Virus record (IMG/VR): IMGVR_UViG_3300021519_000027
Coordinates: 1 to 35,430 of that record
Length of the DNA: 35,430 nt
Source of the DNA: a virus
Strand: one strand, 5' to 3'
This document shows, in pieces, positions 1 to 35,430 of this stretch (the stretch's first letter is position 1; every line of letters begins with the position of its first letter). The position numbers and the translations under genes are program-made. The notes below the pieces were generated by a model. That model was not told where the DNA came from. It did no database searches and saw only the letters and a list, made by a program, of their open reading frames with translations.

Positions 1-137
1 GTACCCCACCCTTTTAGGGCGTTAAGCCGCCAATGTAGGATGCAGTAAGTTAGGGTTTTTGCGGCTTTCCACCTAACAGCTAATAACTGCCAAATACAGC
101 CCAAATTTATTTTTAATTTTGTTGTTTTTTTGCTAAA
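1..137. repeat. Terminal direct repeat, left copy
   Basis: These bases recur at the right end of the window. Positions 12-137 match 35305-35430 exactly (126 bases). The outer 11 bases match except for one A/G substitution at position 8 and one missing T in the T-run. The repeat either marks true terminal redundancy of the phage DNA or is the overlap left by assembling a circular genome. It contains no gene. It holds self-complementary segments: GCCGC (26-30) with GCGGC (61-65), GCAGT (42-46) with ACTGC (86-90), and GTTAGG (49-54) with CCTAAC (72-77). It stops just before the -35 box of the promoter at 144. Confidence 0.95.
26..90. other. Structured intergenic region (possible origin, packaging or termination signal)
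   Basis: Within the gene-free interval that joins the genome ends, three short inverted pairs can form. GCAGT/ACTGC encloses GTTAGG/CCTAAC as a two-part stem from 42 to 90. GCCGC/GCGGC (26-30 with 61-65) crosses it, so the two are alternatives or a pseudoknot. On the circular map this is the gap of about 230 bases between the nuclease gene ending at 35266 and the gene starting at 209. An origin or packaging role is a guess from position and symmetry only. Confidence 0.4.
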
Positions 138-143
138 TAATTC

Positions 144-172
144 TTGCATTGTTAAGTTGGCTTAACTAAACT
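144..172 (+). promoter_or_regulatory. Early promoter with palindromic operator in the spacer
   Basis: A sigma70-like promoter is visible: -35 TTGCAT (144-149), a 17-base spacer, and -10 TAAACT (167-172). The spacer holds the perfect palindrome GTTAAGTTGGCTTAAC (151-166). The same TTAAG-N4-CTTAA core sits in the spacers of the promoters at 32647-32675 and 31410-31438. It would drive the genes from 209 to 1242. A repressor bound here would block RNA polymerase directly. Confidence 0.75.
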
Positions 173-208
173 GGAAGTACTCAATAACGAGTGAGATAGG
201 AAAAACAA

Positions 209-418
209 ATGACAACAGCTACAAAAATCAAAAAAGGCCCATTTATTGGGTCAGCTTACGAAGGCAACACATTGCTAGATATTCATGGCTACGATGGTTA
301 CTTTGAAGAAATCTACATTGCAGGTACAGATATTGATGTTACCGAAATGATCCACAGTTTGACAAAAATCTCCTTTGACAAGTTTGAAGAAGATTCCCGT
401 GTACAAATGTTTGGTTAA
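209..418 (+). CDS. Hypothetical protein, 69 aa
   Basis: This is a small soluble acidic protein of 69 residues that I do not recognise. It has no signal peptide, membrane segment or cysteine motif. The start ATG follows an AGGAAA ribosome-binding site at a normal distance and lies about 35 bases below the -10 box of the operator-bearing promoter at 144-172. It is therefore the first gene of the second rightward early segment and probably made early. The next gene starts 11 bases after its stop, so the two are likely co-transcribed. The coding call rests on start, RBS and spacing, not on family recognition. Confidence 0.75.
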   Translation: MTTATKIKKGPFIGSAYEGNTLLDIHGYDGYFEEIYIAGTDIDVTEMIHSLTKISFDKFEEDSRVQMFG

Positions 419-428
419 GGAGAAAATA

Positions 429-740
429 ATGAAAGACTTTATCGGAAGTTGTTTATTAGGGGCTTTGTTAGGTTGTATGTTTGCATACGGTGTACCAGCT
501 AAAGCGCAGTCTTATACAATGACCAATCCCCAAGGCTATAACATGGGTACGGTTCAGATACAGGGCAATACAGCCCAGTTTGTAAACCCGATGGGCTACA
601 CAACTCAGACGGCCACAATCTACCCTAATCAAATTGTTATTACCAGCCCTAGCGGATATACCCAAAGCGTTGTAGGTAACGCTGGCTACACAGTACCGAT
701 GTCCCCACCATCACCACCAAGCCCAAGGGTGTTGCAATGA
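429..740 (+). CDS. Secreted repeat protein, 103 aa
   Basis: The start at 429 is preferred over an upstream in-frame ATG at 375 because a strong AAGGAG site lies just before it and the 375 start would overlap the previous gene. The N-terminus is a classical Sec signal peptide: a lysine, a hydrophobic stretch (residues 5-20), and an AKA cleavage site near residue 25. The mature part has three approximate repeats of about 20 residues, each opening with N/S-P-x-G-Y and followed by Thr/Gln/Val-rich beta-type sequence. It ends in a proline-serine tail. It is predicted to reach the periplasm. A role in superinfection exclusion or envelope change is possible but unproven. Its stop overlaps the next start (ATGA). 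Confidence 0.8.
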   Translation: MKDFIGSCLLGALLGCMFAYGVPAKAQSYTMTNPQGYNMGTVQIQGNTAQFVNPMGYTTQTATIYPNQIVITSPSGYTQSVVGNAGYTVPMSPPSPPSPRVLQ

Positions 741-1057
741 AACAAATGACCGATTACGAAATGATGAAGAACGGTGATTACATCATTAGCTATGCCCCGC
801 AAGCTAGAAATAGCGATCCCTATACATCGCATTTTGCAGCAAAGGCAATGAACCCGTCAGCCCATTACGCTTTAATCATTGATGCTTTAAAGATTTCAGC
901 AGCAGGCAAGACTTTGATTGCCAAAAGATCAGGATTGCATCATGGTCAAGTAGCTAGAAGATTGACTGAATTGGAAAGAAGTGAAGTTATTGGCTTAACT
1001 GGCAAAACTGTTAAAAGCGATTCTAATCGCCAAGAAAGGGAATGGTATCTACTATGA
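737..1057 (+). CDS. Winged-helix DNA-binding-like protein, 106 aa
   Basis: The middle and C-terminal part (about residues 45-95) reads as a small helix-turn-helix or winged-helix domain: helices ending in ALKISAAGKT, then IAKRSGLHHGQVARRLTELER as the HTH core, then a short wing ending in WYLL. The N-terminal part contains a DPYTSHFAAKAM segment often seen at the front of phage proteins of this type. It overlaps the preceding gene by ATGA and the following gene by ATGA, so it is translationally coupled within the early operon. It could be a transcription regulator of later genes. The fold call is fairly firm; the target is unknown. Confidence 0.8.
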   Translation: MKQMTDYEMMKNGDYIISYAPQARNSDPYTSHFAAKAMNPSAHYALIIDALKISAAGKTLIAKRSGLHHGQVARRLTELERSEVIGLTGKTVKSDSNRQEREWYLL

Positions 1058-1242
1058 GTACAAGATCAAGAGGAATGGTTGGCAAGACTTACAGATCGGT
1101 TTCAGAGGCGTTCAAAGATGCTGACTATGCTACCGCCATACAAAGACCCGAATCGTCTGATTTCAGTGGTTTTGGTGCGTTCTGTGGGGGATTGTTGTTC
1201 TTAGTTGTTTTTGGATATAGTTTTTGGAGAACAATCTCTTAA
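1054..1242 (+). CDS. Small single-pass membrane protein, 62 aa
   Basis: I place the start at 1054, where ATGA overlaps the stop of the previous gene; an in-frame ATG at 1042 would add four residues. The N-terminal 40 residues are polar and basic, and a hydrophobic segment (FGAFCGGLLFLVVFGYSFW) near the C-terminus should span the inner membrane once. No family is recognised. It is the last gene of the rightward early operon, and its stop codon overlaps the stop of the convergent endolysin gene. It could act at the host membrane, for example in exclusion or in timing of lysis; this is inference. Confidence 0.65.
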   Translation: MSTRSRGMVGKTYRSVSEAFKDADYATAIQRPESSDFSGFGAFCGGLLFLVVFGYSFWRTIS

Positions 1243-1826
1243 CCTAAAACATTAAGACACATATTTATTTTAGCTTTGCGGTCATCTAAACCGATAGTTC
1301 CACCGTTAATGCGTTTGGTCATGGTTTCTATATCCATGCTATCCGCTAGCACATTTATGCTTTTTTTATGCCAGTACCAGCCTGCACTTAAAGCCGCATA
1401 TTTAGGAGTAGCCAGCCAATCAGGATGCCCAAGCAAATCCACGCCAATACCAAGTCCGCAGTTTGCATAGTTTTCCTTGCCAGTTAGCTGAACCAAACCT
1501 CGCCCTATGTACATACCAGCTTCTTCAGGTGTGTTGTTGCCCATCCTACCTGCGTAGACCTTAGATGCTATCTTTTCAGGGTTACGCTCATATTTTAGTG
1601 CCGTTTCCATATCAGGAAAGCGACTAGGCCAAGTAGACATCAAACCTTTAGCAGAATAATTGAGGTTTTCTTGAAGAATCTTAAAGCCACCTGATTCGTG
1701 CATACATTGACCAATAAAGCAGGCTTGACGCTTTGGAGTGTTGATCTCGTACTTGGCAAAGGTTTCGTTTAAAGGCTCTAGCCACTTGTGATCTAAACCT
1801 AGTTTATCTAACTGCTCATTCGTCAT
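1239..1826 (-). CDS. Endolysin, glycoside hydrolase family 19-like
   Basis: The protein (195 aa) looks like a phage lysozyme of the chitinase-like GH19 family, which cuts the glycan strands of peptidoglycan. The likely catalytic glutamate is E44 in the motif CMHESGGF, followed by the ENLNYSAKGL segment. The conserved YIGRGLVQLTGKENY block lies near residues 107-121. No signal peptide is present, so export through a holin is expected. It starts inside the end of the preceding membrane protein gene (overlap 1816-1826) and ends the leftward late block, meeting the rightward operon stop-to-stop. Length fits single-domain phage GH19 endolysins. Confidence 0.93.
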   Translation of the reverse strand: MTNEQLDKLGLDHKWLEPLNETFAKYEINTPKRQACFIGQCMHESGGFKILQENLNYSAKGLMSTWPSRFPDMETALKYERNPEKIASKVYAGRMGNNTPEEAGMYIGRGLVQLTGKENYANCGLGIGVDLLGHPDWLATPKYAALSAGWYWHKKSINVLADSMDIETMTKRINGGTIGLDDRKAKINMCLNVLG

Positions 1827-2034
1827 TTGAACCCAACTTAATGCCAGTAATTAGACCTATAAAGCCACCAATAATGGTTTGAAAAGCAGGTGTAATAGCT
1901 TCAAATATTTTGTCGTTATTAATGTTACTGTCAAAAAGACCAACAAGCATTGCGCCAACCATACTGACCACAACTACGCACAATGTACCAGTAACTAAAA
2001 TTGTTACTAAATTTCCAAGGCTATTCTTTTCCAT
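1816..2034 (-). CDS. Two-TM membrane protein, candidate holin
   Basis: This 72-residue protein has two clear hydrophobic segments, about residues 8-32 and 46-66, joined by a polar acidic loop, and ends with a charged tail. It sits between the GH19 endolysin and a three-TM-type holin, overlapping both neighbours by 11 and 14 bases. That position and topology fit a second holin, an antiholin or another lysis membrane protein. Which of the two membrane proteins forms the lethal hole cannot be told from sequence. Confidence 0.75.
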   Translation of the reverse strand: MEKNSLGNLVTILVTGTLCVVVVSMVGAMLVGLFDSNINNDKIFEAITPAFQTIIGGFIGLITGIKLGSNDE

Positions 2035-2428
2035 TTTTGGCTCTCATGTCTACTATTTTTTCAAGAGTTCTGCCGCCAAAATAAAACGACATAATTAGCA
2101 TACCCCATTGACCTAATAATTCAACATAAGTTTTGTTGGTATCAATATTAAAAGCCGACATCATCGCAAATACAAAATACCCAGCTAAAATAGCAATTAG
2201 GGTCATTGGTCTAATATTTTTAGAAAGCCAGCTATCAGATGCCATATCCGATTCTTGCCGTTTTGTTAGTTCTTGCTGTTCTGCTGTATCTGCTTGTATT
2301 TCGGCTAAACGGCCTTGCTGTTGTAGTTCTAATAGCTTTGCTTGCGCTTCTGCTTTTGCAGTAGGGTCAGGAATAACTTTGTCTAGGATTTTCATCCCGA
2401 CATTAATGATGTCATCTATTCCGAACAT
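2021..2428 (-). CDS. Holin of the GTA 3TM type
   Basis: The 135-residue protein has a charged coiled-coil N-terminal part (about residues 20-62, rich in Ala, Gln, Glu and Lys), then a WLSKNIRPMTL motif, two hydrophobic stretches (about 75-93 and 105-120) and a basic-acidic tail. This order matches the holin family known from gene transfer agents and many phages (GTA_holin_3TM). It would sit in the inner membrane and release the endolysin. Immediate neighbours are other lysis-type membrane proteins, which supports the call. Confidence 0.85.
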   Translation of the reverse strand: MFGIDDIINVGMKILDKVIPDPTAKAEAQAKLLELQQQGRLAEIQADTAEQQELTKRQESDMASDSWLSKNIRPMTLIAILAGYFVFAMMSAFNIDTNKTYVELLGQWGMLIMSFYFGGRTLEKIVDMRAKNGKE

Positions 2429-2431
2429 GAT

Positions 2432-2596
2432 TTACTTTGGTACTTGAAAGCCGTGTGTACTAAGCCACAGATAACCTATCAAAGCTACTAAAGCATAGCC
2501 AATAGTCTTTAAAGAAAACCAACCAAATTCGGCAACTTTCTCATTAAGCCATTCTTTAATAGCTTCTTTTACAACTTCTTTATCTAGATCGCCCAT
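2432..2596 (-). CDS. Small membrane protein, 54 aa
   Basis: This short reading frame starts with ATG at 2596 and ends with TAA just before the holin start. The N-terminal 25 residues are an amphipathic charged helix (DLDKEVVKEAIKEWLNEK). They are followed by one transmembrane segment (about residues 28-47) and a short tail. It fits the small membrane proteins found in phage lysis cassettes, but no family was recognised. Its packing between coding genes with minimal spacing supports it being real. Confidence 0.7.
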   Translation of the reverse strand: MGDLDKEVVKEAIKEWLNEKVAEFGWFSLKTIGYALVALIGYLWLSTHGFQVPK

Positions 2597-2602
2597 GACT
2601 GC

Positions 2603-2749
2603 TCACTTTGCTTTAGGTTTGCGAGTAGTCGCTTTTTTAACGGTTTTTTTAGCTACTTTTTTAGGAGTAGGCGTAAATGGAAAATCAAAGGTTTCAACTT
2701 TAGGTTGAAAGCCAAACTTGTCTAGTATCCATGTAAATGTAAAGTTCAT
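2603..2749 (-). CDS. Small protein with lysine-rich histone-H1-like tail, 48 aa
   Basis: The first 28 residues are aromatic and neutral, and the last 20 are almost only Lys, Ala, Thr, Val, Arg and Pro (for example KKVAKKTVKKATTRKPKAK). Such tails resemble histone-H1-like and nucleoid-binding proteins and could bind DNA or acidic envelope polymers. It lies between a small membrane protein and a fibre-adjacent gene, with short gaps. The start at 2749 is the only ATG. Function is unknown; nucleic acid or membrane contact is inferred from charge alone. Confidence 0.65.
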   Translation of the reverse strand: MNFTFTWILDKFGFQPKVETFDFPFTPTPKKVAKKTVKKATTRKPKAK

Positions 2750-2750
2750 A

Positions 2751-2921
2751 TTAACCTTTCAATTCATCAATTTGTGCTTGCAATTTAGCAATTTGTTCTT
2801 CTTTGGTTGGCTGATTAGCTAACCATTCTGAATATTGAAATTGTGCTTGTGTTACTTCTTCGGCAGTTAATTCAATAACTTGGTTCTCACCAGTAATAGC
2901 ATTAATTTCTATTCTGTTCAT
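2751..2921 (-). CDS. Fibre-adjacent small protein, 56 aa
   Basis: The protein begins with a beta-type segment (NRIEINAITGENQVIELTAEE), then a helical part, and ends in a coiled coil (KEEQIAKLQAQIDELKG). Phages often have such short proteins directly after a tail-fibre gene, and a similar one (83 aa) lies after the fibre at 17174-18157 here. A fibre-assembly or fibre-attachment role is plausible but unproven. It starts 4 bases after the fibre stop codon and ends 2 bases before the next start, so it is part of the late operon. Confidence 0.75.
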   Translation of the reverse strand: MNRIEINAITGENQVIELTAEEVTQAQFQYSEWLANQPTKEEQIAKLQAQIDELKG

Positions 2922-2924
2922 GGC

Positions 2925-3869
2925 TTACTCGTAAAGAATGTTAATAGTACCAGCATCAAATGTATCTGTTCCGTTGGCAGTAGTAAGTCGAATTCTGTCT
3001 AAAGCACCAGCCAATGTTGGGGATGAGCCACCAATTAAACCAATACTACCTGATTGTGAAGTTGCAATATTCCCAACACAATTCCAAATATTTGACCCAA
3101 CTAATGTCCAAACAACATTTCCATAAAAAGCGTAAGAAGCACTTTGGTTATAAACATAAACATCTAAACCATTTAAATTATTTTGACCATTTGTGCCACT
3201 TGATGTTTGACCAGCAGTAACCCCAACGCTTGCTCCACTATAACTAGAAGTAGACATACTTCCTGAGCCAACTTGAAATCTTAAATTTGAACTGCCGTTT
3301 GTGCTTACTGCGTTAAGCATTACAGTAATTCTTTTTACCCAACTAGGTAGGCTAGTAAAATCAATACTTGTACCACTTGTGGAAGCTACAGCAGTACCGC
3401 TAGTAATAACGCTACTAGCCATAGATGACAAAATAGCACCTGAAATAGATGGGCTTGTACCCAATACATTAGCACCGCTACCAGTAGAAGTTGTTACGCC
3501 TGTGCCGCCTGAAGCAACAGGCAAAGCACTAGAAAGACCTGTAATTGTGCCACCTGTAATTGCAACATTATTAGCGTTTTGAGTAGACATAGTGCCCAAA
3601 GAACCAGTAGCTGTTGTAATAGCAGTATCTACATAAGTTTTTGTAGTTGCATCATAAGCAGAAGTAGGAGTACCCAAGCTTGTAATTTTATTGCTACTCA
3701 TTTGTAAATTGCCAGTAATAGGTGTTTGACCATCAGCAGCTACAGAACCCGTTAAGGCGGTAGCCATGTCACTAAGGGTAGTGTTAGCCCAAGTTGTGCT
3801 AATAGTTGTGCCAGTTACTACTGGGTTTCCTGCTGGGAGATTATAAGTTCCCGCTCCATTTCTACTCAT
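2925..3869 (-). CDS. Tail fibre protein, 314 aa
   Basis: The N-terminal 85 residues follow a common phage fibre pattern: SRNGAGTYNLPAGNPVVTGTTI, then a TWANTTLSDMATALT segment, then an NKITSLGTPTSAYDATTKTYVDT segment. A Ser/Thr/Gly-rich repeat region follows (SGGTGVTTSTGSGANVLGTSP), and the last 150 residues look like a beta-rich C-terminal receptor-binding domain. Low charge and low cysteine fit an extracellular trimer. It starts by a 4-base overlap with the 600-residue protein upstream. It is the third fibre gene in the genome and lies far from the other two. Confidence 0.88.
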   Translation of the reverse strand: MSRNGAGTYNLPAGNPVVTGTTISTTWANTTLSDMATALTGSVAADGQTPITGNLQMSSNKITSLGTPTSAYDATTKTYVDTAITTATGSLGTMSTQNANNVAITGGTITGLSSALPVASGGTGVTTSTGSGANVLGTSPSISGAILSSMASSVITSGTAVASTSGTSIDFTSLPSWVKRITVMLNAVSTNGSSNLRFQVGSGSMSTSSYSGASVGVTAGQTSSGTNGQNNLNGLDVYVYNQSASYAFYGNVVWTLVGSNIWNCVGNIATSQSGSIGLIGGSSPTLAGALDRIRLTTANGTDTFDAGTINILYE

Positions 3870-5668
3870 TTTTGTTCCTTTTCTTGCGCTTTATTAAGTA
3901 TAAGCATACGGGCTAAATTTTTTGTTTCTTCAGTAGGCGTACCAACAACATTGCTTACTTTCTTAGCCCCTTTTCCTAATGCAAAGGCAGCTTCACCTAC
4001 TGCTCTAGGGCTAGATAAAGCCAACATTGGAATAGCGGTCATTGGGCTAGTTAATAAATGAGCAATAGCATAAATATCTGCTCCTTTGCCGATCAATCCT
4101 CTAGGGGTAAGGGAGTTTAAAGCTTGTCCTGACAAAGCAGGCATTATGTCCTGACCACCGCCTTGAATGGCTTTTTGCATTACTTCATCACGATAACCGT
4201 AATTAGTAGATACATTGTTACGCATTAATGATTGAAGCTTACGCAATTGAGTATCGGGGCTTTTACCCATGTTAAAAGTAGTTTTGATCTCATCAAGCAA
4301 TTCTTTGCTTTTATGATAATCATTCATTACTTCAGCATATTTAGGAGCTTGTTTACCAATAGTGCTTTTTATGCTGTCATAAACCTGTTTAACGGCAGCA
4401 TATTGTTTTGTGCCATAAGGCTGTTTTTCCAATACTTCACCAACAGATTGCTTTAAATTATCAAATCCTTCGGGAGTATGAAAAATCTTAGCTGGTTCAG
4501 ATTGCCAGTCTTTGACTTTTGTACGAACATCATTCATGGCATCAATAACACTACTATTTACTTCTTTACCCTTGTAAGAGCCAAAGCTTTCAGTAGCTTC
4601 TCTAATAGCTGTTTTAACTGGGGTGTAATCTAATTGGGTTTTATCTTTTGAAATTTGTTGCATACCGCCTATATAGCGACCTTGCATAGCACTTTTCATA
4701 GTGTTTACATTAGATTCAAGCATATTTAGGATTTCTGCTCTAGGAACTTCATCTCGTAAATTTCTTGCAAATTGCTTAGCTTCTTCACCACCAGCAAAAC
4801 CAGCCCTAGCTGCCGCAGTAATTGGTGCTGCTCCTGTGCCTGTTTCTAGACTAATAAGGTGTGCAGCTAAATCACCAGCCATTTTAGATGCTGGTTTAAT
4901 AGCGTAATCATAAATTGGTTTTGCTACCGCCCCAACTAAAGGCAAAGCACCACTAATTGCAGCATTGGTGGCAATGTTTCCACCCTTTTCAGTAGTCAAT
5001 TCAGGCAAAGTTAAACCAGTTTTTTCAGCTTGACCTGCGCCTGTTAATGCACCAACGCCAGTTGCCCCAATTACTTTGTTAGCTAAATCAGCTAATTTAG
5101 GGCTAGTTGCCATTAAATTTCTAGTATAGCTAGGTAATTGCCCAATTTCTTTAACACCATTCATTATTTTGGTTGTAAGGCCAGTTTCACCCATTACTGA
5201 TCCAGCAGCACCACCCATTAAATAAGGAGCAATTTCACCTGCCAAATTAGCTGGGCGATTAGTAAGCCAAGAATAAGGGCCAGCAGCTTCTTTTGTACCT
5301 GTTTCAATTTGATTCAAAGCGTTAATGCCTTGTTCAACAGGGTTTAATGGTTGTGATGGTTTTTGACCAGTAACTAACCCTGAAAGCGTTTGTTGTGGTT
5401 TTTCTTCCATTAACTTAGCTAAGTATTGTGGGATGCCTGCAACTTGCTTGAGTGCGCCTGTAGCTGCTGTAATAGGGCTACTTACAACACCAGTCATAGC
5501 TTGTGCAATGTGCTTTGGAAGGCCTTTAATTTCAGCCGATCCTGCTGTTACATTAAGCGGGATTCCTTCAGGGCTATATTGCACATCTTCGCCAGCATAC
5601 ATATTCCCAGCGTTTGGGACATCAGGTTGAAATCTTCCTACAGATGGGGAATCAGGTACAAATGGCAT
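3866..5668 (-). CDS. Large internal virion / ejection-type protein, 600 aa
   Basis: This protein is rich in Ala and Gly with several long weakly hydrophobic helical segments (about residues 150-175, 205-225, 240-265, 530-560), separated by charged coiled-coil stretches (about 300-500). No catalytic motif was found. Position at the end of the structural block, next to two other low-complexity proteins and a fibre, and this amphipathic pattern match proteins that podoviruses eject with their DNA to form a channel across the envelope. No family was recognised for certain, so the ejection role is inference. Confidence 0.6.
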   Translation of the reverse strand: MPFVPDSPSVGRFQPDVPNAGNMYAGEDVQYSPEGIPLNVTAGSAEIKGLPKHIAQAMTGVVSSPITAATGALKQVAGIPQYLAKLMEEKPQQTLSGLVTGQKPSQPLNPVEQGINALNQIETGTKEAAGPYSWLTNRPANLAGEIAPYLMGGAAGSVMGETGLTTKIMNGVKEIGQLPSYTRNLMATSPKLADLANKVIGATGVGALTGAGQAEKTGLTLPELTTEKGGNIATNAAISGALPLVGAVAKPIYDYAIKPASKMAGDLAAHLISLETGTGAAPITAAARAGFAGGEEAKQFARNLRDEVPRAEILNMLESNVNTMKSAMQGRYIGGMQQISKDKTQLDYTPVKTAIREATESFGSYKGKEVNSSVIDAMNDVRTKVKDWQSEPAKIFHTPEGFDNLKQSVGEVLEKQPYGTKQYAAVKQVYDSIKSTIGKQAPKYAEVMNDYHKSKELLDEIKTTFNMGKSPDTQLRKLQSLMRNNVSTNYGYRDEVMQKAIQGGGQDIMPALSGQALNSLTPRGLIGKGADIYAIAHLLTSPMTAIPMLALSSPRAVGEAAFALGKGAKKVSNVVGTPTEETKNLARMLILNKAQEKEQK

Positions 5669-5669
5669 A

Positions 5670-7058
5670 TTAGTTCCAAGTTCCAGCTACACCGTTAATA
5701 ATGACCCGTGTGCCTTTTTTAAGACCAGCTTTAGCGGCATCATTTTCGTTTTTAAAGCTAACTGGTTGAACATTTGCAGGGGCTTCAACTTTAGGTACAA
5801 AAATGTGTTTTCTAAACATTTCAGGAACAGGTTTATTAGCAGAACCATATTCTTTAAGAATAATTCCTGTGCCAAATTCTTTTTGAGTTTGTGCCAAATC
5901 TTTAATAGTGTCTTTAAACACTAACATTTTTGAAGTGTCACTATAGTTGGGAAGTAAGCTTGTTAAAATTCTTTCATCACCACCGTTTAAAACGCCTAAT
6001 TTATACGCTTCTTTACCATTTAGCATGGCTGTATTAAAAGCAGAATCAATTTTTTGTCTTACTTGTGGATTGGCTAAATCTGTCATATCAACAGAATTTA
6101 AAACTTGTACATATCTGTCCAAAGCATCTTGATAATTTGCCGCACCATTAACCGCTTTTCTGCTTTCTCCTTCTAAAGGCTTGTATTGATCTGCACGATA
6201 AGCACGGGCAGCTTCAGCACTTGGAAGTCCAGCAGGCGGTGGTGGTGGTTTAAATGGATCATATCCAAATGTTGCAACTAAATCGTTTTCTTTTACGCCA
6301 GTTGCTGAAACTGGTTTAATTGTTGGGTTGCCAGCAACAGGTCTTTGCACTGGATTAACGGTTGATGGATTAACCATTGCAGGATTTCCATCAGCAGTAG
6401 GAGCATTACCAGTAGGCATACCACCATTGTTAGGAATAGCAATACCTTTGTCTTGTAAATGCAAACGCTCATTTAATGTTATTGCAGGCTTAGATGTAGC
6501 CACAAATTGCATAGTGGACTTAGGATTAGATGAATTTTTATCATAAACAAAAGTATCTGTATTACCAGTTTGGGGATTAAGCTGACTAACTTCAGCCCAA
6601 CTAGGCCCTTCAGTAATCTTTTTCATACCCATTGCTCTTAAAGCTGGGCTATATGAACTAGCGGCAAACATATTAGCTGCTTGTGGATTTGGTTCAATTG
6701 CAGGATATTGCATAGATGGTGCAACACCTTGATAAGCAGGCCCAGCTAATTCTTTAGAACTTTCAGGTCTGCCTTTTTGAATCATTCCATAAGTTTGCAA
6801 ATCATTCATTTCTTGATTGCGTAACTTTTGAGCAAGATCAATTTGTGCTTTGTCGGCAGCTTCACCAGTTTTCATTCCAGCGTATTGATTAGCCAAATTA
6901 GCCATAAATTGCAAAGGGCTAGATTTAACATATTGCCCTGAAATCATTTGACCTTGTGGTTGTTGTGCGCCTTGAGCAAATAGCATTTCTGCCAACTTTT
7001 GTTGGCGAGCAATTCCTGATTGCGCTGCTATATCTTCGGGGTTTAAATAATCTGCCAT
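5670..7058 (-). CDS. Virion-associated protein, probable ejection-type, 462 aa
   Basis: The N-terminal 110 residues are helical and Gln/Ala-rich (SGIARQQKLAEMLFAQGAQQ). A proline-rich linker follows (about residues 205-275, with a PFKPPPPPAG run), then a helical segment with repeated Lys/Asp positions, and a C-terminal part with GLKKGTRVIINGVAG, which resembles a small SH3-like or peptidoglycan-associated beta segment. No lysozyme residues were seen. It sits between the 600-aa and 171-aa proteins in the ejection-type cluster. Function is inferred from context only. Confidence 0.6.
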   Translation of the reverse strand: MADYLNPEDIAAQSGIARQQKLAEMLFAQGAQQPQGQMISGQYVKSSPLQFMANLANQYAGMKTGEAADKAQIDLAQKLRNQEMNDLQTYGMIQKGRPESSKELAGPAYQGVAPSMQYPAIEPNPQAANMFAASSYSPALRAMGMKKITEGPSWAEVSQLNPQTGNTDTFVYDKNSSNPKSTMQFVATSKPAITLNERLHLQDKGIAIPNNGGMPTGNAPTADGNPAMVNPSTVNPVQRPVAGNPTIKPVSATGVKENDLVATFGYDPFKPPPPPAGLPSAEAARAYRADQYKPLEGESRKAVNGAANYQDALDRYVQVLNSVDMTDLANPQVRQKIDSAFNTAMLNGKEAYKLGVLNGGDERILTSLLPNYSDTSKMLVFKDTIKDLAQTQKEFGTGIILKEYGSANKPVPEMFRKHIFVPKVEAPANVQPVSFKNENDAAKAGLKKGTRVIINGVAGTWN

Positions 7059-7067
7059 ATCTTTTCC

Positions 7068-7583
7068 TTATGCTGCTGCTACTGCTGGGGCTGCTACTGC
7101 GGCAACTTCACCTATAGCAGGTATAGCTTCCGAACCAAACCAACTACCAATTCCACCAAACCAACTACCAATTCCACCAGTACCGCCAGTTAAAGAAGAA
7201 AGGTCTAAACCGCTTAAATCGTAATTGCCTAATGCGCTGTTATCAATACCACTGCTTCCACCTAACCAGCTATCAATTCCACCGTATTGACCATTAGGAT
7301 AGTAACCACCGTTACCAGCGTAACCGCTACCTGTAGAAAGCCAATCTTCACCAGTTGCAGGGTTTTGACCTGTAGTATCTGTAGGCGTTGAAGGGTTTTG
7401 TCTATTTTGTCTAAGGGCTTGAGCAAGCATATTATTACTTTGCTGACTAGGTTGTGTTTGTGGATTCATTTGCGATGTACGCAATAACAAAGCTTGATGC
7501 AAAGCATCTTGGCTACGGGTATCTTGCATCCCGCTATTCATACCTGATACATCGGTCATGTAAGGATATTGTTGATTAACCAT
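7068..7583 (-). CDS. Low-complexity virion protein, 171 aa
   Basis: The start at 7583 is preferred over an upstream frame start because it overlaps the stop of the previous gene (TAATG). The sequence is rich in Gln, Asn, Gly and Ser, with no long hydrophobic segment apart from an Ala/Val-rich C-terminus (about the last 15 residues). Two perfect 21-base repeats encode IGSWFGG twice near residue 143. No family is recognised. The neighbourhood and composition suggest a tail or ejection-associated structural protein. Confidence 0.6.
   Translation of the reverse strand: MVNQQYPYMTDVSGMNSGMQDTRSQDALHQALLLRTSQMNPQTQPSQQSNNMLAQALRQNRQNPSTPTDTTGQNPATGEDWLSTGSGYAGNGGYYPNGQYGGIDSWLGGSSGIDNSALGNYDLSGLDLSSLTGGTGGIGSWFGGIGSWFGSEAIPAIGEVAAVAAPAVAAA
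7134..7175. repeat. Two perfect 21-base tandem repeats inside a coding gene
   Basis: The 21-base unit is present twice back to back with no mismatch. It lies inside the 171-residue virion protein and adds an IGSWFGG heptad without breaking the frame. Perfect identity suggests a recent duplication or frequent slippage. Confidence 0.9.
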
Positions 7584-8434
7584 TAAGCAAACCATCCACC
7601 AATAGTGCTACCTATTCCATTAGCACCAGTAAAAGTTCCAGTTGGGGACATCATTGCTGCACCACCAAGACCAAATAAACCGCTAGTCATATTTTGATTT
7701 CTAGCTTGATTTGCGTTGTATTGACCCATTGACGCATTGTAAGAACCAATGCCTGCGCTTAAAGCGTCAGCACCAGCAGTCGTTTGCTGTGCGGCTGGGT
7801 TAATATAATTAGGAGTTCCCAATGCTTTTAATTGAGTACCAACAGTCATTGGTAATTGATAATTAGAAAGGTTTTGGGCGTATTGCTGTTGATTAGCTTG
7901 TAATCCAGTTTGCATACCGCCAACTATTGCGCTTGTGCGTTGGTCATTTTGACCTTGTTGGAATTGTCTTGCAGCATTTTGATAAGCTTCAGAACCTACG
8001 GGAATACCCTGATTAGCCATTTGTGCATCAAACTGCTTTTGTTGCATAGCCTGTTGTGGCTGAAGTCTACGCATGATTGCATCAGAATATGTTTCATTTG
8101 GATTGATGCCGTAAGACGGCAAATTACCGCCATTAAACTGCGTTCCGTACTGATTGGCTATCTGCCCTATGTTGGCATTGATTGCACCGCCTAGAGGCTC
8201 TGATGGCGTTTGCGTAGCACTCCACATCGGATTGCCTTGCGAATCCGTGCCTGATTGAGTGTAATTTAAAGAACCATAAGGAGTGTATTGGTTTACACGA
8301 TTGGCTGCCGTAGCAACTTGAGTTGCTTTTAAATTATTAGCAGCAGTTTGATTAGCTAACGATTGATAATCAGGAACTGCTGGTGGACTAGAAGGGCCAC
8401 CGCCACCAAATACTGAATCAACTATGCCGCCCAT
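7583..8434 (-). CDS. DNA-transfer / tail-associated protein, 283 aa
   Basis: The N-terminus has a glycine-rich stretch (GGIVDSVFGGGGPSSPP) followed by a helical Gln/Asn/Ala-rich region and a C-terminal Gly-rich hydrophobic segment. Proteins of this pattern sit among virion proteins of podoviruses and related phages, commonly described as DNA-transfer or ejection proteins. It overlaps the GNAT gene by 17 bases upstream and the 171-aa gene by 3 bases downstream, so the three are coupled. No enzymatic motif is visible. The structural role is well supported by context, the exact job is not. Confidence 0.65.
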   Translation of the reverse strand: MGGIVDSVFGGGGPSSPPAVPDYQSLANQTAANNLKATQVATAANRVNQYTPYGSLNYTQSGTDSQGNPMWSATQTPSEPLGGAINANIGQIANQYGTQFNGGNLPSYGINPNETYSDAIMRRLQPQQAMQQKQFDAQMANQGIPVGSEAYQNAARQFQQGQNDQRTSAIVGGMQTGLQANQQQYAQNLSNYQLPMTVGTQLKALGTPNYINPAAQQTTAGADALSAGIGSYNASMGQYNANQARNQNMTSGLFGLGGAAMMSPTGTFTGANGIGSTIGGWFA

Positions 8435-8852
8435 TGCTTTCTCCTTGTTGTAACCATTTGCATTGATTACGCTTCATTGCGACCACTATAAGATCACCAT
8501 TAGGGTGACCATACGGTATGTCAGCTACCTGCTCAAAGCCAAGTTTTCGGCACAAATTCAAGGACTTAACATTGTCCTTAGACATTGGTGCAATTATAAC
8601 TTTAACTTTAAGTTTGTTAAAGGGGTAATCAAATATAGCAAATAATAAGTCTTTATTTAACCAATACACATCCGTAGTGGCAACATGGATTTGACAAGAA
8701 TTTGGTAAAAAACTGTTATACCCAACAACGGCTATTAAATTGCCGTCTTTTTCTTGTCCAATACACGCTGTATTTTGCGGATATTCAAACTGCCCTGCCT
8801 CTGAAAGCCATTCTCTTAAATAAGATTGATTCTCAGTTGTAACGCAACGCAT
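8418..8852 (-). CDS. GNAT-family acetyltransferase-like protein
   Basis: The 144-residue protein has the order of elements of a GNAT N-acetyltransferase: a beta strand with IAVVGYNSFLP, a middle strand with IIAPMSKDNVKSLNLCRKLGFEQVADIPYG that fits the end of the acetyl-CoA site (the N-x-x-S-x-x-L-x-x-K-L-G-F pattern), and a final strand. Similar short GNAT genes are placed among virion genes in many podoviruses. The substrate is unknown. It overlaps the nozzle gene at TAATG and the downstream gene by 17 bases. Family call is good; role in the virion or in the host is open. Confidence 0.8.
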   Translation of the reverse strand: MRCVTTENQSYLREWLSEAGQFEYPQNTACIGQEKDGNLIAVVGYNSFLPNSCQIHVATTDVYWLNKDLLFAIFDYPFNKLKVKVIIAPMSKDNVKSLNLCRKLGFEQVADIPYGHPNGDLIVVAMKRNQCKWLQQGESNGRHS

Positions 8853-10612
8853 TACAATACACCACCTGTTTCAAACACAATATCAGTAGATGCCCAATGC
8901 AAATCAACGCCTTGCGATGCAATACTCATAGAAACACCGCCTGAAAAGCCTATTCCAGTCACGCCTTGCCATTGCTTTTGTATATTATTGCCACCTGACC
9001 AAGTGCCAGTATCCCAAACGGCAACATCCCATTTTGACCCATAAGGGGTTAAAGGATTGTAAGTAACTGTTCCAGTAGGGGGTACAGGGTTGAAATCGGT
9101 GCTAATACCAACCAAAACAGTTGGTAATCCATTATCGGAAATAAAGATGGGTCTAGCCATAGTAAAGCGTTTTAAAGTGGCTCTAGTGTCAAAATAGCTA
9201 TATGCCTGTTGAATTGTGGCATTTACATTTGATCCAGAATCACTTGTAGTGTCCCAAAAACGACCTACAAAGCCATTTCCACCAAAAAAGATGTCTGCTT
9301 TTCCATGAACTTCCCAGCAATTTGCGCTAATGTTGGTAAAGTTAGCCCAAGATTTAGTAATGGTGTGCATTACATATTGTTGAATACCGTCAGAAACTGG
9401 GACATTTAATATCAACATATTTTGACTGGCGTAATAATTGACTTGCCATCCAAAATTGTCATAATAACTGGATGCCGCAGTAGATACTGCTTGATAAATC
9501 TTATCAGTAATATTGACACGTGGATCAAGACGGGAAGATTGCAGGGCAGAAGCTAGGGGCACAAGACCATCTTGCGTTAATAACAATAAATCCCCTGCAT
9601 ATTTAAAGAAACACCGTCTATTAAAGGTTTGACCTAGTTGCCATACGCCTTTTAATGCCCAAGTAGTAGCAGAAGTAGGGTCTGTGCCGTTATAGACAAT
9701 AACTTCGCCCATATTAGTAACAAAGACTGCATAGTCATCTACACCTTGACCAGCATCAATAGTCCAAGTACCCATTGCTTGCAAATAACCGCCATTACGG
9801 GCAATTCCACTTAAATCAAGTGCGTTTGCTGCGCCACCAATAGAATTAACATCTAAATACCATACTTTTAGCGTGTCTTTTTGGGTAAACCATAAACGGT
9901 TTTTAAACAAATTGACATTAATAAAGGTTGAAGAATCTACTCCAGTAATACCAATAACGGTATAAGAACCCACTACAGTAGCGTTTGCTGCTGGGGTTGT
10001 AGCCATTACATAAGTAAAAGTAGTTGTTCCTGTAACGGTAATTACATAAGTGCCGTTATAGTCGTTAGCCGTTGCGCCAGTAATAGTGACCCTATTTCCT
10101 GAAATAAGGCCGTGTGCAGAAGCCGTAGTTAAAGTGGCCGTAGTTCCTGATTTTGTGATACTGCTAATTGTTTGTGCAGTAGTGGTTGTAGCAACTTTAA
10201 ACCATGCGCTACCGTCATAAATCATGGTTGGATCAGCACCATTACAAGCTACTAAAAAATGACCGCCAGCATTAGAAATATTGATGTGCTGAAACTTAGA
10301 ATTAGTTAGCCCTGTAAATACGGAAGTTGCTGCTGTTTGAGCGGTTGAATCATAAATAACACCATTAGCTACCGCAAACAACTTTTCTGTTGTTGGTGCG
10401 CTGTAATTCATTAAAGAATAGACTTGACCCGTAATTCCTGTGGAATATTGGGTATACCCATACCTTAACTGCACATCAGAAGGCGTAGGATACATATTTG
10501 TTAAAGTCACCGCATCTAATGGTGACATTTCAGCAATAGAATCCCTAGCGTTCCAACCCCCTATGGGAGCAGCTATTGATGAAGTGCTTGCTCTGCGTTG
10601 TTGAGCCGCCAT
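8852..10612 (-). CDS. Tail nozzle / hub-like beta-propeller protein with inserted beta domain, 586 aa
   Basis: The protein is beta-rich with recurring blade-like segments (for example GVIYDSTAQ, PTMIYDGSAW, GEVIVYNGTDP, GDLLLLTQDGLVPL). This fits the tail-nozzle proteins of short-tailed phages (T7 gp12-like and P22 gp10-like). An insertion at about residues 148-220 (SSITKSGTTATLTTASAHGL to the next VVGSYTV) is a small Ig-like or beta-sandwich domain of the kind found on phage surfaces. It lies directly after the adaptor gene, as expected for this pair. No catalytic residues were seen. Call rests on context, length and repeat pattern. Confidence 0.7.
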   Translation of the reverse strand: MAAQQRRASTSSIAAPIGGWNARDSIAEMSPLDAVTLTNMYPTPSDVQLRYGYTQYSTGITGQVYSLMNYSAPTTEKLFAVANGVIYDSTAQTAATSVFTGLTNSKFQHINISNAGGHFLVACNGADPTMIYDGSAWFKVATTTTAQTISSITKSGTTATLTTASAHGLISGNRVTITGATANDYNGTYVITVTGTTTFTYVMATTPAANATVVGSYTVIGITGVDSSTFINVNLFKNRLWFTQKDTLKVWYLDVNSIGGAANALDLSGIARNGGYLQAMGTWTIDAGQGVDDYAVFVTNMGEVIVYNGTDPTSATTWALKGVWQLGQTFNRRCFFKYAGDLLLLTQDGLVPLASALQSSRLDPRVNITDKIYQAVSTAASSYYDNFGWQVNYYASQNMLILNVPVSDGIQQYVMHTITKSWANFTNISANCWEVHGKADIFFGGNGFVGRFWDTTSDSGSNVNATIQQAYSYFDTRATLKRFTMARPIFISDNGLPTVLVGISTDFNPVPPTGTVTYNPLTPYGSKWDVAVWDTGTWSGGNNIQKQWQGVTGIGFSGGVSMSIASQGVDLHWASTDIVFETGGVL

Positions 10613-10614
10613 AA

Positions 10615-11520
10615 TTAACTACCGTAACCAGTATCGGGGATATTCGCCCATCCAATAAGGACTGCGCTAGGTTGCGGAGCAAAGGACAATGTAGCAGAAC
10701 CCTTGTCATTGGCTTTAGCAACGCTTAAATAACGGTTGTAGTCTTGTTGCAATGAAGTTGTATCAAATGACTTAATTTGGAAATACTTAAGTTTAGTGGC
10801 TAAAACCATCACAGTATTGTCTAAAACTGTTGTATCGGTATCCGATTGAAAGCTATTTAAAACATTTCCCGCCAAATCCCGTACAAAGCCCCTAGAACGG
10901 TATTCAAAACCTAGATATTCTTGAGTATTGTAAGGTGGCCATATTTGAAATGTATTACCTAAAATACGCCAACGAACCCGTGGGCCAGTTGAAATATACC
11001 CTGATTTAAGCCATTGCCATTGCTGTGCATCTACAGGGCCAAGCATCTGCCAATGTTTAGTCTTATCCCAATGGGTGTTATCTGTAATAGTTTCGTAATC
11101 AGGCGGTAAGGGGTAAATTGTCTTGCTAAAGGTAACTGATCCACCTACCGATGTATCTGAAGCTAATTGAGTTGTAACTAAACTGGTGCTGTTGGTAACT
11201 GTATCAATGTATGTATCTTGCGGTATAGAAGTGCCAACAATTGAATAAGTATTATCTAAACCTGTAGTGCTAGGAATATTGTCTAATACATAAGAACCAT
11301 TTGTAGTGTTGCAAGTAGTAGTAACGGCAGTAGTATAAAAACGATATTCAATTTCTAAAGCCTGCCAATCGTACTCCTTTACCAAGTCATATCCTGATCG
11401 GTTTAACAAAGCTAGGACTTGTTGCACATCCTGACTTGTATTGCCAATAACATAAGATGGGACTGGTAAATTCAGTTCAGCCGTGATTTGCTGGACTAAT
11501 TGGAGTAGATTGTATGACAT
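10615..11520 (-). CDS. Head-tail adaptor-like protein with inserted beta domain, 301 aa
   Basis: The first 65 residues (helical, LLQLVQQITAELNLPVPS to DLVKEYDWQALEIEYRF) match the start of adaptor proteins that sit below the portal in short-tailed phages (P22 gp4-like or T7 gp11-like). Residues 68-132 are an inserted beta domain with the pattern VGTSIPQDTYIDTV, also present in the fibre at 18438-21179. The remaining part continues the adaptor with a YRSRGFVRDLAG segment. It lies between the 216-residue protein and the nozzle with 2-base gaps. Adaptor role is inferred from order and N-terminal pattern. Confidence 0.75.
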   Translation of the reverse strand: MSYNLLQLVQQITAELNLPVPSYVIGNTSQDVQQVLALLNRSGYDLVKEYDWQALEIEYRFYTTAVTTTCNTTNGSYVLDNIPSTTGLDNTYSIVGTSIPQDTYIDTVTNSTSLVTTQLASDTSVGGSVTFSKTIYPLPPDYETITDNTHWDKTKHWQMLGPVDAQQWQWLKSGYISTGPRVRWRILGNTFQIWPPYNTQEYLGFEYRSRGFVRDLAGNVLNSFQSDTDTTVLDNTVMVLATKLKYFQIKSFDTTSLQQDYNRYLSVAKANDKGSATLSFAPQPSAVLIGWANIPDTGYGS

Positions 11521-11522
11521 AT

Positions 11523-12173
11523 TTAGACTTCCTCTGTGGCTACCGTTTTAGCTTTACGGGGTTTCTTTTCACCAACAGCAGCAAGTATAGTGGCCATCTG
11601 CTCTTGCATTAAGGCCATCTTCGCATCTGTTTCAGCCTTCATTTTAGCAGTTTCTTCATCTTTTTTGGCAAGTTCTTGTTTTAAATCGTTAATTTCTTGC
11701 TCTCGTTTATCAGATTCTGCTGTTTTATCAGCTAGATTTAAAAATGACTTTGCTTTATCACGAAATGCGTAAGGTGACATTCCTGCCGCCATGCCAATTC
11801 GTTGTAATTGCTGATCGGATGCGTTTGCTACCGCCTCTACTGTATGGAACTTCATTCCACGCAGTTCTTCGGCTTGGGATTTGGAAATTAAAGGCCATTC
11901 TGTAATAGGAGTGCCTTCAAATCCTTGCCCGTCTACACCTAATTTGTTGATATATGATGCCCAATGTAGCGGAAAACGCTGTTTATGGTTTTCTAAGGCG
12001 TATGTATCGATTTCGGTTAGATTATCGCCAGCAACACAAATATTTACAAAATCAAATTCTTTGTAAATTGGTCTGCCAGCTTCCGTAGAAGCATCATCTT
12101 GCTTAATTGCCCGCTTGTAAAAACGAACTGATAATCTTGCATCTGCATTTTGCTCATCTGATGGTAAAGCCAT
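11523..12173 (-). CDS. Coiled-coil virion protein, 216 aa
   Basis: Residues 100-135 contain the pattern of a short helix-hairpin-like region (AVANASDQQLQRIGMAAG), and residues 140-200 form a long charged coiled coil (KREQEINDLKQELAKKDEETAKM). The C-terminus is lysine-rich. No named family was recognised. It is the first gene after the terminator at 12214-12245 and leads the adaptor-nozzle group, so a capsid-associated or tail-assembly role is likely. It is probably expressed at a lower level than the capsid genes. Confidence 0.7.
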   Translation of the reverse strand: MALPSDEQNADARLSVRFYKRAIKQDDASTEAGRPIYKEFDFVNICVAGDNLTEIDTYALENHKQRFPLHWASYINKLGVDGQGFEGTPITEWPLISKSQAEELRGMKFHTVEAVANASDQQLQRIGMAAGMSPYAFRDKAKSFLNLADKTAESDKREQEINDLKQELAKKDEETAKMKAETDAKMALMQEQMATILAAVGEKKPRKAKTVATEEV

Positions 12174-12213
12174 TTTTAAATCTCCTCAAGGTATTAAGGT
12201 AAAAAAGTTAAAC

Positions 12214-12245
12214 AAAAAAAGGGCTACCCTTGTGAGGTAACCCTT
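12214..12245 (-). terminator. Rho-independent terminator after the capsid genes
   Basis: Read on the minus strand, AAGGGTTACC and GGTAGCCCTT form a 10-pair stem with one U-G wobble around a 7-base loop, followed by a run of seven T residues. It lies between the 97-aa protein and the 216-aa protein. It would let strong transcription through the capsid genes end while only a fraction reads into the tail genes. Confidence 0.85.
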
Positions 12246-12266
12246 CGTTTTTACTACAAATTACTA

Positions 12267-12560
12267 TTAAACACTAGCCTTGCTGAACCAGCCATAATCG
12301 CCTGATGCCATAGAAGCACCTGACAAGTATGTACCTGCACCCAAAGTAACTTGGAATGTAGATGCGTTGATTACACAAGTAGCGGTTGATGCGCCAATTG
12401 CTGCTGCTGCTTGAGCAAACACATAACGGAAGCCGTCAGAACCGAACACTTCAGCACCAGTAGGGCCAAAAGTTGCAATTGCTGTACCAGCAGAGTTAGG
12501 GTTTGTATTAGTGGTATTGTAAAGATCAATACCAGCTAAAGGGGTAATGGTATATGCCAT
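12267..12560 (-). CDS. Small capsid-associated protein, 97 aa, candidate decoration protein
   Basis: The sequence is beta-rich with many Ala, Thr, Gly and Ser residues and almost no charge. It has no signal peptide or long membrane helix. It follows the major capsid gene by 27 bases and lies just before a strong terminator, so it is expected to be made in large amounts together with the capsid protein. This fits a head decoration or cement protein. No family was recognised from sequence. Confidence 0.7.
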   Translation of the reverse strand: MAYTITPLAGIDLYNTTNTNPNSAGTAIATFGPTGAEVFGSDGFRYVFAQAAAAIGASTATCVINASTFQVTLGAGTYLSGASMASGDYGWFSKASV

Positions 12561-12587
12561 GATATATTTTCCTTTCTAATCAATGGA

Positions 12588-13565
12588 TTAAGCTGTCAAT
12601 ACGCCTTGTAGGAATGAGTTGGAGCAAGTTAAGTTGCCAGCCCAGCCATACAATTTGACGATTGCATCTTGGTTAATAGATTGACGCTCGCCACCGATAG
12701 GAACGAAATTACGCTCTTTGTGTGGGCGCAGGAAAATGTAGTTTGTGTTTAGCAAATACATATAGCCTGTGTTTTCTTGACCGCCATAACCGCCACCCAA
12801 GATCACATCAGCAGACATACCACCACCGTAGAACTTGAGGGATGCGAAACCAGCAGCACCTTCGTCTACACCAGCGATACGCTGAATAGCTTGCAAAGAT
12901 TGAACATAGTAAGAATAGAAGTTGTTACCAGCAACGATTGTGTCTACTTTATCAGTACCACGAACCGATTTGATAGCAGCATCAGTCATCTTAGCTTGAA
13001 TGTTAGCGTAACCAGTTACACCAGTAGTTGCTTGATTCTGCCAAAAAGTCCAGTTAGCACGGTTAATACCGCCGTATGTACCTGATGTTGGAGAAGTAGA
13101 AACTGCTGCTGCCAAACCAGTAATGTTTTTACCGCCATTACCTGTACCGTCACCATAGATGTCAGTAGAGATACGGTTTAACAAACGGGCTTCGGAAACT
13201 TGCATACGGCCATCTAACAGGTCGATGATTGCTTCTTTGCTTGAGTTTTGCAACATTTCTAAACCACTCATTGTTACGCTATCAGCGTACTGAGTAATTG
13301 AGAATTGAGCCGCAGAAATAGGGCTATCAGGAGTGATGTTTAATACTTCGTAACCGCTATATGAATTAGCGTTATTTGTATTTGGATCGTTGTACATGAT
13401 TTCTTGCAAAATCACATTACCGCCTGAAAACGGTTGAACATTACCCTTAGCGTTCAAACGCTGAAGGATTGCATTGTTTTGTGTTAAGTTATCTGCCAAT
13501 ACTCCGCTACGACTTTGGATGGTGGTAGCGATAATATCGGTGATTGCTGAGTTAGCAAATGCCAT
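12588..13565 (-). CDS. Major capsid protein
   Basis: The 325-residue protein begins with a helical segment (ANSAITDIIATTIQSRSGVLADNL) and a region with PFSGGNVILQEIMYNDP, which fits the N-arm and E-loop of HK97-fold capsid proteins. A central part has DKVDTIVAGNNFYSYYVQSLQ, and the C-terminus gives RPHKERNFVPIGG then a membrane-free beta end. It follows the scaffold gene directly (24-base gap) and precedes a decoration-type gene and a terminator, which is the classical capsid order. No protease gene is adjacent, so cleavage of an N-terminal arm is not evident. Confidence 0.88.
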   Translation of the reverse strand: MAFANSAITDIIATTIQSRSGVLADNLTQNNAILQRLNAKGNVQPFSGGNVILQEIMYNDPNTNNANSYSGYEVLNITPDSPISAAQFSITQYADSVTMSGLEMLQNSSKEAIIDLLDGRMQVSEARLLNRISTDIYGDGTGNGGKNITGLAAAVSTSPTSGTYGGINRANWTFWQNQATTGVTGYANIQAKMTDAAIKSVRGTDKVDTIVAGNNFYSYYVQSLQAIQRIAGVDEGAAGFASLKFYGGGMSADVILGGGYGGQENTGYMYLLNTNYIFLRPHKERNFVPIGGERQSINQDAIVKLYGWAGNLTCSNSFLQGVLTA

Positions 13566-13588
13566 GATATTTCCTTTATTAAGTTAAG

Positions 13589-14686
13589 TTAAACCCGACC
13601 ACTCTCTGCTTCTGACAATTGAGCCATTAACACAGAGCGTCTATCTTTTGCATCTGTCTTAGACACCTGACCACTAGGAGTAGCGGACTTTGGACTAACA
13701 GCAGTTGCTTTAGCTTTAGCTACTTGTTGTGCCTTAGATGCTTGATTACCAGCCGATCTCAGGAGTTTGTCCTGCTCTAGCTTGTAAGCTTCATCGTTCA
13801 TACGCACAGCTTTTGCATAAGCCGTTTCTAGATCGTTGGCTAAACCTCGCTCAAGTAATTGAGCCATATCTTCCCGAACCATCTCAAAGTGCGGAAACCG
13901 CTCTTTGTTGCTACTTACTCGACTGATTTCTGAGGTCAATCGTGCATTTTCTTCTTGATCCCGAATCTGCGACAGTTGCTGAACTTGTTGCTGGGTAGCT
14001 TGAAGTTGTTGCATTAACTGTTGTTGATAAGGGTCTACATACGCCTGTTCGGGCGTTTGTATAGCATCTTGATTTAATTGTATTCCATAATCTTGTGCAA
14101 GTCTATGAAACATCTGCACTTTTTGCTCGTATGGGGCTTTGGTAAGCATCATGTGGGCACGACCAAGATTATTAATCCAAGCTACGGGATGGATTCCTTG
14201 TTGCTGTAAATCAGGAACAAATGGGCCAATAGCTTGAGTTAATTGCCTTGCATTGTCAGCTTCTGCCTTGTAAGCGGATACGCCACGCTTGTATTCAGCT
14301 TCCCGTTGGTTGGCATATTCGGCAAACTTGGTAAATTCTTCTTTCTTTAGGGGTTCACCCTTTTCCATCTTGTTCCAAACTTCTACATACTCTTTTTTCC
14401 ATGTAGTAGGGCGTTGAACTTTGACTTCTTCTTCAGGCTCATCATTAGCTTCTGCCACAGGCTCGGATTCCTCAACGGAATCGTCTTGGCTACTGGTTTC
14501 TTCGGACTTAGACTTGAAACGACCCTTTTCGTCACGATCATTACTTTCTTCTTCTCTAGCATTTTCGGCTTGGATTGGGTCATCATTTACTTCAATCTCC
14601 TTTTCAATAGGGGCTTCTAAAGTACCTTCTTCGGCTTGGTCAAGGGCTGCTTCTAACATTTCTCTACGGTCTAATTCTTCGCTCAT
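13589..14686 (-). CDS. Scaffolding protein-like, 365 aa
   Basis: The N-terminal 80 residues are very acidic (Glu/Asp/Ser), followed by a helical region with LDQAEEG, then Gln-rich coiled-coil segments (about residues 215-250, QQQLMQQLQATQQQVQQL). The C-terminus is basic with a SGQVSKTDAKDRRSVLM segment. Acidic start, coiled coils and basic tail just upstream of the capsid gene fit a scaffolding protein that guides capsid assembly. No protease motif was seen. It starts about 10 bases after the stop of the zinc-ribbon gene. Confidence 0.82.
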   Translation of the reverse strand: MSEELDRREMLEAALDQAEEGTLEAPIEKEIEVNDDPIQAENAREEESNDRDEKGRFKSKSEETSSQDDSVEESEPVAEANDEPEEEVKVQRPTTWKKEYVEVWNKMEKGEPLKKEEFTKFAEYANQREAEYKRGVSAYKAEADNARQLTQAIGPFVPDLQQQGIHPVAWINNLGRAHMMLTKAPYEQKVQMFHRLAQDYGIQLNQDAIQTPEQAYVDPYQQQLMQQLQATQQQVQQLSQIRDQEENARLTSEISRVSSNKERFPHFEMVREDMAQLLERGLANDLETAYAKAVRMNDEAYKLEQDKLLRSAGNQASKAQQVAKAKATAVSPKSATPSGQVSKTDAKDRRSVLMAQLSEAESGRV

Positions 14687-14695
14687 TTAATGCTC

Positions 14696-15073
14696 CTATC
14701 TGTAATTAAGTTTTTGGTACGCAATCTCGGCTATTTGACGCTTACGGGCTTCTTGATCTTTTCTTGAAATTTCATGCACTTTTTGTTCTGTAGGCACATC
14801 GTTGCCCAATTCAACACATCCGTTGCGTTTTAGGTTTTCCCGATGTTTAGAGCGACTGTCAATCCATGAGCCATCAGCCATAGAAATATGACCTTCAATG
14901 TCAGAAATGACTGTAGGTGCTACCCTAGACTTCATAGCGACTTTATCTAACCAAGATGCTTTAGCGGCTTCCTCACCAATAGTCGGAGTCCACCATTCTA
15001 TAAAGAATTCTTCGTCAGTTTTTTTGGCTTCTACATGGTTTCCTTCGGAATATCCGCATTTTGGGCAGATCAT
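14696..15073 (-). CDS. Zinc-ribbon phage protein, 125 aa
   Basis: The start at 15073 has an AAGGAG site just before it; a longer frame reaching 15148 would overlap the HNH gene and lacks such a site. The protein begins MICPKCGY, one half of a zinc-binding motif, and later carries the phage pattern APTVISDIEGHISMADGSW, then IDSRSKHRENLKRNGCVELGN. The second cysteine near residue 90 is single, so a full four-Cys ribbon is not visible. It sits between the scaffold and the HNH nuclease in the virion block. Function is unknown. Confidence 0.78.
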   Translation of the reverse strand: MICPKCGYSEGNHVEAKKTDEEFFIEWWTPTIGEEAAKASWLDKVAMKSRVAPTVISDIEGHISMADGSWIDSRSKHRENLKRNGCVELGNDVPTEQKVHEISRKDQEARKRQIAEIAYQKLNYR

Positions 15074-15083
15074 TACTTTCTCC

Positions 15084-15566
15084 TTATTTATGTCTAGAAA
15101 AACTGCCATGATATTTATTTCTAGCTTCTTGTGCCACAAGGTCAGCAAGCTCTAAATCATCAAAATATTTTGAATAAATAACTGTGTTTTTTGCTTTAAC
15201 AGTTACTTTCCATTTTTTTGCCCATTTATGCCAAATTACTCCTTTGCAACCACTTGTATTGTCTTTTCTTAATTTGGCGTTATAACTGTTTTCTGCATCA
15301 TTAGCTTCTCTTAAATTTTCTATTTTGCTATTTTTAGGATTTCCATCAATGTGGTCAATTTTTTTTGGCAAATACCCATAAAACATCATAAAAATAAGCC
15401 TATGCTTTAAATACACTTTGTTGTCAATTCCAATGAATTCATAACCCTGACGAAATGCAGAACCAGCCCTTGTGCCTTTTTTTGCACGATTATTGGTGGT
15501 CACTTTTCTAAAAAGTTCACCATCTTTGTATTCAAATAATTGGTGTAAATAATCTTTTGTAATCAT
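15084..15566 (-). CDS. HNH homing-type endonuclease with AP2 domain
   Basis: The protein (160 aa) has an HNH nuclease core at about residues 54-90: HRLIFMMFYGYLPKKIDHID, then GNPKNSKIENLREAN. An AP2-type DNA-binding domain follows at about 104-155 (SGCKGVIWHKWAKKWKVTVK). This architecture is common for free-standing homing endonucleases in phages. It lies inside the virion operon between a glycosyltransferase and the zinc-ribbon gene, and its sequence is richer in A, T, Lys and Asn than its neighbours, which suggests recent insertion. It is intact. A weak ribosome-binding site precedes it, so expression may be low. Confidence 0.9.
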   Translation of the reverse strand: MITKDYLHQLFEYKDGELFRKVTTNNRAKKGTRAGSAFRQGYEFIGIDNKVYLKHRLIFMMFYGYLPKKIDHIDGNPKNSKIENLREANDAENSYNAKLRKDNTSGCKGVIWHKWAKKWKVTVKAKNTVIYSKYFDDLELADLVAQEARNKYHGSFSRHK

Positions 15567-15568
15567 TT

Positions 15569-16387
15569 TTACATTCGCTTTATAAGTTCAGGGATTTGGT
15601 CATATTCACTAGGTCGCAAACAAACTACGCTGTCGTACCATTTGGCATTTTTCCACCGCCAGCAGACAAATTCTTCTTTAGGTAGCAAAACAATGGTTTT
15701 AACGCCCAATGCGCCTGCAAGATGAGCCGTTCCCGTGTCTACAGTCACAACTCCCTTCATAGCTTTCATGTGGGCAGCAGTTTTAACCCAATTTTTCTTC
15801 CATCCGTCATCAGGAAGTGGGTGAAATAAGCCGTCAGAACTAGGATTTAGGCTATAAGCGTCATCTCCGACCATTTCGACCATGTGTTCATGGGCAATAG
15901 ACTTGATGTAATACAAGGTTTGCTTGGATGCTTCCCAATTTACCCCGATCTTGGGTGGAATATTGCTAGGAATAGCGTGTAAATACCCTTCAGAGCCAAC
16001 TATTTTCTTTTTAGTGACTGGAAACAAGGATTTAACAAGGGGATGAGATAGTGAAATGTAATAAGGAAGCGACATAGAGCCGATCCAGTAATCAGATTCG
16101 TTTGTAATGCCTTCTAATCCGTTGCTAAATACATCTACAGCATCAATTTGCCCTAAAAGGTGGTGTAGCGTACCTTCTTGCAGAACTACTACTCTTTTTG
16201 CGCCCAAAGCCTTTAATGCTGGCAAGAATCTAGCAAACATAAGAATGTCACCAAAGCCTTGTTCCGTCTGTACTGTGATTGACTTACCTAATAGGGATTC
16301 ACCTCTCCATACAGGCATTTTTAAAGCAGGCGCATAGGGTACGGCTTGTTTAGAAACAATGTCAGGATGCCAGCGATACTCAAACAA
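15569..16387 (-). CDS. GT9-like glycosyltransferase (heptosyltransferase-related)
   Basis: The protein shows the two signatures of the GT9-like domain that usually follows TPR repeats. An N-terminal block contains QTEQGFGDILMFARFLPALK, and a C-terminal block contains VVTVDTGTAHLAGALGVKT (nucleotide-sugar site), then LLPKEEFVCWRW. The start listed here is TTG at 16387, the first standard start in frame. However the conserved sequence begins further upstream, at least to 16483 (see separate entry). The product could add a sugar to a virion protein or to host envelope; neither is proven. It lies between a coiled-coil protein and the HNH gene. Confidence 0.85.
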   Translation of the reverse strand: MFEYRWHPDIVSKQAVPYAPALKMPVWRGESLLGKSITVQTEQGFGDILMFARFLPALKALGAKRVVVLQEGTLHHLLGQIDAVDVFSNGLEGITNESDYWIGSMSLPYYISLSHPLVKSLFPVTKKKIVGSEGYLHAIPSNIPPKIGVNWEASKQTLYYIKSIAHEHMVEMVGDDAYSLNPSSDGLFHPLPDDGWKKNWVKTAAHMKAMKGVVTVDTGTAHLAGALGVKTIVLLPKEEFVCWRWKNAKWYDSVVCLRPSEYDQIPELIKRM

Positions 16388-16483
16388 TCTAAAGCCAGCT
16401 TCGTATCTGCCTGCGTGTAAGTGTTCGTAGGCTAATTTGTATTGTGCGTCTGCGCTTAATGTAGAAGTATTAATACGGATTCC
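16388..16483 (-). other. Open extension of the glycosyltransferase frame (TPR segment, no standard start)
   Basis: The same frame as the glycosyltransferase stays open to 16483, just after an in-frame TGA at 16486-16484. It encodes AQYKLAYEHLHAGRYEAG, which is the usual TPR segment before this domain. There is no ATG, GTG or TTG in the extension. An ATT codon at 16474 has a GAGGAA-like site a few bases upstream. The segment overlaps the end of the preceding gene by up to 28 bases. Either an ATT start or a frameshift from the preceding gene would supply the missing N-terminus. Confidence 0.6.
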
Positions 16484-16926
16484 TCATCGTCTAGTTCCTC
16501 TAGGCGTTTGGCTTCCATATATATCAGTTGCTCTTGTATAAGAGTTTGCTGTTTTCTGTAAGCTACTGCCGCAAGGATGTTGTCCTTTTGTCTTTCAAGG
16601 TAGCTTATAGACCGTTGTAAATCTTCTGTTGCAGCTAACGGTATATCAGCTTTAACCTCTTGTTTTGATTGTACTTTAGTTTGCTTAACTTTTGCAACAG
16701 GGGATACTAAATCACGAATACCCTGCTTACGGGCAAAGTTGTCATCTTTAATAGCTTTTTCTAACAGGCGTTGGCGAGCCTCAATCTTTTTAGTAAGTCT
16801 TTGCGCCCTTAACCATTCTTCTCTAGTAAATCCATCACCACCCGTTTGCCCTGTAGGGGTCGGTGGTATATAGATTTGGAACGCATTTACTTGAAACGCA
16901 TTAGACTGAAAAGCTGTTTGAAACAT
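16456..16926 (-). CDS. Coiled-coil protein with NAFQ repeats, 156 aa
   Basis: The N-terminus repeats a short motif (FQTAFQSNAFQVNAFQI), a pattern often seen at the start of phage structural proteins. Residues 30-75 and 100-150 are charged coiled-coil segments. The stop lies inside the open extension of the glycosyltransferase frame. It starts by an ATGA overlap with the 83-residue protein. No known function; fibre- or virion-linked by position. If a frameshift occurs at its end, it would be fused to the glycosyltransferase. Confidence 0.7.
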   Translation of the reverse strand: MFQTAFQSNAFQVNAFQIYIPPTPTGQTGGDGFTREEWLRAQRLTKKIEARQRLLEKAIKDDNFARKQGIRDLVSPVAKVKQTKVQSKQEVKADIPLAATEDLQRSISYLERQKDNILAAVAYRKQQTLIQEQLIYMEAKRLEELDDEESVLILLH

Positions 16927-17177
16927 CAGCCTACCAATGCTTTCACTTCATCAGCAGTTAAACCTAATGCAGCTAATTTAGCTAAAGCTGATTGTTTTGC
17001 GTCTATTGCAGCTTGTTCTTTGGCAAGCTCTTGTGCCTCTAATTCTGTAATTTTGGCTTCTATTGCAGTCATATCATATTCAATTACATTTTCATCTTGG
17101 TCATAAGCAATATCACCACGAATAGTTACAATATTTGGGTTTAAACTACGAATAGCTTGGTCTTTTAAATAACTCAT
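16926..17177 (-). CDS. Fibre-adjacent coiled-coil protein, 83 aa
   Basis: A short N-terminal beta part (NIVTIRGDIAYDQDENVIEY) is followed by a long Ala/Glu/Lys helix (about residues 35-75) ending in a small helical LAALGLTADEVKALVG segment. It overlaps the fibre gene upstream by 4 bases and the next gene by ATGA. The pattern parallels the 56-residue protein after the other fibre gene, which suggests a shared role next to fibres, for example chaperone or attachment. No family is recognised with confidence. Confidence 0.72.
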   Translation of the reverse strand: MSYLKDQAIRSLNPNIVTIRGDIAYDQDENVIEYDMTAIEAKITELEAQELAKEQAAIDAKQSALAKLAALGLTADEVKALVG

Positions 17178-18157
17178 GCTGCAATCTCCATAACTGTAAT
17201 AACACTACTTGTGCTGTCATTATTTAATCCAACAGTTCCAACGGTATTATTTTTAAAATAAACTGTATAAGTTACAGCACTTGCAGTAGCTGGGGAATCT
17301 AAATACTCCATAGCCACTGGAATCCTAAATGGGTTTGAATAACTTGCATTTGTATAAGTAACATTTAAACCGTTTGTATTTCCAAGGTCTGTAGCTCCTC
17401 TAAGAATAGTAAAATATGCAGAACCATTTGAGTTAGTTTGGCTACCAGACAAAGATGCTGATACATAAATTTTGCTAGTTGAAGAAGATGGGGTGATTGA
17501 TACGGCCAAACCAGTAGTAACCATTGTGCTACTTGTTGTAGTTGCAGAAGTTGTTAAAACAGTAGAAAGAACTTGCAAAACAGTACCTGCTGGCATTGCT
17601 GCTTTTGGTATTCCCCTAGAACCAGTAATTCCTGAACCAGCTACGTTTGTTGCAGTTGCTGCAGTACCGCCAATAGATAATCCTGAAGCCGTACCTGTGA
17701 TGTTAGTTCCAACCAAAGCTGAAGGTGTGCCTAAAGCTGGAGTTACAAGGGTTGGGCTTGTTGCCAATACTACGCTTCCGCTACCTGTTGAACCTGTATA
17801 AGTTGGTGCAGTTGCTACACCAGCTACACCAGTAGAAGTTAAAAACTGTGGTGTAGTTGTTGTATTGCCAGTTAAAAAGGTTGTTGAGTCTGAAAGCAGT
17901 TGATAAGGAACAGAACCTAAAGCACCACCAGCTAAGTTAGTGGCAGTAGTAGCAGATACAGATGCCCAAGTACCATCACCCCTTAAATAAGTAGAGGCAG
18001 ATGGTGTTCCAGTAGCAGGATTGGTAGCAGGAGCAGTTGTAGAAGCCAACACAGTCCCTGTAGTAGGAATGTTAGTAGAATTAACAGTTCCAGCTACTGT
18101 TAATGCTCCTGTTGAAGGCGTTATCTTATCTGCGGATTGGTCAAGGTTCATTGCCAT
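17174..18157 (-). CDS. Tail fibre protein, 327 aa
   Basis: The protein is rich in Thr, Ser, Ala and Gly. It has the common fibre repeats TGTPSASTYLRGDGTWASV, GSGSVVLATSPTLVTPALG and ALVGTNITGTASGLS in its first 180 residues. The last 140 residues form a beta-rich tip domain with few charges. No enzymatic motif was seen. It is one of two fibre genes grouped behind the portal gene and shares its repeat style with the 913-residue fibre, so the two may form one complex. Confidence 0.85.
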   Translation of the reverse strand: MAMNLDQSADKITPSTGALTVAGTVNSTNIPTTGTVLASTTAPATNPATGTPSASTYLRGDGTWASVSATTATNLAGGALGSVPYQLLSDSTTFLTGNTTTTPQFLTSTGVAGVATAPTYTGSTGSGSVVLATSPTLVTPALGTPSALVGTNITGTASGLSIGGTAATATNVAGSGITGSRGIPKAAMPAGTVLQVLSTVLTTSATTTSSTMVTTGLAVSITPSSSTSKIYVSASLSGSQTNSNGSAYFTILRGATDLGNTNGLNVTYTNASYSNPFRIPVAMEYLDSPATASAVTYTVYFKNNTVGTVGLNNDSTSSVITVMEIAA

Positions 18158-18158
18158 A

Positions 18159-18425
18159 TTAGCAGTCCTCTGCGCCTTCGTACTGGGTAAAAGTCTTTAG
18201 AACTTCGTAGATTGCAGGGATTAAATCACCCTTTAAGTCCTCGATAGCAATGTAATGAGCATCTTCTCTGACTGTAGCCATATTACTGTGTCTTGCTTCT
18301 TCGTTGTAATAAATAGCTACTTGCACTTGAATTTGGTCTTTTGTGCCAAAAAAGTTAGTAATTCTTGCATAAGCGTCAGGTGCTGGTGCGCCAAATTGTG
18401 TTTCTACTGATAGTTTTAGTGCCAT
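18159..18425 (-). CDS. Hypothetical protein between fibres, 88 aa
   Basis: This protein has a mixed alpha-beta sequence: an opening ALKLSVETQFGAPAPDAYARIT, then beta strands with QIQVQVAIYYNEEARHS, and a C-terminal helix (IEDLKGDLIPAIYEVLKT). Proteins of this length and opening are common next to fibre genes in phages, possibly as baseplate- or fibre-linked parts. No catalytic or metal-binding motif is visible. It starts 13 bases after the large fibre stop and ends 2 bases before the next fibre start. Confidence 0.7.
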   Translation of the reverse strand: MALKLSVETQFGAPAPDAYARITNFFGTKDQIQVQVAIYYNEEARHSNMATVREDAHYIAIEDLKGDLIPAIYEVLKTFTQYEGAEDC

Positions 18426-18437
18426 GATTGCTCCTAG

Positions 18438-21179
18438 TTAAAATGTCATTTCTGCGGTTTCTACTTTTGCTACAGTTCTAATCGTTGTTGCTGCTTGCCC
18501 TGTAAAGGTAATTGCTAGTCCACCATTAGTCGTATCTGCTGTCGCTGTTACTGTCCAAGTTGCCGCACCAACATCTGCCGCCACAATAGTAGTTGTTACT
18601 GTACCTACAATCGCTGTAGTTCCTACACCAGCACCACGCTTAATAGCACCTTCTAGTGTCCAAGCCTTTGTATTTCCAGCACCAGTTACTCCAGCAATAA
18701 CACGCACTTTAAAGTAATAAGCAGAGTTATTAGGTAGTATTACTTGGTTTGTTGCGCTTGCGGCATTAGGGTCTGAAACTAAAATTGTTGGCGTTGCATC
18801 AGTTGTTTGTTTTGCAAGCACCAATAAAGCAGATTGAGCAACCCCTGTATTTGCACCTATTGATTGATTATTTGCTGCAAATATTGTATTTGCTACGATT
18901 CCTCTAGTTGTTCCATAACGACCTAAAACAACACCAAAATTTGAATTTGAAGTGTTGTTGTATCCACCTAAAATAGAAGCACCAATTCCTGAAGCATTAT
19001 TTCCTAAACCACCACCAACAAAAGTAGCTAGTCCACTTGCAGTATTGCCCGCTACACCACCATCAGTTCCCCCACCACCTATAAAAGAACCAATGCCACT
19101 AGCAGTATTAGCCCTTCCGCCTGCCACCACAGACCAATCACCACTCGCTGTATTCCTATTAGCAGCCGTACCAGCATCACCACCGCCTCCAATGAAGCTA
19201 TATGAGCCAGTAGCTTGGTTATTACCACCGCCTACTACTACTCCATGAGGAGTATAGAAAGATAGAGTGCTTGTAGATGAACCTGATGCGGCTTGGGAAA
19301 GGGTTAATGAAGTGCCTGATATGGCGGCTACATAGGTAAATGCGGCAATAGAAGTGCCTGTAATGTATTGACCCACTTTAATTGAAGCGTTACTGCCTGA
19401 CAATGTAACCGCAGTAGTAGCGTTCATAGTACCGCTTTGAGTAGTTACAGCACTTCCGCTTGTTCCACTATTTACATACCCACCACCAACATAATTAAAA
19501 TAGCCAGAAACAGTATTAGATGCACCGCCATTTACAGTTGAATAAACACCTGAAGCAGTATTAGATTGACCACCACTAGCGTTGCTAAATGAGTTGGAAG
19601 CTGTATTTCCACTACCGCCAGCCACAAGTGCTTGTGCTCCTGAAGCAGTATTATAATTTCCACCACCAATTACAGAGTTTGTTGCAGATGCCACATTTCC
19701 TGCCACACTTCGATTAGTCTGCCAATCAACAGCATTAGCACCCCTAGCATTACCACCTGTTGTTGTGGAATCTGTTTTTTGTGCTTGTAATGCGCCTGTT
19801 CCTAATGGAGATAAAACTAATGGTGTATTTGTTCCACCAGTAGCTTTAACCATTGGGTAACTAGCATCACCAGTAATGGTTACATAAGTAGTAGAAGTTG
19901 TGCCTAATGAAGCTGTGCCAGTTGATTCTAAAGTAGTAAATTTACCTGTATTGGGTGCTGTATTACCAATAGTAGGTGGACTAGATAAATCTAAAGTACC
20001 ACCTAAAGTTAGACTTCCTGTAGTTGTAACTGTACCTGTCAAAGTAAGGCCATTGACCGTACCTGTTCCACTTACGCTAGTAACGCTACCTGAACCTTTA
20101 CCATTAAAAGTATTCCAATCGGTGCTAGTTAAATAACCATTAGTTGTTGTAGTGGCTGCTGGCATACTAATAGCTGGGGTTTGACCGCCACTTGAAACAA
20201 CAGGACTTGTACCAGTTACGCTTGTAACGACACCAGTAAGACTTGAACCTGAACCACTAAATGAAGTTGCTGTTACAGAACCAGCAAAAGTAGCTGATTT
20301 ATCTTGGTCAATTGTTAAAGCGGTTACTTGAGTAATCGTAGTATTAGGCGTAACTTTAAATAAAACCTTAGTTCCTCTAGCCGTAGCACCCCAAGCCTCT
20401 GTAGCTACACCTTCGTAAGAGCCTTGTGGATAGCCTTCTGAAGAAGTCGTGCCATAACCAGCTAACTCAAACTTACCTAGACTGTCACCGCTTTGTGGTG
20501 CTTGTGGTGCGCCAGTAGTTCCACGAAATTTAGTAACACGAATAGCAGAACTATTGGCATCACTTGAATAGCCACGCATAGCAATTCTTGAGCCTGAATT
20601 GTTATCACCTACTGCCCTAATTTTAATAGTTGGTACTGTAGTTGTATTAACACCTAAATTACTTACATTGACTAAAGACTTAGCGTTTAAGTCTACTGCG
20701 CTACTAGCACCTGTATAAGGAATATAGCTAAGAGTAGGAATATCCGTAGAAGTTAAAGCCCTGAAAGTCGGTACTCCAGCACTACCATCAGGGGCAGCTA
20801 ATACATAATTAGCCGTTTTTGAGGCATAAGGATTTTGGGTATCGCCATAGCTTGCAGCAAGACTTACTACTGGAGTTGTTGTTCCTGTGGCTACGTTTAC
20901 TGGACTTGTACCACTTACGCTAGTTACAGTTCCTAATGGGTTTGTAGCCCAAGAAGTATCTGTTCCGTCAGTAGTTAGGTATTTACCACTATTTCCTGTT
21001 TGACTTGGTGCAAGCGCATTAAAGCCATCATTAGCTGTAGCTGCGCCAGTACCACCATTGGTAATAGGTACAGTACCCGTTAAATCATGGGTATCATTCC
21101 AGTTAGACGGCTGGACAATCGTTGGATCGCCAGCGTCAGGAATGGCACTTACAAACTTATGCTTGACTGTAATAGCCAT
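18438..21179 (-). CDS. Large tail fibre / adhesin with Hep_Hag-like repeats, 913 aa
   Basis: The N-terminus has a common fibre start (VKHKFVSAIPDAGDP to SNWNDTHDLTG), followed by typical fibre repeats (TSPVNVATGTTTPVVSLA, NGYLTSTDWNTFNGKGSG). Residues 485-770 hold many short repeats of the type NTASG-x-x-S-x-V-x-GG, as in the head of trimeric autotransporter adhesins. They are interrupted at about 581-643 by a beta domain with VGQYITGTSIAAFTYV. The C-terminal 120 residues are an intramolecular beta domain (AYYFKVRVIAGVTGAG). It most likely forms the main receptor-binding trimer. Its start overlaps the portal stop (TAATG). Confidence 0.9.
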   Translation of the reverse strand: MAITVKHKFVSAIPDAGDPTIVQPSNWNDTHDLTGTVPITNGGTGAATANDGFNALAPSQTGNSGKYLTTDGTDTSWATNPLGTVTSVSGTSPVNVATGTTTPVVSLAASYGDTQNPYASKTANYVLAAPDGSAGVPTFRALTSTDIPTLSYIPYTGASSAVDLNAKSLVNVSNLGVNTTTVPTIKIRAVGDNNSGSRIAMRGYSSDANSSAIRVTKFRGTTGAPQAPQSGDSLGKFELAGYGTTSSEGYPQGSYEGVATEAWGATARGTKVLFKVTPNTTITQVTALTIDQDKSATFAGSVTATSFSGSGSSLTGVVTSVTGTSPVVSSGGQTPAISMPAATTTTNGYLTSTDWNTFNGKGSGSVTSVSGTGTVNGLTLTGTVTTTGSLTLGGTLDLSSPPTIGNTAPNTGKFTTLESTGTASLGTTSTTYVTITGDASYPMVKATGGTNTPLVLSPLGTGALQAQKTDSTTTGGNARGANAVDWQTNRSVAGNVASATNSVIGGGNYNTASGAQALVAGGSGNTASNSFSNASGGQSNTASGVYSTVNGGASNTVSGYFNYVGGGYVNSGTSGSAVTTQSGTMNATTAVTLSGSNASIKVGQYITGTSIAAFTYVAAISGTSLTLSQAASGSSTSTLSFYTPHGVVVGGGNNQATGSYSFIGGGGDAGTAANRNTASGDWSVVAGGRANTASGIGSFIGGGGTDGGVAGNTASGLATFVGGGLGNNASGIGASILGGYNNTSNSNFGVVLGRYGTTRGIVANTIFAANNQSIGANTGVAQSALLVLAKQTTDATPTILVSDPNAASATNQVILPNNSAYYFKVRVIAGVTGAGNTKAWTLEGAIKRGAGVGTTAIVGTVTTTIVAADVGAATWTVTATADTTNGGLAITFTGQAATTIRTVAKVETAEMTF
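18930..19720 (-). repeat. Hep_Hag-like short repeats in the fibre gene
   Basis: Repeats of roughly 14 residues with NTASG and GGG positions occur many times, in two groups separated by an inserted beta domain (about 19250-19435). The DNA copies are imperfect. Repeat number is a likely site of variation in receptor binding. Confidence 0.75.
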
Positions 21180-23467
21180 TATTGAACTCCGATGATTTTA
21201 CCGTCTTGTCCCCGTACTACCTGTTTAGGTCTATTGTGGTTTTCGTTTATTGTATTTACCAAATCACCCAATGCCAGCGTCATCTGCTGATTGCTGTTAC
21301 TGATAGCATCTGCGATAGGTTGCATAGGGTGTTGCATTGATTGTGCCATAGCTTCTTCAGATAAATAGGCTTGTGAACCATCAGATTCATCAGAGCCAAT
21401 TCTAGCGACTTCGATCTTAGCACCGTTGTTGATATGGGCCAATAATACTTGAGTGTTTCGCTCGGTATTCATCTTCATCTGCGCGACCCGCATATCCATC
21501 TCGGCTTGCTGACGGTTACGCTGATCTTCCAATTGGAATTTAAGCTGGTTCTCTTGCGCTTGATACTCTTGCTTGGCTTTCTCAAGTTCCATCTGCATCT
21601 GCATTTTCTGTTGCTCAAACTGCATATTTTGTTGGGCTTGTGCTTGTGCAGCCTGCATCTTAGCCTGTTCCAATTGCATAGTCATCTGCATTTTTTGCTG
21701 TTCAGGTGTAGGCGGTTTAGGTTGTCCCTCGGCCTGTTTAGCTTGCTGACGGAATTTATCGGCAGTTTCGTCAATGATTCCTTCAAGTCCTTTGCCAGCT
21801 TTAAACGCTGTTACAGCAAACTTGAGCATTTCCATGAGCATAGGTGTCATCTCAGGCACTTGCGTAGCCATAGGAACGGCTTGCTGGAAGAATCCACCCA
21901 TAGCCTGTAAGAATTCCATGCGATCCTGCTTTTCCTGCATCTCATCTTGGAAAATCATGGAATCAGAAGTAACTTCTACACGGAAATTCTTAGCTGCCTC
22001 GTCACGCAATAAGGCCAAAGCTTGTGGAATGTACTGCTTATCCGTGTCGCTTAATTGCATTGCACCACTAATCTTAACGATTGTGTCATCGGTAAAGTGG
22101 TTACAAATGATCTGCGCTTTGATAGATAACAATTCTGTAGCAAAGTCCACTACATTATGTTGCATAGTCTTTAAGCGACCAGCAGCATTGTTTGACTTGA
22201 TAATCTGTGCGCCAAGGGTTTCGTTAGGATCAGTTTGTCCACGCTGAATATCAGCGATACCCATAATCTCGTAGATTTGACCCTTTACTTGCTCCATAGC
22301 CTGATAAGCCATAGTCAAAGCTTGAGCAATCGGCTGGATGTCTACAAGGTTAATAGCCCCTTGCATACCCTGTTTTTCAGCAAATGCGCCCCAGTTCTTA
22401 ACTGGAATAAGCGTGTTATTTTCACCTTCAGAGAACAGACGGGCAAGGCTTGGCTCGGATGCGTCATAAACTCCCCGAACTTTCAATGCTTGGATAAAGC
22501 CGTCTATACGATCAGCCAGCGTGTCTAGCTGTCTTGCTTGGTCTTGGTACAGAACAAAGTCAGGGATAGGCTCAAGCTTATCGCTAGTTAATGTAGCGTA
22601 CAAAGGTTTAGGACAAGGCCAAAAGTTTTCAAGCTTTAGCGGATCAGGTCTAGTGTCAAGGATTTTGCTCATTGACTTAGACAGCCAAATTACTTCACCG
22701 CTAGTCTTATCCCATATCTCATAGATACAAGCTTCGGATGCGCCTTCGCCCATCTTTTCGTTGTAAGTCTTTGTATTGTCAGGCTTTGTGTCTAACGGAA
22801 TCTGACCGCCAAGTTCTTCGCCAAAGCGTTCAACTAATGCTGGTCTGCCCATATAGACCTTACGCCATACTGCGGTTACTTCTTCCCATGTACGGCCAAT
22901 GGTATGACCAAAGTCACGCCAGTAAACATAATCAACAGGCGCACATTCGTACTCAATTCGCTCTTGATCTTCACGGTACATACCGCCTTCGGTTTCTGCT
23001 TCGTCTGTATTGCTAGTAATTTCAAAGCCATCTTCAGGTACATCAGCACCTTCCAAAGCATCTTCTTTAGCTTGACCAACAATATGTGGCTCATAACGAA
23101 CCCAGCTAGTACCACGCCCACCAAGTAAGCGATCTTGAACCGATTGATTCATTGCGGACTTGTAGTCACCATAATGGGTAATCTCGTAGTCCAACGCTCT
23201 TTCAAGCATCATTGAGGCTACACGGGCTATTGGATCATTGTCACGAAATCTGCGGCTAACATCAGGGCGTGGAAGTCTTGCAAAGATAGCTGGGGTAATG
23301 GTTTGGACATTGCTCCATAGGATATTAAACTTGGCATTAGGATTGTTCCTAGTACGGCTGTCATCCCTAAACCGTTTAATAATTCTATCTGTGCGGCCTT
23401 CCCACTCTTTATAACTGCGCTCATAGCCAGCAATCGTGGTATACCAATCTTGGTATGTATGATCCAT
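21179..23467 (-). CDS. Portal protein, P22-like
   Basis: The start at 23467 (MDHTYQDWY) has an AAGGAT site and begins 8 bases after the stop of the 100-aa gene; a longer frame to 23533 would overlap that gene. The 762-residue protein shows the layout of P22-type portal proteins: an N-terminal helical part with KRFRDDSRTRNNPNAKFNIL, a central part with CAPVDYVYWRDFGHTIGRTW, a segment with DIQRGQTDPNETLGAQIIKS, and a long Gln-rich coiled coil (about residues 590-690, QMTMQLEQAKMQAAQ). It would form the dodecameric DNA gate in the capsid. It precedes the fibres and follows the terminase. Confidence 0.92.
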   Translation of the reverse strand: MDHTYQDWYTTIAGYERSYKEWEGRTDRIIKRFRDDSRTRNNPNAKFNILWSNVQTITPAIFARLPRPDVSRRFRDNDPIARVASMMLERALDYEITHYGDYKSAMNQSVQDRLLGGRGTSWVRYEPHIVGQAKEDALEGADVPEDGFEITSNTDEAETEGGMYREDQERIEYECAPVDYVYWRDFGHTIGRTWEEVTAVWRKVYMGRPALVERFGEELGGQIPLDTKPDNTKTYNEKMGEGASEACIYEIWDKTSGEVIWLSKSMSKILDTRPDPLKLENFWPCPKPLYATLTSDKLEPIPDFVLYQDQARQLDTLADRIDGFIQALKVRGVYDASEPSLARLFSEGENNTLIPVKNWGAFAEKQGMQGAINLVDIQPIAQALTMAYQAMEQVKGQIYEIMGIADIQRGQTDPNETLGAQIIKSNNAAGRLKTMQHNVVDFATELLSIKAQIICNHFTDDTIVKISGAMQLSDTDKQYIPQALALLRDEAAKNFRVEVTSDSMIFQDEMQEKQDRMEFLQAMGGFFQQAVPMATQVPEMTPMLMEMLKFAVTAFKAGKGLEGIIDETADKFRQQAKQAEGQPKPPTPEQQKMQMTMQLEQAKMQAAQAQAQQNMQFEQQKMQMQMELEKAKQEYQAQENQLKFQLEDQRNRQQAEMDMRVAQMKMNTERNTQVLLAHINNGAKIEVARIGSDESDGSQAYLSEEAMAQSMQHPMQPIADAISNSNQQMTLALGDLVNTINENHNRPKQVVRGQDGKIIGVQ

Positions 23468-23475
23468 ATAAATCC

Positions 23476-23778
23476 TTAGGTAAAGTTGCCTACAGCCAAT
23501 ACAGTTGCGCCTGCGCCAGTAGTAATTTTCCAAGCACCAGTTTGTGATTGAGCATTAATTTCAATGGTATATACACCGATTGGGGTGCTTGCGGCACATA
23601 ATGTATAAGATGTTGCTCCGTCTAATAGGGCTACAGTTCCTGTTAAGGCTGTGCCTACAGTAACAATGACACGCATCAATGTATCGCCTGCTGCGCCAGT
23701 AACGCCTAAAACTTGAGCAGTTTGTGATGCGGCAACGGTTTCGTAAAATGTTCCAAATGGTAGGGCTACTGCGCTCAT
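23476..23778 (-). CDS. Small beta-rich protein, 100 aa
   Basis: The sequence is neutral and rich in Ala, Thr, Gly and Val (FYETVAASQTAQVLGVTG, then TALTGTVALLDGATSYTL), typical of a beta-sandwich. No signal peptide or charged active-site motif is present. It lies between terminase and portal with gaps of 2 and 8 bases. It resembles the 97-residue capsid-adjacent protein in composition, so a capsid-surface role is possible. No family is recognised. Confidence 0.7.
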   Translation of the reverse strand: MSAVALPFGTFYETVAASQTAQVLGVTGAAGDTLMRVIVTVGTALTGTVALLDGATSYTLCAASTPIGVYTIEINAQSQTGAWKITTGAGATVLAVGNFT

Positions 23779-23780
23779 GA

Positions 23781-25142
23781 TTAAATCCTTTTAAAAGTTG
23801 ATTTTGGGGTTTGTTTCCATAATTCGTTTAGGCTGACATCGGTTTGACCGACATGAAGTCCTTTAATACGGTCATCTCTGAGGATAGGACTATCTTCATC
23901 TTTCCATACGACTGACAGATAACGGAACGCATCGGCAGAGTGGCTTGTCCAATCGTGTTTAGGGCGATCCCGAAATACTTTCTTATCATCATCCCATTCC
24001 CTTTGATATTGACGCAAACATTCGATACCTTCTTCACATCTATTATCAAACCAAGTGCGTGTTAATGCAAGCCTTGTTGCCTGTATTCCATCCTGAAGTG
24101 ATAGGTTTGGAACAATTTTTAGATGTTTTATGTCGATTTTTGTCGAAATTTGTTCGATTATGCTTTTACCACCACTAGCCATAGTCTTAGCCCTAGCATC
24201 ATGGGGTAGGTAATGGTAGCCATATTTGTACCCAAATTCATCTTCTTTTTGCTGGATAAGCATTGTATAAAATGGCACGGCTTGACCGTTACTGGAGTGG
24301 TGATCTAGTACCCGTATTTCCCCATAGACCACTTGAAACCACCAAATGCTTGTACTGTCGTTAAATCCCAAATCCCAAGCGGTATGGCAAGGAAACATAG
24401 GATCATAATCAACAGTAGTAATCCTATCCATATCTGTAATCCTACGCATCTCTTGTCCATAGAACGCTCCTAATATGGCTGCCTCAAATGAGCATAAGAA
24501 CTCTTGCTCGTACTGATTAGATGACATAGACTGCTGAGCATCCAACAATTCAGATTCAGCAATTAAACCTGATTGGTCAGCCCTTAACATTTTAATGTAC
24601 CAATTTTCGTTGTTTTGAGCGTTTTTGTATATGTCGTAAAAGCTGTTATGGCCTTTAGGAGTGCCAATAAACACAGCCCAAGTTTCTTGTCCATTCAATC
24701 CATTACGGTCAGTCAATAATGGTCTAATGATTTCGCCCCATACTCTAGGCTTCATATCACTATATTCGTCAAGCACAATTCCGTCACAGTAATTTCCACG
24801 AAGTGCATCAGGAGCATCTGCGCCAAACAAGCGAATCCTTGAGCCATTGTGCAATTCTACCCATAATTCAGATTGATTAGCCTTGACCATAGCTGGCTTA
24901 GCAAAGCGGCAAAGGTAGTCCCAAGCCACAGATTTAGCCTGACTGTAAAACGGACACATATAAAAGTAACGACCATTAGGCTTATTCTCTTTAATAGCCC
25001 TCTTAATCAGGTCATTAATGGATGCTACAGTCTTTCCAGCCCTTCGGTGACATACCAGCACCGCCCAGCGTTCTTTACGCCTGTGGAAGTCTTTAAACGC
25101 ATCTCTGACCTTGTATTCAAACTCATGTACTACTTCAGTCAT
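23781..25142 (-). CDS. terL: Terminase large subunit
   Basis: The 453-residue protein has a Walker A-like motif CHRRAGKT (residues 31-38), a Walker B motif VLDE (123-126), and a coupling motif FIGTPKG. It also has nuclease-domain motifs: AWDLGFNDSTSIWW with the first acidic residue near 243, LPHDARAK, and HSADAFRYL near the end. These match the ATPase plus RNase H-like nuclease of phage packaging motors. It overlaps the upstream small-subunit candidate by 8 bases (ATGACTGA). Length is typical. The packaging mode is not decided by these motifs alone. Confidence 0.95.
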   Translation of the reverse strand: MTEVVHEFEYKVRDAFKDFHRRKERWAVLVCHRRAGKTVASINDLIKRAIKENKPNGRYFYMCPFYSQAKSVAWDYLCRFAKPAMVKANQSELWVELHNGSRIRLFGADAPDALRGNYCDGIVLDEYSDMKPRVWGEIIRPLLTDRNGLNGQETWAVFIGTPKGHNSFYDIYKNAQNNENWYIKMLRADQSGLIAESELLDAQQSMSSNQYEQEFLCSFEAAILGAFYGQEMRRITDMDRITTVDYDPMFPCHTAWDLGFNDSTSIWWFQVVYGEIRVLDHHSSNGQAVPFYTMLIQQKEDEFGYKYGYHYLPHDARAKTMASGGKSIIEQISTKIDIKHLKIVPNLSLQDGIQATRLALTRTWFDNRCEEGIECLRQYQREWDDDKKVFRDRPKHDWTSHSADAFRYLSVVWKDEDSPILRDDRIKGLHVGQTDVSLNELWKQTPKSTFKRI

Positions 25143-25452
25143 CTTGCCATTTGTAGATGTGGGTAATTGGTTGTGTGTTATCCCCTACTACTTCAGTACG
25201 GGCTAGTTTAGGAACATGAAATTCAGCTACTTGCATAAGGCAGTCAAATGCAACCTTTGAGCCAAGCTTTTCATTGGTGGCTATGTCATCAAGCCATGTT
25301 TGTAGCCTGTCAGCGTTGTTATCAACAAAAGTTGCAAAAGCTATTCGAGCAGCACCCGTAGCTTTATTAGGTGTGCCAGCCTGTCTGCCACCAGTTTTAG
25401 GTGATCCTTTAGGTTTTCCACCTTTTTTAATTGTTTCTACTTTAGATTGCAT
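25135..25452 (-). CDS. Putative terminase small subunit, 105 aa
   Basis: The N-terminus is basic and flexible (KKGGKPKGSPKTGGRQAGTP), followed by a helical part with RIAFATFVDNNADRLQTWLDDIA and a C-terminal HVPKLARTEVVGDNTQP segment. This shape is common for small DNA-binding proteins just upstream of a large terminase. It would bind the packaging site on the phage DNA. It overlaps the large subunit by 8 bases. Family assignment is by context and pattern, not a clear HTH. Confidence 0.75.
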   Translation of the reverse strand: MQSKVETIKKGGKPKGSPKTGGRQAGTPNKATGAARIAFATFVDNNADRLQTWLDDIATNEKLGSKVAFDCLMQVAEFHVPKLARTEVVGDNTQPITHIYKWQDD

Positions 25453-25487
25453 ACCTTATCCAAGTGGTTGATTAAGATAGGTTAATT

Positions 25488-26060
25488 CTACTCTATTTTG
25501 TCTATTTGTTGTTGTATTAGTTCTTTACGGCTTAATGGAGTAGCCATATATGATTTTAAGGAATCAAGGGTTTTTAACTGGTCAGGACTGTATGCCAATG
25601 CTTGGTTTACTTCTTCAGGCCATTGCCCAATAGTATATCCACGCAAAGCAGCATCAGTAGCATTTTGAAGTGCGTCTTTATGACTTCTACCTTCTTTAAT
25701 TGTTGTTTCATAATCTCTTGATTCTTTTTTAAGAGTTTCAATTTGATTTGGAGTCCATGTTTTAAGCAATGCTTCCCTAGTTTTGTTAGCCATAGGGTCA
25801 ATATGTAGCATTTCGCCAGCTAAATCATGGTGACTAAATTCATCAGGTCTATAAATTTCTACACCAACTCTGTTTGTTGGTAATGAAAAATGTTTATCAA
25901 ATACACCATTGCCCAAAGGCTTTCCTGTTTCACCTATTGGATAAGTAGAAGCATATCCTTTATCTTCCATAGGATTTACAACCACCATAGGATTGTGCTT
26001 TGCAACAAAAGGATAAGCTTCTGTGGCTTGAGCAAGTAAATCGGTAGCGTAATCAGCCAT
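25488..26060 (-). CDS. Unknown protein with SRK-ELIQQQ tail, 190 aa
   Basis: The protein is mixed and polar with no hydrophobic segment. It includes a PTNRVGVEIYRPDEFSHHD part and a helical part with KTREALLKTWTPNQIETLKK. The C-terminus reads PLSRKELIQQQIDKIE and matches in pattern the end of the 137-residue protein at 26395-26808 (QPSRKSLIEQQLNQLPQD). No family is recognised. It is placed just upstream of the terminase genes. The tail may be a shared targeting or incorporation signal. Confidence 0.7.
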   Translation of the reverse strand: MADYATDLLAQATEAYPFVAKHNPMVVVNPMEDKGYASTYPIGETGKPLGNGVFDKHFSLPTNRVGVEIYRPDEFSHHDLAGEMLHIDPMANKTREALLKTWTPNQIETLKKESRDYETTIKEGRSHKDALQNATDAALRGYTIGQWPEEVNQALAYSPDQLKTLDSLKSYMATPLSRKELIQQQIDKIE

Positions 26061-26210
26061 TTACTTAACTTCTTTATCCAAGTCTTTAAGCTTATTGGCG
26101 ATCATCTTCCTGCGGGCAATGCGGTCAACCAAGTTCTTTTCATAGGTAGATTCTTTGTGCTCACGCAATAAAGCGTTTTCTTTAGGGTATTTGCGATCCA
26201 TGTGCTTCAT
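26061..26210 (-). CDS. Small basic helical protein, 49 aa
   Basis: The frame starts with ATG at 26210 and ends with TAA directly next to the start of the 190-aa gene. The protein is highly charged and helical (YPKENALLREHKESTYEKNL, then DRIARRKMIANKLKDLDKEVK). Its start overlaps the stop of the 61-aa gene by 4 bases. Function is unknown. Confidence 0.7.
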   Translation of the reverse strand: MKHMDRKYPKENALLREHKESTYEKNLVDRIARRKMIANKLKDLDKEVK

Positions 26211-26392
26211 TCTTTTTCCCCTATGTATTTGTCGTACTGGGATTCAAGCTTGGCTTTACGGCTGCCTTTAGCGTATTCACGCTCAGTATTAAGGGCAATA
26301 GCCAAAGCCTGCTTTTTAGAACGCCCCGATTTAACCTCGGCTTTAATGTTTTTACCGACTGATTCGGCTGATCCTGATTTATCGAGTGGCAT
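26207..26392 (-). CDS. Small basic protein resembling DUF6496, 61 aa
   Basis: The protein has a pattern often seen in short phage proteins: a polar glycine/serine-rich front, VGKNIKAEVKSGRSKKQALAIAL in the middle, and a basic end. The KS-x-KQA-x-AIAL stretch resembles DUF6496-type proteins. No function is known. It is separated from the 137-aa gene by 2 bases and overlaps the next gene by 4 bases. Confidence 0.7.
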   Translation of the reverse strand: MPLDKSGSAESVGKNIKAEVKSGRSKKQALAIALNTEREYAKGSRKAKLESQYDKYIGEKE

Positions 26393-26394
26393 AA

Positions 26395-26808
26395 TTAATC
26401 CTGTGGTAATTGGTTAAGTTGTTGTTCAATTAAACTTTTGCGACTTGGTTGGGCATAAATTTGTTCAGGGGTCATGCCTAAATCTTTAGCAGATTCAATA
26501 ATTTGCAAATATTTATGCGCCCCAATGTTTTCAGGAGTGTTTTGAAACATATTTTGCACTATTGGATAGGCAGTTGGATTGTCTTTCCATTGTGGCGTAT
26601 TGCCACCCAAAGCATCGTTATAACCTGATACCAAAGAAAACCCTGCTTTGGGGTCAGGATTGTATTTTTCACTGCTTGAACCTTTATGCGTAACCCTAAA
26701 AGCACCAGCTTTCATAAGAGCATCAAAATTTAACGGCTTATAGTCAGCAGTTAAATTCGGATTGTCCGATGTTAAATTAGCGTACTTTTCAAAGTCCGTG
26801 ATAGGCAC
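26395..26808 (-). CDS. Unknown protein with SRK-SLIEQQ tail, 137 aa
   Basis: This is a polar protein with several tyrosines, asparagines and prolines, including KYNPDPKAGFSLVSGYNDAL. It has no signal peptide or catalytic motif. The C-terminus (QPSRKSLIEQQLNQLPQD) matches in pattern that of the 190-aa protein two genes away. It starts 2 bases after the stop of the ferritin-like gene. Both proteins may be virion components marked by a common tail, but this is inference. Confidence 0.7.
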   Translation of the reverse strand: MPITDFEKYANLTSDNPNLTADYKPLNFDALMKAGAFRVTHKGSSSEKYNPDPKAGFSLVSGYNDALGGNTPQWKDNPTAYPIVQNMFQNTPENIGAHKYLQIIESAKDLGMTPEQIYAQPSRKSLIEQQLNQLPQD

Positions 26809-26810
26809 AA

Positions 26811-27170
26811 TTAGCCTTTGAATTTAAGTAGGTAGATGGTTGTATCGATCTCTTGGGCGATATTATCGATTAATTGAACGATCTCTGAATCTGTTGGTAG
26901 GTCACCCCTAGCGTCTTTAACAAAAGATTGTAACGATTGTAGGTAAGCCAAAGGTTCTTTAGGCTGGTGATAAGTAGCGGGAAATTGAGTAATCTGACCA
27001 TAAATGCCAAAGTAGCACTCGGCCAATTGGTCGGTCAGTTCAATTATATTTTCGTAAAAATGACCTAAAGTCTTGTGTTTTGCGTAGGACTTGGTAGCCC
27101 AATGGAAAAAATGTGTATTTGTGCCTGAATGTAGCAATGTTGCTAGAAATAAAGCCATCGATTTTTCCAT
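26811..27170 (-). CDS. Ferritin-like / DUF5856-type protein, 119 aa
   Basis: The protein is nearly all-helical. The segment LHSGTNTHFFHWATKSYAKH, followed by KTLGHFYENIIELTDQLAE, matches the phage DUF5856 type, which has a ferritin-like helical pattern with conserved His and Glu positions. A metal- or DNA-binding role as in Dps-like proteins is possible but unproven. The start at 27170 has an AGGAG site. It lies upstream of the terminase group in the late block. Confidence 0.75.
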   Translation of the reverse strand: MEKSMALFLATLLHSGTNTHFFHWATKSYAKHKTLGHFYENIIELTDQLAECYFGIYGQITQFPATYHQPKEPLAYLQSLQSFVKDARGDLPTDSEIVQLIDNIAQEIDTTIYLLKFKG

Positions 27171-27192
27171 GAAACGCTCCTTTTGCGTTATT

Positions 27193-27477
27193 TTATAACA
27201 CTTTTCTAGTAATTCCTAATGCTCTGATTGCTGCCTCAACGCTATCAACACGACTGATTGCGCCACCTTTCCATTTGCCTAAAAACTCTAACTGGTCAGA
27301 TGTGAATTTTGCTTTGGCATCACGCTTTATTTCCATAAGGACTGTTTCGCCAGCGTATCCCACAAGTAAATCAGGGCAGCCGTGTTTCATTGATGCTAAA
27401 GACACAACAGTAGCCCCTAATTCACGCAATGCTTTGACTATTTCTTTGTGGTTTGTATCAATCCGAGCGTATGTCAT
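27193..27477 (-). CDS. VRR-NUC domain nuclease, 94 aa
   Basis: The sequence has the VRR-NUC pattern: an N-terminal helix, ASMKHGCPDLLVGYAGETVL with the catalytic aspartate in CPD, then MEIKRDAKAKF with the E-x-K catalytic pair, then a FTSDQLEFL helix. Such small nucleases act on branched DNA, for example as Holliday junction resolvases. It is the first gene of the long leftward block and starts 45 bases from the divergent exonuclease gene. Length is typical of a single-domain phage VRR-NUC. Confidence 0.9.
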   Translation of the reverse strand: MTYARIDTNHKEIVKALRELGATVVSLASMKHGCPDLLVGYAGETVLMEIKRDAKAKFTSDQLEFLGKWKGGAISRVDSVEAAIRALGITRKVL

Positions 27478-27522
27478 ATTTATAGGTTAGTATTTGGTAA
27501 CTTATTGATTTAAGGGAATATT

Positions 27523-28266
27523 GTGAAGATTCTACTACTAGATATTGAAACCTCGCCTAATGTGGCCCATGTGTGGGGCATTTGGCAACAGAATGTGGGT
27601 TTATCTCAGCTACTAGAATCATCATACACCCTTTGCTATTCAGCTAAATGGCTGGGTGAAAAACAAGTTTACTTTGATTCTACTCATAAAAGTACATCTA
27701 AAGATATGCTTAAAGGCATACATGGGTTGTTAGAAAATGCTGATGCGGTGGTTCATTACAACGGCACAAAGTTTGATATGCCTACCCTAAACAAAGAATT
27801 TATTATTCATAAAATGAATCCCCCAGCACCATCCAAGCAAATTGATCTACTTCGGGTTGTTAAAAGTCAATTTAGATTTCCAAGTAACAAGCTTGATTAT
27901 GTGGCCCAGCGACTAGGTTTAGGCAAAAAGAAAGAGCATGAGGGTCATATTCTGTGGGTTAAGTGCATGAATAATGACAAAAAAGCTTGGAAAACAATGG
28001 AAGATTACAACATTCAAGATGTGGTGTTGCTTGAAAAATTGTATAACCGTTTGTTGCCTTGGATTAAATCTCCCATAAATCAAAATATAATGAGGGATCG
28101 TGATGGGTTTTTGTGCCCTACTTGTTCAAAACCAGCATTAATCAGCAAAGGGTATAGGTATACAACGACAGGGGCTTACCAAAGGTATCAATGCAAGTCT
28201 TGTGGCGGGTACTCCACAGACACAAGAACAATAATCCCTCACGCAAAACTTAAACATTTAGCATGA
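27523..28266 (+). CDS. DnaQ-like 3'-5' exonuclease with C-terminal zinc ribbon
   Basis: The protein (247 aa, GTG start) begins LLLDIETSP, with the two acidic residues (D7, E9) of the RNase H-like DEDD exonuclease fold. Further motifs are HYNGTKFDMPTLN (second Asp) and a C-terminal DYNIQDVVLLEKLY (Asp). Residues about 198-230 add a four-Cys zinc ribbon: CPTC at the start and CKSC at the end. This set fits the YprB/RNase_H_2-type exonucleases of phages, likely acting on recombination or repair of phage DNA. It is divergent from the VRR-NUC gene. Confidence 0.9.
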   Translation: MKILLLDIETSPNVAHVWGIWQQNVGLSQLLESSYTLCYSAKWLGEKQVYFDSTHKSTSKDMLKGIHGLLENADAVVHYNGTKFDMPTLNKEFIIHKMNPPAPSKQIDLLRVVKSQFRFPSNKLDYVAQRLGLGKKKEHEGHILWVKCMNNDKKAWKTMEDYNIQDVVLLEKLYNRLLPWIKSPINQNIMRDRDGFLCPTCSKPALISKGYRYTTTGAYQRYQCKSCGGYSTDTRTIIPHAKLKHLA

Positions 28267-28283
28267 AATTGACGCCATTTTGA
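28263..28283 (+). other. Six-residue leader minicistron (MKLTPF)
   Basis: An ATG at 28263 overlaps the stop of the exonuclease gene (ATGA) and reads MKLTPF before a TGA at 28281-28283. The downstream copy of the same 17-base unit restarts the same peptide with TTG at 28280 and continues as the SprT-like protein. Whether the small frame is translated is unknown. Confidence 0.5.
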
Positions 28284-28296
28284 AATTAACCCCATT
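28263..28296 (+). repeat. 17-base tandem duplication at a gene start
   Basis: Two adjacent 17-base units (28263-28279 and 28280-28296) agree at 14 of 17 positions. The first contains ATG, the second TTG. Both encode MKLTP in their own frame. The duplication shifts the frame between the copies by one base. Confidence 0.85.
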
Positions 28297-28627
28297 TATT
28301 CTAGAGAATCTATACCTTTGTATGGCAGCTTGTCATCCAATGCGTAATTGGGACTTGCCTGCCCCTGAACTTATCCAGTTCAAGGTAACTAGGGAATCAG
28401 ATGCTATGGCTACCTACCGCTATGATGAAACGCTAGAAAAGCCACATATCATTACCATTAGCCGATTGCGTAACGAGCATTTTGATACCGTTCAACGCTC
28501 ATTGGCCCACGAAATATGTCACATGAGTTTTTGGAAAACAGATTACTGGGACAAACACGGTAAAGCTTTTAAGATTCGCACCCGTCAGATAGCTAGAGAA
28601 TTTGGTTGGGATTCGTTAGAACTTTGA
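28280..28627 (+). CDS. SprT-like metalloprotein, 115 aa
   Basis: The protein has the zinc metallopeptidase motif HEICH in AHEICHMSFWKTDYWDKHG, with flanking helices as in SprT-like domains. It is shorter than full SprT proteins and lacks the C-terminal zinc ribbon. The start is TTG at 28280 in the second copy of a 17-base duplication; no ATG in this frame lies upstream of it. The next ATG, in LYLCMAA, would remove the first helix. It follows the exonuclease gene directly and may be translated by coupling. Role in DNA-protein processing or protein cleavage is not shown. Confidence 0.85.
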   Translation: MKLTPFILENLYLCMAACHPMRNWDLPAPELIQFKVTRESDAMATYRYDETLEKPHIITISRLRNEHFDTVQRSLAHEICHMSFWKTDYWDKHGKAFKIRTRQIAREFGWDSLEL

Positions 28628-28663
28628 GCCGTATTTGATGTTATGAGGCTCAAATTATGAGCC
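28623..28663 (+). terminator. Two mutually exclusive hairpins after the SprT-like gene
   Basis: TTTGAGCC (28623-28630) can pair with GGCTCAAA (28647-28654). GGCTCA (28647-28652) can instead pair with TGAGCC (28658-28663). The second is followed by an A/T run that includes TATTTTG. The arrangement could end the rightward transcript. The U-tract is weak. Confidence 0.5.
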
Positions 28664-28707
28664 GTATATATATTTTGTATATACATTTTTGTAAACTATG
28701 AGAAACA

Positions 28708-28727
28708 CAAGGGGTCGTAACCCCTTG
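28708..28727. terminator. Hairpin between convergent genes
   Basis: A perfect 7-pair stem CAAGGGG/CCCCTTG with a 6-base loop lies between the rightward SprT-like gene and the leftward 41-aa gene. There is no long T-run on either strand, so termination is possible but not certain. Confidence 0.55.
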
Positions 28728-28729
28728 AT

Positions 28730-28855
28730 TTACTTACCAGTCTTATAAAAGTCTTTTAAAGTAGATACAACTGCGTTGTACCAAAACTCATACATCTGCT
28801 TGGTGCGTTCTGTTACTTCTTCTAACTGCTTGTACTGCTCATCAAATGTAAACAT
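28730..28855 (-). CDS. Small phasin-like helical protein, 41 aa
   Basis: The protein is one or two amphipathic helices (FTFDEQYKQLEEVTERTKQM, then YEFWYNAVVSTLKDFYK). The composition and the aromatic W/Y positions resemble short phasin-like proteins, but no firm family can be claimed at 41 residues. An AGGAG site precedes the ATG at 28855. It is the last gene of the leftward early operon and ends next to the hairpin at 28708-28727. Confidence 0.65.
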   Translation of the reverse strand: MFTFDEQYKQLEEVTERTKQMYEFWYNAVVSTLKDFYKTGK

Positions 28856-28894
28856 AGCAATCTCCTATTAAATGTTGTATTGCACCATTTTACA

Positions 28895-29038
28895 TTATTT
28901 AGCCAGTATGTAAAGCCCAACATTAGAAAAAGCGTAGCCTGTATATACAACTGCCATAGGCATATTACCTTTAAATCCTTGTTCTATACCTATATAGGCA
29001 TAAATTGCGCCAGTAACAATAATTAGCCAACTACTCAA
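28895..29038 (-). CDS. Small membrane protein with TTG start, 47 aa
   Basis: The frame starts with TTG at 29038, overlapping the stop of the HNH gene (TTGA). A GGAG site lies a suitable distance upstream. It encodes two hydrophobic segments (SSWLIIVTGAIYAYIGIEQ and a second near VVYTGYAFSNVGLYIL). It is probably inserted in the inner membrane. No family is recognised. Confidence 0.65.
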   Translation of the reverse strand: MSSWLIIVTGAIYAYIGIEQGFKGNMPMAVVYTGYAFSNVGLYILAK

Positions 29039-29310
29039 GATTCCATCTCCAAAAGCTTGTCCTCAAGGTCAAAACCCCAGTATGCTTTAAATGCTTTAGC
29101 CCCAAGTCCGTGAATACTGGTATGTGGATCATGTCGATGATGGAAGGCGCATAAGGGGACTGCTGGAGCGTTATCTCGCTTTCCCCCGTAGCGTCTAATG
29201 TGATGGATTTCGACTGGGGTGTCATTGTCGATGTATCCCAAATGCCTGCATAAAACGCAGCCGTGTCGTGCCAACTTCGCATAATGATCCTTTTGGGCCT
29301 TACTTGCCAT
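29035..29310 (-). CDS. HNH nuclease, Ref-like
   Basis: The start at 29310 (MASKAQKDHYA) is preferred over a longer form from TTG at 29322. The protein has CVLCRHLGY, then PVEIHHIRRYGGKRDNAPAV, PLCAFHHRHDPHTSIHGLG, which contain the paired Cys and HNH histidines. The C-terminus (GLGAKAFKAYWGFDLED) is typical of Ref, the RecA-dependent nuclease family of phages. It lies in the early operon and overlaps the 57-aa gene by 11 bases upstream and the next gene by 4 bases. Confidence 0.85.
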   Translation of the reverse strand: MASKAQKDHYAKLARHGCVLCRHLGYIDNDTPVEIHHIRRYGGKRDNAPAVPLCAFHHRHDPHTSIHGLGAKAFKAYWGFDLEDKLLEMES

Positions 29311-29473
29311 TAATGTAATCAACTGTCAATTGTTCTAGTTTTTCAGCAGATTCTGCAATGTCTACGCTTAATTCAAGCATCTGTGTAGGGTTTGCAGATT
29401 TAAGTGATTCGTCAAACATTTTGCATAACAATCTAAGGATTAAAAATTCTTCTGTTACTTTTAATGTGGTCAT
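29300..29473 (-). CDS. Hypothetical helical protein, 57 aa
   Basis: The protein is mostly helical and acidic (KVTEEFLILRLLCKMFDESL, then QMLELSVDIAESAEKLEQL). It has no motif I recognise. It overlaps the 110-aa gene upstream by 4 bases and the HNH gene downstream by 11 bases, so the three are translationally linked. The ATG at 29473 is the only good start. Confidence 0.65.
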   Translation of the reverse strand: MTTLKVTEEFLILRLLCKMFDESLKSANPTQMLELSVDIAESAEKLEQLTVDYINGK

Positions 29474-29802
29474 TTCAATATCCTATCGTGAGTGCGGTTT
29501 GATACTTCTAAAGTTTGCCAAGTGGCATGACGCAAACGAGCAGCTTCCAACAGCCACTTGAGTTTTTCAGCATTTTCTGTTGCCTCGCCAATTGCTTTGC
29601 ATAAATTTTGATAAGCCTCGCTCCGATAAGCTTCTCTCTCTTGCGCTCCAAGCGATTGCTCCGAAGTTTCAGCCATTTTGATCGCTTTAAGCGAACTTTT
29701 ATACGCTTCAAGTTGCGCCAATTCACCTTTTGCTTGAGCATATTTACCTGCGTTTTCAAGAATAAAATCTATACATTGGTTGGGGTCTATCTCTCTTGTC
29801 AT
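29470..29802 (-). CDS. Hypothetical coiled-coil protein, 110 aa
   Basis: The sequence is almost entirely charged helix (ENAGKYAQAKGELAQLEAYK to LCKAIGEATENAEKLKWLLEA), with a possible long coiled coil over residues 15-90. The KLKWLLEAARLRHATWQ part is common to small phage proteins of this kind. No enzyme motif is seen. It overlaps both neighbours by 4 bases in the early operon. Confidence 0.75.
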   Translation of the reverse strand: MTREIDPNQCIDFILENAGKYAQAKGELAQLEAYKSSLKAIKMAETSEQSLGAQEREAYRSEAYQNLCKAIGEATENAEKLKWLLEAARLRHATWQTLEVSNRTHDRILK

Positions 29803-30350
29803 TTTATATTCTCACAGATTTCTGTCATAAATTTAATTAAAGCATCAGGGGTATATTCTCTTTGATACTGGGTACAACGCTTAGTTCCTTTGACATTGCC
29901 ACATATTGAACGATCTGTATTTGCATTGTTTTTTGGTGGCAATTCAGGCAAATCTTCAATTTTTATACCGCAAACATACAATTTAGTATTTTTATGAGCC
30001 ACATGACCAAAATCAAATTGGTCAATAAGCATAGTAAAGCCACCAAATTTATCATATCCAGCACCAAGTTCAGGGCATCCAGCTTCTCTAAAAAACCTGC
30101 TACTTTTTGGGTGTTCTAATACGCCACCATTTTTACGAACTTTATCTAATGCAAACCAAGCCAAATCTTTTTCATCAGGTCTTGGGTTGGCCATGTGACT
30201 TAACATTCCCCATGCTCTGCAAGGCGGGTGAGCAATAACAGGATAGTTAGCATTAAAACTTCTAGCATCACGGTCAATGTCATAAACATCGTACCCCCCC
30301 CCAATTTCTTTGTATCTACTATCTTTTCTTGCAAATAACACAGCAATCAT
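29799..30350 (-). CDS. DNA C5-methyltransferase-like protein, 183 aa
   Basis: The sequence has AHPPCRAWGML (residues 40-50), which resembles motif IV (PPC) of C5-methyltransferases, and GGVLEHPKSSRFF, which resembles the motif VI (E-x-P) region. However the S-adenosylmethionine motif I and a target-recognition domain are not evident, so it may be a degenerate or divergent member. Residues 17-19 are encoded by nine consecutive G (30294-30302). The gene overlaps its neighbours by 4 bases on both sides. Activity in the phage cannot be judged from sequence. Confidence 0.65.
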   Translation of the reverse strand: MIAVLFARKDSRYKEIGGGYDVYDIDRDARSFNANYPVIAHPPCRAWGMLSHMANPRPDEKDLAWFALDKVRKNGGVLEHPKSSRFFREAGCPELGAGYDKFGGFTMLIDQFDFGHVAHKNTKLYVCGIKIEDLPELPPKNNANTDRSICGNVKGTKRCTQYQREYTPDALIKFMTEICENIK

Positions 30351-30490
30351 TTTCCTAATCTCTTTTTTATAAGCATCTTCATGCGTTCTTCTTTTTCAGG
30401 GTACTGCGCTAGTAAACGCACTACTTCAGGCCAGCCACGCTTTTTTGCTACTGCAATGTACCAACTTACAAGGTAATTATCAGGATTCAA
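30347..30490 (-). CDS. Small basic protein with TTG start, 47 aa
   Basis: The frame starts with TTG at 30490 within the end of the preceding gene (11-base overlap). Its TGA overlaps the ATG of the methyltransferase-like gene (ATGA). The protein is basic and helical (NPDNYLVSWYIAVAKKRGWP, then RLLAQYPEKEERMKMLIKKR). No family is recognised. A clear Shine-Dalgarno is missing, so translation probably depends on coupling to the gene upstream. Confidence 0.6.
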   Translation of the reverse strand: MNPDNYLVSWYIAVAKKRGWPEVVRLLAQYPEKEERMKMLIKKRLGK

Positions 30491-30851
30491 CTTGCTTTAT
30501 CTTTTGGCTGATCCTTGATCTTAACGCTTGCCAGCCTTCACCAGCATAGGGAGTTACCCCTATTTCTTGGGCTTTTTTCAAAGTTAGTTCTTCTGTAGCG
30601 TAGAACGGTAGTTCAGGTTTCTTGAGTGGCTCAATGTCAATTTCGTCAGTCCAGCGTTCTTGGTTTAAAAATGTAGCAGGGTATGGAATGAAATCTTTAG
30701 CGGTTTCCTTGACCTTCCAATACTTCAAGTAGTTAGGCATGGCTTCAATGCACTCTAGTTGCTGGTCAGGGGTAAGCTTATTCCAAGCTTTTTCCGCATC
30801 CTTACGGGCCATCTTACGGGGGTATAAACCATAAAAAACAGCAAATGTCAT
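30480..30851 (-). CDS. Phage replication-type protein, 123 aa
   Basis: The protein opens with FAVFYGLYPRKMARKDAEKA, then WNKLTPDQQLECIEAMPNYL, and has DFIPYPATFLNQERWTDE. This is the C-terminal pattern of phage replisome organisers that bring the host helicase to the origin (the YPRK and PATFLNQ-RW motifs). It lacks the N-terminal DNA-binding domain such proteins can carry, so it is short. It overlaps both neighbours (4 and 11 bases) in the early operon. The role is inferred from pattern. Confidence 0.72.
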   Translation of the reverse strand: MTFAVFYGLYPRKMARKDAEKAWNKLTPDQQLECIEAMPNYLKYWKVKETAKDFIPYPATFLNQERWTDEIDIEPLKKPELPFYATEELTLKKAQEIGVTPYAGEGWQALRSRISQKIKQVES

Positions 30852-30997
30852 TTTTCTTGAATCTTTCCGTAAATTTTTAAAGTAAGTTTTAAAACATACT
30901 GGATGTCGTTAAGGCTTAATTGACCCATCAATTGCAGTATTTTAATTACCGCAATGTCGTTGTCTAACGGCTGGGATTTAATTGGAGTTTCAATCAT
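30848..30997 (-). CDS. Hypothetical protein, 49 aa
   Basis: A helical protein with no clear motif (IAVIKILQLMGQLSLNDIQY, then VLKLTLKIYGKIQEK). The start ATG at 30997 overlaps the stop of the 61-aa gene upstream (ATGA), and its TGA overlaps the next start (ATGA). Small and coupled, so it is probably real; function is unknown. Confidence 0.65.
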   Translation of the reverse strand: MIETPIKSQPLDNDIAVIKILQLMGQLSLNDIQYVLKLTLKIYGKIQEK

Positions 30998-31179
30998 TTT
31001 CTTTTGTTTTTAGAAATAGGAAAAGCAACTTCGTCAATTTTGTATTTATTAGAACCTTTTTTAATCAAAGCAATCAATCCCCATTGCACAAGGACTTCAA
31101 GTCCTTCTTTATCAAAATCAACCAAAGCATTAGCAGAGCCATCTTCGTTTTCTTTAATTATCTTTATTTGTATTTTCAT
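30994..31179 (-). CDS. Hypothetical protein, 61 aa
   Basis: The start at 31179 (MKIQIKIIKENEDG) is preferred over a TTG start at 31188. The protein mixes short beta strands and helices (ALVDFDKEGLEVLVQWGLIA) with a basic end. No family is recognised. It overlaps the next gene by 4 bases and lies within the end of the 75-aa gene upstream by 26 bases. Confidence 0.65.
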   Translation of the reverse strand: MKIQIKIIKENEDGSANALVDFDKEGLEVLVQWGLIALIKKGSNKYKIDEVAFPISKNKRK

Positions 31180-31381
31180 TGTTTGCAAACTTTATAATAG
31201 GTTTATCAAGGGCAAGTTTAGCTAATTCAATATAACGATCTACTTCTAGCCTATCTTCCCCACCAATAGAAGCTCTACTATGAGCAACAGGCTTACCCAT
31301 GTTGTCGTAATAGACTTCACGGATTTCAAAGTAATCCTCGTAAGGATTGCACATATTTACTAATCGTAGATTCCAAGTCAT
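31154..31381 (-). CDS. Hypothetical phage protein, 75 aa
   Basis: The start at 31381 (MTWNLRLVNMC) has GGAG six bases upstream; a TTG at 31393 would give four extra residues. The sequence has a beta-type front (EDYFEIREVYYDNMGKPVAH) and a helical back (EVDRYIELAKLALDKPIIKF). Proteins of this shape are common in phages but have no known function. It is the first gene of the leftward early operon, just below the operator-bearing promoter at 31410-31438. Confidence 0.75.
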   Translation of the reverse strand: MTWNLRLVNMCNPYEDYFEIREVYYDNMGKPVAHSRASIGGEDRLEVDRYIELAKLALDKPIIKFANNENTNKDN

Positions 31382-31409
31382 AACAGACTCCAAAGGTTAA
31401 TCTAGGTGA

Positions 31410-31438
31410 AGTATATGTTAAGTGAACTTAATAGTAAA
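31410..31438 (-). promoter_or_regulatory. Early promoter (minus strand) with palindromic operator in the spacer
   Basis: Read on the minus strand there is a -35 TTTACT (31438-31433), a 17-base spacer and a -10 TATACT (31415-31410). The spacer contains TTAAGTTCACTTAA (31431-31418). The palindrome shares its arms with the operators at 151-166 and 32659-32672. It would drive the leftward early operon starting at 31381, with the RBS GGAG about 20 bases below the expected start of RNA. Confidence 0.75.
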
Positions 31439-31479
31439 TATTTTTTATTATCGTTGTTTTTTAGACATAGGTTGCCCAA

Positions 31480-31826
31480 AGGTGATAGCACCCCATCCAT
31501 TCAGGATGTGTCCCGAACTAATGCTCCCGAAGGTAATGTTCAATCGATATAAGGTTGTCTGTCACCATTGTCCTTATAACTTGTGCTGTACCCATTTAAG
31601 TCAGCGCGGCTTGCTATCAGGTGTAAATCAGCCGATGTTCTATTCCACGCCACCCAGTTAGGTGCTTGTTATCGTATGGAGTACGGCAGAAATAGAAAAA
31701 CCCCTTGGGGCTGATCTAAGGTGAAGTTGCTTAATAAATGCCCATAATTCCATTTAGTAAACACTCAGATCAGTCCGAAAGGGTCTTAGACTATGGGTGG
31801 TGCTAAACAGACTTCACTCTGCCCCG
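31480..31826. other. Gene-free structured interval (candidate non-coding RNA or regulatory region)
   Basis: No convincing gene lies between 31382 and 31826. On the plus strand, TGATAGCA (31483-31490) pairs with TGCTATCA (31612-31619), enclosing CATCC/GGATG and TATAAGG/CCTTATA stems. Further on, GGGGC (31707-31711)/GCCCC (31821-31825), GTGAAGT (31721-31727)/ACTTCAC (31811-31817) and GCCCATA (31740-31746)/TATGGGT (31792-31798) are nested. CTGATCT next to the first arm can pair across them with AGATCAG (31766-31772), giving a pseudoknot. A CC-GAAA-GG turn is also present. The strand is not decided. A decayed gene is the main alternative. Confidence 0.5.
31689..31786 (-). terminator. Extended helix with T-run after the glycosyltransferase gene
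   Basis: On the minus strand, 31786-31764 and 31720-31698 can pair over 23 positions with two mismatches and some wobble pairs. The loop is 43 bases. A T-rich run (TTTTTCTATTT) begins at the 3' side of the helix. This could end the transcript of the DUF5672-type gene before the operator region. The long loop makes it less typical than the terminator at 12214-12245. Confidence 0.5.
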
Positions 31827-32378
31827 CTAGTATAACCCAAGTCTTTCAAAATTAAAATCCCCGTGAAAGCCAAAAGTTTTAATATTTGACAGTTCACGCT
31901 CAAAACTAAAGTATCTAGCCAGTTCTTCAGGGGCAAACCGTATACCCTGATTTTCAAGAAAAACCCTGTTTAAATGGCAAATTTGGTCATCTTCATTATG
32001 ATCTGTATATACAAAGTCAGGGCTGGCAGTTAATTCACAAAGCTGCCTTGAGCGTAGGCTAAAGCCACCATTGCCGACCCGTCTACCCATAGGATGCCAA
32101 GGCCATACTGCCCCAATATAGTCATAATCTAAAAATGTAGGATGCCAAGCGTCAGGGTTAATAATGAACCCATCCCATTGCACAATTAAAACAAAGTCCG
32201 TATGGATGTGTTTATGCAATTCCTGAAGGATAAATTTGCTGTAAGCTTGCCGCGAATGGATGCCTTGATCTATAAAGACTTCCCCGCCAAATTTAAAGTA
32301 TTCCTTGCACCTGTCCATTGCTTTTTTAGCTTTGTCAGGCTGCACCGAATCAATACAGCACAGGGTGATATTTTTCAA
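31827..32378 (-). CDS. Glycosyltransferase-like protein, DUF5672 type
   Basis: The protein (183 aa) contains YSKFILQELHKHIHTDFVLI, VQWDGFIINPDAWHPTFLDY, DYIGAVWPWHP and VGNGGFSLRSRQL, the conserved pattern of the DUF5672 family, which is related to glycosyltransferases. It probably transfers a sugar to a phage or host molecule, possibly nucleic acid or envelope. It overlaps the Cro-like gene by 4 bases and ends just before the structured interval. It is the second glycosyltransferase in this small genome. Confidence 0.85.
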   Translation of the reverse strand: MKNITLCCIDSVQPDKAKKAMDRCKEYFKFGGEVFIDQGIHSRQAYSKFILQELHKHIHTDFVLIVQWDGFIINPDAWHPTFLDYDYIGAVWPWHPMGRRVGNGGFSLRSRQLCELTASPDFVYTDHNEDDQICHLNRVFLENQGIRFAPEELARYFSFERELSNIKTFGFHGDFNFERLGLY

Positions 32379-32605
32379 TCGAGTTCAGGCCATATCATTT
32401 TGTAAGAAAACGGAAAAAGCACTTTTCTTGACCATAAGCCGTGGCTTTCTTTCTCCAGCGTGGCAGCTAGGATCACCAGCTTGTCATAGGGGATTACCCC
32501 ATTTTGCCACATTGATACGGCTGGAACGCTTACACCTACTAGGTTTGCTACTTTTGTTGGGCCACCTAGTAGCTTAATCATCGTGCGTGTTGAAGTATTA
32601 TCCAT
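32375..32605 (-). CDS. Cro/YdaS-like helix-turn-helix regulator, 76 aa
   Basis: Residues 9-55 form a helix-turn-helix domain of the Cro/YdaS type: IKLLGGPTKVANLVGVSVPA, then VSMWQNGVIPYDKLVILAATLE. The rest is a hydrophobic and aromatic C-terminus. It would bind operator DNA as a dimer. The palindrome TTAAG-N4-CTTAA lies 54-67 bases upstream of its start and again at two other promoters, so it is the prime candidate for the shared repressor. No CI-like protease partner or integrase was seen. It overlaps the glycosyltransferase gene by 4 bases. Confidence 0.85.
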   Translation of the reverse strand: MDNTSTRTMIKLLGGPTKVANLVGVSVPAVSMWQNGVIPYDKLVILAATLEKESHGLWSRKVLFPFSYKMIWPELD

Positions 32606-32610
32606 AAGCT

Positions 32611-32638
32611 ATCTTAACATTTTTGCAACATTTTTCAA
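32611..32638 (-). promoter_or_regulatory. Possible promoter of the Cro-like gene
   Basis: On the minus strand TTGAAA (32638-32633) and TAAGAT (32616-32611) are separated by 16 bases. The expected RNA start is at about the annotated ATG (32605), so either the message is leaderless or the true start codon is further inside (32581). This call is tentative. Confidence 0.4.
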
Positions 32639-32646
32639 ATAAAGTA

Positions 32647-32675
32647 TTGCAATCCTATTTAAGTTGGCTTAATAT
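32647..32675 (+). promoter_or_regulatory. Early promoter with palindromic operator overlapping the -10
   Basis: A -35 TTGCAA (32647-32652), a 17-base spacer and a -10 TAATAT (32670-32675) form a strong sigma70-like promoter. The palindrome TTAAGTTGGCTTAA (32659-32672) lies in the spacer and overlaps the -10 by three bases. It drives the rightward early operon beginning at 32716. Confidence 0.8.
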
Positions 32676-32715
32676 CTAAATACGGCATAAGCCGTGTAAA
32701 TTAGGAGAAACTCAA

Positions 32716-32919
32716 ATGAGTGAGCAAGAGCAAGACTTCAACAGCTTCCAAGAACATTTGGAACGCATCTTTAAAGACCTCGAAGATGGGGTATTTATTA
32801 CAGCAGATGAAATTGGTGACCTACGCTATGCGTGTGGATTGCCATCCCCTGTACGCAAAAACCCTGTATTAAAAGCAGTCTTTGATGATTTTTCAACTAT
32901 TTTTAGGAGCAAGCAATGA
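32716..32919 (+). CDS. Hypothetical acidic protein, 67 aa
   Basis: This small acidic protein has a helical front (EQDFNSFQEHLERIFKDLED) and a second helix (ADEIGDLRYACGLPS). An AGGAG site precedes the start at 32716. It is the first gene after the operator-bearing promoter and ends with an ATGA overlap into the ParB-like gene. It is likely produced early, but its function is unknown. Confidence 0.75.
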   Translation: MSEQEQDFNSFQEHLERIFKDLEDGVFITADEIGDLRYACGLPSPVRKNPVLKAVFDDFSTIFRSKQ

Positions 32920-33710
32920 ACCCACAATTTCAGACTGTAACGCCTGAAATGGCAAAGGGTTATTTATTAAAAAATACAGATAACCGCAACAAGAGAGGTT
33001 GGTGGGTTTCAGGACTTGCCAATATGATTAAGCGTGGCGAGTGGATTCCTACTCATCAAGGCGTGGCATTTTCTCAATCAGGCAAGTTATTAGACGGCCA
33101 ACACCGTTTAGAAGCCATTATTGAAGCCAACATTCCAGTACAAATGATGGTTACTACTGGGGTTCGCGATGATGCGTATAAAGTTTTAGACAATGGTATT
33201 AAGCGTACATTAGCTGACCTTACTGGTATTAGCCAAAGAACTGCTGAAGTGTGCCGTGTATTGGCTAGATTGGCTTATGGTGGCGATACGGTTACCAGCG
33301 CAGACCAAATCATTGATATTTACAACACGGGTGTCGGTGAAGTTCACGATAACTTGGTTGAATATTGCGGCAAAAGCATAGCCGTATTATCTTCTGCGCC
33401 TATCAGGACTGTAGCTACTTGTATGATCCTTGACGGCCATAACCAGCAGTATATAAAAAATATATACGCCAACTTGTGCCACCAAAAGTTTAACGAATTG
33501 CCTAATGTTGCACAGTCTTTTATTCGTCAAGTAAGCGATAAAAGGGCTACGGTAGGTAATCGTTATGACCTTATGGCTAGGGTATTAAAAGTGTTTGATT
33601 CGTCTATCAAGGACACAACAAGGCTTACAGTAAGTGATTCAGATGCGTCAGCAGCAACAGCGTATTGCCGTAATGTAGTAAGAAAACTATTAACTAAGGA
33701 AAGCAAATGA
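32916..33710 (+). CDS. ParB-like protein, 264 aa
   Basis: The segment GWWVSGLANMIKRGEWIPTH, then GVAFSQSGKLLDGQHRLEAI, with the DGQHRLEA block at about residues 60-67, is the signature of ParB/sulfiredoxin-like domains found in phages. Downstream helices (about residues 100-260) have no clear match. Such proteins may bind or cut DNA or use nucleotides. It overlaps both neighbours by 4 bases and sits in the replication-type early operon together with the SSB-like and nuclease genes. Confidence 0.78.
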   Translation: MNPQFQTVTPEMAKGYLLKNTDNRNKRGWWVSGLANMIKRGEWIPTHQGVAFSQSGKLLDGQHRLEAIIEANIPVQMMVTTGVRDDAYKVLDNGIKRTLADLTGISQRTAEVCRVLARLAYGGDTVTSADQIIDIYNTGVGEVHDNLVEYCGKSIAVLSSAPIRTVATCMILDGHNQQYIKNIYANLCHQKFNELPNVAQSFIRQVSDKRATVGNRYDLMARVLKVFDSSIKDTTRLTVSDSDASAATAYCRNVVRKLLTKESK

Positions 33711-34321
33711 TTATTTCAGATAACAGTAAAGAATTTAAAATAGCCCCAGCAGGTAACCACATGGCTCGTTTGTACTCGGTCATTGACCTAGGGCATCAGG
33801 CTACCGAATGGGCTGGCGAAACCAAAATCATGCACAAAGTCGTATTGACTTGGGAATTGCATGGTAAAGACGATAACGAGCAACCATTAACTACGGATGA
33901 CGGCAAGCCGTTAATTGTTTCTAAGCGTTATACCGTAAGCCTCGGAGAACAGGCAAGATTGCGTCAAGACTTAGAGGCATGGTCTAACAAGAAGATGACC
34001 GCAGAAGATCGCAAGAATTTTGACCTTAAAAACTTGCTAGGGAAATTTTGCATGGTAAATATTACACATAGCGAAGATGGTAAGTATGCCAATATTTCAG
34101 GCATCAGCCCTGTACCGTCAGCACTTCGCGCCCACCAACCTGAAGGTATTAACGCCCCAGTTCATTTTTGGTTAGCAGAATTTGACCAAGCAAAGTACGA
34201 TGCGTTGCCTAAGTATTATCGCGAAAAGATTACGGAATCAAGCGAATGGCGTGGTCAGAAGGCTAAAGATGAAAACAAAGTAACTATTGAAGATAGCGAC
34301 TTATCGGATATACCGTTTTGA
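33707..34321 (+). CDS. Single-stranded DNA-binding-like protein, 204 aa
   Basis: The protein is beta-rich in its first 150 residues, with patterns such as HKVVLTWELHGKDDNEQPLT and KPLIVSKRYTVSLGEQARLR. The C-terminus ends DSDLSDIPF, the acidic, hydrophobic tip that SSB proteins use to recruit partners. It lies between the ParB-like gene and the PD-(D/E)XK nuclease, so it likely coats single strands during replication or recombination. The C-terminal tip is the strongest evidence; the core fold is inferred. Confidence 0.78.
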   Translation: MIISDNSKEFKIAPAGNHMARLYSVIDLGHQATEWAGETKIMHKVVLTWELHGKDDNEQPLTTDDGKPLIVSKRYTVSLGEQARLRQDLEAWSNKKMTAEDRKNFDLKNLLGKFCMVNITHSEDGKYANISGISPVPSALRAHQPEGINAPVHFWLAEFDQAKYDALPKYYREKITESSEWRGQKAKDENKVTIEDSDLSDIPF

Positions 34322-34515
34322 TGAAAGCATTTCCTAATGGTGAATTTTCAGAAAATCAAGGCATGAATTTGCGTGATTATTTTGCGGCTAAAGTTATGCA
34401 AGGAATTATTAGCGCAATTGGTAATAAATTTGTTGAAAAACCTGATTATTTAGAAATTTCAAAAGAATCTTATAAATTTGCGGATGCAATGATGAAAGCT
34501 AGAAATGATAGTTAA
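34321..34515 (+). CDS. Hypothetical protein, 64 aa
   Basis: The start at 34321 overlaps the stop of the SSB-like gene (TGATGA); an in-frame TTG at 34318 is an alternative. The protein has NQGMNLRDYFAAKVMQGIIS and ESYKFADAMMKARND, a pattern common in small phage proteins next to recombination genes. It overlaps the nuclease gene by 11 bases. Function is unknown. Confidence 0.72.
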   Translation: MKAFPNGEFSENQGMNLRDYFAAKVMQGIISAIGNKFVEKPDYLEISKESYKFADAMMKARNDS

Positions 34516-35266
34516 AGAAAAGTTAGCAGAAAGTGGCCATTGGTATACAAGGCAAGGTACGCCTGCCTATACCACCATCGGTAAAACTGGGGAAAGACCT
34601 ACGACTTTGCGTGATGCAAGGAAAGAAGGGCTTTTGCCCAGCACTACCACCATCATTAACATTATGTCCAAAGCAGGGTTGGATACTTGGAAACAGCAAC
34701 AGGTCTTATTATCCGCTTTAACGCTGCCTAGAGAGCCACAGGAGAGCGAACAAGAGTGGTTGGCTAGGGTTATGAAGGACAGCCGAGAAACGGGCTATCA
34801 AGCCGCTAATCGGGGCACGGCAATTCACGGCATTATTCAGAACTGGTTTGAGCAGGTGTATATGCCTGAAAAGCCTTTGTACCTTGATGCTATTGATAGC
34901 ACTCTTAAAAGTGCTTTTGGAGAGCAGCCTTGGCTTTCCGAGAAGTCTTTTGCTCATCCCTTGGGTTACGGTGGTAAATGCGACTTAATGGCTAAACCTA
35001 TCAACGGTCAGGGAACGGGCTTTGTGCTTGATTTTAAGACTAAGGATACCGATTTAGACAAGGTTGATGTATATTTTGAGCATGAACTACAGTTAGCGAG
35101 CTATCGTGAAGGCCTAAATTTGCCCAACGCTAGGTGCGCCATTGTGTTTGTCAATGGCACGACTAACCAAGTAAAATTAGTAGAAATAGAAGAATCCAAT
35201 CTCCAAAAGAGTTGGGATTGCTTCCAGCACTTGTTAAGGGTCTATCAGATCAAAAACAACTTGTAG
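34505..35266 (+). CDS. PD-(D/E)XK nuclease, RecB/YqaJ-like
   Basis: The protein (253 aa) has the core of a RecB-type nuclease: GYGGKCDLMAK (with D160) and GTGFVLDFKTKD (D176-x-K178), followed by ELQLASYREGLN. This matches phage-encoded exonucleases for recombination or repair. It is the last gene of the rightward operon before the terminal repeat region. Translation starts within the end of the previous gene (11 bases). It probably works with the SSB-like protein. Confidence 0.9.
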   Translation: MIVKEKLAESGHWYTRQGTPAYTTIGKTGERPTTLRDARKEGLLPSTTTIINIMSKAGLDTWKQQQVLLSALTLPREPQESEQEWLARVMKDSRETGYQAANRGTAIHGIIQNWFEQVYMPEKPLYLDAIDSTLKSAFGEQPWLSEKSFAHPLGYGGKCDLMAKPINGQGTGFVLDFKTKDTDLDKVDVYFEHELQLASYREGLNLPNARCAIVFVNGTTNQVKLVEIEESNLQKSWDCFQHLLRVYQIKNNL

Positions 35267-35292
35267 TATCGGGGGAAAGCATCACGGAGCGA

Positions 35293-35430
35293 GTACCCCG
35301 CCCTTTTTAGGGCGTTAAGCCGCCAATGTAGGATGCAGTAAGTTAGGGTTTTTGCGGCTTTCCACCTAACAGCTAATAACTGCCAAATACAGCCCAAATT
35401 TATTTTTAATTTTGTTGTTTTTTTGCTAAA
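35293..35430. repeat. Terminal direct repeat, right copy
   Basis: These bases repeat the left end (1-137) with one substitution and one extra T in the outer 11 bases. A perfect hairpin CGCCCT-TTTT-AGGGCG (35299-35314) is present here, while the left copy has a broken base pair and a shorter loop. The window therefore ends in the same sequence it started with, and the segment 35267-35292 plus the repeat forms the gene-free junction. Confidence 0.95.

Follow-up and report, generated by a model that had tools for sequence, protein, structure and literature searches.

The Cro protein of phage P22 acts at the P22 OL and OR operators. Two of these, OL1 (TTAAGACTTCTTAA) and OR3 (TTAAGTCATCTTAA), match the palindrome TTAAG-N4-CTTAA exactly in the P22 sequence and OR1 differs from it by one mismatch; the numbering OL1, OR3 and OR1 within the annotated P22 OL and OR stretches is our assumption. 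The operator co-crystallized with P22 C2 was reported as CATTTAAGATATCTTAAATA (PMC9976882). A text search of the P22 literature for a published TTAAG operator yielded nothing useful. In the cryptic prophage CP-933P, the Cro analogue YdaS counters the CI analogue PaaR2; four palindromes lie in one intergenic region, from which the half-site GTTTAGTAA was reported; that work did not determine the precise YdaS sites (PMC8630535). Recognition-helix residues of Cro proteins correlate with operator half-sites, according to the account of this work given elsewhere (Hall, Lefevre and Cordes 2005, cited in PMC4997575). In Cluster A mycobacteriophages, one repressor serves dispersed stoperators; these number about 30, are asymmetric and 13 bp long, halt elongation and diverge along with the repressor (PMC6550527).

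Cro control, P22-type operators, helix/half-site correlations and repressors diverging with dispersed sites are already known. Two features of the locus described here are new: in this phage group, Cro stands alone and has three predicted operators that are single and dispersed, and between two sister groups (groups I and II) helix and putative operators have switched cleanly together.

We analysed a stretch of 35,430 nt (the window), a 35.4-kb freshwater virus record of IMG/VR. Its locus resembles P22 C2/Cro in the operator core, in the Pfam family of Cro and in the position of the candidate operators on early leftward and rightward promoters. It differs in that P22 has three clustered operators at each of OL and OR, plus the C2 repressor and integrase, whereas the window has single sites at three separate promoters, including that of a third, rightward unit, and none of the window proteins scanned was C2-like. 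The likeness to YdaS lies in the family matches of the relatives, and YdaS is the second-best match to the predicted fold of the window Cro, with an E value above the usual limit; moreover, GTTTAGTAA contains TTTAG, the arm found in group II. The YdaS/PaaR2 region differs in having a CI analogue, four palindromes in one region and another arm spacing. As in the lambdoid correlations, helix residues and half-sites change together, but the lambdoid operators are clustered, whereas the sites described here are kilobases apart, changed together and belong to uncultured phages. One repressor, dispersed sites and their joint divergence are also shared with Cluster A phages, although here there are three symmetric sites at promoters.

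Palindromes and putative promoters of the window

The palindrome TTAAG-N4-CTTAA and the promoters proposed around it are arranged as follows.

32647..32675, plus strand: putative promoter A, in front of the rightward early operon, TTGCAA-17-TAATAT, proposed from its sequence and its geometry in relatives
31410..31438, minus strand: putative promoter B of the leftward operon, TTTACT-17-TATACT, with the -10 box conserved in relatives and the -35 box not
144..172, plus strand: putative promoter C, in front of the second rightward segment, TTGCAT-17-TAAACT
32659..32672, no strand: candidate operator A, TTAAG-TTGG-CTTAA, its right arm overlapping the -10 box
31418..31431, no strand: candidate operator B, TTAAG-TTCA-CTTAA as read on the minus strand
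152..165, no strand: candidate operator C, TTAAG-TTGG-CTTAA, within the spacer
32611..32638, minus strand: putative cro promoter, TTGAAA-16-TAAGAT, its -10 box ending 5 nt before the ATG

The motif search of the whole window found exactly three exact copies, all of them intergenic, which bears out the earlier impression from the sequence-only reading that there is no other TTAAG-N4-CTTAA. Dinucleotide-preserving shuffles of the window (n = 1000) contained a mean of 0.129 copies and none of them reached three. TTAAG was also the sole arm of a 5-N4-5 palindrome with three copies in the window. One-mismatch copies were at chance level (7 vs 3.0 expected, not significant) and only exact palindromes were therefore counted. 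The one-mismatch copy at 32604..32617, which covers the cro -10 box and start, was considered as a fourth operator and rejected: its second arm drifts in relatives, and the TTAAG arm is kept in group II, which has another operator, and is there simply the cro -10 box. This copy is probably not an operator. The other one-mismatch matches in the window were rejected because of their chance-level number.

The boxes of all three promoters are separated by exactly 17 bases, as had been claimed. The claim that the promoters share the same build, with the palindrome inside the spacer, holds for 144-172 and 31438-31410 (minus strand) but not for 32647-32675, where the palindrome (32659-32672) extends three bases into the -10 box (32670-32675). 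This overlap is kept in 43 of the 46 distinct site-A sequences of relatives, and at site C the palindrome of the relatives stays wholly between the -35 and -10 boxes. The boxes of the window are weak (7-9 of 12 consensus bases) and a promoter scan of the window listed the minus-strand pair alone. Better boxes occur in relatives: TTGACA-17-TATACT at site C in several of them and, in the sister group with the Cro helix SQAAVTHW, TTGACA-16-TAAAAT at site A. The site C boxes of relatives shift by one base relative to the palindrome with the 17-base spacing unchanged. The promoter assignment, the window boxes being weak, relies mainly on these relatives.

The message from pRM that encodes lambda cI is leaderless. 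The cro promoter of the window is likewise divergent, and its -10 box ends 5-6 bases before the ATG in relatives of both Cro groups. Since the -10 box is so near the ATG, the cro mRNA is predicted to be leaderless as well, and it probably is.

The Cro-type protein and its genomic setting

The gene map around the three promoters contains the following features.

32375..32605, minus strand: cro, encoding a 76-aa helix-turn-helix protein, predicted repressor of the P22-Cro/YdaS type
32716..35266, plus strand: rightward early operon under promoter A, a small protein followed by the products given below
28730..31393, minus strand: leftward operon under promoter B, replication-initiation-like, HNH-type and small proteins
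209..1242, plus strand: segment under promoter C, small proteins, the first gene of which varies among relatives
32682..32695, plus strand: hairpin ACGGC-ATAA-GCCGT where transcript A is expected to start, conserved in relatives
178..193, plus strand: hairpin TACTC-AATAAC-GAGTG, starting no more than one base from the expected start of transcript C
35310-35395, plus strand: structured RNA of about 86 nt just before promoter C, repeated at about 18-103 through the overlap of the window ends and present in many relatives

The Cro protein of the window, with the recognition helix S26-V-P-A-V-S-M-W33, matched the Pfam family P22_Cro over 36 of 60 profile positions (E 3.7e-7), its 30.2 bits just reaching the gathering score (30.2). 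Its match to YdaS_toxin gave 19.9 bits and stayed below the cut-off of 30. All 34 aligned Cro relatives matched both models at E<=0.01, the matches to the YdaS model reaching E 6.7e-12. The window protein also belongs to PHROG 35, transcriptional repressor. Its predicted structure is all-helical (pLDDT 89.7), and the best PDB matches to it were Xfaso1 Cro, YdaS (CP-933P), N15 Cro and P22 Cro, with probabilities of 0.91-0.99 but E values of 0.08-0.34, above the usual limit (>0.05). By these family assignments, the 76-residue protein is a predicted P22-Cro/YdaS-type repressor and, by comparison with OL1 and OR3, the palindrome is the putative core of a P22-type operator.

The reading of the three promoters as heading two early operons and the second segment of the rightward one agrees with the gene map, A being rightward, B leftward and C in front of the rightward segment. 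The Cro/YdaS-like gene had been placed next to one promoter, and cro (32375-32605, minus strand) indeed sits between B and A. The operon under A encodes the small protein, a 264-aa protein (phrog_5931), a 204-aa protein (phrog_862), a 65-aa protein and an exonuclease. The ends of the window are near-copies of one another (1-137 and about 35293-35430); promoter C at 144-172 thus comes directly after the rightward operon, which continues past the right end, and the order from this operon to site C is unbroken in relatives. A winged-helix-like protein (weak match) is encoded at 737-1057.

The arrangement of a lambdoid cI/cro immunity region, with a divergent CI-type gene and clustered OR operators, was not found: opposite cro lies a gene for a 67-aa protein without a family match, and the cro intergenic region holds one exact palindrome. 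Neither a CI-type nor a C2-like gene was present among about 20 non-structural proteins scanned. The statement that the phage has no integrase stands for these proteins, which are part of the gene set. The terminase is closest to those of HTVC010P-type pelagiphages and Rhodoferax phage P26218 (about 41-43%), and no named phage matched the first 20 kb of the window at the DNA level. When the terminase was compared with the genomes of 84,980 bacterial and archaeal species, a single distant match (37% identity) emerged, and no prophage of the group was seen.

The stem of the transcript C hairpin varies on both sides among relatives in a compensatory manner (CUC/GAG, CUG/CAG, CUU/AAG). These start-site hairpins possibly protect the 5' ends of the transcripts. 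The 86-nt RNA is composed of a closing helix GGGC/GCCC and a hairpin GCAGT..GTTAGG/CCTAAC..ACTGC, often followed by a T run; in 27 sequences 97.5% of cells were paired, with 41 double changes. The putative pseudoknot AAGCCGC x GCGGCTT is invariant and is unproven because this helix never varies. Neither the window nor any of five relatives had an Rfam match at the gathering score, and lax matches looked like chance.

Two further elements were noticed near these promoters. A noncoding stretch of roughly 390 nt upstream of promoter B (about 31440-31826, minus strand) folds better than shuffled sequences (z -3.15) and falls into at least two sequence families among relatives. A second dyad, TAGGG-N5-CCCTA or AGGG-N6-CCT-like, precedes the candidate operators C and B by about 18-22 bases in many relatives of all Cro groups (e.g. 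L027, L044 and L070 upstream of C; L012 and L052 upstream of B) and is absent from the window. This dyad may be the site of another regulator.

Palindromes and recognition helix in relatives

The IMG/VR search with the window Cro protein provided 80 loci, which contained 211 exact TTAAG-N4-CTTAA copies vs 1.6 expected; at least one was present in 79 of the 80, and the runner-up palindrome of the same build occurred 21 times. The copies lie at A, 67-69 bases upstream of the cro start, at B, mostly 640-2000 bases downstream of cro, and at C, about 1800-2700 bases upstream of cro. The arms alone are constant, and the central four bases take 31 forms, as would be expected if the bound dimer ignored the centre. 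All records of at least 20 kb with a Cro at least 72% identical carry 2-4 motifs. Relatives thus have 2-4 exact copies per near-complete genome, at promoters, rather than copies at random density within genes, the outcome that the sequence-only reading had named as contrary to its proposal, or the many sites inside transcription units typical of a stoperator-type system. Two relatives (L006 and L010) have the variant TTAACCTAGCTTAA at site A with a Cro 93-96% identical to that of the window, which counts against the assignment of the palindromes to Cro.

Among records whose terminase is 82-84% identical to that of the window, the identity of Cro ranges from 93% to 50%, which suggests that Cro and the putative operators diverge apart from the rest of the genome. 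Two large records with terminases in this range lack TTAAG-N4-CTTAA, and their Cro proteins are just 58% and 50% identical to that of the window. The first of them (L177) has the recognition helix SQAAVTHW vs SVPAVSMW in the window. Its promoter A matches the group of the window in the downstream gene and leader hairpin, and its palindromes read TTTAG-N4-CTAAA at B and C and TTTAG-ATAA-CTTAA at A. A search with this Cro collected 19 loci of the SQAAVTHW type (group II).

The 85 loci of group I, with the helix SV[PA]AVSMW, contained 219 TTAAG-N4-CTTAA and no TTTAG-N4-CTAAA, whereas group II contained 34 TTTAG-N4-CTAAA, distributed over 19 of 19 loci, and one TTAAG-N4-CTTAA, the loci being related, so that the counts are not independent and the switch of helix and palindrome may represent one or a few evolutionary events. 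With near-duplicate loci removed, the TTAAG:TTTAG ratio was 123:0 in 48 group I loci and 1:27 in 15 group II loci. The group II sites occupy the same three promoters as those of group I. In L180 and its relatives, the promoter A boxes, the leader hairpin and the downstream gene remain alike. One group II locus (L187) is a mosaic, with the TTTAG type at A and B and the lone TTAAG type of this group at C. What makes the test strong is that sites at promoters separated by one to a few kilobases changed together. This pattern indicates coevolution of one predicted repressor with three dispersed candidate operators.

In a third Cro group (helix APPAVTQW), neither the TTAAG nor the TTTAG motif was present, and a search for enriched dyads and repeated 11-mers as its palindromic operator gave no clear winner. 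Sites A and C of this group share AACAAAACTTAATT, which was spotted by eye and is an unproven lead. Like the site-A variant of L006 and L010, this group counts against the assignment of the palindromes to Cro, as do the weak boxes of the window, the missing conservation of the -35 box at promoter B and the E values of the structure matches.

Proposed circuit and its alternatives

The three palindromes are very probably operators of the Cro protein encoded at 32375-32605, which is predicted to bind them as a dimer and to shut down the early units in a coordinated way. The proposal that a repressor bound at the palindrome switches the three units together gains support from the coevolution of helix and palindromes and from the P22 operator core. 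With the sites, their conservation, the tie to the Cro type and the joint change of the helix computed, we infer Cro binding, repression and timing as follows. On infection, the host polymerase would start transcription from B (leftward), A (rightward) and C (second rightward segment), while Cro, made from its own divergent and apparently leaderless promoter, would build up. A Cro dimer would then bind TTAAG-N4-CTTAA at each of the three promoters and cover the -10/-35 region, so that RNA polymerase would be blocked; repression is the expected effect because the candidate operator lies on the core promoter. The accumulated Cro would turn down all three units together, like lambda or P22 Cro in lytic growth.

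Explaining the palindromes as chance repeats in AT-rich intergenic DNA would be in keeping with the chance level of one-mismatch matches, but is already refuted by the shuffles and by the excess of copies in relatives, and its probability is negligible. That they are instead RNA or DNA hairpins, acting as terminators or replication signals, is highly improbable: 5-bp arms are able to pair, but the palindromes are AT-rich, they precede the expected transcription start, and their position relative to the -10 and -35 boxes is fixed; RNA hairpins are present separately at the expected +1. A host regulator or another phage protein might bind the palindromes, with Cro merely a neighbour. Many bacterial regulators bind AT-rich palindromes, many relatives have the second conserved dyad (AGGG-N-CCT type) ahead of B and C, and the winged-helix-like protein at 737-1057 would be a candidate binder; nevertheless, the sites track the recognition helix of Cro (219:0 vs 1:34) and the motif is the P22 operator core next to a protein of the P22-Cro family, which leaves this explanation improbable.

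A further alternative concerns the role of the same circuit and overlaps with the explanation that we prefer. Cro might do more than brake lytic growth: as an immunity repressor, it might keep the phage quiet in a carrier or pseudolysogenic state and set the immunity groups apart. The scanned proteins include no separate CI-type gene, the cro promoter is divergent and apparently leaderless, like that of lambda cI from pRM, and groups I and II differ in their operators as heteroimmune phages do (compare PMC6550527). Against this stand the size of the protein, 76 aa without a CI-type C-terminal domain, and the fact that the scans turned up no sign of an integrase, of partition or of a prophage, the search of the 84,980 genomes having given the single distant terminase match. 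We consider it rather unlikely, though clearly less so than the foregoing alternatives, that a stand-alone Cro without CI is the immunity repressor of integrase-less freshwater podoviruses, with its helix and three operators swapped together. If this were true, immunity groups would exist within a lineage thought of as lytic, their members otherwise sharing a genome, and the mosaic locus would be a recombinant caught between groups I and II.

With Cro as the predicted repressor of all three promoters, the two groups represent a natural experiment in which a transcription factor changed jointly with several binding sites that are not linked to one another. Groups I and II are ready-made pairs of protein and putative operator which could be tested in vitro without culturing phage or host. 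The locus thereby provides a predicted early-gene circuit for uncultured freshwater phages whose terminase is about 42% identical to that of HTVC010P-type pelagiphages.
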